Assembly (NCBI RefSeq): GCF_008195825.1
Contig: NZ_CP043329.1
Coordinates: forward strand, 3,472,001 to 3,536,000
Length of the DNA: 64,000 nucleotides
DNA from: Pedobacter aquae
GTDB taxonomy: Bacteria; Bacteroidota; Bacteroidia; Sphingobacteriales; Sphingobacteriaceae
Direction of reading: 5' to 3'
Shown here: piece after piece, positions 1-64,000 of the stretch
Layout: each line of letters opens with the position of its first letter
How positions within the stretch are numbered: position 1 is the first letter of the stretch
Translations under genes and position numbers: made by a program
Notes under the pieces: generated by a model
Told to the model about the DNA's origin: nothing
Database searches by the model: none
The model's input: the letters and a program-made list of their open reading frames with translations, nothing else

Positions 1-5
1 ACATA

Positions 6-341
6 GTACAAAGAACCTAAAAAGCGGATATTTAGGAACTTCCAATAATATAAATCAAACTTTTCCTAAGAACGGGGGCCGGCCTATGAAGATTTGGAAG
101 CGAAGTCAAATAAATCTTTTGCAGAATCATTAATAAAACACTGTGAGAAAACAATCCGACGGGTGTTGTAGAAGCTATCATTAAGCAAAAACATTCACAC
201 CACTCAGGATTGTGGCTAAAGATTTATTTAGACGTAACGACAAATATTCATCAGCCTTGATTTTTTGTTTACTTTTTTATCAAGAAAAAAGTAAATAGGG
301 CTGGCCGCCTATGAGGCCGGAAAGCCTTGTGCGAAATAGCC
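6..341. repeat. Intergenic repeat family A, copy 1
   Basis: This stretch is closely matched by 711-1121. Shared blocks include the start (AAGAACCTAAAAAGCGGATA), a central block around GAAGCGAAGTCAAATAAATC, the CAATCCGACGGGTG block and the terminal GGCCGGAAAGCCTTGTGC. Within each copy the AATAAATCTT and AAGATTTATT segments are inverted relative to each other, so the transcript could fold into a long imperfect hairpin. No convincing reading frame crosses it. It looks like a non-coding dispersed repeat of the kind common between Bacteroidota genes; how it moves is unknown. Confidence 0.75.
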
Positions 342-399
342 AATTAGTTAACAATCCCCATAAAACAATAAATATCCGCCTCAAGAGCCGGCGGGGCTC

Positions 400-425
400 A
401 TTACTTTTTAGAGGAAAAAAGTAAT
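400..425. repeat. A/T hairpin within the repeat-rich region
   Basis: Ten-base arms (ATTACTTTTT and AAAAAGTAAT) surround a short GA-rich loop. The same design (ACTTTTT, short loop, AAAAAAGT) recurs at about 271-292, 1047-1070, 7489-7513 and 8833-8857, so this is one member of a recurring hairpin module. Here it is followed by a different 3' sequence than in the other copies. 342-710 otherwise holds no gene I can support. Confidence 0.5.
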
Positions 426-710
426 CAAAATCCTTGAACAATCCCACAGGAGCCTTTGCCGCACAAATCTTACCCACACTCAAAAACAGGGAGCGCTTAT
501 TTTTGCTCGGATGTGATTTTTCAATGTTAGTATAAACTCGAACGCAAAACCGCATGCGCTATAGGCTTGGTTGTGCTAGCTTTTTTGTTTCTGCTCCTGT
601 TTTTGAATTTTTACCGGCTCTTGGGGATTGCTCATGCGCTTCGGTTTAGCCTGTTTTTATGAATGGTTGTTCCTTTCTTGAAGTAGAAAAGTATGGATTA
701 TAAAGTAGAA

Positions 711-1121
711 GTAAAAAGAACCTAAAAAGCGGATATCTATGGAGACTACCTTAAATATAAAAACTCATCTTTCCGAAGAACGAGGATGGCCTATGAAGAT
801 TTGGAAGCGAAGTCAAATAAATCTTTTGCAGAATCATTAATAAAACACTGTCAGGAAACAATCCGACGGGTGATGTAGATACTTTCATTAAGTAAAACCA
901 TTCACACCACTCAGGATTGTGGATGAAGATTTATTTAGGCGAAACGACAAATATTCATCAGCCTTGCCTGCCTGCCGGTAGGCAGGATTTATTCATTTTT
1001 TGTTTATGGTTTTTCTTAGGTATTCATGAACTCGTTCCTCGTTTTTGTTTACTTTTTTTTCAAGAAAAAAGTGCCTAGGGTTGGCCGCCTATGAGGCCGG
1101 AAAGCCTTGTGCACAACAGCC
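711..1121. repeat. Intergenic repeat family A, copy 2
   Basis: Second copy of the 6-341 repeat. It differs by point changes and by about 75 extra bases (roughly 967-1045). That insertion begins with the palindrome CCTGCCT-GCCGGT-AGGCAGG at 967-986. The terminal hairpin plus GGCCGCCTATGAGGCCGG block is preserved. The rest of 1122-1255, up to the symporter gene, holds degraded repeat sequence and no gene I can support. Confidence 0.75.
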
Positions 1122-1255
1122 CATCATAATATCTTTAAATAATAATCATCCGCCTCTATCACCTGCAAGGCTAGTTCCTTTTGAGGGTACAAATAAGAAC
1201 CAAAGTTTCATCATCCCAAGCTAGCAGCTCATCAATAATCATTATCTTCGTTTCA

Positions 1256-2220
1256 ATGAAAATCAAAGTAGATAAGTTTGTTATAGCTGTATTCATAGCC
1301 ATTATCATTGCTTATTTTATACCACAATGGGGCGTTAAAGAAAGTAAAATACCTTTAGCCGCTATTTCATCTATAGGTGTATCCTTAATTTTCTTTTTTA
1401 TGGCTTAAAATTAAGTGCCGATAAATTAATAGCAGGGCTAAAAAACTGGAAACTTCATGTTCTTGTTCAGCTATCTACCTTTTTGTTATTCCCATTATTG
1501 GTTTTGCCCTTTTATCCATTAGCGCTTGCAACCAAGCAGGAACTATTATGGCTATCTATGCTTTTTCTTGCAGCCTTACCTTCTACAGTTTCCTCATCAG
1601 TAGTGATGGTAAGTATGGCGAAAGGCAATTTGCCAGCAGCCATCTTCAACGCCAGTATTTCCGGAATTATAGGTATAGCTATTACGCCATTATGGATGGG
1701 GATGTTTTTACAACAAACATCAGGAGATTTCAATTTAGGAGCTGTTTACTTACAGCTGATAGTAGAAATTATTTTACCCGTATTAGTAGGCATTCTTTTA
1801 CAACGCTATTGGGGTAAATTTGCTATCCAGTACAGCAAGCAGCTAACACTTTTTGATAAAACAGTCATCCTCATCATCATTTACAAAAGTTTTGCGCAGT
1901 CTTTTGCCGATGGCTTATTCGCAGAAATATCTCTAAGAGATTTAATACAACTATCCGGTTTAACCGTTTTACTATTTTACAGTATGTATTATTTGGTTGG
2001 GTATTTAGCCAAATACCTGAAATTTAATACAGAAGACAGCATCACAGCACAATTTTGTGGAACAAAAAAATCATTGGTACACGGTACCGTTTTTTCTAAA
2101 ATATTATTTAGTGGAATGCCTACTATTGGTGTTTTGCTACTTCCATTAATGATTTTTCATGCTTTTCAGCTCGTTGTTATCAGTTATGTGGCTGGTAAAT
2201 CAGCTAAGAGGTCAACCTGA
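1256..2220 (+). pseudogene. Bile acid:sodium symporter family protein (SLC10A7/YfeH-like), frame broken
   Basis: Integral membrane transporter of the BASS superfamily; the substrate of bacterial members of this subgroup is uncertain. Two overlapping frames encode it: the N-terminal part from ATG 1256 (MKIKVDKFVIA) to a stop at 1406-1408, and the rest in the next frame up to the stop at 2220. Adding one T to the six-T run at 1394-1399 restores a continuous protein reading IFFFYGLKLSADKLI across the join, which fits the family. The corrected length is about 321 residues with 8-10 hydrophobic segments. The conserved LPSTVSSS and PLWMG segments are present. The first in-frame triplet at 1181 is a TTG inside low-complexity DNA, so ATG 1256 is preferred. 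It is either a young pseudogene or a base-calling error. Confidence 0.8.
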
Positions 2221-2375
2221 TATTTATTCGTGATAATTTTACGTTTTACACAGCACATTATATTCCAAACTCTTAAATAAAATCTTAATTTTACCGTTCA
2301 TCAAATGTCAAATTGGCTTATATTGGCCAATGGCTCAATTGTTGATTTTATTGAGTTTTCAAACACAAACGCAGA

Positions 2376-5300
2376 ATGTTAAATTTTATAAGTAAGCTAT
2401 TCGGTAGTAAATCAGAACGCGATGTTAAAAGCCTGAGACCTATCGTAGATAAGATAAACGAAGAATTTCAAAAACTTGCACATATTTCTCATGATGAATT
2501 AAGAGCAAAAACCTCAGAATTTAAACAAAGAATTCAGGAAAGCCTTTCAGAAATCAACGGGAAAATTACAGATATTAAAAATACAGTTGAGCAAAACCCT
2601 GAGCTTTCTTTACACGAAAAAACAGCTTATTACGATGAAGTTGACCGTTTGGAGAAAGAACGTAACAAGAAGTTAGAAGCAACTTTATTAGAGATTTTAC
2701 CAGAAGCTTTTGCAGTTGTAAAAGAAACCGCCAAACGTTTTACAGAGCATGAAACTATAGAAGTTTCTGCAACACCTTTTGATAGAGAATTGGCTGCAAA
2801 AAAAGCTAATGTTGTGATTAATGGCGAGAAAGCCATCCATCATAACAGCTGGATAGCAGCTGGTACAGAGGTGAAATGGAACATGATTCATTATGATGTT
2901 CAGCTGATAGGTGGTATGGTATTGCATCAAGGTAAAATTGCCGAAATGGCAACGGGTGAAGGTAAAACTTTAGTAGGTACTTTACCTATTTATCTTAACG
3001 CTTTATCAGGTATGGGTATCCATGTGGTAACGGTGAATGATTATTTAGCTCGTCGTGACTCTGAGTGGAACGGACCGCTTTTCGAGTTCCACGGTTTATC
3101 TGTTGATTGTATCGATAAACATTATCCAAACTCTGCTGATAGAAGAAAAGCTTACCAAGCTGATGTGGTGTACGGAACCAATAATGAGTTTGGTTTTGAT
3201 TACCTGCGTGACAATATGACACGTACACCAGAAGAATTGGTACAAGGTAAATTACACTTTGCTATTGTGGATGAGGTTGACTCGGTTTTAATTGATGATG
3301 CCCGTACACCCTTAATCATTTCTGGTCCTATCCCACGTGGAGACCAACATGAATTTTACGATTTAAAACCACGTATAGAGCGCTTGGTAAATACCCAAAG
3401 AAACTTTATCACCAACGTTTTAAACGAAGCAAAAAAGCAAATTAATGAAGGCAAAACAGGTGTAGAAGAAGGCGGTTTAGCATTATTAAGAGCTTACAGA
3501 GGCTTACCAAAAAATAAAGCCTTAATCAAATTCTTGAGCGAGCCTGGCATGCGTCAGGTATTAACTAAAGCAGAGAATTATTACATGCAAGATCAAAATA
3601 AAGAGATGCATAAAGCAGATGCTGAACTTTATTTTATCATTGATGAAAAAAATAATCAGGTAGAGCTTACAGAAAAAGGTATCGAGTTAATTACAGCATC
3701 GGGCGAAGACCCTCATTTCTTTGTCTTGCCAGATGTAGGTACAGAAATAGCTGATATTGAAAAATCTACCATCAGTAATGAACAAAAAGCGAATCAAAAA
3801 GATGAGTTGATTAGAGATTACTCCATCAAATCAGAACGTATACACTCGGTAAATCAATTATTAAAAGCTTATACCTTATTTGAAAAAGATACTGAGTATA
3901 TCATTGATGAAGGAAAAGTTAAAATCGTTGATGAGCAAACCGGTCGTATTATGGATGGCCGTCGTTACTCAGATGGTTTACACCAAGCTATAGAAGCGAA
4001 AGAAAATGTGAAAATTGAGGATGCAACGCAAACTTATGCAACCATTACGCTTCAAAATTACTTTAGAATGTACCATAAACTTGCCGGTATGACGGGTACT
4101 GCCGTTACAGAAGCAGGTGAGTTATGGCAAATTTATAAATTAGATGTGGTGGAGATTCCAACACACAGACCAACTTCTCGTACCGATATGCAAGATAAAG
4201 TATATCGTACCATGCGTGAGAAATACAATGCCGTTGCAGAAGAAATTGTAGAATTAACAAAAGCAGGTCGCCCGGTTCTGGTAGGTACTACTTCCGTAGA
4301 GATATCAGAATTATTAAGCCGTATGTTGAAGTTAAGAGGTATTAAGCACAACGTGTTAAATGCCAAGCTACACCAGAAAGAAGCTGATATTGTTGCAGAA
4401 GCAGGTAAATCAGGTACAGTAACTATTGCAACCAACATGGCTGGTCGTGGTACCGATATTAAATTAGGCCCAGGCGTTAAAGAAGCTGGTGGTTTAGCCA
4501 TTGTAGGTACAGAAAGACACGAATCTAGAAGGGTTGATAGACAGTTAAGAGGCCGTTCTGGTCGTCAGGGAGATCCAGGTTCTTCGCAGTTCTTTGTGTC
4601 TTTAGAAGATAATTTAATGCGCTTATTTGGCTCAGAACGTATTGCCAATTTAATGGTGAAAATGGGTATAGAGGATGGCGAAGTTATCCAGCATTCTATG
4701 ATTACCAGTTCTATAGAAAGAGCGCAGAAAAAAGTAGAAGAAAATAACTTTGGTATCCGTAAAAGATTATTAGAGTATGATGATGTGATGAACTCGCAAC
4801 GTACCGTAATTTATACCAAACGTAAAAATGCTTTATTTGGTGAGCGTTTAGACCTAGACATCGAAAACATGGTTGTTGATGTGATAGACGATATCGTTAC
4901 CGAGTATAAAGACGCTAATAACTACGAAGGCTTTAAGCTAGAACTGATTAGAATTTTTGCTATTGATACTGCAATTACACATGAAGAGTTTACTGGCTCT
5001 AATATCAACAAGCTTTCTGATATTATTTTTGAAGAAGCAACAGAAGCTTACAAGCGCAAATCAGATGCTATTGCACAGCAAGCTTACCCAGTTTTAAAAG
5101 AGGTATTAGATACCAGAGGTCAAGCTATTGAAAGTATTATTGTGCCTTTTACTGATGGTACACATGGTATACAGGTTGCCGCTCCATTAAAAAAATCTGT
5201 AGAAACACAAGGTAAAGAAGTTGTAAAAGCATTTGAGAAAAATGTTGTTTTAGCTTTAATTGATGATACTTGGAAAGAGCACCTTCGTGAAATGGACGAC

Positions 5301-5690
5301 TTAAAACAGTCTGTACAAAATGCTGTTTATGAGCAAAAAGACCCCTTAGTGGTTTACAAAATGGAAGCCTTCAATTTATTTAAAGGAATGCTTGCAGGTG
5401 TAAATAAAGAAGTGGTAAGCTTCTTGTTTAAAGGTATTATTCCAACTAACGATGGTCATGCAGCACCAGTTCAAGAAGCAAGACAAGCGCCTCAAACAGA
5501 TATGAGGCAGATGAAAGTTTCTAAGCCAGAGTTAGCAAGAGAAAGCAATGGCGTACCCGTAGATGATACCCGCGAATTGCAAAGAACACAACCCGTAGTT
5601 CGTCATGAAGACAAGATTGGTAGAAACGACCCTTGCCCATGCGGAAGCGGAAAAAAATATAAAAATTGCCACGGTTTATCAGCATCATGA
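2376..5690 (+). CDS. secA: Preprotein translocase subunit SecA
   Basis: ATPase motor that pushes unfolded preproteins through SecYEG at the inner membrane. Visible features are Walker A MATGEGKT at residues 191-198, the DEVD Walker B/DEAD-like box at 299-302, the [12 protein letters not shown] and GRGTDIKLG helicase motifs of the second nucleotide-binding domain, and a C-terminal zinc/SecB-binding motif with Cys1087, Cys1089, Cys1098 and His1099. At 1104 residues it is longer than E. coli SecA (901) because of insertions near residues 60-90 and 330-430, as is usual in Bacteroidota. Its stop overlaps the start of the next gene (ATGA), so the two are probably co-translated. Product assignment is secure. 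Confidence 0.98.
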
Positions 5691-6097
5691 AAATCATTAG
5701 ATACATATTAGTTTTAGGATTTTGCTTCACAGGAACTTTAGCTTTTGCACAAAAAGGTACGGTTAAAGAAGTTAAAGACCCTTTAATTGATAGTTTGATA
5801 GCCAGAAGAATAGCATTAAACAAAGGAGTTACCAAAGATGGTACTCCTATTGTTGTTTATGGCTACCGCGTACAAATTTTCTTTGGCACCAACCGTAACG
5901 ATGCTTACAATGAGCAAGCTCGTTTTAAAAGTTTATATCCAGAATACAACACCTATATTTCATACACTCAACCAAACTACCGGGTAAAAATCGGCGATTT
6001 TAGAACCAGAATGGAAGCACAAAAAATGCTAACAGAGCTAAGACCCGTATTTCCTACCCTTTTTATTTTTAACGAACGTATAAATCCATCTAATTAA
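5687..6097 (+). CDS. SPOR domain-containing secreted protein
   Basis: Small exported protein of 136 residues. An N-terminal signal peptide ([21 protein letters not shown], then Q-K) is followed by a linker and, from about residue 60, a SPOR-like module (YRVQIFFG ... [18 protein letters not shown]). SPOR domains of this family bind denuded septal peptidoglycan. ATG 5687 overlaps the secA stop and starts the signal peptide directly; an upstream in-frame start at 5666 would add seven unlikely residues. It is followed three bases later by the M20 amidohydrolase, suggesting a secA-SPOR-amidohydrolase operon. Exact role unknown. Confidence 0.88.
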
Positions 6098-6099
6098 AA

Positions 6100-7284
6100 A
6101 TGCTGATTGAGAAAATTAAGTTAGCCGCAAAGGAAATTCATGAGGATGTAATTGCTAACAGAAGACATCTGCATGCTCATCCAGAACTCTCTTTTGAAGA
6201 GTATGAAACTTCTGCTTTTGTACAAGAGCAGCTAAAAGCCATGCAAATACCATTTGAAAAAATGGCAAATACAGGTGTTGTAGGTATTATTAAAGGCGAA
6301 AAGCCATCAGATAAAGTTATCGCCTTAAGAGCAGATATGGATGCCCTTCCTATTGAAGAGGCTAATGATGTGCCTTATAAATCTACCAAGCCAGGTATCA
6401 TGCATGCTTGTGGGCATGATGTACACACTTCTTCTTTATTAGGGACAGCAAAAATCCTGAACGATTTAAAAAGCGAGTTTGGTGGAACTATCAAATTGAT
6501 ATTTCAACCGGCAGAAGAAAGATTACCAGGAGGTGCAAACCTCATGATTAAAGAAGGTGTTTTAGAAAATCCTAAACCATCGGCTGTATTGGGGCAGCAT
6601 GTCATGCCTTTGATAGAAGCGGGTAAAATTGGTATTCGCCCGGGTAAATATATGGCCTCTACGGATGAACTATATGTAACCGTAAAAGGTAAAGGCGGCC
6701 ATGGTGCACAACCACAGCAAAATATAGACCCTGTGGTGATTATGGCACATATGATTACAGCCTTGCAACAAATTGTAAGTAGAAATGCTGATCCTCGCTT
6801 ACCATCTGTATTATCTTTTGGGAAGGTAATTGCTAATGGGGCAACCAATGTTATCCCCAATGAAGTTTATTTAGAAGGAACTTTTAGAACCCTAAATGAA
6901 GACTGGAGAGCAGAAGCTCATCAAAAAATGAAAAAAATGGCTGAGTCTATTGCCGATGGTATGGGCGGAAGTTGTGATTTTAGAATAGAAAGAGGTTATC
7001 CATTTTTAATCAATGAAGAAGCTTTAACAGCTAATGTAAAGAGTTTCGCTGTTGATTATATGGGGAAAGAAAATGTGATAGATTTAGATATCTGGATGGC
7101 GGCAGAAGATTTTGCTTATTTCTCTCAGGTAACTGATGCTTGCTTTTACAGATTAGGAACAGGTAATAAAGAGCGTAATATCACCTCATCTGTGCACACC
7201 CCAACTTTTGATATTGATGAAAAATCGCTAGAGTTAAGCACAGGCTTAATGGCTTACTTAACCCTAAAACAATTAGGAAATTAG
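6100..7284 (+). CDS. M20 family metallo-amidohydrolase (N-acyl-amino acid hydrolase type)
   Basis: Predicted cytosolic zinc hydrolase of the M20D group (hippurate, N-acetyl-amino acid or IAA-amino acid hydrolases) that cleaves an acyl-amide bond. The metal site is visible: Cys104 and His106 in MHACGHDVH, Glu139/Glu140 in QPAEE, a His in the LGQHVMP segment, and a C-terminal HTPTFD histidine. A dimerisation lid lies in between. Its 394 residues match the family. There is no signal peptide. It starts three bases after the SPOR gene, so it is likely in the same transcript. The actual substrate cannot be read from sequence. Confidence 0.93.
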   Translation: MLIEKIKLAAKEIHEDVIANRRHLHAHPELSFEEYETSAFVQEQLKAMQIPFEKMANTGVVGIIKGEKPSDKVIALRADMDALPIEEANDVPYKSTKPGIMHACGHDVHTSSLLGTAKILNDLKSEFGGTIKLIFQPAEERLPGGANLMIKEGVLENPKPSAVLGQHVMPLIEAGKIGIRPGKYMASTDELYVTVKGKGGHGAQPQQNIDPVVIMAHMITALQQIVSRNADPRLPSVLSFGKVIANGATNVIPNEVYLEGTFRTLNEDWRAEAHQKMKKMAESIADGMGGSCDFRIERGYPFLINEEALTANVKSFAVDYMGKENVIDLDIWMAAEDFAYFSQVTDACFYRLGTGNKERNITSSVHTPTFDIDEKSLELSTGLMAYLTLKQLGN

Positions 7285-7290
7285 TGAAAA

Positions 7291-7329
7291 TGTCATTTAA
7301 GGTATTTTTAGACTTTCCTTAAGATGACA
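7291..7329. terminator. Hairpin after the amidohydrolase gene (possible terminator)
   Basis: TGTCATTTAAGG (7291-7302) pairs with CCTTAAGATGACA (7317-7329) apart from one bulged base, forming a strong stem just after the stop at 7284. There is no T-tract, so it may be a Rho-independent-like barrier, an mRNA 3' end stabiliser or a relic of a mobile repeat. Confidence 0.4.
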
Positions 7330-7365
7330 ACTCTTACAGCTTAACATGAAAGGCATTTTAGGTTC

Positions 7366-7568
7366 TTCGATACTCTAGCCCCGGCACTAGCAACCGTTTA
7401 CGCTTAATTCCGCCTTGGCGGTTGCGGTATCTACAGAATTAGCCTTAGCAGAAACTTTAGAAGCAAGCGGCGCAGCGGAGAGTTTTTGGGTACTTTTTGC
7501 GGAAAAAAGTACCTTGACATGGCCGGTCAAGAGGCCGGAAAGCCAGTGTATAAATGCCTAATTTTGAA
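7366..7568. repeat. Intergenic repeat family B, copy 1
   Basis: 203 bp that recur almost unchanged at 8710-8912 in the same orientation. Each copy contains the CCGCCTTGGCGG palindrome, the perfect hairpin GGTACTTTTT-GCGG-AAAAAAGTACC (7489-7513 here) and then GGCCGGTCAAGAGGCCGG followed by AAAGCC. The last block is shared with repeat family A. There is no coding potential. Together with the weak promoter at 7596 it fills the 7285-7667 gap. Confidence 0.8.
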
Positions 7569-7595
7569 CATTTAACAATAATGATTGTTTAACTA

Positions 7596-7603
7596 TAATT
7601 TTG
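7596..7603 (+). promoter_or_regulatory. Possible -7 element upstream of the secreted-protein gene
   Basis: TAATTTTG matches the Bacteroidota -7 consensus TAnnTTTG, 65 nt before ATG 7668. No TTG sits at the expected 17-21 nt upstream, so this is a weak call. Confidence 0.3.
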
Positions 7604-7667
7604 CAACTCTTTATTTAATACAAAAGAGTAGTTCTTATAATTACTTAGCCCAATAATTGATAAAATC

Positions 7668-8615
7668 ATGAAAAGATTTAATCTCCTTATCCTTTGCTTG
7701 TTCTTTGCGAATGCGGTATTTGCTCAGGCAATTCCTCGTTTTAATCCGGATACTGTATTAACCGTAGTGGTAGACAACGATGTTGTGATTAAAACAGCCA
7801 AGGCTGGTTTAAGTGAAGATGATTTTATACAAGCCATTGTTACAGATACCAGCTTTTATGAGGCTTTTAGAAATATGAAAAAGTATGCTTTTATTGCCGA
7901 AAATAGGGTTTATACTTATGATAAGCAGGATAAAGTAGAAGGCAGCATTTACAGAAAAATTAAACATTCTAACGACCAAAAAGGGCATAACATGCAGTAT
8001 CTGGAAAAGAAAGATACTGGCAAACTGTTCAAGAAAAACGGAAAGTATCAGCTTTATACGGTTGAGATGTTTGATTATATTTTCATGAACGCTTACAATA
8101 CAGATTTTGTGCCCAACAGCGCTGGCGGCCCTGGTGGTAAAGGCGGAAGCAATGAATCTTATAAAGACAAATTAAAAACTTTGATTTTTACGCCAGGAAG
8201 GCCTGTAAGAGGTGTGCCTTTAATATCTGGTAAAACAGAAATATTTACAGCCAATATGCGCCAGTATTATGATTATCGTTTTTCATCAGGAACGTATTTA
8301 GATTCTATTCCGGTATACCGCTTTAAAGTAACCATGAAACCAGATTTATCTAACTGGACCAAAGATGGTATCATGATTAAAGAGCTAACTACCATTTTTG
8401 ATAAGCGTAACTTCCAAATTTTAGGTAGATATATTGATATGAAACTAGATAATTTAGCTTTTGAGTTTGATGTACAAATGAATATCGAGCTGGGTTATTT
8501 CAACGAAGAATTATTACCAACCAAAATTAGCTATCAAGGTAACTGGGATATTCCTTTTAAAAAGCAAGAAAGAGCCAGCTTTTTAGTTTTGCATAAAGAT
8601 TATAAACCAGAGTAG
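7668..8615 (+). CDS. Secreted protein of unknown function
   Basis: 315 residues beginning with a signal peptide (MKRFNLLILCLFFANAVFAQ), so exported. After cleavage it is a soluble, mostly beta-rich protein with a low-complexity Gly-rich patch (GGPGGKGG) near residue 150 and a C-terminal half suggesting an extracellular or periplasmic beta-sheet protein. I recognise no catalytic motif or named domain. It stands alone, bracketed on both sides by a directly repeated 203-bp element, and has its own likely promoter region. No function is proposed. Confidence 0.8.
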   Translation: MKRFNLLILCLFFANAVFAQAIPRFNPDTVLTVVVDNDVVIKTAKAGLSEDDFIQAIVTDTSFYEAFRNMKKYAFIAENRVYTYDKQDKVEGSIYRKIKHSNDQKGHNMQYLEKKDTGKLFKKNGKYQLYTVEMFDYIFMNAYNTDFVPNSAGGPGGKGGSNESYKDKLKTLIFTPGRPVRGVPLISGKTEIFTANMRQYYDYRFSSGTYLDSIPVYRFKVTMKPDLSNWTKDGIMIKELTTIFDKRNFQILGRYIDMKLDNLAFEFDVQMNIELGYFNEELLPTKISYQGNWDIPFKKQERASFLVLHKDYKPE

Positions 8616-8625
8616 TTATCATGCT

Positions 8626-8658
8626 ATCTTATCTTGATACAAGGTATGCAGATAAGAT
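8626..8658. terminator. Hairpin after the secreted-protein gene
   Basis: Nine-base arms ATCTTATCT (8626-8634) and AGATAAGAT (8650-8658) with a 15-nt loop, eleven bases past the stop. Only a short T run follows, so termination strength is uncertain. Confidence 0.4.
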
Positions 8659-8709
8659 TTCATACCTGCTATGTGAAGTGAAGCCTTTGATATAAATCGA
8701 TATTAGTAG

Positions 8710-8912
8710 TTCGATAATCTAGCCAGAGTAATAACAGCCGTTTACGCTTAATTCCGCCTTGGCGGTTGCGGTATCTACAGCATTAGCCTCAGCAGAACCT
8801 TTAGAAGCAAGCGGCGCAGCGGAGAGTTTTTGGGTACTTTTTGCGGAAAAAAGTACCTTGACATGGCCTGTCAAGAGGCCGGAAAGCCTGTGCGTGAATG
8901 CTTGATTTCGAA
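8710..8912. repeat. Intergenic repeat family B, copy 2
   Basis: Direct repeat of 7366-7568 with scattered substitutions (for example GCCTGTCAAGAGGCCGG in place of GCCGGTCAAGAGGCCGG). The GGTAC hairpin and the terminal GGCCGGAAAGCC are conserved. It fills most of the 8616-9043 gap. Confidence 0.8.
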
Positions 8913-8939
8913 AATATTTACAAAATAATTTTAATAATT

Positions 8940-8966
8940 GCGGAGTAGAATACTTTTCTACTCCGC
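8940..8966. repeat. Perfect 11-bp hairpin
   Basis: GCGGAGTAGAA (8940-8950) and TTCTACTCCGC (8956-8966) form a perfect stem with a 5-nt loop. It resembles the GAGCGGAGTCGAA arms of the element at 10729-10847 and may belong to the same class of dispersed palindromes. It lies 78 bp past the stop of the minus-strand aldo/keto reductase gene, with no T-tract. Confidence 0.5.
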
Positions 8967-9043
8967 TTAGTATGACAACAAAAGTGCGCTCAATGTGAAA
9001 ATACAATCTTTGAGATAGACCTCTTTGCTTTTGTTAAACTTTA

Positions 9044-9928
9044 TTATTTAGAAGCGGCATAAAGCTCATGCCAATCTTGACTATCTAAATCAATACTAAA
9101 AGCATTTACAATATTTCTTATTCTTTGCTCATTTCTAGTTCCTATTAATGGTAAAGCGCCTAGTTTAATTAACCAAGCTACCGCCATAGATTCTATATCA
9201 ACCTCATATTTATTCGCAATTTCCTGTAATTTCTCTCTTACATTTACCGCTAAAATATCCGTTCCGGTTGCAATTCTGCCATCTGCCAAAGGTGCCGATG
9301 CTAGAGGACGCATATAACGTTGTTTAATATAATCTATCTGTCCGCTATCTAAAGCCGCTGTGTTTAGTAAATTAAGCTCTATGTGGTTGGTAACAATAGG
9401 CGTATTTAAATAAGACGCTAAAAGCTGATGTTGAAATACCGAGAAATTGGTGATACCAATATTTTTAACCTTTCCAGATAATTTCAATTTTAGCAAAGTA
9501 CTTGCCGTTTCTTCTAAATTACTGATAGGGTCTAAATGGTCTAAAAGAAAAATATCAATATAATCTGTATTCAACTTTTTTAAAGAATTTTCTACAGATT
9601 GGATAATATGTTTGCCAGAAGTATCAAAATGTTTGATTCTAACATCTGGTTGACTAGCATGAGGTAACCTGATGCCACATTTAGTAAACAATACAATGTC
9701 TTCTCTTTTGAAAGACTTTTTGCGCATTACTTCACCAAATAATTCTTCGCATTGGTAATTTCCGTACACATCTGCATGGTCAAAAGAGTTAATCCCGAGT
9801 TCTAAACACAGATTTACTATTTTTTCCATATTAGCAGCAGTGTTTTCTGCATCGTTATTCCATCTGTAAAAACCGTAGATAGCAGGTGAAACTTTTGGTC
9901 CTGCATCGCTTAAATATACTTTTTCCAT
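9044..9928 (-). CDS. Aldo/keto reductase (YdhF-like)
   Basis: NADPH-dependent oxidoreductase of the AKR superfamily, TIM-barrel fold, cytosolic. The catalytic tetrad is present as Asp50, Tyr55 (FDHADVYG), Lys83 (FTKCG) and His131 (LLDHLDP). The C-terminal cofactor segment (LIGTRNEQRIRN) is also there. The 294 residues and the DHADVYGNY signature best fit the E. coli YdhF-type group, whose natural substrate is not established. It is transcribed divergently from the VTT protein gene 42 bp away. No operon partner. Confidence 0.92.
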   Translation of the reverse strand: MEKVYLSDAGPKVSPAIYGFYRWNNDAENTAANMEKIVNLCLELGINSFDHADVYGNYQCEELFGEVMRKKSFKREDIVLFTKCGIRLPHASQPDVRIKHFDTSGKHIIQSVENSLKKLNTDYIDIFLLDHLDPISNLEETASTLLKLKLSGKVKNIGITNFSVFQHQLLASYLNTPIVTNHIELNLLNTAALDSGQIDYIKQRYMRPLASAPLADGRIATGTDILAVNVREKLQEIANKYEVDIESMAVAWLIKLGALPLIGTRNEQRIRNIVNAFSIDLDSQDWHELYAASK

Positions 9929-9970
9929 GTTCGAGAATTATAATACAATTATCGGATTTAAAAACCTGAA

Positions 9971-10747
9971 ATGAAACAAATCTGGCTTTATTTTAGCACT
10001 AGAAGAAGATGTTTGATAAAATTGCGCATAGCTTTTAAGAGTATGATAGAAAAAGAACAGAAAACATCATTCCTTCCACTTATTTTTTCTGGTTTTGTAA
10101 TAGCTCTAGTGGTCATGAGTTACTTCTTCATCCCTGAAGTAAAAAGCTTCATGAAACAGGCTTATACGGTGCTTACCAGCGATGATACAGAGCGAATCCG
10201 TAATTGGGTATCAACCTTTGGTTTATGGGGACCAATAGTTTTAATTGTAGCGATGATTTTACAGCTTTTTTTAATGGTTATCCCTAGTGTTATTATCATG
10301 GTGATAGCTGTTTTAGCCTATGGTCCTTGGTTGGGTTCATTCATTACTATCGTAGGAATATTTTGCTCTGCATCGGTTGGTTATTTGGTTGGCGATTATT
10401 TAGGCGATGTTGGCGTAGAAAAACTGATAGGCGAAAAAGCATTACATAAAATAGCGTCTTTTTTTAAAGCCTATGGTTTGTGGACGGTTATCGTTTTCAG
10501 AGCTTCGCCTTTCTTATCTAATGATGCTATTAGCTTTGTAGGTGGTTTTGTTGAGATGACGTATAAACGTTTTATCATCGCCACGCTTTTAGGAAGTTCT
10601 CCTTTATTAATATTGGTTGCAGTGTTTGGGCAGTCTATAGATCAATTAAAACCAGGTTTAATTATAGCATCTATCGTTAGTCTTCTAGGTTTAGGTATTT
10701 ATATTTACATGGATAAAAGGAAAACAAAGAGGCTGTCTCAAAAATAG
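9971..10747 (+). CDS. TVP38/TMEM64 family membrane protein (VTT/SNARE-associated domain)
   Basis: Inner-membrane protein with a VTT domain (DedA superfamily, possible lipid scramblase-related fold). It has an N-terminal TM segment (about residues 38-55), a cluster of further TMs, and the conserved FRASPFLSNDAISFVGG motif in the second half. ATG 9971 gives 258 residues; ATG 10043 (MIEKEQKTS) is an equally good start, giving 234, because residues 1-24 are poorly conserved-looking and strongly basic. The last codons (RLSQK-stop) are read from the left end of a palindromic repeat, so the C-terminus was probably reshaped by its insertion. Function in the cell unknown. Confidence 0.85.
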   Translation: MKQIWLYFSTRRRCLIKLRIAFKSMIEKEQKTSFLPLIFSGFVIALVVMSYFFIPEVKSFMKQAYTVLTSDDTERIRNWVSTFGLWGPIVLIVAMILQLFLMVIPSVIIMVIAVLAYGPWLGSFITIVGIFCSASVGYLVGDYLGDVGVEKLIGEKALHKIASFFKAYGLWTVIVFRASPFLSNDAISFVGGFVEMTYKRFIIATLLGSSPLLILVAVFGQSIDQLKPGLIIASIVSLLGLGIYIYMDKRKTKRLSQK

Positions 10748-10847
10748 TATCTGTCACATTGAGCGGAGTCGAAATGTTCTCTGATATGCTTAGAAAAGGC
10801 TTCGACTCCGCTCAGCCTGACACAAAATGGTAATTTGAGACAGCCTC
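10729..10847. repeat. MITE-like palindromic element
   Basis: 119 bp with outer inverted arms GAGGCTGTCTCAAA and TTTGAGACAGCCTC and inner arms TGAGCGGAGTCGAA and TTCGACTCCGCTCA. The whole element can fold into one long hairpin and has no coding capacity. Such palindromes are frequent between Bacteroidota genes. Here it overlaps the 3' end of the VTT gene by 19 bp and supplies its stop codon. It may also act as a bidirectional terminator between this gene and the convergent beta-barrel gene. Confidence 0.75.
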
Positions 10848-10872
10848 CTCGCTATCCAACCAGCTATATTGC

Positions 10873-11490
10873 TTAGAAGTGGAACTGAATTCCAATTCTA
10901 GGTGCAAAGAAGTTTGTGCCAATTGCAAAAGAATCGCTGCCAGCACCTTTTAATTCATTACCATTAGCATCCTCTACACGGTAATTATTGTAAGATATCC
11001 CGTTAAGGGCAAACTCAATACCGATTTTCTTAGTTGGGAAATAAGCAAAACCTGGAGATAATGCTACACCAATAGAAGTTGAAGTACCAGTTTTTGAGCC
11101 TGCATCTCCACTAGCGTCAGTAGCTTTTACATTACCAAAAGCCAAGGGCACTTGTAACTGACCAAAGAATTTGAATTTTTCGCCTAAAGCAGTGTAATAT
11201 CTACCAAAAGGACTAACTAAAAACTCTTCTCTTTGTCCGGTTGTGCTTGCAGCACCTACATTGCTGTAGTTATAACCTATACCTGTACCAATAGCAATGT
11301 TGTCTGCTACAAAATAGCCAACACTAGGAAGAATGTTAAAACTTTCAGCAGCATTAGCACCGTTTGCATCAGATTTTTCTGATTGGTAAGCTACTGAACC
11401 ACCAAGAATAATTTTTCCTTTTTCTGTTTGTGCTTGTGCAGAAACACCTAGTCCTGCTAATACTGCAATTGATAAAATTAATTTTTTCAT
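10873..11490 (-). CDS. Outer-membrane beta-barrel protein
   Basis: 205 residues with a clear signal peptide (MKKLILSIAVLAGLGVSAQA) followed by alternating amphipathic strands and a terminal aromatic residue (IGIQFHF), the signature of an OMP recognised by Bam. It matches the small eight-stranded porin-like class (outer membrane protein beta-barrel domain). No ligand can be inferred. It has its own promoter (11534-11562). Confidence 0.88.
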   Translation of the reverse strand: MKKLILSIAVLAGLGVSAQAQTEKGKIILGGSVAYQSEKSDANGANAAESFNILPSVGYFVADNIAIGTGIGYNYSNVGAASTTGQREEFLVSPFGRYYTALGEKFKFFGQLQVPLAFGNVKATDASGDAGSKTGTSTSIGVALSPGFAYFPTKKIGIEFALNGISYNNYRVEDANGNELKGAGSDSFAIGTNFFAPRIGIQFHF

Positions 11491-11533
11491 GTCTTTATAT
11501 TTAAATTTTACTTTTTGTCTTTCGACTGTTGGT

Positions 11534-11562
11534 CAAAATTAGTCTAAAAATCTATTTTGCAA
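11534..11562 (-). promoter_or_regulatory. Promoter of the beta-barrel gene
   Basis: On the minus strand, TTTTTG ends at 11560 and is followed 18 nt later by TAATTTTG (11541-11534), a perfect TAnnTTTG -7 element. The predicted leader is about 35-45 nt. Confidence 0.6.
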
Positions 11563-11701
11563 AAATATTATTCACACTTGTTCGTTAGCCTTATGGTAAC
11601 TTGCTGATTCATGGGCTATATGAATCTAATCTGACTTTAGTTTTACGTAGGCCTGACTTTGTGCCTTCCCTTTAGCTAGAAGATTTAAGCCTATAGCTTG
11701 C

Positions 11702-11731
11702 TTGTTGCAAAAGAAAATTGTTGTATATTTA
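11702..11731 (+). promoter_or_regulatory. Promoter of the TetR-family gene
   Basis: TTG (11702-11704), 19 nt, then TATATTTA (11724-11731), one mismatch from TAnnTTTG. The start codon at 11759 is about 20 nt after the expected transcription start. Confidence 0.55.
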
Positions 11732-11758
11732 GAATAATTAATCATAGAAGTCTAAACA

Positions 11759-12358
11759 ATGGTAGCTGCTCCTGTAAATGATGATGGTCTTAATAAAGAA
11801 ATCCTAGATGCTGCAAAGCAACTATTTTCTAAATATGGTTTAAAAAAAACCACGATGGAAGATGTTGCCAAAGCTGTAGGAAAGGGAAAAAGTACGCTTT
11901 ATTACTATTATCCGGGCAAATCAGAATTGTTTGAAGCCGTTGTTAATCATGAAATGCAAAATGCTGTAAAGCATATCAGGTTAGCGGTTAATGCAGAAAG
12001 TACGGCTTTAGCTAAATTTCAGGCTTATTTAATGTCTAGGCTAAAGCTTAAAGAAGAATATGATAATTTAAGTAAAGTGGTTTTTGAAGATGTTTTCGAC
12101 CATTTCAGAGAAATATTCGGTTTAAAACAAGAGTTTGAGCAAACGCATATCGACTTTATCAAAGAAATTATCAAAAGTGGTGTACAGTGTGGCGAGTTTA
12201 AAAGTATGAACGATGAAGAAATCACTTTCTTTGCCAGCTGGACAAATGCCGCTTTCAATGGTTTAGAACTTCCCAATCAATCCTCCGCTTGTTTAACTGG
12301 CTCTTCAGAATCTTGTTGTAGGCTTATCAACATGATTTTAGGCGGTATCACAAAATAA
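11759..12358 (+). CDS. TetR/AcrR family transcriptional regulator
   Basis: 199-residue one-component repressor. The N-terminal HTH (about residues 10-56) is canonical: AAKQLFSKYGLKKTTMEDVA followed by KGKSTLYYYYPGKSELFEAV. The C-terminal half is an all-helical ligand/dimer domain with four cysteines near the end (CLTG, SESCCR), which is unusual and could be redox sensitive; that is speculation. It is not adjacent to an obvious target transporter. dnaG follows 53 bp downstream on the same strand. Confidence 0.9.
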   Translation: MVAAPVNDDGLNKEILDAAKQLFSKYGLKKTTMEDVAKAVGKGKSTLYYYYPGKSELFEAVVNHEMQNAVKHIRLAVNAESTALAKFQAYLMSRLKLKEEYDNLSKVVFEDVFDHFREIFGLKQEFEQTHIDFIKEIIKSGVQCGEFKSMNDEEITFFASWTNAAFNGLELPNQSSACLTGSSESCCRLINMILGGITK

Positions 12359-12411
12359 GCTTTTCCTAATCTTTAAGATTATGATACGCTGCTTCGCAAA
12401 TTCTCTTAAAT

Positions 12412-14358
12412 TTGTTTTTATCGCATGATAAAAAAGAATCCATTGACCGTGTTTTAGAAACAGCCCGTGTAGAGGAAGTTGTAGGAGATTTTGTGTACCT
12501 CAAAAAAAGAGGTACAAGTATGATAGGGCTTTGTCCGTTCCATGGCGAAAAGACACCTTCTTTTCACGTTTCCCCGGCAAAAGGTATTTATAAGTGCTTT
12601 GGCTGTGGCGAGGGTGGAGACTCCCTCCAATTTATCATGAGCCATGAAAAATACTCGTACCCCGAGGCTATAAAATACCTCGCCCGTAAGTATAACATAG
12701 AAATTGAAGAAACCGAGGTAACACCAGAATACCAAGCAGAAGTTGATAGAAAAGAAAGCCTTTACGTTATATCAACTTTTGCAGCTCAGTTTTTTGCAGA
12801 CAACCTTTGGAATACAGATGAAGGTAAATCCATCGGCTTAAGCTATTTTAAAGAACGTGGTTTTAGAGAAGAAACACTTAAAAAATTCGAGATAGGTTAT
12901 TCTCCCGAGGAATGGTCGGCTTTAAATGATAAAGCCCTTTCTGAAGGCTATAAACAAGAGTTTTTAGAAGAAACCGGCTTAGTTATTAAAAATGATAAAG
13001 GCCGTATTTACGATAGATTTAGAACTCGTGTTATTTTTCCTATCCACAACTTTACGGGGCGTATTATAGGTTTCGGCGGCAGAACCTTAAAAACAGATAA
13101 GAGTGTTCCTAAATATGTAAACTCGCCAGAGAGCGATATTTACCATAAATCTAATGTGCTTTATGGGCTTTTTCAAGCTAAAAAAGCTATCCGAGATATG
13201 GACAACTGTTTCTTGGTAGAAGGTTATGCCGATGTGATGGCTGTTCATCAAGCTGGAGTAGAAAACGTAGTTGCTTCATCAGGAACTTCCCTAACTACCG
13301 AGCAGATTAAGCTCATCAGCAGGTTTACCAATAGCGTTTGTATTCTTTACGATGGAGATGCGGCAGGTATCAAAGCTTCTTTAAGAGGTTTAGATATGAT
13401 TTTGGAAGAAGGCCTAGATGTAAAAGTTGTACTTTTCCCTGATGGCCACGATCCAGATTCTTACATTCAGGCTTATGGTGCTTCGGCTTTTAAAACGCAT
13501 GTAGAGAAAAATAAGAAAGACTTTATTTTCTACAAAACCGAGATTCTTTTACAGGATGCTGCAAATGACCCCATCAAAAAGGCGGGTGTTATTAGAGATG
13601 TGGTAGAAAGTATTGCTAAAATTCCTGATGCTATAAAGGCTTCCGTTTTTTTAAGAGAGTGTAGCAGCCTCTTAAATATGGAAGAGCGTATTTTAATTGC
13701 CGAGCTTAATAAAATACGTTTAACAAAAGCTAAGAAAGATAAAAATAATCCGCAAAACCAGCCTTCACCAGAGTTTTTTGAGCCAGAGGATGGTCCGCCG
13801 CCAGATTTATTTGAAGATAAACCAAGCCAAACAGATGAACACCAGGAAAAGGAAATCCTAAGGGTGTTGCTTACCTATGGTCATCAATTGGTAAATTGGG
13901 ATGATATGACAGATACTTATATTGGGCCATACATCATCACCAATTTAAGCGATGTTAGTTTCCTAAATCCGGTTTACACCCGCATCATTTCTTATTATCA
14001 TGATGAATTGGAGAAAGGTAAACTCCCAACAGAGAAAGATTTTATCCAACATCCTGATAAAGAAATATCTAAAACAGCTATTTCTATCATTTCTTCTCCT
14101 TATCATTTAAGCGAGAATTGGTACACCATGCATAACATCAATGTAAATGATGAAACACAAAACTTAAAATCGACTGTTATGGGAGCTATTTTTCATCTGA
14201 AAAAGAAAAAAGTTTCTGCTATGCTTATCGCCAAGCAAAAAGAATTGCAACAAGAGAAAAACGAAGCTAATGAGATGATTTTGATGAAGGAGTACCTAGA
14301 TTTAAAAGAAGTAGAAAAGTATATCTCTCATTATCTGGGTTCTGTAATTATAAAATAA
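12412..14358 (+). CDS. dnaG: DNA primase
   Basis: Synthesises RNA primers for replication. The N-terminal zinc finger CPFHGEKTPSFHVS ... YKCFGCGEGGD, the TOPRIM acidic motifs (VEGYADVMA and YDGDAAGIKA) and a C-terminal helicase-binding region are all present. The open frame can only start at TTG 12412, giving MFLSHDKKESIDRV. However, ATG 12425 followed by ATAAAAAAG would read MIKKESIDRV, the normal family start, if the six-A run at 12430-12435 had seven. As dnaG is essential, a one-base under-call there is the simplest explanation; the corrected protein is about 644 residues. The stop abuts the GTG of yraN. Confidence 0.95.
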   Translation: MFLSHDKKESIDRVLETARVEEVVGDFVYLKKRGTSMIGLCPFHGEKTPSFHVSPAKGIYKCFGCGEGGDSLQFIMSHEKYSYPEAIKYLARKYNIEIEETEVTPEYQAEVDRKESLYVISTFAAQFFADNLWNTDEGKSIGLSYFKERGFREETLKKFEIGYSPEEWSALNDKALSEGYKQEFLEETGLVIKNDKGRIYDRFRTRVIFPIHNFTGRIIGFGGRTLKTDKSVPKYVNSPESDIYHKSNVLYGLFQAKKAIRDMDNCFLVEGYADVMAVHQAGVENVVASSGTSLTTEQIKLISRFTNSVCILYDGDAAGIKASLRGLDMILEEGLDVKVVLFPDGHDPDSYIQAYGASAFKTHVEKNKKDFIFYKTEILLQDAANDPIKKAGVIRDVVESIAKIPDAIKASVFLRECSSLLNMEERILIAELNKIRLTKAKKDKNNPQNQPSPEFFEPEDGPPPDLFEDKPSQTDEHQEKEILRVLLTYGHQLVNWDDMTDTYIGPYIITNLSDVSFLNPVYTRIISYYHDELEKGKLPTEKDFIQHPDKEISKTAISIISSPYHLSENWYTMHNINVNDETQNLKSTVMGAIFHLKKKKVSAMLIAKQKELQQEKNEANEMILMKEYLDLKEVEKYISHYLGSVIIK

Positions 14359-14727
14359 GTGGCGCAACACAATACCTTAGGAAAAAATGGCGAACAAATA
14401 GCCAAAGATTTTCTAGAACAGCAGGGCTTTGAAATATTAGACGAGAATTGGTGTTTTGGCAAAGCCGAGGTTGATTTGATAGCTTTTAAGCATAAAACCA
14501 TCATTTTTATAGAAGTTAAAACACGCACAGGAAGTGCTTTTGGCCAGCCAGAAGATTTTGTGGATGTAAAAAAGCAGCGACTTTTAACAGATGCTGCAGA
14601 AGAATACGTTTATTTGATGAATCATCAAGGAGAAATAAGGTTTGATATTATCTCCATTTTATTTGATAAAAACTTAGAAAAATACACTTTAAAACATATT
14701 GAAGATGCTTTTTGGAATTATGAATAA
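14359..14727 (+). CDS. YraN family protein (UPF0102, predicted nuclease fold)
   Basis: 122 residues with a restriction-endonuclease-like fold. The conserved core is visible: GE-x-A at the start (KNGEQIAKDFLEQQGF), then AEVDLIA and IEVKTRTG, which form the D-ExK type metal site. Function of the family is unproven; a role in DNA repair or recombination is only suggested by the fold. The start is GTG directly after the dnaG stop, so translation is probably coupled. It overlaps the next gene by 8 bp. Confidence 0.9.
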   Translation: MAQHNTLGKNGEQIAKDFLEQQGFEILDENWCFGKAEVDLIAFKHKTIIFIEVKTRTGSAFGQPEDFVDVKKQRLLTDAAEEYVYLMNHQGEIRFDIISILFDKNLEKYTLKHIEDAFWNYE

Positions 14728-15766
14728 ATATTTGGTTACTGTTTTTAGTTTCCTGATGTTGATTTTATCTTGTAATCAAGGCAAAAAAACTGGTCAGGAA
14801 GAAATAGCTTTACTATTTCCAGAAAGCGGCAGCTTAATTAAAGCTGGCGAACCTCTTAAATTAAGTTTGATGTTAAGCAGCAAGCTTCCAGATTCTATAC
14901 AATATTTTATTGATGATAAACTGGTAGCATCAGCGAAAGATACCGCTACCCAAATGATAAACACCAAAGAAATGCCTTTGGGTATCAGGCTTATCCAAGC
15001 TAAATTATATACTGGTACCGATGTGCAGGAGCTGAGTACCAATGTAGTTTTGGTATCGTCGAAAACTCCGGAACAATATGGCTTTAAAATCATCAACACC
15101 TATAAACACGATGTTTCTTCTTACACCCAAGGCTTAGAATATCATGATGGGTTTTTTTATGAAAGTGATGGCGAGTATGGCGCTTCTAGCCTTAGAAAAA
15201 CCACTGTTGAAGGTAAAGTGCTACAACAAAAAGATATAGCTCAGCAATATTTTGCCGAAGGGATGACGGTTATTGGTGATAAAATTATTCAGCTTACGTA
15301 TAAAGAGCGAGTTATTTTAGAATATGATAAAAATACTTTCAACTTATTAAGAACTTTACCTTACAACCACGCTGCTGAAGGTTGGGGCTTAGCTTATGAT
15401 GGCGCAACCATTTACAATACCGATGGAAGTAATAAAATTTATAAGCTCAACAAAGAAAGCTACCAACCAGAAGGTTATATAGAAGTTTATGATGATAAAG
15501 GCCCAGTTAGCCAACTGAACGAGTTAGAATGGATAGATGGTAAACTGTTTGCCAATATTTATACATCAGATTTAATTGCCATCATCAACCCACAAACCGG
15601 AGAGGTAGAAGCTTATATCAATTTGATAGGTTTAAATAAAGAGCAAGTAGAAGATCAAGACCAAGATGTTTTAAACGGTATTGCTTGGGACGCTAAAGGC
15701 AAAAGGTTATTTGTAACCGGTAAAAAATGGCCTAAATTGTATCAGATAGAAATGGTAAAGAGATAA
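14720..15766 (+). CDS. Glutaminyl-peptide cyclotransferase, lipoprotein
   Basis: Predicted lipoprotein of 348 residues. The signal sequence ends in the lipobox LILSC with Cys18 as lipidated residue. An Ig-like N-terminal region (residues about 30-115) precedes a five-bladed propeller of the plant/bacterial glutamine cyclotransferase family (YTQGLEYHDGFFYESDGEYG, LTYKE, WGLAYDG, NELEWIDGKLFANIY, LNGIAWD). Members convert N-terminal Gln to pyroglutamate. ATG 14720, which begins the signal peptide, is preferred over the in-frame start at 14699. It overlaps yraN by 8 bp. Confidence 0.88.
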   Translation: MNKYLVTVFSFLMLILSCNQGKKTGQEEIALLFPESGSLIKAGEPLKLSLMLSSKLPDSIQYFIDDKLVASAKDTATQMINTKEMPLGIRLIQAKLYTGTDVQELSTNVVLVSSKTPEQYGFKIINTYKHDVSSYTQGLEYHDGFFYESDGEYGASSLRKTTVEGKVLQQKDIAQQYFAEGMTVIGDKIIQLTYKERVILEYDKNTFNLLRTLPYNHAAEGWGLAYDGATIYNTDGSNKIYKLNKESYQPEGYIEVYDDKGPVSQLNELEWIDGKLFANIYTSDLIAIINPQTGEVEAYINLIGLNKEQVEDQDQDVLNGIAWDAKGKRLFVTGKKWPKLYQIEMVKR

Positions 15767-15816
15767 TTACAAAACCGCTTTACCCAACATATTGTTGAAC
15801 CATAAAATTTTAAATT

Positions 15817-17007
15817 ATGTATGAAACTTTAAAACCTGTTTTAACGCAAGAATTACAGGATGTAAAAGACGCTGGTTTATATAAAAACGAACGTGTTATT
15901 GTTACCCCTCAATCGGCAGATATTGCTGTAACAGGCGGCCAAGAAGTAATTAATTTTTGTGCTAATAACTATTTAGGCTTATCTAATCATCCGGTGATTT
16001 TAGAAGCAGCAAAAAAAGCTATTGATACCCATGGTTTTGGTTTATCATCGGTACGTTTTATTTGCGGTACCCAAGACATCCATAAAGAATTGGAGCAAAA
16101 AATATCTGAGTTTTTAGGTACAGAAGATACTATTTTGTATGCTGCCGCTTTTGATGCTAATGGAGGTGTTTTTGAACCTTTATTTGATGAAAGAGATGCT
16201 ATCATTTCTGATGAGTTAAACCATGCTTCTATTATTGATGGTATCAGGTTATGTAAAGCACAACGTCATCGTTACAAGCATGATGACATGGCCGATTTGG
16301 AAGCTCAATTACAAGCTACGCAACATTTAAGACATCGTATTATTGTTACTGATGGTGTTTTCTCTATGGATGGAACCATTGCTCAGTTAGATAAAATTTG
16401 TGATTTGGCTGATCAATACAAAGCTTTAGTTATGATGGATGAATGCCATAGCTCTGGTTTTATGGGTAAAACCGGAAGAGGTACTCATGAACATCATGGT
16501 GTAATGGGCAGGGTTGATATCATAACAGGAACTTTAGGAAAAGCTTTAGGTGGCGCTTCAGGTGGTTTTACCTCTGGCCCTAAAGAAGTTATTGCATTGT
16601 TAAGACAAAGATCAAGACCATATTTATTCTCTAATACCTTAGCACCGGCAATTGTGGGCGCTTCTATAGCTGTGCTGGATATGCTTAAAGAAAGCACTGC
16701 GTTAAAAGACAAATTAGAAGAAAATACCGCTTATTTTAGAGCAGAAATGACCAAAGCAGGCTTTGATATTAAGCAAGGCACACACCCTATTGTTCCGGTG
16801 ATGTTGTATGATGCACCTTTGGCACAACAATTTGCTTCCAGAATGTTAGAAGAAGGTATTTATGTTATTGGTTTCTACTATCCAGTAGTAGCCAAAGGTA
16901 AAGCAAGAATAAGAGTGCAAATGTCTGCCGCACATGACCGCTCTCACTTAGATAAATGTATTGCAGCCTTTAAAAAAGTAGGAAAAGAATTGGGTGTGAT
17001 TAAGTAG
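15817..17007 (+). CDS. kbl: Glycine C-acetyltransferase (2-amino-3-ketobutyrate CoA ligase)
   Basis: PLP enzyme of the alpha-oxoamine synthase family that cleaves 2-amino-3-ketobutyrate with CoA to glycine and acetyl-CoA, the second step of threonine degradation. The PLP lysine is Lys242 in [12 protein letters not shown]; the [13 protein letters not shown] and [12 protein letters not shown] segments are typical. Its 396 residues match E. coli Kbl (398). No threonine dehydrogenase gene lies nearby. The alternative within the family (serine palmitoyltransferase) is less likely given the overall match. Confidence 0.93.
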
Positions 17008-17028
17008 GTAGTATAAATTATTAAACCT

Positions 17029-17304
17029 ATGGAAAATTTCAAGAGAGGGCTTTATAGAGTTTTAGCTTACTACTTCAGTGGGTTTATAATAGCATGGTTA
17101 GCCTCTGTAACCTTCGATTGGGAATATATGCATGCGCCAGGTATTCATCATTTAATTGGTTTTCTTTTTTTACTAGGGGGAATTATTTCTATTCTATACT
17201 ATATTGGACTATTTTTATTTAGAAAGAAAGAAAAGATAAACCTAGGTGCTTTATTAGTTCATCTAATAGTAATTATTTTTGTTTTGATGTTTATAATATT
17301 TTAA
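17029..17304 (+). CDS. Small membrane protein of unknown function
   Basis: 91 residues with three predicted TM helices (about 15-30, 42-64 and 72-91), a basic loop RKKEK between the second and third, and almost no hydrophilic C-terminus. It starts 21 bp after kbl on the same strand and may be co-transcribed with it. I recognise no family. Confidence 0.65.
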   Translation: MENFKRGLYRVLAYYFSGFIIAWLASVTFDWEYMHAPGIHHLIGFLFLLGGIISILYYIGLFLFRKKEKINLGALLVHLIVIIFVLMFIIF

Positions 17305-17484
17305 AATCACAAATACTATTTTGTATAAAATGAATTACTATATTTAAGTATTAACTTTTGGTACATGTAAATGAAAATAATGTAAGCATCCTGCTACCAA
17401 AATGCTATAATCCTATAAATTATTATTTCTTGTATTAATGAGATAGACAAATCATTCTAAATATCTAAACAACTAGAAAATATA

Positions 17485-17514
17485 TTGTTTCTTTGGAAAT
17501 TGGTTATATATTTG
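17485..17514 (+). promoter_or_regulatory. Promoter of the toxin cassette
   Basis: TTG (17485-17487), exactly 19 nt, then TATATTTG (17507-17514): a full match to the Bacteroidota consensus. The first gene begins 53 nt downstream. The rest of 17305-17484 is AT-rich with nothing else I can support. Confidence 0.65.
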
Positions 17515-17566
17515 AATATTTATGGAAATACGGAAAGTCGAAAATTATTATTTAAATGATGCTTAA

Positions 17567-17923
17567 ATGGGAAAGGAAGAACAAAAAAATATCCAATTTC
17601 ATAATAAATTAAGTTCTAATTTTAGGGAGATTCATGTGGATGGAGCTTATGGGGGTATTACTCCACGAGGTTATATAAATTTAAACTTCTATGCTGAACG
17701 TTTTCCAATACCCAAATCAACAATTTATAATATCCAAGAAAATAAATTGGCTGAAAAAATCGGTGAAGAAAGTAAAGAGGGTGTAATGCGAGAGTATGAG
17801 TTTGGTATTTATTTAGATTTTGATACAGCAACTGATATATATAATTTTTTAGGTCAGAAAATCAAGGAACTAGAAAGTAAAAGGAAAGAAAATGATACTA
17901 ATATTAGACAGTCCGAACTGTAG
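17567..17923 (+). CDS. Unknown protein, first gene of a MazF-type toxin cassette
   Basis: 118 residues, soluble, charged. It has a Gly-rich segment HVDGAYGGITPRGYINLNFY near residues 24-45 and a C-terminal helix rich in Lys/Glu. I do not recognise the family. It has its own strong promoter, its 3' end overlaps the next gene by 32 bp, and a PemK/MazF toxin follows, so it belongs to that transcript. Its base composition is more AT-rich than the housekeeping genes around it, which fits acquired DNA. Confidence 0.7.
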   Translation: MGKEEQKNIQFHNKLSSNFREIHVDGAYGGITPRGYINLNFYAERFPIPKSTIYNIQENKLAEKIGEESKEGVMREYEFGIYLDFDTATDIYNFLGQKIKELESKRKENDTNIRQSEL

Positions 17924-18122
17924 TACACAACCGATTTATGATTGCGTTAGTAACTTAATAGAATCGAAACCCTCTTATTCCTATGAGGCTAAGACTATTG
18001 ATTATGATTTTCCTACTTCAGAGGAAGCTGATAAGATGTTATTGTCATATGCTCAAATGGCATTTGCTTCAGATTGGGATTTGACGAATGATGAAGAGAA
18101 TGATTACTGGGATACTTTTTGA
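17892..18122 (+). CDS. Small acidic protein, putative antitoxin
   Basis: 76 residues, strongly acidic toward the end (SDWDLTNDEENDYWDTF) and lacking an obvious HTH or AbrB/MazE DNA-binding fold. Position just ahead of the toxin gene (6 bp gap), small size and acidity are what is expected of an antitoxin that neutralises a basic RNase. That role is inferred from context only. Confidence 0.6.
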   Translation: MILILDSPNCSTQPIYDCVSNLIESKPSYSYEAKTIDYDFPTSEEADKMLLSYAQMAFASDWDLTNDEENDYWDTF

Positions 18123-18128
18123 TTAGTT

Positions 18129-18467
18129 ATGTCATATAAACAAGGAGATATTGTTCTTTTACCATTCCCATTTACTAATCAAAGCAATTCAAAAAAAAGA
18201 CCTGCTATGGTTATTTCTGGAAATACTATGAATAATACTTCCGATATAATGGTAGTACAAATAACTAAGGAAATTAGAAACGACGAATATTCGGTTAAAT
18301 TACCAATCTCTGAATTAACGAAACCTTTAAAATTTGTTTCTGAGATAAGATGTCATAAAATCCTAGTCGCAGATAAGTCATTGATAGATAAAAGTCCTAT
18401 TTCAACTGTTAGTGACGAAATTATAAATCAAGTTAAGGATAAGATTAAGGATATTCTGGATAATTAA
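18129..18467 (+). CDS. PemK/MazF family mRNA interferase toxin
   Basis: 112 residues of the MazF fold. The opening strand GDIVLLPFPFTNQSNSKKRP with the following AMVIS is the family hallmark (a Gly-Asp-Ile-Val start, the FPF loop, a basic KKRPA turn). MazF-type toxins cleave mRNA at specific short sequences and stop growth until bound by antitoxin. It is the third gene of a compact three-gene unit, and faces the AraC gene. Confidence 0.87.
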   Translation: MSYKQGDIVLLPFPFTNQSNSKKRPAMVISGNTMNNTSDIMVVQITKEIRNDEYSVKLPISELTKPLKFVSEIRCHKILVADKSLIDKSPISTVSDEIINQVKDKIKDILDN

Positions 18468-18546
18468 GTCTATTATCTATTAAATTTATTAAGTATTCAC
18501 GCTTAAAATTCTACCCGATTTATAAATACTAGACAGTAGGATAAAT

Positions 18547-19431
18547 TTAATCCCCCACTTTAAACTTATAAATCTTCACATAAGTAGTTGGCGACATCCC
18601 CGTAACTTTTTTAAAAACCCTATTAAAAGTAATGGTACTATTAAAACCTGTGGCATAAGCTATGGCTGATATAGATTCAGAATCGCCATGTAAAATTCTT
18701 CTACAAGCCTCATTAATTCTTATTTCGTTTAAAAAATTGAGGTATGTTTTCCGGGTATGTTTCTTAAAATATTTACAGAAGGCATAAGTACTTAAATGTA
18801 CCACGGCAGCAATTTTTTTGAGGGTGATATCTTCAGCATAATTCTCTAAAGTATATTGATAAATATCATTCATACGCATCCCCTCAGATTCTGAGAAAGA
18901 TTTCTTAGAAAATCCGGTAGATAAAGAACGCCAATCTTTAACCTCTTTAGAAAAATAATCAAGCAATTGCAAGAAGCTGATGAGCCTATTAAAACCGCTA
19001 GCTTTGCTAATTTTGATAATCTCCTTTGCCGTTTTTTGATAATGATTTGAAGGCAACTGCAAGCTACTATCTGTAAGTTTTAAAAATTGATGAATGGCTA
19101 CAAACTCAGGCATAGCATTTAAGGGTGCTAATAGCTGTTGCGCATCAAAAAAAATATGGATAGCATGGATATTATTCTTATTGGGCAGTTTTAGATACTT
19201 AGCGTCTCCTTTTAATAAATGCGGTTCGTTGGCGCCTAAAATATAAATATCACCAGCTTTAAAAGGTTGAGTAAAATTACCCGCAATCAATGTCCCTTCA
19301 CCTTTTAAAATTAAGCTTATTTGCACTTCTTTATGTCTGTGCAAATAATGATAAAAATTAGGGAGTATATCTTCTTGAATAACAACAGAATCACTCTTGT
19401 CTACAGGTACGGTAAATTGTATAACTTTCAT
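18547..19431 (-). CDS. AraC family transcriptional regulator with N-terminal cupin
   Basis: 294 residues. An N-terminal cupin-like sensor (HRHKEVQISLILKGEGTL ... AGDIYILGANEPH) is joined to a C-terminal AraC double HTH (about residues 195-290; ITLKKIAAVVHLSTYAFCKY and AIAYATGFNSTITFNRVFKK). It lies 55 bp downstream of the proline dehydrogenase gene on the same strand, so it may respond to proline or an intermediate and control the divergent proline genes. The link is by position only. Confidence 0.9.
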   Translation of the reverse strand: MKVIQFTVPVDKSDSVVIQEDILPNFYHYLHRHKEVQISLILKGEGTLIAGNFTQPFKAGDIYILGANEPHLLKGDAKYLKLPNKNNIHAIHIFFDAQQLLAPLNAMPEFVAIHQFLKLTDSSLQLPSNHYQKTAKEIIKISKASGFNRLISFLQLLDYFSKEVKDWRSLSTGFSKKSFSESEGMRMNDIYQYTLENYAEDITLKKIAAVVHLSTYAFCKYFKKHTRKTYLNFLNEIRINEACRRILHGDSESISAIAYATGFNSTITFNRVFKKVTGMSPTTYVKIYKFKVGD

Positions 19432-19486
19432 CTAAAATTGCTAAATGCAATTTAAAATTAGCTAAAAAAAGAGCAATATCTGATAG

Positions 19487-20692
19487 TTAAGCTTTTCTTC
19501 TTTTAATTTCTTGTTCTATAAGTTGTAGTTCTCTACTGGTTTGCCCTGCTACAGAGGTGTTTTCTTCTGCCCTTCTCATCAAATAAGGCACCACATCATC
19601 AATAGGGCCATAAGGTAAATATTTGCTGGTTGCGTATCCGGCTTTAGCCAAATTAAAAGTAATATGGTCGCTCATGCCATAAAGCTGCGAGAAATGAATA
19701 TGCGGATGTTGCTGAGGGAAACCGTATTGAGCTAAAAGTTCGGTAGCATAACTGTTGCTTTCTTCGTTATGGCTAGCAATAATTAGGTGTACTTTCTCCA
19801 AATTAGCAATCGCATAAGCTAAACCTTTATTAAAAGCATCATCTGTGGCTTGTTTTGTTGGGTGAATAGGAGAAGCATAATCATATTCCTGAGCTCTTAA
19901 ACGTTCTTTTTCCATATAAGCACCACGCACCATTTTTATACCTACTGTAAAAGAGTGTTCTTGTGCTAAACGGATACTTTCTTCTAATAAAGCAAATGCT
20001 GCTGTACGGTAAAACTGTATCGTATTAAAAATAACAGCTTGCTCTTGGTTATAAAGTTTTACAAAATGGAAAGTTAAGGCATCAATGGTATCTTGAATCC
20101 AAGTTTCTTCGGCATCTACCAAAACTCCAATATGTTGTTGTTTAGCGGCTTCTACAATAGCGGTAATTTTAGCTAAAAGTAGTTGAAGTTCTTTTTGTTC
20201 TTCTTTAGATAATTTTTCAGGATTGGGCAATACAAAAGGATGTGGTTGAATGAGGTTATTTAACTTCTCTAAAAAGCTAAAACGAGCCAAGCCCGTAACT
20301 TTAATGCTGATAAAAGGAGCAGATGATTGTGCGCCAGCATAATGAATAAGAGAGATAAACTCCTCACAAGTTTTGGTGAAGCTTTCTTCATTTTCTTTCC
20401 CTTCGGCACCATAATCTAAAATGGCTTTTACCTGATATTGGTTTAGCGTTTTTAATACCGTTTTGGTTTCTTCTAAGCTCTCGCCGCCAATAAATACTTT
20501 AAAAATGCTATTGCGTAAAATGCCTTTTATAGGAAGCTTCCACCTAAGTGCTAAGGGTGTTAATTTGGTTCCAATTTTTACCAGCCATTGGAATTTCATT
20601 AAAGAGAAAATAAAATGCGCTTGGGCCAATTCTTTGTCTGTTTTATGCGAAAAGGCAATGGCTGTATCGTTAAAAGAAACCTTCTTATTCAT
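19487..20692 (-). CDS. Proline dehydrogenase
   Basis: FAD enzyme that oxidises proline to pyrroline-5-carboxylate, the first step of proline catabolism. It is the monofunctional 401-residue form with the PRODH TIM barrel. Diagnostic segments include VGIKMVRGAYMEKERLRA, IIASHNEES, YGMSD and the C-terminal YLPYGPIDDVVPYLMRRAEE. Electrons normally go to the quinone pool. It is transcribed divergently from pruA, which encodes the second step, across a 220-bp shared control region. Confidence 0.95.
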   Translation of the reverse strand: MNKKVSFNDTAIAFSHKTDKELAQAHFIFSLMKFQWLVKIGTKLTPLALRWKLPIKGILRNSIFKVFIGGESLEETKTVLKTLNQYQVKAILDYGAEGKENEESFTKTCEEFISLIHYAGAQSSAPFISIKVTGLARFSFLEKLNNLIQPHPFVLPNPEKLSKEEQKELQLLLAKITAIVEAAKQQHIGVLVDAEETWIQDTIDALTFHFVKLYNQEQAVIFNTIQFYRTAAFALLEESIRLAQEHSFTVGIKMVRGAYMEKERLRAQEYDYASPIHPTKQATDDAFNKGLAYAIANLEKVHLIIASHNEESNSYATELLAQYGFPQQHPHIHFSQLYGMSDHITFNLAKAGYATSKYLPYGPIDDVVPYLMRRAEENTSVAGQTSRELQLIEQEIKRRKA

Positions 20693-20832
20693 TATCTATT
20701 TTATAATATATCAAAAATAATAAGCAAACATTTATTTGCCTTCTTTTGGCAATTTTAGACTATTAATGGACAATTTTTGTTATATCTAAATCCTGTATTA
20801 GCGCTTACTTTGTTAAACAAAAACTAGGCTAT

Positions 20833-20860
20833 TTGTTTTGAAAAGCTTGTTTTAAGTTTA
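20833..20860 (+). promoter_or_regulatory. Possible promoter of pruA
   Basis: TTG (20833-20835), 17 nt, then TAAGTTTA (20853-20860), one mismatch from TAnnTTTG. The leader would be about 45 nt to ATG 20913. No clear matching promoter is seen for the divergent proline dehydrogenase gene. Confidence 0.35.
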
Positions 20861-20912
20861 GAGATAGAAACATCAGGTACACATTTTGTGTGTTACCAAT
20901 AAATATCAAGAA

Positions 20913-22541
20913 ATGTTGAAAGGATTTTTTAATGTACCAGTTCCGGTTAACGAGCCTGTTTTGCAATATGCAAAGGGAAGTAAAGAGCGTGATTTGTTAA
21001 AAATTGCTTTGGATAAGGTATATGCTACAACACTTGATATCCCGATGTTTATTGGTGCCCAGGAAGTTAAAACTGGCGAAACAGGAAGCATTCGTCCGCC
21101 ACATGCGCACCAAAAAGTAATTGCAAATTTTCATAAGGGAGATAAAAGTCATGTAGCCATGGCAATTTCCGAAGCTTTAAAAGCTAAAGAAAATTGGGAA
21201 AATACATCCTGGGAACATCGGGCAGCTATATTTTTAAGAGCTGCGGATTTAATTGCCGGAAAATATAGATATGATTTAAATGCAGCCACTATGGCGGGGC
21301 AATCTAAAAATGCTTATCAAGCAGAAATAGATTCGGCTTGCGAGTTGATAGATTTTTTACGTTTTAACGTAAAATACATGACCGAGATTTATCAGCAACA
21401 GCCACCAGTATCTCCGGCAGGCAGCTGGAATAGGGTAGAGCAACGCCCTTTAGAAGGCTTTGTATTTGCCTTAACGCCTTTTAATTTTACCGCTATTGCC
21501 GGAAATTTACCTGCATCAGTTGCGTTAATGGGTAATGTAGTGGTTTGGAAACCAGCCGATACACAAATTTATGCAGCACAATTAATCATGCGTATTTTCT
21601 TAGAAGCAGGTTTACCCGCTGGCGTTATCAATTTAATTTATGGCGATGGCCCAAGTATAGGAGAGGTTATTTTTAAACATCCAGATTTTGCTGGGATACA
21701 TTTTACAGGCTCAACCAAAGTTTTTCAAGAAATATGGAAAACTATAGGAGAAAACATCCATCTCTATAAAACCTACCCACGTATCGTTGGCGAAACAGGA
21801 GGTAAAGATTTTATTCTGGTACATGCTAGCGCAGATGTTAAAGCAGCATCAACAGCTATTGCCAGAGGAGCGTTTGAATATCAAGGGCAAAAATGTTCAG
21901 CAGCATCAAGGGTTTATGTTTCAAATGCTGTTTGGCCAACTTTAAAAGAGCTATTATTAAAAGATGTAGCTAGTTTTAAGATGGGCCCAGTAGAAGATTT
22001 TAGCAATTTCATAAATGCGGTTATTGATGAAAAATCTTTTGATAAACTAGCCAAAGCCATAGGCGATGCTAAGCAAGCCGATGGTGTAGAAATTATTGCT
22101 GGCGGTCATTACGATAAATCCGTCGGGTATTTTATTGAGCCTACCATTTTAGTAACACAAGACCCTCATTATAGCAGCATGAGCGATGAATTATTTGGAC
22201 CTGTTTTAAGCATTTATGTTTATGATGATGAGCAATTTGATGAAACTTTAGATTTGATAGATCAAACATCTGCTTACGCTTTAACTGGTGCAATTTTAGC
22301 TAATGATAGATACGTGATAGAAAAGGCAGCTTATAAATTGAGAAATGCAGCGGGTAATTTTTATATCAACGATAAGTGTACCGGTGCGGTAGTAGGTCAA
22401 CAACCCTTTGGCGGAGCCAGAGCTTCTGGTACCAATGATAAAGCCGGCTCTATGATTAATTTATTAAGATGGGTTTCCCCGAGAACAATAAAAGAGACTT
22501 TTAATCCGCCTACGGATTATAGATATCCATTTATGGAGTAA
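20913..22541 (+). CDS. pruA: L-glutamate gamma-semialdehyde dehydrogenase (P5C dehydrogenase)
   Basis: NAD-dependent aldehyde dehydrogenase that completes proline conversion to glutamate. The catalytic Cys328 (GQKCSAASRVY) and general base Glu294 (VGETGGKDF) are present, as are the FTGSTKVF cofactor loop and the C-terminal PFGGARASGTNDKAG that marks the P5C dehydrogenase branch. ATG 20913 (MLKGFFNVPVPVNEP) is chosen because that is the usual start in this lineage; the in-frame TTG at 20886 would add nine residues. 542 residues. A terminator follows. Confidence 0.95.
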   Translation: MLKGFFNVPVPVNEPVLQYAKGSKERDLLKIALDKVYATTLDIPMFIGAQEVKTGETGSIRPPHAHQKVIANFHKGDKSHVAMAISEALKAKENWENTSWEHRAAIFLRAADLIAGKYRYDLNAATMAGQSKNAYQAEIDSACELIDFLRFNVKYMTEIYQQQPPVSPAGSWNRVEQRPLEGFVFALTPFNFTAIAGNLPASVALMGNVVVWKPADTQIYAAQLIMRIFLEAGLPAGVINLIYGDGPSIGEVIFKHPDFAGIHFTGSTKVFQEIWKTIGENIHLYKTYPRIVGETGGKDFILVHASADVKAASTAIARGAFEYQGQKCSAASRVYVSNAVWPTLKELLLKDVASFKMGPVEDFSNFINAVIDEKSFDKLAKAIGDAKQADGVEIIAGGHYDKSVGYFIEPTILVTQDPHYSSMSDELFGPVLSIYVYDDEQFDETLDLIDQTSAYALTGAILANDRYVIEKAAYKLRNAAGNFYINDKCTGAVVGQQPFGGARASGTNDKAGSMINLLRWVSPRTIKETFNPPTDYRYPFME

Positions 22542-22582
22542 AGAAATTCATTGTTTAAGTGAATATGTTTAGGTTTAAGTTT

Positions 22583-22613
22583 AGCTGTCTCCATAATGGA
22601 GGCAGCTTTTTTT
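22583..22613 (+). terminator. Rho-independent terminator after pruA
   Basis: Ten-base stem AGCTGTCTCC / GGAGGCAGCT (one G-T pair) with a 5-nt loop, followed by seven T residues, 42 nt past the pruA stop. Confidence 0.85.
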
Positions 22614-22695
22614 ATGAAGTATTTTAATATAAAATTTGAATCTATAGGTTAATCATGGCGGTATCTATCATAAAAAACCTTGCGTTAAATTAATT

Positions 22696-22725
22696 TTGAC
22701 TAATGGTAGAATGATTCTATTTTTG
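22696..22725 (+). promoter_or_regulatory. Promoter of the Fic gene
   Basis: TTG (22696-22698), exactly 19 nt, then TATTTTTG (22718-22725), a full consensus match. Transcription would begin near 22730-22732. This argues for ATG 22748 rather than ATG 22736 as the start codon. Confidence 0.7.
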
Positions 22726-22747
22726 ATACTATCAAATGATACTATCA
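22724..22747. promoter_or_regulatory. Twin palindromic operator at the Fic promoter
   Basis: Two copies of the perfect 11-bp palindrome TGATA-C-TATCA lie at 22724-22734 and 22737-22747, 13 bp centre to centre. They cover the end of the -7 element, the transcription start and the leader up to the start codon. The arrangement is that of an autorepressor site. The Fic protein itself has a C-terminal winged-helix-like region and is the obvious candidate ligand. Confidence 0.6.
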
Positions 22748-23701
22748 ATGACGCCTCCTTACGATATAACTCCAAAAATTTTAAAGCAAATAACCGTTAT
22801 TTCTGAGAAGATAGGTGAAATTAATGCTAATTATCTTCATAAACCATCGCCCCAGCTTCGTAAGCAAAATAGAATAAAAACTATTCATTCTTCATTACAG
22901 ATAGAGGGAAATACCTTAACCGAAGAACAAATAACCGCATTGATAGAGCATAAAAGAATTATAGGTCCGGAAAAGGATGTTTTAGAAGTCTTAAATGCAA
23001 TTAAAGTTTATGATGATTTAAAAAAATACAAATTTAGTGTAGAAAAAAGCTTTTTAAAAGCTCATCAGGAACTAATGGGTGGTTTAATAAAATCTCCGGG
23101 AGATTATAGAAAGCAAGGTGTTGGAATAGTTAAAGGAACACAGGTGACGCATGTAGCACCTCCATTTGAGCAAGTACCACACCTCATGAAGGACTTATTT
23201 GAGTATCTAAAAAAAGATGATGAGTTACCTTTAATCAAAAGTTGCGTATTTCATTATGAAGTAGAGTTTATTCATCCTTTTCTTGATGGAAACGGTAGAA
23301 TGGGAAGATTATGGCAAACATTAATCTTAATGAGTGAATATCCGGTTTTTGAGTTTTTACCATTTGAAACATTAATTAGCCAAACTCAAGATGCATATTA
23401 TCAATCATTAGCTTTAAGTGATAAGTCTGGCAAATCAACTCCTTTTATAGAGTATATGCTAGGCGTTATTCAGCAATCTCTGGAAAACTTATTAAATTAT
23501 AATAACCTCATTTTAAAAGATATAGATCGTTTAGAATACTTCTTGAGCTTAGGAATAAAAGAGTTTAGTAGGAAAGATTACATGAATGTTTTTAAAGATT
23601 TATCATCAGCAACCGCAAGTAGAGATTTAAAAAAGGGAGTTGAATTAAATATGTTTAAGAATATAGGTAATCTAAATAAAACTATATATAGATTAAAATA
23701 G
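22748..23701 (+). CDS. Fic family protein with inhibitory motif (class II)
   Basis: Predicted AMP-transferase acting on a protein hydroxyl. The complete catalytic loop HPFLDGNGR is at residues 176-184. An N-terminal inhibitory helix with the S-x3-E-G motif (Ser49 ... Glu53-Gly54, in SSLQIEGN) marks a class II Fic protein that is held off by its own glutamate. The C-terminal 70 residues ([20 protein letters not shown]) look like a winged helix. ATG 22748 is preferred because ATG 22736 would sit almost on the transcription start. 317 residues. It stands alone with its own operator. Confidence 0.9.
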
Positions 23702-23784
23702 AATTTAATTTATCACAAGTTTTTACCACTCTTCTTATAATTGTCAGCTTTTTATACCCTTTAGTCAAGAAAAATAAAATTTAT

Positions 23785-23814
23785 TTGATACATTCTTTAT
23801 TAATCGTAATATTG
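23785..23814 (+). promoter_or_regulatory. Promoter of the ars operon
   Basis: TTG (23785-23787), exactly 19 nt, then TAATATTG (23807-23814), one mismatch from TAnnTTTG. The leader to ATG 23827 would be very short. Confidence 0.55.
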
Positions 23815-23820
23815 CAATAT
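23809..23820. promoter_or_regulatory. Candidate ArsR operator
   Basis: ATATTGCAATAT is a perfect 12-bp palindrome lying over the -7 element and the transcription start, six bases before the arsR start codon. This is the place expected for repression by an ArsR/SmtB protein. Confidence 0.55.
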
Positions 23821-23826
23821 ATAGAT

Positions 23827-24156
23827 ATGGGAATTACAAGAACAGAAATATTTACAGATGAGCAAAACCAATTGGCTACACTTCTGAAAGCCTTGGCGCA
23901 TCCGGCTCGTATTGCCATTTTACAGCGTATTATGGTGGCTAATACTTGTATTTGTGGAGATTTGGTGGGCGAATTAGGCTTGGCACAAGCTACCATATCG
24001 CAGCATTTAAAAGAATTAAAAAATGCGGGTTTAATACAAGGAACCATCGATGGTGTAAGCGTTTGTTATTGTATTCATCCAGAAAACTGGAAAAAATTAG
24101 AACAGCATTTAAATGGCTTTTTAAAAGAATTTAAAGGCCCTGTAAGCTGTTGCTAA
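23827..24156 (+). CDS. ArsR/SmtB family metalloregulator
   Basis: Winged-helix repressor of 109 residues that should leave DNA on binding As(III). The helix containing NTCICGDLV supplies a Cys-x-Cys pair as in arsenic-sensing ArsR. The recognition helix is [20 protein letters not shown], and the protein ends in Cys-Cys. ATG 23827 (MGITRTEIF) is used; an upstream in-frame TTG at 23785 is part of the promoter. It is first in an operon with a DUF6428-like gene, arsC and an ACR3 pump, which supports arsenic as inducer. Confidence 0.92.
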
Positions 24157-24184
24157 AATGGATTAATCATTAAATCATAATATT

Positions 24185-24751
24185 ATGAATATTTCAGAAA
24201 TGATGACTTGGAACGAGTTTAGGACTGCTCTAGTAGCGCATCCTTTATTAGATTTACAATTTCAATATGCTGAGGATAAATGGGTTTCGCCTTCTTATCA
24301 TATCACAGAATTGAAGCATGCACCTATCACTTCTGTAGATTGTGGTGGTGTGGTTAACAAATGGACAGAAATTATCCTCCAGCTTTGGGTGCCAGAGAAT
24401 CAGCAACAGCTTAAATCTATGAAGGTTAGAAAAGCTATTTCGATTATAGAATTGGTAGAAAAAGCTTTAAGTATTGAACCCAATGCGGTTGTAAAAGTAG
24501 AATTTGGTAACCAAGAATATGATACCAGACAGCTATTACCAAAAGCTTTTATCAAAGATGAGGAGAATTTCATCATCGATTTAAGACCCGATGTTACCCA
24601 ATGTAAAGCTATAGAAAGAGGTGGAAGTTGTGGTACTACAGCAACCGGTGAAGAGTGCTGTACACCATCGGCTGAAAAGCCAAAAATTCAATTAAAAAAC
24701 TTAGTTACACAAGAAGGTAGCAGCTGCGAACCTGGTTCTGGATGTTGTTAA
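24185..24751 (+). CDS. DUF6428-like protein of the arsenic operon
   Basis: 188 residues. The first 130 form a compact alpha/beta region (LKHAPITSVDCGG, IILQLWVPENQQQLKSMKV). The tail is Cys-rich, with C-x-tract segments SCGTTATGEECC and GSSCEPGSGCC, giving eight or more cysteines suited to binding a soft metal(loid). It sits between arsR and arsC with 25-30 bp gaps. Proteins of this kind are regularly found in Bacteroidota ars operons, but their biochemistry is, as far as I know, not established. A chaperone or As(III)-buffer role is an inference. Confidence 0.8.
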   Translation: MNISEMMTWNEFRTALVAHPLLDLQFQYAEDKWVSPSYHITELKHAPITSVDCGGVVNKWTEIILQLWVPENQQQLKSMKVRKAISIIELVEKALSIEPNAVVKVEFGNQEYDTRQLLPKAFIKDEENFIIDLRPDVTQCKAIERGGSCGTTATGEECCTPSAEKPKIQLKNLVTQEGSSCEPGSGCC

Positions 24752-24775
24752 TTATCATTAATTTAAATAGTATAA

Positions 24776-25195
24776 ATGAATATTTTAATTTTATGTACGG
24801 GCAATAGTTGCAGAAGCCAAATTGCTGAAGGTTATTTAAAGCATTTTGCAAAAGAGCATGCAAACGTTTATAGTGCTGGGATAGAAACCCATGGCGTTAA
24901 CCCAAGGGCTATTGCTACCATGCAAGAAGATGGTATAGATATTTCTAAGCATACTTCTAACCATGTGGATGAATACACTAGCATAGATTTTGATTATATG
25001 ATAACTGTGTGTGACCATGCAAAAGAAAATTGTCCGTATTTTCCTACACAGGCTCAGAAATTTCATTACAACTTTCCAGACCCAGCCAAAGCACAAGGTA
25101 CAGAAGAAGAAATTATGGCTCAGTTTAGAGAAGTAAGAGAAATGATTAAAAATTACGCACAAAATTTTGTAGCTACCTACGTTAAAAAAGATTAA
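24776..25195 (+). CDS. arsC: Arsenate reductase, thioredoxin-coupled (low-MW phosphatase fold)
   Basis: Reduces arsenate to arsenite in the cytosol. The P-loop CTGNSCRS gives Cys7 and Arg13. Cys79 and Cys86 (VCDHAKENC) complete the three-cysteine relay, with the same 72 and 7 residue spacing as Staphylococcus pI258 ArsC (Cys10, Cys82, Cys89). 139 residues. It is followed 3 bp later by the ACR3 pump gene. Confidence 0.93.
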   Translation: MNILILCTGNSCRSQIAEGYLKHFAKEHANVYSAGIETHGVNPRAIATMQEDGIDISKHTSNHVDEYTSIDFDYMITVCDHAKENCPYFPTQAQKFHYNFPDPAKAQGTEEEIMAQFREVREMIKNYAQNFVATYVKKD

Positions 25196-25198
25196 GAT

Positions 25199-26269
25199 AT
25201 GTCGGCAAATAACTGCGCTCCGGCGGTAGAGCGAATAAAATTAGGTTTTTTAGATCGTAACTTAACCTTATGGATTTTTATGGCCATGATACTGGGCGTA
25301 GCCTTGGGTTATTTTCTCCCTTCGTCTTCTACTTTTATCAATTCTTTTTCTAGCGGAACAACCAACATACCTTTAGCCATAGGTTTAATTTTAATGATGT
25401 ACCCGCCATTGGCAAAAGTAAAATATGAAAACATGGGCGAGGTATTTAAAAACACGAAAGTGTTAAGCGCTTCGCTTATTCTAAATTGGGTTATTGGCCC
25501 TATTTTGATGTTTGTTTTGGCAATTACTTTTTTGGCTAACTACCCAGAATATATGATTGGCTTAATTTTAATTGGCTTAGCCCGATGTATTGCCATGGTA
25601 GTAGTTTGGAATGAGCTGGCCGAAGGAAACCGGGAATACGCAGCAGGTTTAATTGCCTTAAACAGTATTTTTCAAGTGCTTTTATATAGCGTTTATGCTT
25701 ATATTTTCATTACCGTTTTACCTCCCTATTTTGGCTTAAGCAGTTTAGCTGTTGATATTAGCATGAGCCAAATTGCCGAGAGTGTTTTGATCTATTTAGG
25801 GATTCCCTTTTTAATGGGCATAATAAGCAGGTACAGCCTGATAAAATTAAAAGGCGAAACGTGGTTTCAAGAAAAATTTGTGCCTTTTATATCGCCCATT
25901 ACCTTAATTGCCTTACTTTTTACCATTGTAGTGATGTTTAGCCTAAAAGGTAAATTGATGATGCAAATCCCTTTAGATGTGGTTAGAATTGCCATTCCCT
26001 TACTCATTTACTTTGTGCTGATGTTTATCCTGAGTTTTTATGTAGGTAAATATTTTGGCGCCGATTATTCAAAATCAACATCTATAGCCTTTACAGCTAC
26101 CGGAAATAATTTTGAATTGGCTATAGCCGTAGCTATAGGTGTTTTTGGTATTAACTCTGGACAGGCTTTCGCCGGAGTTATTGGTCCTTTAGTAGAAGTA
26201 CCCGCTTTAATAGCTTTGGTAAATTTAGCCTTTTGGTTTAGAAAGAAGTATTATCCTGTGGGTACTTGA
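25199..26269 (+). CDS. arsB: ACR3 family arsenite efflux transporter
   Basis: 356-residue inner-membrane antiporter with about ten TM helices that exports As(III) produced by ArsC. The conserved helix with the essential cysteine is visible ([18 protein letters not shown]), as is the second conserved region [23 protein letters not shown]3 is structurally related to the BASS transporters, but these motifs separate it from them. Last gene of the ars operon; a terminator hairpin follows. Confidence 0.95.
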
Positions 26270-26317
26270 ATAGTCTTTGCAAAACACTGTTATAGGGATT
26301 GCAATAAAGAAATTAAT

Positions 26318-26353
26318 AAAGAGTGCTTATCCCTAACTTGCCAAGCACTCTTT
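26318..26353. terminator. Bidirectional terminator between arsB and the convergent gene
   Basis: Perfect 11-bp arms AAAGAGTGCTT (26318-26328) and AAGCACTCTTT (26343-26353) with a 14-nt loop, placed between two convergent genes. Confidence 0.7.
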
Positions 26354-26366
26354 CATTAAAAGAATT

Positions 26367-26675
26367 TTAAGGTTTCTGCGGTTTTAAAGCCGATTCTTTG
26401 ATATAAATTTTATTTCCTTTACTATCAACATAGTAAATGCGGTCTTTACCATCGCGGTAAACGCTTTGTCCGGCTGGCCCAACTTTATCTTTTATTTGTT
26501 GGTCTAGAATTTTTGCGCCGCCTTTTACACCCAGTTCTGCGGTTTTGTTACCAACTTTCTTTGCGCCTTTTTTAATATCGTTTACAACAGTATCTGTTTT
26601 GGTTTCTTTTTCTTGGGCAAATGCGGCAATACTTACCATGCCAGCAAAAGCGGTTGTTAAAATTAACTTTTTCAT
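26367..26675 (-). CDS. Small secreted protein of unknown function
   Basis: 102 residues with a signal peptide (MKKLILTTAFAGMVSIAAFA) and a mature part rich in Lys. An amphipathic stretch (NDIKKGAKKVGNKTAELG) resembles the repeated helices of stress-type or LEA-like proteins. The C-terminal part (VYRDGKDRIYYVDSKGNKIY) is beta-hairpin-like. Likely periplasmic. No enzyme motif seen. Confidence 0.75.
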   Translation of the reverse strand: MKKLILTTAFAGMVSIAAFAQEKETKTDTVVNDIKKGAKKVGNKTAELGVKGGAKILDQQIKDKVGPAGQSVYRDGKDRIYYVDSKGNKIYIKESALKPQKP

Positions 26676-26717
26676 AGTATTTTATTTTAGAGAGCTATCT
26701 TCCAAAAGAGATGCCAA

Positions 26718-27284
26718 TTATAAAGGCTGGTTGTGGTTTATGAAGCTTTCTGGCTGTTGTATATCCAATTTATAGGTTTTGCCTTGGTTTAACAAGGCTT
26801 GAAAGCTATGTTTAGATGATGCTTGGTATGGATAGTTTTTTAATGCTTTAGCGGTGTAAATGGCGCATAAAGGTTCCCAAAATTGTTGGTTATGGTAGGC
26901 GTAATAATCATAATCAGGAAACTGTTGATAGCTTTCTATCAGTTTAGTTAGGGTAGCGGTTTGTAGATTTATCAAATCGCAAGCTAAAACTATAAAGTCT
27001 GTTTCAGGGTGTAGTTGATGTGCAGATAACAAGCCGTTTAATGGTCCTTCAACCTCATGCTGGTCTATAATGAAGCTAGCTGGGTTAAAGTATTTCTGAT
27101 ATGGCTCTAACTGTGTTTTATTAATAGAAATAAAGGTTTTAAGGGCAAAAGGTTTAAGTTTATCAGCCATAAAGGTAAACCAAGGCTGTTTATCTTTTAA
27201 ACTATCATTTAAAATTAAGCCTTTATCGGTCCCCATTCTTTTACTTTGGCCTCCGCATAAAATTAATCCGCTTAAAGATGTCAT
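26718..27284 (-). CDS. mobA: Molybdenum cofactor guanylyltransferase
   Basis: Transfers GMP from GTP to Mo-molybdopterin, producing the bis-MGD cofactor that the nitrate reductase in this window needs. The N-terminal nucleotide loop LILCGGQSKRMGTDKG is characteristic, followed by an Asp in LACDLINL for metal binding. 188 residues, typical. It lies 4 bp after the SelW-like gene on the same strand, apart from the other Mo-cofactor genes but within the same island. Confidence 0.92.
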   Translation of the reverse strand: MTSLSGLILCGGQSKRMGTDKGLILNDSLKDKQPWFTFMADKLKPFALKTFISINKTQLEPYQKYFNPASFIIDQHEVEGPLNGLLSAHQLHPETDFIVLACDLINLQTATLTKLIESYQQFPDYDYYAYHNQQFWEPLCAIYTAKALKNYPYQASSKHSFQALLNQGKTYKLDIQQPESFINHNQPL

Positions 27285-27288
27285 CAGC

Positions 27289-27567
27289 TTATTTTTTATC
27301 AGAATGACCTAAGCTTTTATCAGGATTTACCTGGTCTCTTATCAGTTGTTTCAGTTCTTTTACTTCTGGAAATCTACCTTCTTTTTTCCTATCAAACAGC
27401 TCAAGCTCATTTATGCTGATGGTATATTTACCACTTGTTTCGCTAGGTTTTAGGCTTACGGCACTTACATCATCTGTAAAAGTTGATAAAATTTCTTGTG
27501 CCATATAAGCTGCTCTTAACATCCAATTACATTTTGGGCAATATTCTATGGTGATGGTTGGTTTCAT
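27289..27567 (-). CDS. SelT/SelW/SelH (Rdx) family thioredoxin-like protein
   Basis: 92 residues of the Rdx family with the redox motif Cys10-Pro-Lys-Cys13 in ITIEYCPKCNWMLRA. The residue that is selenocysteine in animal SelW is cysteine here. The body (FDRKKEGRFPEVKELKQLIRD) matches the family. Redox partners are unknown. It precedes mobA by 4 bp, suggesting joint expression. Confidence 0.9.
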   Translation of the reverse strand: MKPTITIEYCPKCNWMLRAAYMAQEILSTFTDDVSAVSLKPSETSGKYTISINELELFDRKKEGRFPEVKELKQLIRDQVNPDKSLGHSDKK

Positions 27568-27632
27568 TTAAAAAACTATTTAAATTTAAATAATCAAATT
27601 GCTGAAATATTATTTGTTAAATTACACAAGAT

Positions 27633-27929
27633 ATGCTTACAAAAGATAAAATTTTTTCTGTTCTAAAGGGTAATAAAGCCCAATTGCAAGAATTTGGTGT
27701 TTGTAGCATAGGCTTATTTGGTTCGTATTTAAGAAATGAACAGTCTTTAAAAAGTGATATTGATTTATTAATTGATTTTGCTCCTGAAAAAGAGAATTTT
27801 GATAATTATATGGCGGCATATGATTTTTTTGAAAGACTTTTTACAGGGGAAAAGGTTGAGATTGTTACTAAAAAAGGATTGAGTAGGCATATTGGTCCAA
27901 AAATTTTGAACGAAGTACAATATGTCTAA
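27633..27929 (+). CDS. mntA: MNT-domain nucleotidyltransferase antitoxin
   Basis: 98 residues of the minimal nucleotidyltransferase fold. The active-site motif GS-x10-D-x-D is complete: Gly30, Ser31, Asp42, Asp44. In studied pairs MntA neutralises the HEPN toxin HepT by adding AMP groups to its catalytic-site tyrosine. Its last 8 bp overlap the hepT gene. Confidence 0.9.
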   Translation: MLTKDKIFSVLKGNKAQLQEFGVCSIGLFGSYLRNEQSLKSDIDLLIDFAPEKENFDNYMAAYDFFERLFTGEKVEIVTKKGLSRHIGPKILNEVQYV

Positions 27930-28263
27930 AGATGTAAATGAATATTTAAGGCATATTCAAGATGAATGTGACTATTTAATATCTGTAATTGTAAATATTT
28001 CACTAGATGATTTTTTAGAGGATGAGACTTTAAAAAGAGCTACCGTAAGAAGTCTAGAAATTATTGGCGAAGCATCAAAGAAAATTCCTTCAACATATAA
28101 AGATACTTGGTCTTTTATTGAGTGGCGAAGTATGGCTGGAATGAGAGATCGACTTATACATGATTATATAGGCGTAAACTATATCATAGTTTGGGATGTA
28201 CTTCAAACAAAAATTCCAGTTCTTAAAAAAGACATCTCTAAGATATTAGAAAGAAAAAACTAA
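27922..28263 (+). CDS. hepT: HEPN-domain RNase toxin
   Basis: 113 residues, all-helical HEPN (DUF86) protein. The RNase/AMPylation motif R-x4-H-x-Y is intact as Arg75, His80, Tyr82 (RDRLIHDY). Paired with mntA in the standard antitoxin-first order and overlapping it. Its stop overlaps the moaE stop by 4 bp in convergent orientation, so the module sits between two groups of Mo-cofactor genes. Confidence 0.9.
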   Translation: MSKDVNEYLRHIQDECDYLISVIVNISLDDFLEDETLKRATVRSLEIIGEASKKIPSTYKDTWSFIEWRSMAGMRDRLIHDYIGVNYIIVWDVLQTKIPVLKKDISKILERKN

Positions 28264-28763
28264 CCCTCAAATTCATAAACGTGTTTATTGGCATCGCCAG
28301 TAATTTTTTGGCAAGAACAATTTCCGCCCCATTCTTTGGTTCCATTGGTAAAATATTCGCATTTCCAAATGGGCGCTTCGTGTTTTATCCTATCAATAAT
28401 ATATCTGTTTGCAGCGTAAGCTTCTTTTCTGTGTGGCGAGCAGGTAATAACCACCACGGCAGATTCGCCAGCCATTACTTTTCCAGTTCTATGCTGCGCT
28501 AGGGCTTTAGTTAAATGCCAACGTTTTGCGGCGTCTTCTACAATGCTACATATCATTTTACTAGCCATGCTTTCATGTGCTTCATAGTCTAAATAGTCAA
28601 CCGTTTTGCCAGTACTATGATCTCTTACTTCACCACTAAATAAGACCACAGCACCCGCTTTAGGGTCGTGGGCTAAACTTAGCAACTGAACCAAATCTAA
28701 ATCTGTAGCACTCAGAGGAGTTATATCAACCTCCGCTACTTGGGGGAATAACGCTGATTTCAT
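28260..28763 (-). CDS. moaE: Molybdopterin synthase catalytic subunit
   Basis: Large subunit of MPT synthase; with MoaD it inserts two sulfurs into cPMP. Conserved segments are GAVVLFSGEVRDHS, LDYEAHESMA, the HRTG turn and the lysines in IKHEAPIWK near the active site. About 167 residues. The only sensible starts (ATG 28763 or 28766) lie inside moaD, so the genes overlap by about 38-41 bp in different frames and are probably translationally coupled. Last gene of the narK-nasA-moa transcript. Confidence 0.93.
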   Translation of the reverse strand: MKSALFPQVAEVDITPLSATDLDLVQLLSLAHDPKAGAVVLFSGEVRDHSTGKTVDYLDYEAHESMASKMICSIVEDAAKRWHLTKALAQHRTGKVMAGESAVVVITCSPHRKEAYAANRYIIDRIKHEAPIWKCEYFTNGTKEWGGNCSCQKITGDANKHVYEFEG

Positions 28764-28959
28764 CATTTTTATGGATTAAATGGCTTAAGTCTACAAATTC
28801 ATCATGTACAGCAAAGCGGCAAAGATTTAATAATGCAGAGGCTTTAGGTTGTTGTTGAGCTAGGTGGGCCTTTACATCTGCAATAGTTTTAAGGTCTTCT
28901 TCTAAGAGGAAATCTTTATCGAAATAATCTTTAAGGGCTGCAAAAACTTTTATTTTCAT
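28726..28959 (-). CDS. moaD: Molybdopterin synthase sulfur carrier subunit
   Basis: 77 residues, ubiquitin-like fold, ending in the obligatory Gly-Gly (PPSSGG) that is thiocarboxylated by MoeB-type enzymes. Starts 8 bp after moaA and overlaps moaE. No moeB-like activating gene is in the window. Confidence 0.92.
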   Translation of the reverse strand: MKIKVFAALKDYFDKDFLLEEDLKTIADVKAHLAQQQPKASALLNLCRFAVHDEFVDLSHLIHKNDEISVIPPSSGG

Positions 28960-28967
28960 GATGATGT

Positions 28968-29910
28968 CTATCCTCCAATTTCTAACATACTAAGGCTGCT
29001 TCCTGTAAATTTAAGGCTTTGTTTTTGTTTCATGGCATACTGCAACTTTTGTTTTAGAAGCTCTTCTGGCTCCTCATCAGTCATGTAAACAGATTTATTA
29101 CTGCTTAAACACCCAAATAAATTCCCTTGCGCATCCATACGTAAGCGGTTACAATCATGGCAAAATGGGGTGCTTTCGTTAGCAATTATTCCGAAGAAAA
29201 AGCCTTCTTTAGTTTGCCAGTAATTGGCTGTGGCCGATGCTTTTCTAATTACCCTTGTAAATTGATAGTGCTGAGCTATGCTAGCCAAAATTTCATCTTT
29301 AGTAAAAATTTGAAATGCTGCTTGCTCATGCAAATGTCCCATGGCCATCAATTCTAAAAACCTGATAGGGATATTTAAATTAAAAGCATATTTTAATAAA
29401 GGTAAAATCTCTTGCTCGTTTACCCCCTTCATGATAACGGCATTTAATTTAACGTTTAAACCCTCTTTAATAGCTGTTTCAATACCGTTTAATACTTCTT
29501 CTACCTTTTTTCTTTTGCTTATTTTTGGAAAGTAAGTTCATCTATGGCATCTAAAGAAATATTGATACTATCTAAACCCGCATTTTTTAGTTTAGATGCT
29601 TGTTTGGCTAATAGAAAACCATTGGTGGTTAAGGTAATTTCTGGTAGGTCTAGCTTTTTAAGTTCATGAATAAGAACATCAAGCTCATGATAAAGTAAAG
29701 GTTCGCCTCCGGTAAGTCTTATACTGTCTAATTGTAAGTGTTGATGTAGTTTTGCAACTCTTTTTACAAAAAATCTACCTTTTGTTGAGGTTTGCTAGCT
29801 ACATTATCGCTGCCCATAGTACAGTAAGAGCAATTAAAATTGCAATGGTCTAGCAGGCTAAGCCTTAGCTTTTTAAACTTTCTGTTGTAGATATCTTCAA
29901 TCCCCTCCAT
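28968..29910 (-). pseudogene. moaA: GTP 3',8-cyclase MoaA, frame broken twice
   Basis: Radical SAM enzyme that makes the first molybdopterin precursor from GTP. The N-terminal cluster motif C-x3-C-x2-C (DHCNFNCSYC) and the RLTGGEPLL motif lie in different frames, and the C-terminal cluster C-x2-C-x13-C (CHDCNRLRMDAQGNLFGC) and the conserved terminal Gly-Gly in a third. One extra base in the A run at 29768-29773 and one in the T run at 29522-29526 (plus-strand view) restore a single protein of about 314 residues, normal for MoaA. The start ATG 29910 overlaps the preceding stop (TGATG). Everything else in the pathway is intact, so base-calling error is more likely than true loss. Confidence 0.88.
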
Positions 29911-30644
29911 CACATCAAAAATAAAAGTTTAAAAGAAGCAATCGCTAATACCACGGTTAATAAATATCTGATGGTAGAAATTTTAAAATAGCGACTACCA
30001 AAATATGCGCCTGCAAATCCTCCGGCTAAAGCCGAAAAAAACCAAAACCATACCGATGAATCTTGTATTTCTAAAGCTTGTGTATAGCCCAAAAGCCCCG
30101 CCATAGAGTTGCAAACAATAAATAAGGTTGAAACCGATGCCGATTCTTTGGTATTAGCCCAGCCCATTAAAATAAGCAACGGACTTAAAAATATGCCACC
30201 GCCTATATTCAAAATGCCCGATAATAAACCTAAAAGTGCTCCCCAAATTAAAGCTTTTACCAAAGGAATATCTTTTTTTATTTGAGTTTCTTGGCCGCCA
30301 AACCCTAACAGTCTGATGACAGGAAATACCAAAGCTGCGCCTAAAAGGATATGATAAATTTTTGTTTCTAAAACGAATTTTGAGCCTAAAAATGCAAAAG
30401 GAATAGAGCTTAGCAAGAAAGGCCAGCATAAATGCCATTTGAAAAATCCGGCTTTGTAAAATTGAATAAAACCTACGCCAGCAACTAAAATATTAAGTAA
30501 AAGCACCATGGTTTTATACTGAGCAAGTGGGATAGAAAAAATAGAAAGTACTGCTAAATAACCACTAGCACCACCATGCCCTACAGATGCGTATAAAAAT
30601 CCAACTGAAAATAAAGCTAATAACAATAAGATTTCTACACTCAT
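29910..30644 (-). CDS. TSUP family membrane transporter (TauE/SafE)
   Basis: 244-residue inner-membrane protein with about eight TM helices and the two family repeats, seen as the GGGASGYLAVL-type opening (VGHGGASGYLA) and GILNIGGGIFLSPLLIL. TSUP proteins export sulfite, sulfoacetate or related anions, but specificity is rarely known. It overlaps the rubredoxin-fusion gene by 4 bp and moaA by 1 bp, deep inside the nitrate operon. A role in moving nitrite or another oxyanion is therefore possible but unproven. Confidence 0.87.
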   Translation of the reverse strand: MSVEILLLLALFSVGFLYASVGHGGASGYLAVLSIFSIPLAQYKTMVLLLNILVAGVGFIQFYKAGFFKWHLCWPFLLSSIPFAFLGSKFVLETKIYHILLGAALVFPVIRLLGFGGQETQIKKDIPLVKALIWGALLGLLSGILNIGGGIFLSPLLILMGWANTKESASVSTLFIVCNSMAGLLGYTQALEIQDSSVWFWFFSALAGGFAGAYFGSRYFKISTIRYLLTVVLAIASFKLLFLM

Positions 30645-32104
30645 ACAAATTGCTGTTTTGTTAGTTGAATTTCAACAAAATCTTGTTTTGGAGCATCACA
30701 AACAGGGCAAAAATAGGAATCTAAACTGTTAAAACTTGTTTTTGGAGCTATTTCTTGTGCAGGGTCTCCATAGCGTTCATCGTAAATGGTTAAGCAGTTT
30801 TTGCATTGATACACGCTGTGTTGTTCTGTTTGTTTAGGCTGCTCTTTTGTTGTCTCTGAATTTTCTATGCCATTTTCTTTGGATTGATAAAATAGGTTAC
30901 AAATTTCTATCAGCTTAGATGAAAGCTGTTTTAAAACTACGCCATCATGAAAAGTGATATATTCTTTAGCATTTGGATTGAAGTTTTTGGTGTACAAAAG
31001 CTCGTATAATTCTTCTCCTTTGTTGTTTTTGCTATTCCTTTTGCGGATAACGATAGCGCTAAATAAGCCTGTTTTGGGCTTAGTTTTGATAGCAAAACAT
31101 AAACGATAGGTTCTTAAATCGGCTTCTTCAAATTGCTTAACCAGTTCTATTTTTAGCTTTAAAGCTTCCTCGCACAAGTCTTCTACTTGCCAATTTAACT
31201 CGTTAGCAGCATGTCTAATATTTATCCTAAATTTATCTAATAGCTTGCTCCAGTAATATCTGTCTTTAATATTGATATTCTTGATAACTATAGATTTCCA
31301 ACTTGTGGTATAAAGTTGCCCAATTCTTGTTGATTGACAAATCTCGCAAACAGCTTTTAAAAAAGCGATGCTGTATTCTTCATGTCTTCTGTAAATACCT
31401 AGCCAAAGCTTATTCTCGTTATATTTATTTAAGCCTTCATAATAAGGTAATTGAAAATCTGTATGAATTAAAGGTTTTTGTATCTCTTGTTGATGAAAAT
31501 TATGGCTTTTAAGAACTTGGGCGTAAATATCTTCTTCGTTAATTTTTATTTCATCATTACTAAAATCTTGATGGATATAATCTTCTAAAACCAAGCTTAA
31601 AGCAGCAATATCTTCAGAGTAAATAAGCGAAGGCCAGCAAAACATATGGTTGGTTTTAGGAAACCTGATGTATAAATACCAGAAATTATTAGTCTCTGAA
31701 GCTATAAAATTAAGGTTGCCCGTAAAAAAGGGAATTAAATTTTGGTAATAATCTACAATGTTAATTTTTAGCTTAGGCTGATGATTGAAACCGTCTAATA
31801 TATCTTTATAAACGCCTTCTGTTAACCATAAAGATGTTTGAAAAATTTCTTCTGTAACGTAAGAGCTTACAATATTTGGAAACTCATCTTGGTCTATTTC
31901 ATAGGAGATATCATGAACCATAAACCTGTCTTTTAAGTCCTCCAATTCAGTTGCTGTTACCTTAAAAAGAATTTGTTGGCGGTTACCAAATCTAACATTT
32001 GCTACATTACACTGTTCTGCAATGGTTAAGATTTCATGTAAATCTCCGGTAGAGACAATGCCGCCTGGTAAGTTTATTTTGATGATATGCGCTTCCATAG
32101 CCAT
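30641..32104 (-). CDS. Nitrite/sulfite-reductase-like protein with C-terminal rubredoxin
   Basis: 487 residues. Residues 1-80 match the ferredoxin-like half domain of nitrite/sulfite reductases (GGIVSTGDLHEILTIAEQC, then VRFGNRQQILFKV). A second similar half domain follows near 235-350 (LYTTSWKSIVIKNI). The C-x5-C and C-x3-C ligands of the siroheme/4Fe-4S site are absent, so it is probably not catalytic. Residues about 430-480 form a classical rubredoxin: CKNC and CPVC pairs with GDPAQEI and LDSYFCP between them. It starts at TAATG overlapping the nasA stop, so it is made with the nitrate reductase. An electron-transfer or assembly partner is inferred. Confidence 0.85.
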   Translation of the reverse strand: MAMEAHIIKINLPGGIVSTGDLHEILTIAEQCNVANVRFGNRQQILFKVTATELEDLKDRFMVHDISYEIDQDEFPNIVSSYVTEEIFQTSLWLTEGVYKDILDGFNHQPKLKINIVDYYQNLIPFFTGNLNFIASETNNFWYLYIRFPKTNHMFCWPSLIYSEDIAALSLVLEDYIHQDFSNDEIKINEEDIYAQVLKSHNFHQQEIQKPLIHTDFQLPYYEGLNKYNENKLWLGIYRRHEEYSIAFLKAVCEICQSTRIGQLYTTSWKSIVIKNINIKDRYYWSKLLDKFRINIRHAANELNWQVEDLCEEALKLKIELVKQFEEADLRTYRLCFAIKTKPKTGLFSAIVIRKRNSKNNKGEELYELLYTKNFNPNAKEYITFHDGVVLKQLSSKLIEICNLFYQSKENGIENSETTKEQPKQTEQHSVYQCKNCLTIYDERYGDPAQEIAPKTSFNSLDSYFCPVCDAPKQDFVEIQLTKQQFV

Positions 32105-35100
32105 TAGATTAGATTTAAAACTTCTTCCTCTTTTTGGGATGCTTCATCGAGGATTTTTTTAACTTCTGCTTTGCAAGAGCCACAACCTTGGCCTGCACCA
32201 GTAGCACTACATAAGGCGTTTAAATTTGTACAACCCAAGGCTATTTTTTCTTCTAAATTGCCTTTGCCAACATTGTTACAGCTACAAACCAGTTTACCTT
32301 TAACCACTTCTGCTTTTTTACCACTTCTAAGTAATTGCATTCTTTTTTCGCTTAGTTCTATTTTATTAGCAATAAGCTCTTTAAACTCTAGAAACTCTGT
32401 TTTATCGCCAATAAGGATAGCACCAACTAGTTTATCTTGTTTGATAATACATTTCTTATAATAGCGCTTAGCTTTATCGATAAAAACTATTTCTTCGTAA
32501 GTTTCATCTGGGCATTCTGGTAAACCAATACTACATAAATCAAAACCATGAATTTTTATCAAGTTCATGCTGGTGCTTCCGCTGTAATAGCTGGCAATAT
32601 CTCCGTTTAAATAATTGGCAACAATAGTAGCTTGTTGTTCTGCGGCAGCGGTAATGCCATATAGGCTTCCGTTAAACTCGGCAATTTCGCCAATCGCATA
32701 AATGGCAGGGTCATTGGTTTGCAAATAATCATTAACCACAACGCCTTTTTTGCAATTTAAATCACTTGCTTTAGCTAGCTCTATATTAGGGGATGTACCA
32801 ATTGCTAAAATGATAGCATCACAATTTATTTTTCTACCACTTTTTAAACCAATGGCGGTAAGTTTAGATCTTCCGTAATACAATTGTACTTCATCATCAT
32901 AATAAATATCGCAACCTAAGTCTACCATTTCCTCGTGTAAAAGCTGACTGCCCAATGCATCTAACTGTCTACCCATGAACCTAGAACTTCTTTGGATGAT
33001 GGTAATTTTAACGCCTATCTCTCTCAAAGAAGCAGCCATTTCTAAACCTAGCAATCCGCCGCCATAGATAGCCACATGGGCATTTTTAGGGATATGATTT
33101 TTAAAATTATCAGCATCTGTACGGCTTCTCATGGTAAAAATACCCTTTAAATTAGGTAAGTTTTTAGGAACCGATGCCCGGCTACCTGTTGCCATGATGA
33201 GGATATCATAAGGGGTTTTTCTGCCCAAACTATCTAGCACTAATTTCTGCTCTCGGTCTATTTTTTCTACACTTACACCACGGTGAAGCCTAATTTTATA
33301 ATCAGGTTCTTCTTCATCTGTCATCTTAACCAATTGCTCCCAGCCTTGCTCACCACTGATATAGTCTGGCAGCATCACTCTGTTGTAAAAAGGGAAATTT
33401 TCTTTGCTAAAAATGGTTATGGCATCTTCTTGGTTTATTTCTCTATAAGCCTTTACAAAGCCAAAAGCACCTGCTCCGGCACCAATAATAACTATCTTTT
33501 GTTCTGGTTTTTGATATTTGGTAACCTTAACAGCACAATACTTAAAATCTGGCTCTTTAGAAATAGGGTCTAGCAAATCATTGGTGATATTATTTGCTCG
33601 GTTTAAATCATTTCCAAGGATTTTGCCCCAATGCATAGGCAAGAAAACAACACCAGGTTTTATGGTATTACCAATTTTAACTTTTGCTCTTACTTCTCCT
33701 CTGTTAGAAGTAATTACGGCGATATCATCTTCTTTCAGTTGTAATTGCTCTGCATCCTGAACATGAATTTCTAAATAAGCTTGTTTAATATGCTGATTTA
33801 GCTTATTTACTTTACCTGTTTTACTTCTGGTATGCCATTGGTCTCTAATACGGCCAGTGGTTAAGATAAAAGGAAAATCGGGATTTGGTTTTTCGCTAGT
33901 TAAAGTATCTGGTACTGCATGAATAATAGCTTTTTGTGATGGTGTATAAAACTTTTTATCCTCAAAAAGTCGCTTAGTGTCGTTTTGTTTGTTCTTTTTA
34001 TAGGGCCATTGAATACTTCTATGCGCTTTTAAAATAGTGTAGTTTAAGCCAAAAATATCTATGTTGGTGCCTTTGGTGAGTTGAGTATGTTCTATAAATA
34101 TTTCTTCTACAGTATTGTAGTTAAAACTATCATAGCCCATTTTTTGAGCAAATTTGCAGATGATTTCAGCATCAGGCAAAGCTTCTCCGGGTACATCCAC
34201 AGCTTTATGTAGGTAGGTAATTCTGCGCTCAGAATTTGTCATGGTACCTTCTTTCTCTGCCCAGGCTGCTGCGGGTAAAACAACATCAGCGTAAGCTAAA
34301 GTTTCTGGTTTATTGCTTATTTCTTGTACCACTACAAATTTAGCTTTCTTTAAAGCGGCTTCGGCTTGTCTGGTATTGGGTAGGCTGGTTAAGGGGTTGG
34401 TACACAGTATCCAAATGGCTTTCAATTGTCCTGTTTCTAAGGCTTCAAACATCTCTGTTGCCGTTAAACCTGGCTTTTCTTGTATTTCTTTTCCTCCCCA
34501 AAAGGATTGTACTTCTTGGCGGTGTAATGGGTTGTTTAGGTTGCGGTGGGCAGGTAGAAGGTTTGATAAGCCTCCAACTTCTCTGCCGCCCATAGCATTG
34601 GGTTGTCCGGTTAATGAAAACGGACCAGCGCCAGGTTTGCCAATTTGCCCAGTAATTAAGTTGAGGTTAATCAAACTTAAGTTCTTGTTGGTGCCTATAG
34701 CACTTTGGTTAAGCCCCATGGTCCACATACTGATAAAGCCTTTTGCTTCACCAATATATTGTGCGGCAAGTCTAATATCATGGGGGTTTAAGCCACAAAT
34801 ATGAGCCGCTTCTTCTAAACTTTTTTCAAAAACTACAGCTTTGTAAGCTTCGTAACCTTCTGCATGTTGTTGAATAAAATTGATATCAATATAACCTTGT
34901 TCTATAAGTAGCCTGCCTATGGCATGGTTAAGGGTAATATCTGTGCCGGGGTTTAACTGCAAATGTAAATCTGCTATGGCACAAGTATCGGTTACACGTG
35001 GGTCAACAATAATGATTTTAACATCCGGGTTGGCAGCTTTATGGGCTTCAACCCTTCTCCAAATGATAGGATGACACCATGCTGGGTTAGCACCTGTAAC

Positions 35101-35625
35101 ATAAAAGCAATCTGCCAGTTCTATATCATCATAGCAAATGGGTACGCTATCTTCGCCGATAGACATTTTATAACCTACAACAGCGCTGCTCATGCATAAT
35201 CTAGAGTTGGTATCTATATTATTGCTGCCAATAAATCCTTTTATCAGCTTATTAATGACATAATATTCTTCTGTTAAACACTGCCCCGATGCATAAAAAG
35301 CAACCGAATTTGGGCCGTATTTTTCTATAAAAGTTTTAAAAACAGCAGCGCTACGTTCTAAAGCATCATCCCAACTTACTCTTTGTAAGGGCATGCTTTT
35401 GTTGTAGCGCATTTGTGGATACAGCAACCTGTCGCTTTTATCATTAACAGTATGGTGCAGGTTTAGGCCTTTGCTGCATAGCATACCTTTATTAGAAGGA
35501 TGATTTTTATCTCCCTCAACAAAAATATTTCCGTTTTTTTCTTTTTGGATAAGCACACCGCAACCAACCCCACAATAGCTGCAGGTAGAAGTAAGTTGTT
35601 CTGCTATTTTTTTTGTTTGCGGCAT
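32104..35625 (-). CDS. nasA: Assimilatory nitrate reductase fused to FAD/NAD and BFD modules
   Basis: 1173 residues. The N-terminus binds 4Fe-4S through Cys15, Cys18, Cys22 and Cys50. The Mo-bis-MGD catalytic core runs to about residue 690, with Cys144 (SRLCMSSAVVGY) as probable Mo ligand, and ends with a molydop-binding domain. From about 705 there is a NirB/NasB-like FAD/NAD(P) oxidoreductase (GAGAGAFGF, then YGGGLLGLEMA near 855). The C-terminus (about 1118-1165) is a BFD-like 2Fe-2S domain (LVCSCNNVGKG ... GQGCGSCK). Together this predicts a one-chain NAD(P)H:nitrate reductase in the cytosol. It lies 8 bp after narK and overlaps the rubredoxin-fusion gene by one base. Confidence 0.93.
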   Translation of the reverse strand: MPQTKKIAEQLTSTCSYCGVGCGVLIQKEKNGNIFVEGDKNHPSNKGMLCSKGLNLHHTVNDKSDRLLYPQMRYNKSMPLQRVSWDDALERSAAVFKTFIEKYGPNSVAFYASGQCLTEEYYVINKLIKGFIGSNNIDTNSRLCMSSAVVGYKMSIGEDSVPICYDDIELADCFYVTGANPAWCHPIIWRRVEAHKAANPDVKIIIVDPRVTDTCAIADLHLQLNPGTDITLNHAIGRLLIEQGYIDINFIQQHAEGYEAYKAVVFEKSLEEAAHICGLNPHDIRLAAQYIGEAKGFISMWTMGLNQSAIGTNKNLSLINLNLITGQIGKPGAGPFSLTGQPNAMGGREVGGLSNLLPAHRNLNNPLHRQEVQSFWGGKEIQEKPGLTATEMFEALETGQLKAIWILCTNPLTSLPNTRQAEAALKKAKFVVVQEISNKPETLAYADVVLPAAAWAEKEGTMTNSERRITYLHKAVDVPGEALPDAEIICKFAQKMGYDSFNYNTVEEIFIEHTQLTKGTNIDIFGLNYTILKAHRSIQWPYKKNKQNDTKRLFEDKKFYTPSQKAIIHAVPDTLTSEKPNPDFPFILTTGRIRDQWHTRSKTGKVNKLNQHIKQAYLEIHVQDAEQLQLKEDDIAVITSNRGEVRAKVKIGNTIKPGVVFLPMHWGKILGNDLNRANNITNDLLDPISKEPDFKYCAVKVTKYQKPEQKIVIIGAGAGAFGFVKAYREINQEDAITIFSKENFPFYNRVMLPDYISGEQGWEQLVKMTDEEEPDYKIRLHRGVSVEKIDREQKLVLDSLGRKTPYDILIMATGSRASVPKNLPNLKGIFTMRSRTDADNFKNHIPKNAHVAIYGGGLLGLEMAASLREIGVKITIIQRSSRFMGRQLDALGSQLLHEEMVDLGCDIYYDDEVQLYYGRSKLTAIGLKSGRKINCDAIILAIGTSPNIELAKASDLNCKKGVVVNDYLQTNDPAIYAIGEIAEFNGSLYGITAAAEQQATIVANYLNGDIASYYSGSTSMNLIKIHGFDLCSIGLPECPDETYEEIVFIDKAKRYYKKCIIKQDKLVGAILIGDKTEFLEFKELIANKIELSEKRMQLLRSGKKAEVVKGKLVCSCNNVGKGNLEEKIALGCTNLNALCSATGAGQGCGSCKAEVKKILDEASQKEEEVLNLI

Positions 35626-35633
35626 AGGTTAAA

Positions 35634-36941
35634 TTATTTTGATGGTTTTAAGGATAAGTCTTTAGCATCAACAGCTTGTGTTTTCTCTGTAGAGAATTTG
35701 GTAATGAGGATAATGATGGAAACGAGAATGATGATGTAGCCTATGTACTGAAATGCTTGAACATAGCTGATAGATTCTACTTTAAATAAAAAGCCGAAAG
35801 CCATACCACCTAAATTTCCGCCGGCACCAACAATACCGCTTACCATCCCTACATTTTTTTCATTAACAAAAGGCACAATGCCATAAGTAGCACCATTAGC
35901 CATTTTTAAAAATAATGCGAAGGTTAACATAGAAACAATGGCTAATACAAACGAGCCTGATAAAGCAAATAACACCAAGCCAAAACCTTCTAACAGCAGC
36001 ATGATAGCTAGTAAGATACCTTTACCTTTTAAGCCGTATTTTAATCCGGTTTTGTCTGATACGATGCCACCCATCGCCCTAGCGAAAATATTCATGAAAC
36101 CAAATACACCAGCCCAAAAGCCAGCGCTACTTTGCGATAGGCCGAAAGAGTCTACAAAATGAAGAGCGGCTATGTTGTCAAAGGTTATTTCCATACCAAA
36201 GCACATGGCGTAAGCTAAAGTTAGAGCCCAAACTCGCCAATCGGCCAAAATAGACCAATCTGTTTTGGCTGCGGCTGATTTTTCTTTGTTTATCTCATCA
36301 AAATTGCCTGCCGGAGTATCTTTGGTATATTTCCAGTATAAGAAAGCGGCTACAAGCATCATCAAACCGGGTACAATCATGGCGTATCTCCAGGCTTGGG
36401 CATCGGTATAACCGAAGCCCACAATGGCTGCAAAAATTAAGGGCATCACCATATTGGTTACGCCACCACCTAAATTCCCCCATCCTCCGGTTATCGCATT
36501 GGCGGTTCCTTTGATTTTTGGAGCAAACATCATAGAGGTATGGTATTGGGTAATTACAAAAGACGCACCTATAACGCCTATAGCTAGCCTGAACAGTAAG
36601 AAAGTCTCGTAAGAATCGGCTAAACCAACTAAAAACACGGGTAAAGAACCCAAGCTTAATAACCAAATTGCCGCTTTACGTGGGCCAATAACATCGCATA
36701 GCCTACCTATTACTAACCTGGCTATGATGGTAGAGGCTACCGAGGCTATGATAAGGTTACCAACTTGGGCTTTACTTAAACCAAGCTCTGTTCTGATGGT
36801 TGGCATTAAAGGAGCTAAACCAAACCATCCGAAGAAACAAACAAAAAACATGAGCCATGTAACATGAAAAGTTCTCATTTGTATACCTTTTATACTAAAT
36901 AAGTTGAGTTTTTCTAATGGTTTTTCGCTTGATTTTGTCAT
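35634..36941 (-). CDS. narK: NarK/NasA-type nitrate/nitrite MFS transporter
   Basis: 435 residues, 12 TM helices, major facilitator fold. The nitrate signatures are present twice: GGWGNLGGGVTNMVMP in the first half and GAGGNLGGMAFGFLF in the second. Arg residues in TM2 and TM8 expected to bind nitrate lie in conserved context. As first gene of the narK-nasA-rubredoxin-TSUP-moaA-moaD-moaE run it probably imports nitrate (or exports nitrite) for assimilation. Confidence 0.94.
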   Translation of the reverse strand: MTKSSEKPLEKLNLFSIKGIQMRTFHVTWLMFFVCFFGWFGLAPLMPTIRTELGLSKAQVGNLIIASVASTIIARLVIGRLCDVIGPRKAAIWLLSLGSLPVFLVGLADSYETFLLFRLAIGVIGASFVITQYHTSMMFAPKIKGTANAITGGWGNLGGGVTNMVMPLIFAAIVGFGYTDAQAWRYAMIVPGLMMLVAAFLYWKYTKDTPAGNFDEINKEKSAAAKTDWSILADWRVWALTLAYAMCFGMEITFDNIAALHFVDSFGLSQSSAGFWAGVFGFMNIFARAMGGIVSDKTGLKYGLKGKGILLAIMLLLEGFGLVLFALSGSFVLAIVSMLTFALFLKMANGATYGIVPFVNEKNVGMVSGIVGAGGNLGGMAFGFLFKVESISYVQAFQYIGYIIILVSIIILITKFSTEKTQAVDAKDLSLKPSK

Positions 36942-37334
36942 GATTCTAGTATTTGATAGATTTTAATTCTGTTTTATCTAATAATTTTTAAGTGATTTTA
37001 AAAATTATATCAAAAATTTGATATTAAATGTTCTTTTTGTTGATATAAATTTATAATAAGTAATATTTTAAGACAAATTTTTAAACCAAATACTTGAATT
37101 TATATGATATTAGTAATATTTAGGTGTTATTTATGTTGGTTTTTGATGATTTTTTAGGACTTGTATTTAATTATTGATGATTTTTTAATCGAAAAACCAC
37201 CAAACAGGTGTTTTTTATGTAAATAATTACCGGGATGAGTGTTTTATTTGAGTAATTATTCTTAAAAAGCTTTTTTATCTGCCTGAATGGTTTTTTTATT
37301 GGCAAAAAAATCAATTTTTTACTATGATGATTGC
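36942..37334. other. Long AT-rich control region upstream of narK
   Basis: 393 bp without a gene, between the nrtD stop and the narK start, both on the minus strand. It must hold the end of the nrt transcript and the narK promoter. I see an inverted repeat at 37007-37024 and several TGATATAAAT-like words, but no clean TTG-N19-TAnnTTTG promoter. Confidence 0.5.
37007..37024. promoter_or_regulatory. Inverted repeat upstream of narK
   Basis: Eight-base arms ATATCAAA and TTTGATAT with a 2-nt centre, 66-83 bp before the narK start codon. A possible regulator site; not in the TTGAT-N4-ATCAA order expected for an FNR box. Confidence 0.35.
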
Positions 37335-38210
37335 TTAATAATCAGAAATAGAGAATTTATCTATCAATAAACTCAATAGTCTATCATGTATTTCTTTATA
37401 TTTTGGATGATGAACGATTTCTTTCTTATTTCTTGGTCTTTCTAAGGGTATGTCCACAATTTCTTTGATGGTTGATGCTGGGCCATTGTTTAAAACCACA
37501 ACTCTGTCTGATAAAAATATGGCTTCTTCAATATCATGGGTAACCATTACAATAGTTTTATCTCTATTGTCTAAATTCCAAAGTTTTAGAAGTTCTATAT
37601 GCATAGCGCTTTTGGTTAAGGCATCCAAAGCACCAAAAGGTTCATCAAGCAATAAAATTTTAGGGTTTATAGCAAAAGCTCTGGCTATAGCAACACGCTG
37701 TTTCATCCCACCGGATAAATGACCAGGTAATTTATGTTGGTGCTCCCAAAGGTTTACCATTTTTAAGTTCTTTTCAACAATAGCTTTTTTCTCTTCTTTA
37801 GAGATGTTTTTAAAAGAAGAATCTACCGCTTCATAGATGTTTTGAAACACCGTAAGCCACGGTAAAAGCGAGTAATTTTGGAAAACAATCCCTCTGTCTG
37901 GTCCGGGACCTTTTACCAATTGTTCATTGGCAATTACCTCTCCACTTGTTGGGCTTACCATCCCAGAAATGGTGTTCATTAAAGTTGATTTTCCGCAACC
38001 AGAATGCCCAATTAAAGAAATGATTTCTCCTTTTTTAATATCTAAGCTGATATCTTCTAAAGCAGTATATAAACCTTTTTTGCTTTTAAAAGAAACGGTT
38101 ACATTTTTAATTTTGATAGCTGGTGGTGCTAATAATTTAGCTATTTCTTCTTTGGTTTCGGCCTCTTCAGCTTGTAAAAGATCTAGTTCTTCTTGAGTTA
38201 AATTTTTCAT
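37335..38210 (-). CDS. nrtD: Nitrate ABC transporter ATP-binding protein
   Basis: 291 residues. Walker A GHSGCGKST, signature LSGGMKQR and Walker B ILLLDEPFGALD are intact, with the fused-free single ATPase layout of the nitrate/sulfonate/taurine family. A 35-residue N-terminal acidic extension precedes the domain. It follows nrtB by 20 bp. Substrate assignment rests on the operon and the flanking nitrate genes. Confidence 0.9.
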   Translation of the reverse strand: MKNLTQEELDLLQAEEAETKEEIAKLLAPPAIKIKNVTVSFKSKKGLYTALEDISLDIKKGEIISLIGHSGCGKSTLMNTISGMVSPTSGEVIANEQLVKGPGPDRGIVFQNYSLLPWLTVFQNIYEAVDSSFKNISKEEKKAIVEKNLKMVNLWEHQHKLPGHLSGGMKQRVAIARAFAINPKILLLDEPFGALDALTKSAMHIELLKLWNLDNRDKTIVMVTHDIEEAIFLSDRVVVLNNGPASTIKEIVDIPLERPRNKKEIVHHPKYKEIHDRLLSLLIDKFSISDY

Positions 38211-38230
38211 CGTTATAAGATTTTAATAGG

Positions 38231-39019
38231 TTATTTATTTTCCCAGGCAAAAGCCAATTTTAAAGTGTTAAAGAATTTATCTAGTAATAAGCCTACGCTA
38301 CCGATAATGAGTATGGCAACTAAGATTTTCTCTAAGGATAGGCCGTTCCAGCTATCCCACACAAAAAAGCCAATACCAGAGCCTCCAGAAAGCATTTCGC
38401 CGGCAACAATCACCATCCAAGCTATCCCAATAGATAGTCTTAGCCCTGTTATCATGTGGGGTAGGGTATAAGGGATTAAAATTTTAGTAAGGTATTTAAA
38501 CTTAGAAAATCCAAAAGCTTTGCTTACATTTTTATGGTCTTGCGGTATGTGGGCTACACCAAAAGAGGTATTGATTAAAGTTGGCCATAAGGAGGTAATG
38601 GTAATGATAAATATGGTAGCTCCGGCAGCAGCCTTAAAAGCTAATAAGCCCAAAGGGAACCATGCTAAAGGTGAAACCGGACGAAGTATTTGCACAATAG
38701 GATCAAAAAGGCGCATCATAAATCTGGATGAACCCATTAATATCCCTAAAGGAATAGCAATTAAACTTCCAATACCGAAACCTAAAAACACTCGCCATAA
38801 AGAAGCGGTAAGTTGCAGTCCAATACCTTTATCATTTGGGCCGTAATCATAAAAGGGTTCGGCAAACATTTCTTTGGCAACCTGCCAAGTAGCAATAGGA
38901 CCGGGTATTTCACTTTCAGTAAGGATGGTTATGCCTTGCCATATCAAACATAATAAGAGCATGCTTGCAGCAAATGAGGCAATCTGGCTGATGGTGTTTT
39001 TAACGAATGTATTTTTCAT
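38231..39019 (-). CDS. nrtB: Nitrate ABC transporter permease
   Basis: 262 residues, six TM helices of the BPD_transp_1 fold. The cytoplasmic EAA-type loop is visible (KAFGFSKFKYLTKILIPYTLPHMITGLRLSIGIAW, here given as two short parts: FGFSKFKYLTKI and LPHMITGLRLS). It belongs to the NrtB/SsuC/TauC group. It lies between nrtA and nrtD, with an 85-bp gap after nrtA that holds a strong hairpin. Confidence 0.9.
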   Translation of the reverse strand: MKNTFVKNTISQIASFAASMLLLCLIWQGITILTESEIPGPIATWQVAKEMFAEPFYDYGPNDKGIGLQLTASLWRVFLGFGIGSLIAIPLGILMGSSRFMMRLFDPIVQILRPVSPLAWFPLGLLAFKAAAGATIFIITITSLWPTLINTSFGVAHIPQDHKNVSKAFGFSKFKYLTKILIPYTLPHMITGLRLSIGIAWMVIVAGEMLSGGSGIGFFVWDSWNGLSLEKILVAILIIGSVGLLLDKFFNTLKLAFAWENK

Positions 39020-39036
39020 GATGTTGTTTTTTTAAA

Positions 39037-39084
39037 GAAACCCCTGTACTACACTAATGGGTTTAGGTAGTACAAAAGGGTTTC
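39037..39084. other. Intercistronic stem-loop between nrtA and nrtB
   Basis: GAAACCC (39037-39043) pairs with GGGTTTC (39078-39084) and TGTACTAC (39045-39052) with GTAGTACA (39067-39074): 15 bp in all with one small bulge and a 14-nt loop. No U-tract follows in the direction of the operon. It probably protects the upstream nrtA message or tunes nrtB expression rather than ending transcription. Confidence 0.6.
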
Positions 39085-39104
39085 GGACCTAAACTAAATT
39101 TTCT

Positions 39105-40301
39105 TTATTTTTTGGTAGTTTTTAGATAAGCGCCAATGTTTGCAGGGTCAAAACTTACATCGTAAGTAGTTTTAAAAGGAACCATATCTGGCTGGATAGG
39201 CACTTTCATTTCTTTAGCTACTTCAGCAAATAAATCATCAAGCACTAATTTTTCTGCAACGGCTTTGTAATTAGGTTCTGCTTTTAGCATTCCAAATCTT
39301 ACATATTGTGCCATAAACCACATCCCATGTGATTTTCTAGGAGTGTTTACCAAACCTCCTTTGTAAAAAGTCATAAAGTCGCCTTTATATCTTTGAACAC
39401 CTAAATCGCAACCCAAATCGCTAGAACCCATTAATCTGGCTTCTATTACAGCCAATGGGGCATTAACATAATAAGGTTTGGTTAGCCAAGTAGCCGCTTT
39501 TTTTCTATTGCTCAATACATCAAGCCACTTGCAAGCCTCTATAATGGCTTTCATCATTTGTTTAAGCTCTTGTTTGTTGGTGTTGGCAAAAGCAGCATTT
39601 ACTACTAAAGCTTTCTCTGGGTGGTCTTTCCAAATATCTTGTGAAGCGATGTGTGTAAAACCAATACCTTGTGATGCTGCAACGCCATTCCAAGGTTCGC
39701 CTACAGAGAAACCTTCCATATTATCAACCTTCATGTTGGCAACCATTTGTGGCGGTGGAATAGTAATAATACCAACCGATTTTTGATTAACACCAGCAGC
39801 TGCAAGCCAGTTACGTAGCCATATGTCGTGGGTTCCGCCGGGGAAAGTCATGGCAAATGTTACTTCTTTTCTAGCTTGTATTTTCTTAATGGCAGCACCA
39901 ACTTTAGCTATTTCTTTATATCCCAATAGGTTACAAAAATCTTTAGATAGGGTTATGGCTTGTCCGTTATTGTTAAGCACCATAGCAATTTTCATTTCTG
40001 AACCTGCTTTGCCTCCAATACCTGTGTAAACAGAAAAAGGCATAGAAAACAAGCAATGTGCGCCGTCTAGCTCCCCGTTAAGGATTTTATCTCTGATATT
40101 TGCCCAAGATGCTTCTTTAGATAGTTCCACATCAAGACCATATTTAGCAAAAAGACCAAGTTCTTTTGCGGCTACTAATGGAGCGCAATCTGTTAAAGGG
40201 ATAAAGCCTAGTTTTATTTTTTTTGCGCTAACTGTTAAAGAGTTAAGTACTAATATGAGGGCAAAAAATACTCCTAAAAGGTTGTTTATAATACGTTTCA
40301 T
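39105..40301 (-). CDS. nrtA: Nitrate ABC transporter substrate-binding protein
   Basis: 398 residues with a signal peptide (LLGVFFALILVLNSLTVSA). The mature part is the NMT1/NrtA-like two-lobe binding protein: KLGFIPLTDCAPLVAAKELG at the start, then TFPGGTHDIWLRNWLAAAG and GFSVGEPWNG, residues that form the anion pocket in NrtA/CmpA. No lipobox, so it is free in the periplasm. It follows the porin gene by 19 bp. Confidence 0.92.
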   Translation of the reverse strand: MKRIINNLLGVFFALILVLNSLTVSAKKIKLGFIPLTDCAPLVAAKELGLFAKYGLDVELSKEASWANIRDKILNGELDGAHCLFSMPFSVYTGIGGKAGSEMKIAMVLNNNGQAITLSKDFCNLLGYKEIAKVGAAIKKIQARKEVTFAMTFPGGTHDIWLRNWLAAAGVNQKSVGIITIPPPQMVANMKVDNMEGFSVGEPWNGVAASQGIGFTHIASQDIWKDHPEKALVVNAAFANTNKQELKQMMKAIIEACKWLDVLSNRKKAATWLTKPYYVNAPLAVIEARLMGSSDLGCDLGVQRYKGDFMTFYKGGLVNTPRKSHGMWFMAQYVRFGMLKAEPNYKAVAEKLVLDDLFAEVAKEMKVPIQPDMVPFKTTYDVSFDPANIGAYLKTTKK

Positions 40302-40320
40302 GATATTAAAAGATTTAATG

Positions 40321-41922
40321 TTATTGTTTAATAGCTGATGGTTTGGTGTACAAGAAATCTGGTTTGATATTAATCATCAAATAGCCAAAATGCCCTGTTT
40401 TATTATAATCTGCCGGAGAACCAGGTTGAGCTTTTGCGATAACCATATTGTCTTTGGCTTTCATGATAGAGTAGCCTAGTTCTACCGTGGTAAATTTGTT
40501 GAGGGTATAATTGATGCCTAGATCTATTTCTTGTCCAAGTTTTTGAGAGTTGCTATTGGCTAAAGCTTGGGCAGTTTCAAACAAATGATAGTCTGCTATA
40601 ACATAAAATTGATTGGCTGTAAATTTGGTTTTAAAGTAATAATCTTTTAAACCAGCAGCAGGCGAGCCTGTTGGGGCATAAAAATAATCCATAGTGCCCC
40701 AAAACTTATGCGGGGTGCCATATAGTGGGTCAAACCTATTGCTTTCAGTTGTAGGAGTCGTTGTTTTATTGCCCGATAAATAGTCAAAACCAGGACCTAA
40801 AGTAAATTTGCCTTTACTGTAATTAGCGCTAATGGTATAATGGTAAGCGTCTAGCTTTTTGCCATCTCTATCATGCCCGTTTTGGTGATAATAAGCCGCT
40901 TGTACAGCTACTTTGCCGAAACCTGAAGCATTACCAAAAACAGGTGTAATCATAGCACCAAAGGTGTTTCTGTTATGGGTTCCGTTAACATCAAAAAATC
41001 TTCCGTAAACTTTTCCTCCGCCACTATTTACACTATCTAGTCGGTATTTTCCAAACTCATCATGGAAATAAAGTGCTGATATTTTAGTCTGGCCAAATTT
41101 TCTGGCTACATAAACACTAGTAAAGTTTTTATAGTCTTGGTTTCCGCCATTGGTATTAGGTGGGTTTGTAAATGTAGGGTTACCTGTTTTAGTACTGTTG
41201 CCTGCGGCATTTACTAAAGGTATCATATTGGCAGGTGTAGGCACCAAAATACCATTATTGTTTTTTACATTGGTAGGGATATTAGCAGGCACATAATTGG
41301 TTCTGGTAAAGTTTTCATTGTTTTGGTTAAAAGCATAACCAATATCTACCTGCCAGCCTTGGTGCACTACTTTTAGCAAGGCCATGTCAAACCTACGCCC
41401 TTGTTGAAGCCAATCTAAATTGCCTAATAAACGGGCATCATCATAAATTAATTCTTGGCGGCCAATTTTTAAAGAAAGGTTGTCAAATAGCTTAAACTTA
41501 ATGGTCGTATCGGCCTTATTTGCTAAAGTTAAATCAGCCCAGCTTTCATGAAGCATAAAACGACTGCCGTCTGCCTGAGATATGGTAGAGGCGTCTTGCC
41601 CCCATACTCTTACATCTTGTGCACTTACGCCAAAAGTTAGTCTTTCCCACTTATAACCAAAATTTAATCTTGTTCTTTGCGAAATAAATGCAGCTGTTTT
41701 TGCGCCATTAGGGACCAAATTTGCAAAGCCTTTTCTTACTTCGCCACGAGGTCTTATTTGGCCAGTTAAAGAAAATTGAGCATGCGCTTGCGCCGATGAT
41801 AATGTTATAAGGAAGATGTAAAGTAGTTTTTGAAAGATTACTTTCTTCCTTTGGAGGATGTTTTTTTGGGGTGTAAAATCTCTGCGACCAGACCTTACAC
41901 GGTTTGATAAAAATTTATACAT
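40321..41922 (-). CDS. Outer-membrane porin (alginate-export-like) of the nitrate operon
   Basis: About 533 residues. A hydrophobic segment at roughly residues 30-47 ending in AQAHAQ is the signal sequence, after an unusually long basic N-region (FLSNRVRSGRRDF). The mature chain is a long series of amphipathic strands of the alginate-export barrel class (SLTGQIRPRGEVRKGF, RTRLNFGYKW, KIGRQELIYDDARLLG). ATG 41922 is preferred to the in-frame TTG at 41949. As first gene of the nrt operon it is likely the outer-membrane pore for nitrate, not alginate. Confidence 0.85.
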   Translation of the reverse strand: MYKFLSNRVRSGRRDFTPQKNILQRKKVIFQKLLYIFLITLSSAQAHAQFSLTGQIRPRGEVRKGFANLVPNGAKTAAFISQRTRLNFGYKWERLTFGVSAQDVRVWGQDASTISQADGSRFMLHESWADLTLANKADTTIKFKLFDNLSLKIGRQELIYDDARLLGNLDWLQQGRRFDMALLKVVHQGWQVDIGYAFNQNNENFTRTNYVPANIPTNVKNNNGILVPTPANMIPLVNAAGNSTKTGNPTFTNPPNTNGGNQDYKNFTSVYVARKFGQTKISALYFHDEFGKYRLDSVNSGGGKVYGRFFDVNGTHNRNTFGAMITPVFGNASGFGKVAVQAAYYHQNGHDRDGKKLDAYHYTISANYSKGKFTLGPGFDYLSGNKTTTPTTESNRFDPLYGTPHKFWGTMDYFYAPTGSPAAGLKDYYFKTKFTANQFYVIADYHLFETAQALANSNSQKLGQEIDLGINYTLNKFTTVELGYSIMKAKDNMVIAKAQPGSPADYNKTGHFGYLMINIKPDFLYTKPSAIKQ

Positions 41923-41960
41923 TTGTTTAAGTTTAATTTGTGTGAGCAAGTTGACTATTT

Positions 41961-41998
41961 AGCCCATTAGGAATTGCGACTTCCTGGTGGGCTTTTTG
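41961..41998 (+). terminator. Terminator-like hairpin in the leader of the porin/nrt operon
   Basis: On the plus strand AGCCCATTAGGAA (41961-41973) pairs fully with TTCCTGGTGGGCT (41981-41993) using two G-U pairs, with a 7-nt loop TTGCGAC and a following TTTTTGTTTT. On the minus strand, the sense of the operon, the same hairpin has two C-A mismatches and no U-tract. It may end an antisense transcript or act as a leader hairpin; there is no plus-strand gene before it. Confidence 0.5.
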
Positions 41999-42447
41999 TT
42001 TTCTGTTAGTTTGATTTATTCATATTATATATTTTAGATTTTTTTCTACGTTTTAATGTTATAAATATAATATATATAATAAAAATGTGCTAAAAATTTT
42101 ACATAAAACAGTAAATTTTATATTTTTTGTAATAATTTATACTTAAAATCTTCTCAATTTTACTTTTTTACAATAAAAACATAATAAATATCTAAAAATT
42201 TTAATAAAATGTTAGTGATTTTATGTTTTTTATATCAAAAATCCTTATGTTTTTAATATTAAATATTGTAAAATTCACTTAATTAAAAAATTAATTCGAT
42301 TTTTATGTAAAATTTATAGTCTTTTTTAAGGTTAATTAAAATACTAAAGGTTATTACTTGTATTTTTAGGTTTATTTTGGTGATTTCATAAAATCACGAT
42401 TAAAAAAGGTATAATGAGCTCTATTTTTTATTTATAAACTGAATTTA
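41999..42447. other. Very AT-rich divergent control region
   Basis: About 450 bp without a gene, between the minus-strand porin/nrt operon and the plus-strand Crp/Fnr gene. It must contain both promoters. It holds many short A/T runs, an IR at 42380-42397 and no reading frame I can support. Confidence 0.6.
42380..42397. promoter_or_regulatory. Inverted repeat upstream of the Crp/Fnr gene
   Basis: GTGATTT and AAATCAC, perfect 7-bp arms around CATA, 51-68 bp before ATG 42448. The outer GTGA/TCAC resembles half-sites of Crp/Fnr proteins but with wider spacing than the usual box. Candidate autoregulatory site. Confidence 0.45.
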
Positions 42448-43139
42448 ATGAAAAAAAGTAAAGTAGAATGTGATTTACAAACTTGTTTTATGTGTAAAAT
42501 GTGTTTAAAAGAGTGGCATCCGGCTATTCATGCACACAGGAAAACATTTCAAGTAAAAAGGGTGAAAAAATCATTGAAGAAGGAGAACGTGTAACAGGTA
42601 TTTATTTTGTTTTTGATGGAATTGTTAAAGTACATAAAAAATGGGGCGATAAGGAGTTAATTGTAAGGTTCGCTAATAAAGGAGCTATCATAGGGCATAG
42701 AGGTTTAGGTAGTAAAAGTTTAGTTTATCCCATATCGGCAACAGCTTTAGAGGCTTCAACAGTATGTTTTATTGGATTAGAGTTTTTCAACGCTACCTTA
42801 AAAGTAAATAACGAGTTTACTTACCAATTGATGTTGTTTTTTGCTGATGAACTGCAAGAATCTGAACGTAAAATGAGAAATCTGGCACACATGTCTGTAA
42901 AAGGTAGGGTAGCACAAGCCTTATTTAATTTAGAAGAGCAATTTGGAAGTGCGCCAAACGGAGGCTTAAATATTAGTTTAACCAGACAAGATTTAGCTTC
43001 TTACGCTGGGGCTACTTATGAAACTGTTTTTAGAACTATAAATGAACTGGTAGAGCATAAAATATTACGTTTAGAGGGAAAGGATATCATGATTCATGAT
43101 AGACCTAAACTAGCGGCTTTAACTAATACTATTATTTAA
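42448..43139 (+). CDS. Crp/Fnr family regulator with N-terminal cysteine cluster (frame broken near the start)
   Basis: Probable regulator of the nitrate genes. The open frame from GTG 42501 gives a cNMP-binding domain (GERVTGIYFVFDGIVKVHKK) and a C-terminal Crp HTH (SLTRQDLASYAGATYETVFR). A different frame from ATG 42448 encodes a start with Cys8, Cys13, Cys16 and Cys19 (CDLQTCFMCKMC) followed by LKEWHPAIHAHRKTFQV. One extra A in the five-A run at 42555-42559 joins the two into about 230 residues (QVKKGEKIIEEGE). Four clustered cysteines ahead of a Crp fold suggest an iron-sulfur or redox sensor like FNR. The gene lies between the nrt and moeA genes. Confidence 0.85.
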
Positions 43140-43142
43140 GAA

Positions 43143-44318
43143 TTATTGGAGTGACTTGAAAAAAACGGAGGCTCCTTTTTCTAAATCTGTAATTTCAGCT
43201 GGATGCCATGCAACAGCATTTGCTTGTAATCCTAATCTAATATCTCCGGAGCCATTTATAGGCAAATATTGTAGTTCTTTTTGGGTGTTGAAAACAGGAA
43301 AAAACTCATCTAATGATGTTTTTCCTTTCCTTGTAAAACTTAAAGGTAACTGTTCATCATGATTATGTATCCCTAAACAAGAAAAAATAAAAGGTTCAAC
43401 AAAAATCTTAAAAGTAACTAAACAAGAGAAAGGATTTCCCGGTAAGGCAAAAATCATTTTATCATTCAAATATCCGCACCAAATTGGTTTCCCCGGTCTT
43501 ATAGCTACTTTATGAAAAAGCTTTTTTACACCTAATTCTTCTAAAATTTCTGGTATAAAATCTGCATCTCCGGCAGAAACACCGCCATTTAAAATGATAA
43601 TATCGGCGCTAAGCGCATCTTTAAGAGCTGTTCTGATGATATCTTTTTCATCAGCAAGATGCTCTGCTTTTATAGGATTTATTCCTAGTTTTCTAAGTAA
43701 AGCTTTTAATAAATGTAAGTTGCTATTGTTTATCTGCGTTGCTGATGCTGTTTGATGAACCGGTACAACCTCGTTCCCTGTAGTTAGCACAGCAACTTGA
43801 GGCAGTTTTTGTACTTTTAATGTATGTTTCCCTAAGGCGGCTAATAAGCCAATTTTTGCTGTATTAATTTGGCTTTCTTGGGGTAAAACCAATTCGCTTT
43901 TTTTTAAATCTTGCCCCTTTTTGGCAATATTTTGATAGATTTTAGAACTGTCAATGTTTAATTTTGCTGTTCCATTTTCAAACAAAATATCCTCGTTACG
44001 GATGACGATATTGGCACTTTCAGGAACAGCAGCACCTGTCATGATTTTATAGCATTCGCCACTTTCTAGTTTTTTAAAGCTATCGTCTCCGGCATAAATG
44101 GTTTCTGCAATATGGTATGATGAAATACCTTTTTCTAAATCTTGGATGTGGATGGCGATACCGTCCATAGCGGCTCTGTTAAAAGGAGGGAAATCTCTAT
44201 TGGCAAAAATATCTTCAGCTAAAATACGGTCTAAAGCATCGTCTAAATGCACCTCTTCAGTACCAAAAGATTTTGCTTTTGATTGGATAATTTCCAGCGC
44301 CTTTTGGTAAGAAATCAT
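43143..44318 (-). CDS. moeA: Molybdopterin molybdotransferase
   Basis: Inserts molybdate into adenylated molybdopterin. 391 residues with the four-domain MoeA layout: DRILAEDIFANRDFPPFNRAAMDGIA at the start (short parts: FPPFNRAAMDGIA), the MTGAAVP loop, the GGVSAGDADF motif and a C-terminal beta domain. It follows moaCB by 2 bp and is last in the nirB-nirD-moaCB-moeA run. It converges with the Crp/Fnr gene three bases away. Confidence 0.94.
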   Translation of the reverse strand: MISYQKALEIIQSKAKSFGTEEVHLDDALDRILAEDIFANRDFPPFNRAAMDGIAIHIQDLEKGISSYHIAETIYAGDDSFKKLESGECYKIMTGAAVPESANIVIRNEDILFENGTAKLNIDSSKIYQNIAKKGQDLKKSELVLPQESQINTAKIGLLAALGKHTLKVQKLPQVAVLTTGNEVVPVHQTASATQINNSNLHLLKALLRKLGINPIKAEHLADEKDIIRTALKDALSADIIILNGGVSAGDADFIPEILEELGVKKLFHKVAIRPGKPIWCGYLNDKMIFALPGNPFSCLVTFKIFVEPFIFSCLGIHNHDEQLPLSFTRKGKTSLDEFFPVFNTQKELQYLPINGSGDIRLGLQANAVAWHPAEITDLEKGASVFFKSLQ

Positions 44319-44320
44319 GA

Positions 44321-45292
44321 TTAATGACCTCCGCCTTTCATCATTTTTCTGGCATGGAAAACTGCTGGTAATATAGCCTCCAGAGATTCTCTAGCGCCAT
44401 CTGTACTGCCGGGTAAAGTTATAATTAAGCTATGAGAGATAGAACCCGCTACGCCTCTACTCATCATAGCTAGTGGAGTGCGTTGCTGACCAAAACTACG
44501 CATGGCTTCGGTTATACCATCGGCATCTCTTTCTAAAATTTCTTTAACAGCTTCAACGGTATTGTCGCGTGGGCCTAAGCCTGTTCCGCCAGTGGTAAAT
44601 ATAAATTGGATGTCTTGTTTTACCCAGGCTAAAATAGTTTCTTGAATTTCAGCTTTATCATCAGCAACTATTTGATAATCTGTTATATTGGCGTTTACCT
44701 TGCTAAGCATTTCTTTGATAAGTAGGCCGCTTTTATCTTCTCTTTTACCTGCTGCTGTACTGTCTGAGCATACTAAAATAGCACAAGTAGGAGAGGTAGC
44801 GAAGAACTTTTTCTTATCGCTTTTTCCGCCTTTTTTATCTAGTAGTTTAATTCCTGATATTTCCAATGCTTTATCAACAGGCTTTAGCATATCGTAAATT
44901 TCTAATGCTGCCACAGAAACGGCTGTTAAGGTTTCCATTTCTATACCTGTTCTGCCAATAGATTTTGCTTCGCCATAAATGATGATGCCACTTTTGCCCG
45001 ATAAAGACTGGTTAAACCAATGTTGATGAAGTTCTGGGTTTAAAAATTCAAATTTTAAATCCATGCCATCAATAGCAACGGGGTGGCAATGTGGTAACAA
45101 TTGTGGTGTAAGTTTGGCGCCAATAAACCCAGCTGCTTTAGCAACATCAAATAGGTTTCCTTTCGGAAGTTGTTCGTCTTTAATAAGAGCAATAGTGGCT
45201 TCGGAACAAAAAATAGCTCCAACTGCGGTTGCACTTCTTAAGGTTATTTGTTTGCTGCTGATATCTCTCATGCTGCTATGGCTTTGCTTCAA
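44321..45292 (-). CDS. moaCB: Bifunctional MoaC/MoaB molybdenum cofactor protein
   Basis: 323 residues. The first 150 are MoaC (cPMP synthase): KLTPQLLPHCHPVAIDG, then the GIEMETLTAVSVAALEIYDM active-site helix. The second half is MoaB/MogA, MPT adenylyltransferase type: LVCSDSTAAGKREDKSG and FTTGGTGLGPRDNTVEA. ATG 45271 (MRDISSKQITL) is an alternative start seven codons in. The fusion lets one chain supply two separate steps. Located between nirD and moeA. Confidence 0.92.
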   Translation of the reverse strand: MKQSHSSMRDISSKQITLRSATAVGAIFCSEATIALIKDEQLPKGNLFDVAKAAGFIGAKLTPQLLPHCHPVAIDGMDLKFEFLNPELHQHWFNQSLSGKSGIIIYGEAKSIGRTGIEMETLTAVSVAALEIYDMLKPVDKALEISGIKLLDKKGGKSDKKKFFATSPTCAILVCSDSTAAGKREDKSGLLIKEMLSKVNANITDYQIVADDKAEIQETILAWVKQDIQFIFTTGGTGLGPRDNTVEAVKEILERDADGITEAMRSFGQQRTPLAMMSRGVAGSISHSLIITLPGSTDGARESLEAILPAVFHARKMMKGGGH

Positions 45293-45322
45293 AGGTAAGC
45301 ATAGCTTTAAATTATTTATGCT

Positions 45323-45706
45323 TTAATCTATACGGATATAAACTTTACCTTCTTCAATTAAAACGGGATAAATTTTAATAGAATAGTCATCGCCGCTAAG
45401 GCAATCGCCACTTTTTAAAGAGAAAGTTTTTTTATGGAAAGGGCAAGCAACCTTAGGTTCACAATCATGTCCGGTGCTGCCTATCATCCCTCTAGATAAT
45501 GCCATTTGCTGCTTATGCGGACAAAGGTTTTGTGTGGCATACCACTCTCCTCGGCGGGTAAAATTGAAGATAGCTATTTGCGTGTCTTTATATTTTACAC
45601 AAGCTCCGCCATTTTGTGGAACATCATCTGTATAACAAGCAAAAAATAAATTTTCAGAAACTGCTGTGGTTTCTATTTGATGATTTAATTCTAATATCTC
45701 GCTCAT
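45323..45706 (-). CDS. nirD: Nitrite reductase small subunit (Rieske-type)
   Basis: Rieske 2Fe-2S fold subunit of NADH:nitrite reductase. The cluster ligands are seen as CPH in NLCPHKQ and C-x2-H in VACPFHKKTF. ATG 45706 (MSEILELNHQ) is used, giving 127 residues; the in-frame TTG at 45757 overlaps nirB and is unlikely. It follows nirB by 44 bp. Confidence 0.9.
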   Translation of the reverse strand: MSEILELNHQIETTAVSENLFFACYTDDVPQNGGACVKYKDTQIAIFNFTRRGEWYATQNLCPHKQQMALSRGMIGSTGHDCEPKVACPFHKKTFSLKSGDCLSGDDYSIKIYPVLIEEGKVYIRID

Positions 45707-45750
45707 AATTTTGGTGTTTAAATCTTTGTTTTTTAATCTGTTATTGAAAA

Positions 45751-48255
45751 TTACCAAGCCTCTGCTTTTACTTGCTCTCGCATTGGGGCAAATTTTACGG
45801 TTGGGTCTTTTTCCTCTGGAGCATTAACAAAGTGTGCAAATCTTTTTTTCATTTCTGGGTTTTCTATAGCAGCTTTCCATTCGCATTTATAGGTATCTAC
45901 ATGGTAATGCATAGCGCTTTCTAGTTCTTCGGCAATGCCTAAACTATCATTCACGATTACATTTTTGAGATAGGTAATGCCGCCTTCCATTTTATTTAAC
46001 CAAGTTGCTGTTCTGGTTAACGGATCGGCAGTTCTTACATAAAACATTAAAAATCTATCTAGGTATTTGATACAGGTTTCTTTATCAATATCTGCGGCAA
46101 GCAATAAAGCATGCTGAGGTTTAGAGCCTCCGTTGCCACATACATATAAGTTATAGCCTTTTTCTGTAGCGATGATACCAAAGTCTTTAGATTGCGCTTC
46201 GGCACATTCTCTGATACAGCCAGAAACACCACCTTTAAGTTTATGTGGCGAGCGTAAGCCTTTGTATCTATCTTCTACTTCTATAGCAAAACTTACACTG
46301 TCTTGTAAACCAAAGCGGCACCAAGTGCTTCCTACACAACTTTTTACGGTTCTTAAAGATTTTCCATAAGCATGCCCGCTTTCAAAGCCGGCATCAATAA
46401 GTTCTTCCCAAATGGCTGGTAAATCAGTTAAATGAGCGCCAAATAAATCAATCCTTTGGCCGCCAGTTATTTTGGTATAGAGGTTATATTTTTGAGCTAC
46501 TTGCCCAATTACGATAAGTTTTTCTGGTGTGATTTCTCCGCCTGCAATTCTAGGAACAACAGAATACGTTCCTCCTTTTTGGATATTAGCCAAAAATCTA
46601 TCGTTACTGTCTTGAATGGTGTCTTGTTTTAGGATTAAATCATTCCAAACGCCAGCTAAAATATTAGCGATAGCTGGTTTGCAAACCTCGCATCCATCGC
46701 CTTTACCAAAATGATCTAAAGCGGTATCATAATCTTTAATTTTATTGAGCTTGATAAGATCTAGCAGTTCTTGTCTAGAATAATCAAAATGTTCGCAAAT
46801 AACGTTTTTGATGTATACGCCATTTTCTTGCATGGTTCCGGTAATTAAATCTTTAACTAAAGGAACGCAACCACCACATCCGGTACCTGCTTTAGTACAT
46901 TTTTTTATGTCGTCTATAGAACTTGCTGTTCCATCGCTTACGGCACCGCAAATCATGCCTTTGGTTACAGCCTCGCAAGAGCAAATTAAAGCATCGTCTG
47001 GTAAACTCATCACGCCAGCACCACCATCAGTTTCTCCACCGCGGCTACCCAGTATTAAATCTTCTGGGTTTGGTGGTAGTATAATTTTGTTGTTAACCGT
47101 TTGTAATAAGATATTGTAAGCATCAGCATCGCCAATAAGAATACCACCAAGAAGGTGTTTTCCATCATTGGTGATATTTATTCGCTTGTAAATACCTTTA
47201 TGAGTATCCTCAAAAACAATGGTTCTACCTTCGGGCTCGGTAACAAAGGCATCGCCAAAGCTAGCTACATCAACACCTATTAGTTTAAGTTTGGTGCTCA
47301 TATCAAAGCCATAGAAATACTTTTCTTGCTGACAGATATTTGCAGCAACAACTTCGGCCATTTCATAACCTGGGGCTACTAAACCATAAATCATGTCTTT
47401 ATATAAAGCGCATTCGCCAATGGCGAAAATATTAGGGTCGCTGGTTTGTAGTTTTTCGTTAACTAAAATTCCACCTCTGGCACCAACATCTAAGCCGGAT
47501 AGTTTTGCAAGTTCATCTCTAGGTCTTATGCCGGCAGAAATAACTAGCATGTCTAACTCTAGTTGCGTGTCATCATTAAAAGCAAGAGCTTCTATTTTAC
47601 CATCGCCAACAATTTGGCTAGTACTTTTATTAAGATGTATTTGAAGATCTAATTCTTGAAGTTTATTTTGAAGAAGTTTGCTTCCTGCGCTATCAACTTG
47701 TCTAGGCATTAATCTGGGGGCAAATTCTATCACGTGGGTTTCTGCTATACCTAAATCTAGCAGTGCTTTTGCTGCTTCTAAGCCAAGTAAACCACCACCC
47801 ATAACAGCACCTTTTTTTGCTTTTAGTGCGTAGTTTTTCATCAGCTCTAGGTCTTCTATAGTGCGGTATACAAAAACACCTTCTTTTTCTACACCAGGTA
47901 TGTTTGGTACAAAAGCAGAAGAGCCTGTTGCTAGAACGAGGTAATCATAAGGTTGTAAAATGCCTTTTTGAGAATGAACGGTTTTATTTTGTCTGTTGAT
48001 TTCTAATATAGGATCTGATAAATGTAATGTTATGTGGTTCTCTTGATACCAGTTTGCTGGCGACATGCTGAGGTCTTCAGCGGTTTTTCCGTTAAAATAT
48101 TCGCTTAAATGTACTCTATCATAGGCTCTTCTTGGCTCTTCGCCAAAAACTATAAGATTAAACTCATCTGATTTGGCAATAATTTTCTCGCAAAACTTAT
48201 ATCCAACCATTCCATTGCCAATAATTATGATGTTTTTTTTGTGTTTTGCGTCCAT
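45751..48255 (-). CDS. nirB: Nitrite reductase large subunit
   Basis: 834-residue NADH-dependent siroheme nitrite reductase, reducing nitrite to ammonium in the cytosol. The order is FAD/NAD oxidoreductase (1-400; GNGMVGYKF and GGGLLGLEAAKALLDLG), a BFD-type 2Fe-2S domain (about 425-475; LICSCEAVTKG), a second helical BFD-like segment ending GDGCEVC, a ferredoxin-like half domain, and the siroheme/4Fe-4S domain with C-x5-C (SCVGSTWCRFG, about 640) and C-x3-C (GCIRECAEA, about 680). All four ligands are present. First gene of nirB-nirD-moaCB-moeA. Confidence 0.95.
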   Translation of the reverse strand: MDAKHKKNIIIIGNGMVGYKFCEKIIAKSDEFNLIVFGEEPRRAYDRVHLSEYFNGKTAEDLSMSPANWYQENHITLHLSDPILEINRQNKTVHSQKGILQPYDYLVLATGSSAFVPNIPGVEKEGVFVYRTIEDLELMKNYALKAKKGAVMGGGLLGLEAAKALLDLGIAETHVIEFAPRLMPRQVDSAGSKLLQNKLQELDLQIHLNKSTSQIVGDGKIEALAFNDDTQLELDMLVISAGIRPRDELAKLSGLDVGARGGILVNEKLQTSDPNIFAIGECALYKDMIYGLVAPGYEMAEVVAANICQQEKYFYGFDMSTKLKLIGVDVASFGDAFVTEPEGRTIVFEDTHKGIYKRINITNDGKHLLGGILIGDADAYNILLQTVNNKIILPPNPEDLILGSRGGETDGGAGVMSLPDDALICSCEAVTKGMICGAVSDGTASSIDDIKKCTKAGTGCGGCVPLVKDLITGTMQENGVYIKNVICEHFDYSRQELLDLIKLNKIKDYDTALDHFGKGDGCEVCKPAIANILAGVWNDLILKQDTIQDSNDRFLANIQKGGTYSVVPRIAGGEITPEKLIVIGQVAQKYNLYTKITGGQRIDLFGAHLTDLPAIWEELIDAGFESGHAYGKSLRTVKSCVGSTWCRFGLQDSVSFAIEVEDRYKGLRSPHKLKGGVSGCIRECAEAQSKDFGIIATEKGYNLYVCGNGGSKPQHALLLAADIDKETCIKYLDRFLMFYVRTADPLTRTATWLNKMEGGITYLKNVIVNDSLGIAEELESAMHYHVDTYKCEWKAAIENPEMKKRFAHFVNAPEEKDPTVKFAPMREQVKAEAW

Positions 48256-48626
48256 ATTGATATAAATTAAATTTTATTAATGTAAAAGATGATATAAATC
48301 ATGCTTTTTGCTTAAACAATTATAAAAAATTAATATAAATGTTTTATAAATCATATAAAATTTAATAAAAGACTAAAAAAAGTATTAAAATTGTGTCATA
48401 AATTTTATGTTTTTTAAAATAACACATTATTTACTATCAAAATATTAAGTTAAACAGCTTTAAGGTGTTGTGTTTAACTGCTTTTTGGTATTTAATTTTG
48501 ATTTTTAATCTTTTTTTATTGAAAATTTGATTTGTGAGAGATAATTTTTTTGATTTTTTAAAGTATTGATAATAATTTCTAGCAATACAATTTTATTTAT
48601 AGTTTTAAACGTTTTTATTTTAGTAG
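48256..48626. other. AT-rich divergent control region between nirB and cobA
   Basis: 371 bp without a gene, separating minus-strand nirB from plus-strand cobA. Apart from the FNR-like palindrome at 48289-48302 I see no strong promoter match, which would fit activator-dependent promoters. Confidence 0.5.
48289..48302. promoter_or_regulatory. FNR-like box upstream of nirB
   Basis: ATGAT-ATAA-ATCAT fits the nTGAT-N4-ATCAn layout of FNR-type sites, 34-47 bp before the nirB start codon. Candidate site for the island's Crp/Fnr regulator. The TGATATAAAT core also occurs by chance elsewhere in the window. Confidence 0.45.
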
Positions 48627-49352
48627 ATGAGTGCGTTACTTCCCCAATTATATGTAGTAGGAGCTGGTCCGGGCGACCCCGAATTGCTTACCGTGAAAGC
48701 TTATAAGTTATTACAAACCGCTAGTGTAATATTGTATGATAATTTGGCAAATAAGGCGTTATTAGAACTTGCTCCTCAAGATTGCGAATGTATTTATGTT
48801 GGTAAACAGCCTTATGGCGAGTATACTCCGCAAGAGCGTATTCTAGAATTGATAAAAGAAAAAGCTTTTGAAAAGGGAATGGTTATTAGGTTAAAAGGCG
48901 GAGACCCTTATATATTTGGTAGAGGATTTGAAGAAATTTTATTTGCCAGAACACATGGAATAGAGACTTTTTATATCCCTGGAATAAGCAGTATGCAGGC
49001 ACTTGGTTTTGAGGATATTCCTTTAACACACCGCTCGGTAAGTGAAAGTATTTGGGTAGTAACCGGAACTAAAAAGGACGGAAGCTTATCAGCAGATTTA
49101 AAACTAGCTATGCAAAGTAACGCCACAGTAGTAATTTATATGGGGATGAAAAAAACTACTGATATAGCACTTGCTTATGTAGAGGTAAATAGAGGTGATA
49201 CCCCAGCGGCTATTGTGCAACATGCCTCTTTACCTCATAAGAAGACCGTTAAAGGCAAAGTGAAAGATTTATCTGCTATGGCAGAAGATGCGAAAATTAC
49301 CCACCCGGCATTAATAATTATTGGCCAAGTAGTGGCTTTAAATCCTATTTAA
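48627..49352 (+). CDS. cobA: Uroporphyrinogen-III C-methyltransferase (SUMT)
   Basis: SAM-dependent methylase that converts uroporphyrinogen III to precorrin-2, the branch-point toward siroheme needed by NirB. 241 residues, tetrapyrrole methylase fold, with VGAGPGDPELLTVKA at the start, the RLKGGDPYIFGRGFEE loop and GISSMQALGFEDIPLTHR. No oxidase/chelatase domain is attached, so the last siroheme steps must be encoded elsewhere. It faces the Nudix gene and overlaps it by 8 bp. Confidence 0.94.
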   Translation: MSALLPQLYVVGAGPGDPELLTVKAYKLLQTASVILYDNLANKALLELAPQDCECIYVGKQPYGEYTPQERILELIKEKAFEKGMVIRLKGGDPYIFGRGFEEILFARTHGIETFYIPGISSMQALGFEDIPLTHRSVSESIWVVTGTKKDGSLSADLKLAMQSNATVVIYMGMKKTTDIALAYVEVNRGDTPAAIVQHASLPHKKTVKGKVKDLSAMAEDAKITHPALIIIGQVVALNPI

Positions 49353-50049
49353 GTTCTGTAGGGTTTGATATAAAATGGAAGAAGTTTTCGAACTTGCTTT
49401 TGTAAGTAGCTTTATCTAGTTTATAATAAAAAGCGCCTTTTTTAGAATTTAGCTTGTCTTTTTCTTGTTGTTTGATGATTAAACCCGTTGAGAATAATTT
49501 CCTACTGAAGTTTCTTTTATCTAATGCGGTATCAAATACCTGTTCGTACAATGCAAGAATTTGTGGAATGGTAAATTTTTCTGGTAATAACTCAAATAAT
49601 ATAGGGTGTAAAGCAGCTTTATACCTGATCTTTTCTTTTGCTTTTTTAACCATCTGGTTATGGTCAAAAATTAAATCTGGCAATTGGTTAATCTCAAACC
49701 ACTCGGCATGGTAATCATTACTCAATTGCGTTTCATATTGATGAATATCTACCAATGCATGGTAAGCAATACTTAGGGTGCGTTCTATAGGGTCGCGGTG
49801 AATATCACCAAAAACCTCAGTTTGTTCTAAATAAACATTTTCTAATCCTGTAAGCTGCTTTAGAACTCTATTTGCGGCATTTTCTGGGGTTTCATCGGGC
49901 TTTAAAAAGCCACCCATTAAGCTCCATTTACTCTTTTCGGGTTCAAAATCACGCTGTATGAGTAAAAGTTTAAGCTTTTCTCCATCAAAACCAAAAATAA
50001 TACAGTCTACAGCAACCAGTAGACGGGTTTGTTTAGAATATTTTTGCAT
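49345..50049 (-). CDS. Nudix-type transcriptional regulator (NrtR/AraR-like)
   Basis: 234 residues. The N-terminal Nudix domain has a defective Nudix box: Gly47, Glu53 and Arg61 are kept, but the catalytic Glu positions are Val62, Gln65 and Leu66 (RVLKQLTGL). The C-terminal 80 residues (LDKRNFSRKLFSTGLIIKQ) form a winged helix. This is the NrtR layout, in which the Nudix domain senses a ligand. In Bacteroides an AraR of this family controls arabinose genes; two aldose epimerase genes lie divergently next to it, so a sugar signal is likely here. Confidence 0.85.
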   Translation of the reverse strand: MQKYSKQTRLLVAVDCIIFGFDGEKLKLLLIQRDFEPEKSKWSLMGGFLKPDETPENAANRVLKQLTGLENVYLEQTEVFGDIHRDPIERTLSIAYHALVDIHQYETQLSNDYHAEWFEINQLPDLIFDHNQMVKKAKEKIRYKAALHPILFELLPEKFTIPQILALYEQVFDTALDKRNFSRKLFSTGLIIKQQEKDKLNSKKGAFYYKLDKATYKSKFENFFHFISNPTELK

Positions 50050-50171
50050 GCAAAGTACTTGAAGCCATAAATCTACTAAGAGAAAATGATTTGTTCTATA
50101 ATTAATTATAATTGTGAAAATTACATTTAATATTTTTAATATCTTAGATTTAAATTATAACCCTAAAATCA

Positions 50172-51329
50172 ATGAAAAGAATATTCTATTTAAGTATGAT
50201 TATTGGTCTAGCATTTGGTAGCTGTACTAACAATCAACAAAAAGGTAATCAGCAAGATACTATGCAAAATATAGTGAAAATTCCAGATTCGGTAAACTTT
50301 CAGAAAGATATTGCAGGTAAGCGAAGTAACTTGTATGTGCTTAAGAATAAGAACAATATGCAAGTTGCTATCACCAATTATGGCGGTCGTATTGTAAGTA
50401 TAATTGTACCAGATAAAGAGGGGAAATTTGTTGATGTTTCTTTAGGTTATGATGAAGTAGAAACATTTCAAAAAGAAGGAGAGCCATTTTTTGGGGCTTT
50501 AATAGGGCGTTATGGTAACAGAATTGGTAAAGCTAAATTTACCTTAGATGGTCAAGAGTATAAGTTAGATGCTAATGATGGTGTAAATACTTTGCATGGC
50601 GGTAAGATGGGCTTTCATGCTCAGGTTTGGGATGTTAAAGCTTTAACCGAAAATACTTTACAACTTCATTATACTTCTAAAGATGGTGAAGGTGGTTACC
50701 CAGGAACATTGGAAGTTGATGTAACATATACTTTGACAGACGACAACAGTATCGATATCAGCTACCAGGCCACAACAAATAAAGCAACCCCGGTTAATTT
50801 AACCAATCATGCTTATTTTAATTTAAATGGTGAAGGAGATTCTACCATTTTAGATCATTTATTAACCATTAAAGCTGATGCTATAACTCCGGTTGATGAA
50901 GGCTTAATTCCTACAGGAACTTTAATGGATGTAACAAATACCCCATTTGATTTTAGAAAAGCTACTTTAATAGGTGCTCGTATTGATGAAGACCATGAAC
51001 AACTAAAAAAGGGTAAAGGTTATGATCATAATTTTGTGCTAAACAAAACCGCAGGTTTACAGCTTGTAGCAAATTTATATAGCCCTAAAACTGGAATTTT
51101 GATGGAAGTTTTAACAGAAGAACCTGGTTTACAGTTTTATAGTGGTAACTTTTTAACCGGAGAGACTAAAGATGGTAAGGGCGGTAAAGCTTATCAATTT
51201 AGATCTGCATTATGTTTAGAAACCCAGCATTTCCCCGATTCTCCAAACCAGAAAAGTTTCCCTTCAACCATTCTAAAACCGGGCGAGACTTATAAAACTA
51301 AAACAGTTTATAAATTTTCTACTCAGTAA
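50172..51329 (+). CDS. galM: Aldose 1-epimerase, predicted lipoprotein
   Basis: 385 residues. Lipobox FGSC with Cys18 marks export and lipid anchoring. The mature chain is a galactose mutarotase-like beta-sandwich with NRIGKAKFTLDG, TLHGGKMGFHAQVWD, NLTNHAYFNLNG (catalytic His) and EEPGLQFYSGNF (catalytic Glu). It interconverts alpha and beta anomers, here presumably in the periplasm. A terminator separates it from a second epimerase gene. Confidence 0.92.
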   Translation: MKRIFYLSMIIGLAFGSCTNNQQKGNQQDTMQNIVKIPDSVNFQKDIAGKRSNLYVLKNKNNMQVAITNYGGRIVSIIVPDKEGKFVDVSLGYDEVETFQKEGEPFFGALIGRYGNRIGKAKFTLDGQEYKLDANDGVNTLHGGKMGFHAQVWDVKALTENTLQLHYTSKDGEGGYPGTLEVDVTYTLTDDNSIDISYQATTNKATPVNLTNHAYFNLNGEGDSTILDHLLTIKADAITPVDEGLIPTGTLMDVTNTPFDFRKATLIGARIDEDHEQLKKGKGYDHNFVLNKTAGLQLVANLYSPKTGILMEVLTEEPGLQFYSGNFLTGETKDGKGGKAYQFRSALCLETQHFPDSPNQKSFPSTILKPGETYKTKTVYKFSTQ

Positions 51330-51348
51330 TTTTATATTAAGGATATAA

Positions 51349-51376
51349 AAAAGGTAGCCCAACAGCTACCTTTTTG
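51349..51376 (+). terminator. Terminator between the two epimerase genes
   Basis: AAAGGTAGC and GCTACCTTT form a perfect 9-bp stem with a 6-nt loop, ending in five T residues, 20 bp after the first epimerase stop. Confidence 0.8.
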
Positions 51377-51400
51377 TATTTTTAGACTTTATTTATTGTA

Positions 51401-52459
51401 ATGACAAATCTAGAGACTTTAAAACAAGCATTTATTACCCAAGTTGAAGGTGTAGCTACTGCTTTAGTGGTTCTAAAAAATAGGAAGGGCACACAGGTAG
51501 GAATTTGTAATTATGGCGCCAGAATAACCCATTTTATTGTTCAAGACCATAAACAAAATTGGGTTGATACAGTGCTTGGTTTCAATAGCATAAAAGAATA
51601 TTTAAACGCAACAGAGCTTTATCATGGCGTTACCGCTGGCCCTTTTGCAAACCGTATTGCAAAAGGTAAGTTTACTTTGGATGATATTACTTATCAGTTA
51701 GAACAAAATAATGGTTTAAATAATCTACATAGCGGTACAAAGGGTTTTCATGCTCAAGTATGGGATGTGGTACAGCGAGATAATACTTTTGTTCAGCTGA
51801 GCATCTCTTATGCTGATGGCGAAGGCGGTTTTCCTGGACCTATAGCAGCAAGTATTACTTTTACTTTAACAGATGATGATGAACTTGTTATGGATTATAA
51901 AGCTAGTTCTAAAAAGGATACCATTATTAATTTAACCAACCATGCTTATTTCAATTTAAACGGAGAAGGCAGTGGAACAATCCTCAATCACGCTGTAAAA
52001 ATAAATGCTAGCAGTTTTGTAGAAATAAACGAAGCATGTATACCAACGGGGAAATTTATAGAGGTAGAAAATACAGCTTTTGATTTTAGCGTGTTAAAAC
52101 CGATAGCTCAAGATATAGCACAAGAAGATGCGCAACTTTTAAATGGTAGCGGTTACGACCATTCTTTTGTTTTAAATAAAAGTGTGGATGGTTTAACCCA
52201 TGCCGCTATAGCTATTGGCGATATTTCTAATTTGAAATTAGAAGTATTTACAGAAGAGCCCGGGATGCAATTTTATACAGGTAATTTCTTAAATGCTCAA
52301 GATAAAGGGAAGGCGGGGAATTATTATGAGCGCAGAAGTGGCTTTTGTTTTGAAACACAACATCATCCGGATTCCCCAAATCATCCTCATTTCCCCTCTG
52401 TGAGGCTAAGAGCGGGAGAATTATTTAAGTCTAAAACTGTTTATAAAATTTCCTCGTAG
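51401..52459 (+). CDS. galM: Aldose 1-epimerase, cytosolic
   Basis: 352 residues, same fold as the preceding gene but without signal peptide. Active-site segments are NRIAKGKFTLDD, NLHSGTKGFHAQVWD, NLTNHAYFNLNG and EEPGMQFYTGNF. The two are clear paralogues, one exported and one internal, and probably arose by duplication. About 70 bp lie between them, including a terminator, so this gene may have its own promoter. Confidence 0.92.
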   Translation: MTNLETLKQAFITQVEGVATALVVLKNRKGTQVGICNYGARITHFIVQDHKQNWVDTVLGFNSIKEYLNATELYHGVTAGPFANRIAKGKFTLDDITYQLEQNNGLNNLHSGTKGFHAQVWDVVQRDNTFVQLSISYADGEGGFPGPIAASITFTLTDDDELVMDYKASSKKDTIINLTNHAYFNLNGEGSGTILNHAVKINASSFVEINEACIPTGKFIEVENTAFDFSVLKPIAQDIAQEDAQLLNGSGYDHSFVLNKSVDGLTHAAIAIGDISNLKLEVFTEEPGMQFYTGNFLNAQDKGKAGNYYERRSGFCFETQHHPDSPNHPHFPSVRLRAGELFKSKTVYKISS

Positions 52460-52531
52460 GTAAGGATTAGAAATTGATTTTTAATTAATTTTTTATTAAG
52501 TTAGGCATAGGTTTATTAAAAATAATATTGA

Positions 52532-52539
52532 TAGATTTG
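52532..52539 (+). promoter_or_regulatory. Possible -7 element of the T9SS cargo operon
   Basis: TAGATTTG is a full TAnnTTTG match, but only a poor TTG-like match lies upstream. The leader of about 100 nt contains a small hairpin (CTTATCT / AGATAAG, 52594-52620). Confidence 0.4.
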
Positions 52540-52648
52540 CAATCTAATTACTGACTCTCAACTTCTTAAATTATGATAAATAGCATAAGTCTACTTATCT
52601 GGCCGCACTTATTAGATAAGGTGTTTTATTGTTCATTTAAATTAAATT

Positions 52649-55396
52649 ATGAAGGATAATTACACAAGAGTACTTTTAGTACTTACATTTTTATTGGTGC
52701 TGCTGTGTAATACTTCCAAAGGCGCAACTATAACATCTATAACTCTACTCGGAGACTGGGATGACCCTGCCACTTGGTCGGGGGGTGTAGTTCCTACTAA
52801 TGGTGATGATGTCATTATTGATGCTCCTATTACGCTAACCGGGCCTACGGATAACTTAGCTTCTTTAACACTATTATCGGGAACGCAATTAATTGCCTCT
52901 AACTCTGCAGCTGTTTTAAATTTATCGGGTAACTTAACCGTGAATGGAACTGCCAGATTAAGATTAGGGTCAGCAGAACTAAATTTATTTGGTAATTGTA
53001 CTGTTAGTGGTACAGGCGCTATAGAGATAGATGAAATTAATTTAGGAGCATTCAATCTTAATTTAAATTTCACGAGTACAAATTCCTTACCAAGAACTAT
53101 ATCTGTTTTTGGGGGTATTTCAAGAACAAGCGGAAGTATTATCAATTTAAGTTCAGAGACTTTAAATGTTATATTTTTATTTAGAGGGGCCTCTCCTTCA
53201 ACCGTAGCAAGTGGTCTTTCTTTGCCTAATGTGACCATCAGTAAGACTAGTACTTTAAGTTTAACAGGAGGTAGTACACTTACTATAAATGGTAATCTTA
53301 TTTTAACCAACTCTTCAGATATTTTAGCAATAGGAGCTTCAACAAGTTTAACATTAAGAGGGACAATAACAGGTTCTGGTTTTTTATCTTCAGTAAGTAC
53401 AAGTACTATTAGTTTTGAAGGATCAGGAGGTAATACAAATCTAAGACTTCTGAATAGTAATGCTGTTGGCTCGCTACTCATAAACAGAGCAAGTACTATA
53501 ACTTTGGTATATAGCGTAAATCCTGGTTTTTTTCAGATAAACAACAATTTAACTTTAGTTGATGGAGCAAATTTAGTTATGGGTAACGCTACCTTAACCG
53601 TAGGTAATGGTGCTGGCAATTCTTTTACTGCTAATTTAAATTCTACAGGAAGTTTAAGTGGTTCGAATTCTTCAAATTTAACTTTAGACGGAAATCCTAC
53701 AGGGGCTACAACTATCAGATTTAATCAAACAGGGAGTAATTCTATTTTACGTAATTTAATTTTACGTACTTATAATTCTGGAACTATAAGTTTAGAAAAT
53801 GGATTATCTATAGTTGACATATTAACCGTTGGCGGCACTAATACAGTTTTTGCAACAGGGAGTAATAATTTAACTCTACTGTCTAGCTCAGGTTCAACAG
53901 CACAGGTTACAACAATTCCGTCTGGATGCTCAATTACAGGTAATGTAACAGTTCAAAGATTTATTAATGGAGGAGACAGAGGCTTTAGATCTTTTTCATT
54001 TCCTGTACATAATGGTTCAAATGCTTTGTCTTTCTCTCAATTATCTGATGATGTTTATGTTACCGGAAGTGCAGGGGCTGCAGGTGGATTTAATACCGAT
54101 GCAGGAACAAGAAATATAGACCTCATAAAAACTTATAATGAAGCAGGTACTAATGCAGGTAATTTATATGTTTCCTTATCAAATTTGAGTAATACCATAC
54201 AAACAGGTAGAGGATTCTTATATTTTTATATTGGTAATAAGACGAATGCTACATCCAAATATAATTTACCCTACTCAATTCCCGAAAGTACAGTTATAGA
54301 TTATTTAGGAGTTCTTAATCAGCAAAATATAGCAGTAAATCTAGACTTCTCATCTCATGCTAATACATCTTTAGATGGATTAAACTTATTAGGAAATCCT
54401 TATGCTTCGGCAATAGATTTAAGATTATTAACTTTATCAAACATCAGCAATACGGCTTATGTTTATGATAGAACATTTACGAATTCTTTTTTATCTGTAA
54501 ATCTTACAACAGGATTAGACGATAATGGTAATTCTGCAAATGTTATTATTCCAAGTGGTGGCGCTTTTTTCTTAAGGGCTAATAGTGCCTCTTCTCCACA
54601 AGTTACTTTTACAGAGTCTAGTAAATCGAGTCAGCAAGGAGCTAATACCGTATTAAATAGGCCTATAGGGTTAAGCCGTAATTTAAAAGCAGATTTAATA
54701 CCTCAAATAGGATTGCATTTAAAAAATAGTAATACAGATTTGGATAGAACAAGAATTTATTTTGATGAAAGCGGTAACGAGGCCTCTGATGTGTATGATA
54801 ATACGAAAGTCTTATCAGGAAATTTTCTGTTAGGTTCTTATAGTGCTGATAATAAGGTACTTAGCTTAAATTTTACCAAACAAAATACCAAGACTTCAAT
54901 TGTACCTTTGTTCTTAAGAACTACTAATGGACAATATAATTTAGAAGTTAAAGATTTGAAAAATATTCCTAAAGGTTACAAGCTTATTTTAAGAGACAAA
55001 TACTTGAACAGTTTTGTAGATATAGATGAAAACTTCTCTTATCAGTTTGCCGTAAATACTACCAATAGCTCTTCATCATCAAGTAGATTCGAAGTTATCA
55101 TGAGTACTTTAGATAAACTAGATTCATTAAAAAATGACGATACTGGTACTTTAAAGGTGTTTCCAAATCCTTTTGATAGTGGTTTGTCTGTATCTTTACA
55201 AACAAGCGGTAACACCATATATGATGTAAATATTTATTCTTTAGAAGGCAAAAAATGTTTAACTATAAGGAATACCTATATAAAAGAATTATTAGCGTTT
55301 AATACTTCGGAATTAAAAAGTGGCATTTATATTTTAGAAATAAAAGAGTCTATCAGCGGTGAAGTAGTTGTAAAAGAAAAGATAGTAAAAAGGTAA
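52649..55396 (+). CDS. Large secreted protein with T9SS type A sorting domain
   Basis: 915 residues. A signal peptide (VLLVLTFLLVLLCNTSKGA) is followed by a G8-like segment (DDPATWSGGVVPTNGDDVII) and a long repetitive, Ser/Thr/Asn-rich beta-helix-like body to about residue 430. A middle region (about 430-670) resembles beta-sandwich surface modules. The last 80 residues are the T9SS type A signal (VFPNPFDSGLSVSL ... LKSGIYILEI ... KEKIVKR), which sends the protein through the type IX system to the cell surface. Likely an adhesin or matrix protein; no enzyme motif seen. Confidence 0.9.
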   Translation: MKDNYTRVLLVLTFLLVLLCNTSKGATITSITLLGDWDDPATWSGGVVPTNGDDVIIDAPITLTGPTDNLASLTLLSGTQLIASNSAAVLNLSGNLTVNGTARLRLGSAELNLFGNCTVSGTGAIEIDEINLGAFNLNLNFTSTNSLPRTISVFGGISRTSGSIINLSSETLNVIFLFRGASPSTVASGLSLPNVTISKTSTLSLTGGSTLTINGNLILTNSSDILAIGASTSLTLRGTITGSGFLSSVSTSTISFEGSGGNTNLRLLNSNAVGSLLINRASTITLVYSVNPGFFQINNNLTLVDGANLVMGNATLTVGNGAGNSFTANLNSTGSLSGSNSSNLTLDGNPTGATTIRFNQTGSNSILRNLILRTYNSGTISLENGLSIVDILTVGGTNTVFATGSNNLTLLSSSGSTAQVTTIPSGCSITGNVTVQRFINGGDRGFRSFSFPVHNGSNALSFSQLSDDVYVTGSAGAAGGFNTDAGTRNIDLIKTYNEAGTNAGNLYVSLSNLSNTIQTGRGFLYFYIGNKTNATSKYNLPYSIPESTVIDYLGVLNQQNIAVNLDFSSHANTSLDGLNLLGNPYASAIDLRLLTLSNISNTAYVYDRTFTNSFLSVNLTTGLDDNGNSANVIIPSGGAFFLRANSASSPQVTFTESSKSSQQGANTVLNRPIGLSRNLKADLIPQIGLHLKNSNTDLDRTRIYFDESGNEASDVYDNTKVLSGNFLLGSYSADNKVLSLNFTKQNTKTSIVPLFLRTTNGQYNLEVKDLKNIPKGYKLILRDKYLNSFVDIDENFSYQFAVNTTNSSSSSSRFEVIMSTLDKLDSLKNDDTGTLKVFPNPFDSGLSVSLQTSGNTIYDVNIYSLEGKKCLTIRNTYIKELLAFNTSELKSGIYILEIKESISGEVVVKEKIVKR

Positions 55397-55398
55397 TT

Positions 55399-55620
55399 AT
55401 GTTAAAGAAGATTTGTGTAGCGATATTTTTTATTTGTTTGTTAATAGTTGTTCCAGTTGCTCCTACTTGGGCCCAAGTTGATGCTTGTGATCCTTTTGAT
55501 GAAGTTTTTAATGAGGCTACAGGTGAATGCGACCCTGTGGATGTACCTTTAGATGCTGGCGTTGGGTTCTTATTAGCGATTGGTGCTGCAATAGGTATGA
55601 GAAGAACAAAGGAGCGTTAA
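55399..55620 (+). CDS. Small protein with PID-CTERM-like sorting tail
   Basis: 73 residues: a signal peptide (FFICLLIVVPVAPTWAQ), a short Asp/Cys-rich middle (DACDPFDEVFNEATGECD) and a C-terminal Pro-Leu-Asp-Ala-Gly motif, then a hydrophobic helix (FLLAIGAAIG) and a basic end (MRRTKER). This tripartite tail is the form of the PID-CTERM sorting signal. It starts 2 bp after the T9SS protein gene, so the two are co-transcribed. Its function is unknown. Confidence 0.75.
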   Translation: MLKKICVAIFFICLLIVVPVAPTWAQVDACDPFDEVFNEATGECDPVDVPLDAGVGFLLAIGAAIGMRRTKER

Positions 55621-56467
55621 AACCCCTCTTTAGTTTTTACAAACTCAAACAGCTCATGTATAGGGTTTTCTAAAATTTTACCAACATGAATCTCATATTT
55701 TTGACATAGTGGGATTAGAAAATCTTGGAAATGATAAGCTATATCGCCAACAAAATGGCAATAAAGCTCTTTGTAATTTGGATAGGTGCAAATACTTATT
55801 TGAATAAACTCTTCTAAGCCAATAGTGATAATTTTCTGAATGTAAGAATGATTAATGTTTTCTTTTAAAAAACTGGCAAAAGAGGCTAAATAATGGTTAG
55901 GTAAAGGTCTTTGATAAATGTTTTTGATAACATCTTCCTTATTAGGCTTGTATTTAGCATTAAATTTTTCTGCTAAATCATCAGGCATCTTTTTATAAAG
56001 AAAATCTGTTATTAAATTTTTCCCAAAGTAAGTTTCAGAGCCTTCATCTCCTAAAATATAACCTAAACCATGTAAGCCATCATGTAAATTGCTGCCATCA
56101 AAAAAGAAATATTAGAGCCTGTACCTAGAATACAATTTAAACCTGGTGTAGTTCCGCAAGTGGCATATGCAGAGCCTAATAGATCACTTTCTACATTAAC
56201 AAAAGCATTTTTAAATTTAACAGATAAGGCATTGGAAATAATTTCGCGTTTATCGGGGCTATTACAGCCAGCGCCAAAGAAATGTACTTCTTTAACGTTT
56301 GGTGCGATGTCTTGAAATAAATTTACACTATTAATGACCTTAATAATCTCTTTTTCTGAAACAAAGAAAGGATTAAGTCCTTTAGTTTCTATAAACTGTT
56401 TTTCTTGATTTGGCAACAGGCAGATCCAGTCTGTTACAGAAGACCCGCTATCAGCAACAATTAACAT
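55617..56467 (-). pseudogene. BadF/BcrA family ATPase (N-acetylglucosamine kinase-like), frame broken
   Basis: ASKHA-fold sugar kinase. The N-terminal part has the phosphate loop VADSGSSVTDW and the second loop GTGSNIS; the C-terminal part in another frame continues to the stop at 55617. Adding one A to the plus-strand run at 56100-56105 gives ISFFDGSNLHDGLHGLGYI followed by LGDEGSETYFG, a normal family core, and about 283 residues. Likely phosphorylates GlcNAc or a similar aminosugar. Its stop overlaps that of the PID-CTERM-like gene. A base-calling error is as likely as a real lesion. Confidence 0.85.
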
Positions 56468-56468
56468 G

Positions 56469-56861
56469 TTAAATATCTTTTAATAAATCACTCGTTAGTG
56501 GTTTTCCAAAGAAGTCTGTTACGTTATTAAATTCTGTTACTTTTTTATGGTCGCTAGGGTCTAAAGATGATGAAAGCATTACAATTTTAACATGGTCTTT
56601 CGCAGGAGATTGTAGTTGTTGAAATTCTACTAAGAAATCAAAGCCTGTTTTAATAGGCATTCTAATATCTAAAAAGATAATTTCAGGTAGTTCTTCTTGA
56701 CGGTTTATAAGTTCTTGTAGGTATTGTATTGCCGATTCACAAGATTGTTTCACAACAATATGCTCCGAAAAATCAGAGTTATTGAGGATCTTTTGGTTAA
56801 TCATATTATCGATGAAATTATCATCAACCAAAAGGGCAGTTTTGTATTTGTAATTAGGCAT
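56469..56861 (-). CDS. Stand-alone response regulator (receiver domain only)
   Basis: 130 residues, CheY-like. Acidic pair in LLVDDNF, phospho-acceptor Asp in IIFLDIRMP (about residue 65), the Ser/Thr switch in VMLSSS and Lys in FFGKPL are present. No output domain. Its start is 75 bp from the efflux operon end, and the kinase gene follows 1 bp after its stop. The partner kinase is not in the window. Confidence 0.9.
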   Translation of the reverse strand: MPNYKYKTALLVDDNFIDNMINQKILNNSDFSEHIVVKQSCESAIQYLQELINRQEELPEIIFLDIRMPIKTGFDFLVEFQQLQSPAKDHVKIVMLSSSLDPSDHKKVTEFNNVTDFFGKPLTSDLLKDI

Positions 56862-56935
56862 CTAAATTAAATTGTGATAACAAATATATGAAAAGAAAAT
56901 ATTTTAATTGAATTATTTAAGTCTTATACGCTAGG

Positions 56936-58246
56936 TTACAACTGTATGTTACCGGCCAGTTCTTTAATGGCAACTTCTGCTAATTTTGCCTGGAATTGTG
57001 AATTGGCATATCTTACCGTAGCATCAACAAAATTTCTTTGTGCTTCTCTTAGCTCCAAAGGTACAATGCTTCCTAGTCTGTATTTTTCTAAGGTAATATT
57101 TAAGTTTTCTTGAGCTACTTCAACATTGTTTTCTTCTAAAGTTACCAATTGTAAATTGGTTTGATAGTTTTGATAAGCAATAAGCAATTGTGATGCTATA
57201 GCTTGTTGTGTACGCTCTAAATTAAATTGAGCGTTTTCTATCTCTAGCTTTGCGTTAGTTTCTGCTCTGTTTTGCTGAAATCCGTTAAAAATATTGATAG
57301 AAGCGGTAAAACCATAATTTAAACCACGTGTATTGTTTCTAATGGCGAAGCCAGTTGGTGGCGATGTTGAATTAGAAAAATTATAGCCAGATGTTAAAGC
57401 AATAACAGGATACCTATCACCTTTTATTTCTTTTAAGCTAAGTTCTGCTATTTTTTGATTTACAACCGCTGTTTGCAATTCTGGGTTCTGCGCTAAAACT
57501 AATGATTTAGTATTTTCATAGTTCAACTGCTTATCTAAGATGATGGTATCTTCAACTGCAAATTCAATTTCTGCTGGTCTCCCTAAAATTTGATTGAGGT
57601 TAATTTTTGATGCTTTAATTAAATCTTTTTGTACCAATAAAGAACTCGTATCTGTACTTAAATCTACTTTGGCTGCCAAAAGTTCTAATTTTGAACCTTT
57701 ACCTATTTTAAAACGGCTATTAGCATTTTTTAAGCGCACTCTAGATACTTCTAAGGCGGTTTTAGTGGCTTCTAATTGCTTGTTTAAGGCAATTAAATTG
57801 TAATAAGAGGTTAATACATTGGCAATGGTGTTTTGTACGTTAAGTTTGAAATTTAGCTCACCAAGTTTTTGTAATTCTTGTAACCTATCGTAAGTCGCAA
57901 ACATCCTAAAACCATCAAAAATGCGCCAATTTAAGCTTGCACCATAGTTGATATTGGTGTTTTTTGCATTTCTGGCATTTCTACTTCCACCAGAAGCTAA
58001 ATCAACCTCACTAGTTTCTACCCTATTTAAATCATTTAAATTTCCTGTTACAACTGGTAACATACCAGCATTACCCGGAGTAACGTTGTTCTTGCTTATT
58101 TCTGTTACGTTTCTACTGATTTTTATATCGAAGTTGTTCTCTAATGCAATTTTTATAGCATCTTCTAAACTTAGCTTCTCTTGTGTAAATGCTTTATTTA
58201 CAGATAATAAAAACGCAATTATGATTAATAACCTATTAATTTTCAT
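56936..58246 (-). CDS. TolC family outer-membrane efflux protein
   Basis: 436 residues with a signal peptide (LLIIIAFLLSVNKAFT). Two OEP repeats of long helices and short barrel strands follow (LSLEDAIKIALENNFDI ... and ...NVEVAQENLNITLEKYRLG). Forms the trimeric exit duct of the tripartite pump encoded upstream; it starts 2 bp after the RND gene. Confidence 0.93.
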   Translation of the reverse strand: MKINRLLIIIAFLLSVNKAFTQEKLSLEDAIKIALENNFDIKISRNVTEISKNNVTPGNAGMLPVVTGNLNDLNRVETSEVDLASGGSRNARNAKNTNINYGASLNWRIFDGFRMFATYDRLQELQKLGELNFKLNVQNTIANVLTSYYNLIALNKQLEATKTALEVSRVRLKNANSRFKIGKGSKLELLAAKVDLSTDTSSLLVQKDLIKASKINLNQILGRPAEIEFAVEDTIILDKQLNYENTKSLVLAQNPELQTAVVNQKIAELSLKEIKGDRYPVIALTSGYNFSNSTSPPTGFAIRNNTRGLNYGFTASINIFNGFQQNRAETNAKLEIENAQFNLERTQQAIASQLLIAYQNYQTNLQLVTLEENNVEVAQENLNITLEKYRLGSIVPLELREAQRNFVDATVRYANSQFQAKLAEVAIKELAGNIQL

Positions 58247-58248
58247 GC

Positions 58249-61200
58249 TTAAATAGATTTTTCTAGTTCAATTTCTTTAGCAGCTTTTTCTGCTTTACTT
58301 TCTTTATGTTCTTTAGACCAGTACGAGTAAATAGCAGGAATTACAAACAGTGTTAGCATTAATGAAAACAATGTGCCTCCTATAATTACAGTACCCATGC
58401 CCATTCTACTTTTTGCCGCTGCACCCAAAGCCATAGCAATAGGTAAAGCGCCTAATGCAATAGCTAGGCTGGTCATTAAAATAGGTCTCAACCTAGAAAC
58501 TGATGCTTCTCTAATGGCATCAGCCACGCTCATGCCTTGCTCTTTCAATTGGTTCGCAAATTCTACTATAAGAATGCCGTTTTTGGTTACCAAGCCAATG
58601 AGCATAATGGTTCCTATTTGGCTAAAGATGTTCCAACTTTGGCCTAGTAACCATAAGGAGAAGAAAGCTCCGGCCACAGCCATAGGTACAGTTAGGATGA
58701 TGATAACTGGGTCTATAAAGCTTTCAAACTGTGCCGATAAAATAAGGTAAACCAAAAGTAATGCTAAGCCAAAAGCAAATAAGGTATTAGAATTACTCTC
58801 GCTAAAATCTCTTGATTCTCCGGCTAAATCTGTACTAAAGCTATCGTCTAAGATTTTTTCTTTTGCTCTTTCCATAGCCTCAATACCATCGCCAATAGTT
58901 TTACCAGGTGCTAAACCACCAGAAACAGTTGCTGATGCAAACCTATTGTTACGATACCTTTGTGGAGGGCTGCTTCTTTCTTCAATTTTTACGAGGTTAT
59001 CTAACTGAATAAGCTCACCTCTAGTATTTCTTACAAATATGGATGTTAAATCATAAGGGTCGTTTCTTTTTTGCCTATCAAACTGGCCGATAACTTGATA
59101 TTGCTTACCATTCATAGTGAAATAAGCAAACCTTTGTGCACTTAAAGATAATTGTAGGGTTTGGGCAACATCAATTACGGATACACCTAAATTTTGTGCT
59201 TTATTTCTATCAATACTTACATTAAGCTCGGGCTTGTTAAATTTCAAGTTAACATCAGTATTGGTAAAAGTTGGGTCTTGACCAATTTCATTCATAAAAG
59301 CAGGTATCTTTTCTTGCAACTGCTCAAAATTATTAGCTTGTATGATGTATTGAACTGGTAAACCACGAACCCTACCTACAGAAATTGTAGGCTGCTGCAC
59401 TACAAAGGCTCGGGCTTCTGGCAGCTTTCTTACCACTCTGGTAAGCTGGTCTGCAATTTCCATTTGAGAGCGCTCTCTATCTTCTGCTTCACCTAATCTT
59501 ATTCTAAAGAAACCTGTGTTTGCAGCTCCAGAGCCACTAAAGCCTGGTGATGTTACTGATATATTATTGATTTGTTCTGGTACAGAATCATTAAGTTTTT
59601 CTTCAAGATTAAGAATAAAAGCATCAGTGTAATCAAATGAAGCACCTTCTGGAGCTGTAATTTGAATATTTACACCACTTCTATCATCTAAAGGGGCAGT
59701 TTCTTTTGGTAAAGTGTTCCAAAACAAGAAAATAATTCCAAAACAGATAAGAACGATAGGAAATGCGAGCCATCTTTTATTTAAGAATTGTGCTAAAGAT
59801 GTCTTGTAGCTTTCGTTCATCTTCTCGAAATAAGGCTCTGTTTTGAGATAAAAATTGGATTTTTTATGTCCGCTTTTCATCAAATAAGCATTTAACATGG
59901 GTGTTAAGGTTAAAGAAACAAAAGCCGATATCAATACCGCAGCACCAATAACAACGCCAAATTCTCTAAACAATCGGCCAACAAAACCCTCTAAGAAAAT
60001 AACAGGCAAGAATACTGCAGCAAGCGTAATAGAAATTGAAATTACGGCAAAGAAAATCTCATTAGCTCCTTTTATTGCAGCTTCAAAAGGCGACATACCC
60101 TCTTCTACTTTTTTAAAGATATTTTCTGTTACTACAATACCATCATCAACAACTAAACCTGTTGCCAAAACTATAGCCAATAAGGTTAATACATTGATAG
60201 AGAAACCTAATAAGTACATCACAAAAAATGTAGCTATAAGCGATACCGGAATATCTATTAAAGGCCTAAAGGCGATGCTCCAATCTCTAAAGAATAGGTA
60301 AATGATGAAAATTACCAATACTAAAGCAATAATTAACGTTTCTGCAACTTCTAATACCGATTTCTTGATGAAAATTGTATTATCTAAAGCAATGTCTAGC
60401 TTATAATCTTCAGGAAGTTCTTTTTTTAATTGCTCGTAACGTTTATAAAACTCATTAGCAATATCTAAATAGTTAGCACCAGGTTGCGGTATAATAGCGG
60501 TGGCAACCATGGGTCTTCCTTTTGATCTTAGAACGGTTTCCTCGTTTTCAGGGCCTAATACAGCAGAACCAACATCTTTAAAACGGATGATATTGGTGCC
60601 ATCATTTTTAATGATTAAATCGTTAAAAGCTTCTTCAGTACTTAAATTACCTACGGTATTTACGGTAAGTTCTGTATTATCTCCGGATATTTTTCCAGAT
60701 GGAAGCTCAACATTTTGTTGGTCTAGCGCATTTCTAACATCTAAAGGAGTTAAGGCATAAGCTGCAAGTTTATCAGGGTCTAGCCATAAACGCATGGCAT
60801 ATTTTTTTTGCCCCCAAATTTGTACACTAGAAACACCGGGTATGGTTTGAATTCTTTGAGCGATAACGTTTTCTGCAAAATCACTTATCTCTAAAATGCT
60901 TCTTTTATCACTTTGGATGGTCATAGAGATAATAGCGTCAGAGTTCGCATCAGCTTTTGAAACTACTGGGTTACCGTCTATATCTTTTGGAAGGTAACGG
61001 CCAGCTTGTGATACTTTATCTCGAACATCATTAGCTGCTTCTTCTAAATTTTTATCCAAATTAAACTCGATAGTAATAGAGCTTGACCCCTGGTTGCTAG
61101 AGGAAGAAATATTCTTGATACCATCAATACTATTGATAGATTTTTCAAGAGGTTCTGTAATTTGAGATTCAACAATATCAGCATTAGCACCCGGATAATT

Positions 61201-61347
61201 GGTTCTTACAGAAACTACCGGAGGGTCTATAGAAGGAAACTCTCTTACCCCAAGAAATGTAAATCCAATGATACCAAATAAGACAAGTATCAGATTCATT
61301 ACGATGGCCAAAACTGGCCTTTTTATACTGGTGGTTGATATACTCAT
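58249..61347 (-). CDS. RND efflux transporter, inner-membrane pump
   Basis: 1032 residues, AcrB/MexB-like. Twelve TM helices and two large periplasmic loops. The proton-relay Asp pair is in GLVVDDGIVV of TM4, and the classic start is SIKRPVLAIVMNLILVLFG. It uses the proton gradient to expel drugs or similar compounds. It sits between the adaptor (15 bp upstream) and the TolC gene (2 bp downstream). Confidence 0.95.
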   Translation of the reverse strand: MSISTTSIKRPVLAIVMNLILVLFGIIGFTFLGVREFPSIDPPVVSVRTNYPGANADIVESQITEPLEKSINSIDGIKNISSSSNQGSSSITIEFNLDKNLEEAANDVRDKVSQAGRYLPKDIDGNPVVSKADANSDAIISMTIQSDKRSILEISDFAENVIAQRIQTIPGVSSVQIWGQKKYAMRLWLDPDKLAAYALTPLDVRNALDQQNVELPSGKISGDNTELTVNTVGNLSTEEAFNDLIIKNDGTNIIRFKDVGSAVLGPENEETVLRSKGRPMVATAIIPQPGANYLDIANEFYKRYEQLKKELPEDYKLDIALDNTIFIKKSVLEVAETLIIALVLVIFIIYLFFRDWSIAFRPLIDIPVSLIATFFVMYLLGFSINVLTLLAIVLATGLVVDDGIVVTENIFKKVEEGMSPFEAAIKGANEIFFAVISISITLAAVFLPVIFLEGFVGRLFREFGVVIGAAVLISAFVSLTLTPMLNAYLMKSGHKKSNFYLKTEPYFEKMNESYKTSLAQFLNKRWLAFPIVLICFGIIFLFWNTLPKETAPLDDRSGVNIQITAPEGASFDYTDAFILNLEEKLNDSVPEQINNISVTSPGFSGSGAANTGFFRIRLGEAEDRERSQMEIADQLTRVVRKLPEARAFVVQQPTISVGRVRGLPVQYIIQANNFEQLQEKIPAFMNEIGQDPTFTNTDVNLKFNKPELNVSIDRNKAQNLGVSVIDVAQTLQLSLSAQRFAYFTMNGKQYQVIGQFDRQKRNDPYDLTSIFVRNTRGELIQLDNLVKIEERSSPPQRYRNNRFASATVSGGLAPGKTIGDGIEAMERAKEKILDDSFSTDLAGESRDFSESNSNTLFAFGLALLLVYLILSAQFESFIDPVIIILTVPMAVAGAFFSLWLLGQSWNIFSQIGTIMLIGLVTKNGILIVEFANQLKEQGMSVADAIREASVSRLRPILMTSLAIALGALPIAMALGAAAKSRMGMGTVIIGGTLFSLMLTLFVIPAIYSYWSKEHKESKAEKAAKEIELEKSI

Positions 61348-61362
61348 GATAATAAATCTGTA

Positions 61363-62439
61363 TTATTTGTTTTTCACACTTACTTTAACAGGAGCATCGG
61401 GTTTTAAAGCCATAACTCCGCTTGTTAATACGGTATCACCGGCTTTTAAACCAGCTGATACTAATACTTCTTTATCTGTTCTAACATCAGATTCTATTTT
61501 TATAGCTTTGGCTTTTCCGTTTTCAGCTATAAAAACTTGTTTACCATTTAAAATAGGAACCACTGCTTCTGTAGGCACTAAAATAGCATCTTTGATGTTT
61601 TCTAAAGGCAAATTAACATTGGCAAAAGTACCCGGCAGAAGCGTTCCATTAGGGTTGTCTGCTCTAGCTCTTAAAATCAAAGTTCTGGTAGCGATATCAA
61701 CAGCGGGCTCTATAGCATATACTTTTGCCGAGTAAGTTTCTCTGCTTCCGGCAACGGTAAAAGATATGCTTGAACCTTCATTTACCCTTTTAGCATATTT
61801 CTCTGGAACAGAGAACGTAATTTTAACTGGGTTTGTATTAACGAGGTTTACAATAGCTGTTGTTGGGGTAATGTAAGCACCATTAGAAATACTTCTTAAA
61901 CCTATTTTACCAGAAAAAGGTGCTCTAATTTCTGTTTTAGAAAGTTGGGCTCTTACCAATTGACTTTGTGCTTGCAAAGAACGAAGCTCGGCAAGGGCAT
62001 TATCATATTCTTCTTGGCTTATGGCTTCTGATTGAAGAAGTTTTTTAGACCGAGACTCTGTCTCTGAGGCTAATTTTTCTCTTGTTAAAGCTTGTGCTAA
62101 TTGTGCCTGTAGCTCTCTATCATCTATCTTAATTAATAAAGCGCCTTTATTAACGGTAGAACCTTCTGTAAAATTGATAGACCTAATTAAGCCAGAAATC
62201 TCGCTTCTTATTTGTACTTGTTCATTAGCCTCAATAGTTCCAGAAACAGAAACTATATTAGAAAACTGGGTTGGTTTAACAATAATACCGCTTACACCTA
62301 TTGGAGCACCACCACCTGCTGGTGTGCCGGTTGCGCCACCTTTTGGCCCTTTTGTTTCTGATGATTTACTTAATCGGTTATAAATCATATAACCTAGTAA
62401 GCCAATAATTAAAACATAAATAATGTACTTGGTTTTCAT
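61363..62439 (-). CDS. RND efflux periplasmic adaptor (membrane fusion protein)
   Basis: 358 residues: an N-terminal TM anchor (YIIYVLIIGLLGYMIYN), a Gly-rich linker, a lipoyl/barrel-sandwich domain (VQIRSEISGLIRSINFTEG), a coiled coil, and the beta-barrel part (TEIRAPFSGKIGLRSIS, LVPTEAVVPI). Links the RND pump with the TolC duct. It overlaps the MarR gene by 4 bp, so all four genes form one operon. Confidence 0.93.
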   Translation of the reverse strand: MKTKYIIYVLIIGLLGYMIYNRLSKSSETKGPKGGATGTPAGGGAPIGVSGIIVKPTQFSNIVSVSGTIEANEQVQIRSEISGLIRSINFTEGSTVNKGALLIKIDDRELQAQLAQALTREKLASETESRSKKLLQSEAISQEEYDNALAELRSLQAQSQLVRAQLSKTEIRAPFSGKIGLRSISNGAYITPTTAIVNLVNTNPVKITFSVPEKYAKRVNEGSSISFTVAGSRETYSAKVYAIEPAVDIATRTLILRARADNPNGTLLPGTFANVNLPLENIKDAILVPTEAVVPILNGKQVFIAENGKAKAIKIESDVRTDKEVLVSAGLKAGDTVLTSGVMALKPDAPVKVSVKNK

Positions 62440-62909
62440 GTTGTATGTTTAAGTTTTTTAAAGTCGAGGATAAGCTCGTGAGTATTTTCTGTAGTTAAGT
62501 TTTGTTGCATTTGTGCTAACACGTCAAAAAAGCGCCCAATATTTTCTTTTGATACATTTTTAAAAGCTTTTTCATTAAGATTTTTAAAAATATGATGTAT
62601 TTCAGGTACTAGTTTTTTAGCTTTATCCGTAAGCTTTATCAAATGCTTACGTCTATCGTGTTGGTCTGCTTCGCGTGTAACAAAATCGTTATCAGATAAA
62701 TAATCTATCATGGTAACCATAAAAGATTTATCAACCTGTAAAATTTCTGCCAATTCTTTTTGCGTGTAAAGCTCTTCTGTTTCACTTAAAATAAGTAATA
62801 CATAATGATAGCGCTCCATAGGGATATACCCAGCTATTTTGCTAAATTCACTTAAATACTTCTTGGTAACTTGTATAAGTTGATGTGCTATTGGTTCTTC
62901 AAATTTCAT
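62436..62909 (-). CDS. MarR family transcriptional regulator
   Basis: 157 residues, winged-helix dimer. The DNA-binding region is ELYTQKELAEILQVDKSFM followed by the DQHDRRKHLIKLT wing. ATG 62909 is used, because the in-frame TTG at 62927 falls in the promoter. As first gene of the efflux operon it probably represses it; a clear palindrome lies just upstream. Confidence 0.9.
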   Translation of the reverse strand: MKFEEPIAHQLIQVTKKYLSEFSKIAGYIPMERYHYVLLILSETEELYTQKELAEILQVDKSFMVTMIDYLSDNDFVTREADQHDRRKHLIKLTDKAKKLVPEIHHIFKNLNEKAFKNVSKENIGRFFDVLAQMQQNLTTENTHELILDFKKLKHTT

Positions 62910-62924
62910 TGTAAGAGATAAGTT

Positions 62925-62932
62925 CAAATTTA
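62925..62932 (-). promoter_or_regulatory. -7 element of the efflux operon
   Basis: On the minus strand TAAATTTG, a full TAnnTTTG match, 16 nt before ATG 62909. The nearest TTG is 15 nt further up, shorter than usual. Confidence 0.45.
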
Positions 62933-62949
62933 TAATTTAAGTTTACACA

Positions 62950-62970
62950 ATAGTTGAAGGTATCAACTAT
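62950..62970. promoter_or_regulatory. Candidate MarR operator
   Basis: Perfect 8-bp arms ATAGTTGA and TCAACTAT with a 5-nt spacer, just upstream of the -7 element and overlapping the -33 region of the efflux operon. The AGTTGA/TCAACT form is typical of MarR sites. Confidence 0.6.
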
Positions 62971-62999
62971 ATTACAAATCAATCATACAGCTTAAATTT

Positions 63000-63027
63000 T
63001 TGAATATTGAATAATATTTTAGTTTTG
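63000..63027 (+). promoter_or_regulatory. Promoter of the M61 peptidase gene
   Basis: TTG (63000-63002), 17 nt, then TAGTTTTG (63020-63027), a full -7 match. The leader is short, with ATG at 63042. Confidence 0.55.
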
Positions 63028-63041
63028 TATAAAAACTTAAA

Positions 63042-64000
63042 ATGCACTCATTTAAAATTTTTCTAAACACTTTAATCATCATTTTTATGGTTCAATTAAC
63101 TGCTGCGGCAGATGATGGTTCTAAAATAGAGTTCACAGTATCTTTTTCTGAACCTCAGGCACATTATGCCGATGTAGAAATGCGTATTAGTAATATCCGT
63201 AAAAAGGAAATTGAAGTAAGCATGCCAGTATGGGCACCAGGTTCTTATTTGGTAAGAGAGTTTTCTAAAAATGTAGAAGGTTTTACTGCTAGTACAAATG
63301 CTGGGGCAGCTTTATCATCAGAAAAAGTAAAGAAGAACACTTGGAAGATTAAAACCAATGGCAATAAAACAGTAGTGGTAAACTATAAAGTTTATGCTTA
63401 TGAGATTTCTGTAAGAACTAGTTTTATAGATGCTAGCCATGCTTTTTTATCGCCAACAGGCATATTTATGTTTGTTAAAGATAGGTTAAACGAGCCTGTA
63501 CGAGTTAATATTACACCTTTTAGCAATTGGAGCAAAGTTTCTACTGGTTTAGAGAAAATTGAAGGAACTAAGTTTTCTTACCATGCTCCGGATTTTGATT
63601 GGTTGTATGATTCGCCTATAGAAGTTGGTAATCAAGATATTTTTGAGTTTGATGCTGCCGGAGTTAAACATGAAGTTGCTATGGTAGGTGGTGGAAACTA
63701 CGATAAAGAGAAGTTGAAACTAGATATGGCAAAAATTGTAGAGGAGGAGACTTTAATTTTTAGAGAAAACCCTAACAAGCGCTATGTTTTTATCGTTCAT
63801 CATTACCAAAATGGAGGTGGTGGTTTAGAGCATTTAAACTCTACCGTTTTAGGCGCTAAAAGAACAGGATATACAGACGCCGCAACTTATACCAATTTTT
63901 TAAGTTTGGTAGCTCATGAGTATTTCCATTTATGGAATGTGAAAAGGTTAAGACCTATTGCGCTTGGTCCGTTTGATTATGAAAACGAGAATTATACAAC
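63042..64000 (+). CDS. M61 family metallopeptidase (glycyl aminopeptidase type), 5' part
   Basis: The gene runs past the window edge; 319 codons are seen. A signal peptide (MHSFKIFLNTLIIIFMVQLT) precedes an N-terminal beta domain (MPVWAPGSYLVREFSKNV is typical of M61) and the catalytic domain with the zinc motif HEYFH at residues 292-296, followed by LWNVKRLRP. Expected continuation includes the second metal-binding Glu and a PDZ domain. Probably periplasmic, cutting peptides with small N-terminal residues. It is divergent from the MarR efflux operon. Confidence 0.9.
   Translation, partial: MHSFKIFLNTLIIIFMVQLTAAADDGSKIEFTVSFSEPQAHYADVEMRISNIRKKEIEVSMPVWAPGSYLVREFSKNVEGFTASTNAGAALSSEKVKKNTWKIKTNGNKTVVVNYKVYAYEISVRTSFIDASHAFLSPTGIFMFVKDRLNEPVRVNITPFSNWSKVSTGLEKIEGTKFSYHAPDFDWLYDSPIEVGNQDIFEFDAAGVKHEVAMVGGGNYDKEKLKLDMAKIVEEETLIFRENPNKRYVFIVHHYQNGGGGLEHLNSTVLGAKRTGYTDAATYTNFLSLVAHEYFHLWNVKRLRPIALGPFDYENENYT

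Follow-up and report, generated by a model that had tools for sequence, protein, structure and literature searches.

What controls a solitary fic gene that has no partner gene beside it, and which protein would recognize the two palindromes lying directly in front of it? The 64-kb stretch of Pedobacter aquae DNA analyzed here (the window) contains such a gene, and the reading favored below, held at a probability of roughly 0.8 from sequence evidence, is that the twin palindrome is an operator through which Fic, the product of a solitary, horizontally moving gene, represses its own promoter.

Twin palindrome and promoter at the fic start

The palindrome TGATACTATCA occurs exactly at positions 22724 to 22734 and again at 22737 to 22747, confirming the two perfect palindromes reported upstream of fic in the first-pass annotation; the 13 bp given there as their separation is correct as a start-to-start distance, but the gap between them is 2 bp. 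Each dyad is an odd palindrome, TGATA-C-TATCA, with an unpaired center base. The symmetry of dyad 1 reaches beyond its core to TTTGATACTATCAAA (22722 to 22736) and covers the −7 box and the predicted transcription start, while dyad 2 (TGATACTATCA, 22737 to 22747) abuts the start codon on its 5′ side; neither dyad is assigned to a strand. Half-sites within the twin are spaced 6, 7, and 6 bp apart, which is unusual for one dimer. Allowing up to one mismatch, the dyad matched 8 times in the window versus 1.03 expected, and no shuffled sequence reached 8.

The palindromes lie on a perfect promoter of the Bacteroidota type, consisting of a −33 element TTTG (22695 to 22698, plus strand), a 19-bp spacer, and a −7 element TATTTTTG (22718 to 22725, plus strand) that fits TAnnTTTG and whose TTTG forms the left edge of dyad 1. 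The window has this combination of promoter and dyad a single time, against 0 expected. A consensus promoter had been proposed at this place before; the promoter is present, but its type is that of Bacteroidota and not sigma-70. Because TAnnTTTG occupies −12 to −5 in mapped flavobacterial promoters (PMC9723704), fic transcription is predicted to start near 22730, therefore placing dyad 1 at roughly −6 to +5, dyad 2 at roughly +8 to +18, and giving a predicted leader of about 18 nt. A terminator-like hairpin with a T tail (22583 to 22607, plus strand) follows the upstream P5C-dehydrogenase gene and sets fic apart from it.

Two in-frame ATG codons, at 22736 and 22748, could serve as the fic start, the first of them inside the operator. 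ATG 22748 is the most likely start, since nearly all homologues keep the sequence M-x-P-P-Y and in many of them the operator is followed by a stop codon or by another spacing; ATG 22736 is disfavored on the same grounds. The −7 box, the twin operator, and the start codon overlap.

Other genes in the window were noted in passing. Directly downstream of fic lies an arsenic-resistance-like cluster (23785 to 26269) with an arsR-type regulator, a small protein, an arsenate-reductase-like protein, and a transporter, the last three assigned from reading the sequence only. A PemK/MazF-like toxin gene (18129 to 18467) preceded by a 76-amino-acid small open reading frame likely forms a toxin-antitoxin pair (17892 to 18467), and two overlapping small genes (27633 to 28263), again judged by eye from their sequences, resemble an MntA nucleotidyltransferase and HepT HEPN toxin-antitoxin pair.

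The Fic protein and its C-terminal domain

The fic gene (22748 to 23701, plus strand) encodes a 317-amino-acid class II Fic AMP-transferase, with a Pfam Fic match at an E value of 5.7e-21; AMPylation activity and its restraint by a glutamate are predicted. The active-site motif HPFx(D/E)GNGRxxR is found at residues 176 to 187, and the inhibitory motif (S/T)xxxE(G/N) is found as S49-L-Q-I-E53-G54 (S-x3-E53-G), in a helix that precedes the Fic core in the structural model. Across 62 aligned homologues, from which one sequence with an internal stop (L061) was excluded, E53, G54, N55, H176, P177, F178, D180, G181, N182, G183, R184, and G186 were invariant, and the M and last R of the active site were kept at 90% or more. 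The closest relative of the protein is from Pedobacter glucosidilyticus (96%). An AlphaFold model (pLDDT 88.5) placed PDB 4rgl as the nearest structure, followed by FICD, SoFic, and CbFic2.

Residues 258 to 317 (23519 to 23698, plus strand) form a C-terminal winged-helix domain that contains the recognition region. When residues 251 to 317 were modeled alone, they folded as a winged helix in the order helix-helix-helix-strand-strand; Foldseek matched this tail to ArsR, IclR, MarR, and Fur with TM scores of about 0.7 and no E value below 0.001, which is support at the level of fold only. Within the tail, S-x2-T-A-S-R-D and G307 were invariant across homologues. The winged-helix-like C terminus and the inhibitory glutamate that the gene had initially been credited with are thus both borne out, the former by its fold and the latter by its invariance.

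Occurrence of the twin palindrome across genomes

Upstream regions of 97 distinct homologous loci, encoding proteins 53 to 100% identical, were compared. The pattern TGATANTATCA-NN-TGATANTATCA was present at the gene start in 97 of 97, so the palindromes clearly pass the check originally suggested, under which absence from close homologues would have spoken against autorepression by Fic. Counted over 20 positions, 65 twins had 0 mismatches, 24 had one, 6 had two, and 2 had three; the best match among 1,940 shuffled upstream regions had 5. Per position, information content was 1.58 bits over the twin and 0.03 bits from −60 to −40, and an exact TAnnTTTG ended on twin base 2 in 92 of 97 homologues. 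The center base was free to vary: dyad 1 had G, C, or A there, and dyad 2 had G, C, or T. The twin was also found in metagenome-assembled genomes of Ignavibacteriota and Neomarinimicrobiota (L114 and L106) and on the Bergeyella plasmid pQD2021 (L169), where the fic gene is broken. A search of viral contigs returned no match to the twin pattern, and so gave no sign of a phage-borne source.

The twin ended between 1 bp inside the start codon and 14 bp before it, with one of the 97 loci excepted. This variable distance bears on the idea of control at the RNA level, in which the start codon would be masked by a hairpin that the repeats form in the mRNA. Positions 22720 to 22790 could fold as RNA (−6.9 kcal/mol, z −2.2), but the predicted transcript begins near 22730, within dyad 1, and a transcript from 22732 is unfolded (−0.5 kcal/mol, z +1.0). 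The leader hairpin was rejected because the leader from the predicted start has no fold, and RNA-level control is considered very unlikely.

Among 399 genomes of the same family, Sphingobacteriaceae, fic was patchy, being present in only 27. All 27 carriers had the twin, 22 of them exactly and 5 with 1 or 2 mismatches. The fic tree mixed families, with the gene of G009, a genome of the window's genus, clustering with Fluviicola (100/98) and other family members clustering with Flavobacterium, and a search for common neighbors around the 97 loci found no neighboring gene family at more than 4 of them. Together, the patchiness, the mixed tree, and the lack of a common neighbor imply that the operator moved with fic alone. 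These patterns weigh on the rival reading that some other repressor, encoded on the chromosome, controls fic with the twin as its operator: with families mixed and no recurring neighbor, a separately encoded regulator would need to exist in every recipient, yet fic has moved between families with its site unchanged.

A further point against a separate repressor is that the site follows the winged helix. In a phylum-wide sample of Bacteroidota, 12 of 12 homologues with the tail type found in the window carried the twin (0 to 4 mismatches, a range that also covers the Bergeyella plasmid copy; one of the 12 is a gene fragment), whereas the twin was present in 0 of 9 proteins that combined another tail with a 40 to 47% identical Fic core (8 to 10 mismatches). 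Eight additional homologues with other tails, from plasmids and one phage-derived contig, were also without the twin (7 to 11 mismatches), several of them encoded in hsdM-hsdS-fic-hsdR operons. In total, the twin occurred in 0 of 17 homologues with a 40 to 55% identical Fic core but a different tail. Using the winged helix alone as a query against 385 genomes, all strong matches belonged to the same Fic subfamily or its pseudogenes and had the twin with 0 to 4 mismatches, while the weak matches (L244 to L248) were without it. These counts are suggestive of a twin that goes with one type of C-terminal winged helix, in a correlation that tracks phylogeny and is not fully independent. No comparable palindromes were found at paralogues in the genus that join Fic to other winged helices, indicating that autorepression is not a general trait of such proteins.

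Two groups of relatives deserve mention in their own right. One genome of genus g37 (G461; L189, L200, and L249) carries fic twice along with a pseudogene of it, and the operators of all three have drifted; the tail reads TATRD instead of TASRD, a slight change in the recognition helix, and the operator has 4 mismatches. Co-drift of recognition helix and operator is possible in this genome, and is offered as a lead only. Separately, four sister Fic proteins with another winged helix (L171, L172, L174, and L175) are encoded within type I restriction-modification operons, next to hsdS and before hsdR, without the operator.

The twin was not confined to genomes with an intact fic. Exact twins were found in 37 of the 399 genomes, and a reversed control pattern was found in none; 15 of the 399 had an exact twin without a full fic gene. 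In seven of these, N-terminal fic codons remain at the twin (G003, G102, G243, G307, G312, G345, and G349), including a scar of promoter, twin, and ATGAAGC in G003 that is flanked by the same gene pair as in the window. Three more (G177, G282, and G327) have the twin at a locus where sister genomes hold fic or its remnants, and five (G127, G258, G283, G306, and G308) have no trace of fic. Two solo twins are embedded in longer symmetry: G249 has a second exact twin in an intergenic perfect palindrome of over 50 bp (L168, about 1485 to 1540), and in G283 the exact twin sits inside a longer perfect inverted repeat between genes (L146, about 1497 to 1528), with no fic gene at either site.

Persistence of twins where fic was lost (L157, L162, L166, and L201), together with the patchiness of the gene, would suit repeats that are not an operator but the place where a mobile fic cassette integrates or recombines. 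No copy is present at the 3′ end of fic in the window, however, the repeats keep a constant place on the −7 box in 92 of 97 loci, and several losses leave N-terminal fic codons in a manner resembling ordinary deletion, which leaves this explanation scarcely credible. The five twins without any fic trace also favor a separate repressor, as does the fact that binding of Fic to the twin is itself a prediction. Against it stand the sites' absence where the Fic core is kept with a different winged helix, the lack of a shared neighbor, and the genome of the window, which has no intact twin other than that at fic; a repressor encoded elsewhere is accordingly judged unlikely.

The search of the window's genome extended to single dyads, which numbered 18 versus 6 for the control and mostly lay inside open reading frames or had an A/T center. 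Apart from two partial copies in decay, a C/G center was seen in just one single dyad, which lies inside an open reading frame. The two partial copies consist of one and a half dyads (TGATACTATCAAATGATA), with the second dyad decayed and no open reading frame directly behind; both adjoin restriction-modification genes and lie within or alongside an intergenic repeat element. No second regulated gene was evident from dyad copies in this genome. Promoter-like sequence with 1.5 dyads was seen in the repeated intergenic element at L002 (1500 to 1520) and L003 (1500 to 1525; G000:C1:1016203 and 1072929) and at L231 in G004, and these sites look like decayed fic promoters copied along with the repeat.

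Relation to known Fic regulators and biological meaning

With autorepression as the preferred reading, the layout suggests how it could work. Two Fic dimers would bind the four TGATA half-sites via their C-terminal winged helices, a stoichiometry that is a guess, and bound Fic would sterically exclude RNA polymerase from the −7 box and the start site, keeping a potentially toxic enzyme scarce. Release might follow when more Fic is ATP bound or AMPylated, or as Fic is diluted upon arrival of the gene in a new cell. The first-pass proposal that Fic directly represses its own gene draws good support from the inheritance of operator and winged helix together, though such repression is inferred; relief through its own modification state, the other part of that proposal, is no more than thinkable.

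Self-repression by a Fic enzyme is already known from CccR of Yersinia pseudotuberculosis, a class II Fic protein with a C-terminal helix-turn-helix domain that represses its own promoter at palindromes via this domain (PMC9755527). The window Fic is of another subfamily, and its compact operator differs as well: CccR recognizes AGATAATCAT-N26-ATGATAATCT, versus TGATANTATCA-N2-TGATANTATCA here. CccR is also a type VI secreted effector (PMC9755527). The N terminus of CccR is DUF4172 (PMC10628234), whereas Pfam at an E value of 0.001 finds only Fic in the window protein.

Other relatives resemble the window Fic in part. CbFic2 of Coxiella burnetii (PDB 8cil), also a class II Fic with a winged helix, has been shown to bind DNA, on which it dimerizes and changes activity (PMC10628234), but it targets a host histone, an operator at its own promoter is unreported (PMC10628234), and it is only 17 to 19% identical to the window Fic over the fold match. 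The anti-phage AMP-transferase Sofic (SoFic; PDB 3eqx and 3zcn) likewise joins Fic to a C-terminal domain, which shifts on ATP binding, and is toxic on leaky expression; it differs in that its downstream antitoxin AS1 controls it in Escherichia coli H397 (PMC12249575). The PADLOC SoFic profile PDLC03963, which has no stated cutoff, matched residues 7 to 268 only (158 bits, E value 1e-46), and the SoFic equivalog NCBIfam NF046030 scored 57.4 bits versus a curated cutoff of 550, placing the window Fic outside that family. The closest solved structure, Dde_2494 of Desulfovibrio desulfuricans G20 (PDB 4rgl; phmmer E value 1.6e-77, Z 36.2, 42% identity), matches in sequence until near the winged-helix start, where the tails diverge. 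The Fic proteins of hsdM-hsdS-fic-hsdR operons share the core at 40 to 55% identity but have a different winged helix and no twin operator. Literature searches found no functional paper on Dde_2494 and none on regulation of this Fic subfamily.

Because CccR autorepresses, CbFic2 changes activity on DNA, and ATP moves the Sofic C-terminal domain, it is thinkable by analogy that enzyme state and repression are coupled. A bolder version, rather unlikely at present, would make the gene a one-gene mobile stress or anti-phage module in which Fic acts as its own promoter antitoxin: DNA-bound dimers would be inactive, and departure of Fic from the operator or a change in its ATP or AMP state would both activate the enzyme and raise its expression.

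Autorepressing Fic proteins are known as a kind; what is new is a conserved Fic subfamily with its own compact operator. A precise operator is now available for a large orphan Fic subfamily, in which site and gene travel as a unit of about 1 kb. This suggests that a Fic enzyme lacking a partner antitoxin can bring along its own brake on transcription, and if autorepression is true, the single case of CccR would grow into a conserved class found in Bacteroidota and in a few neighboring phyla.
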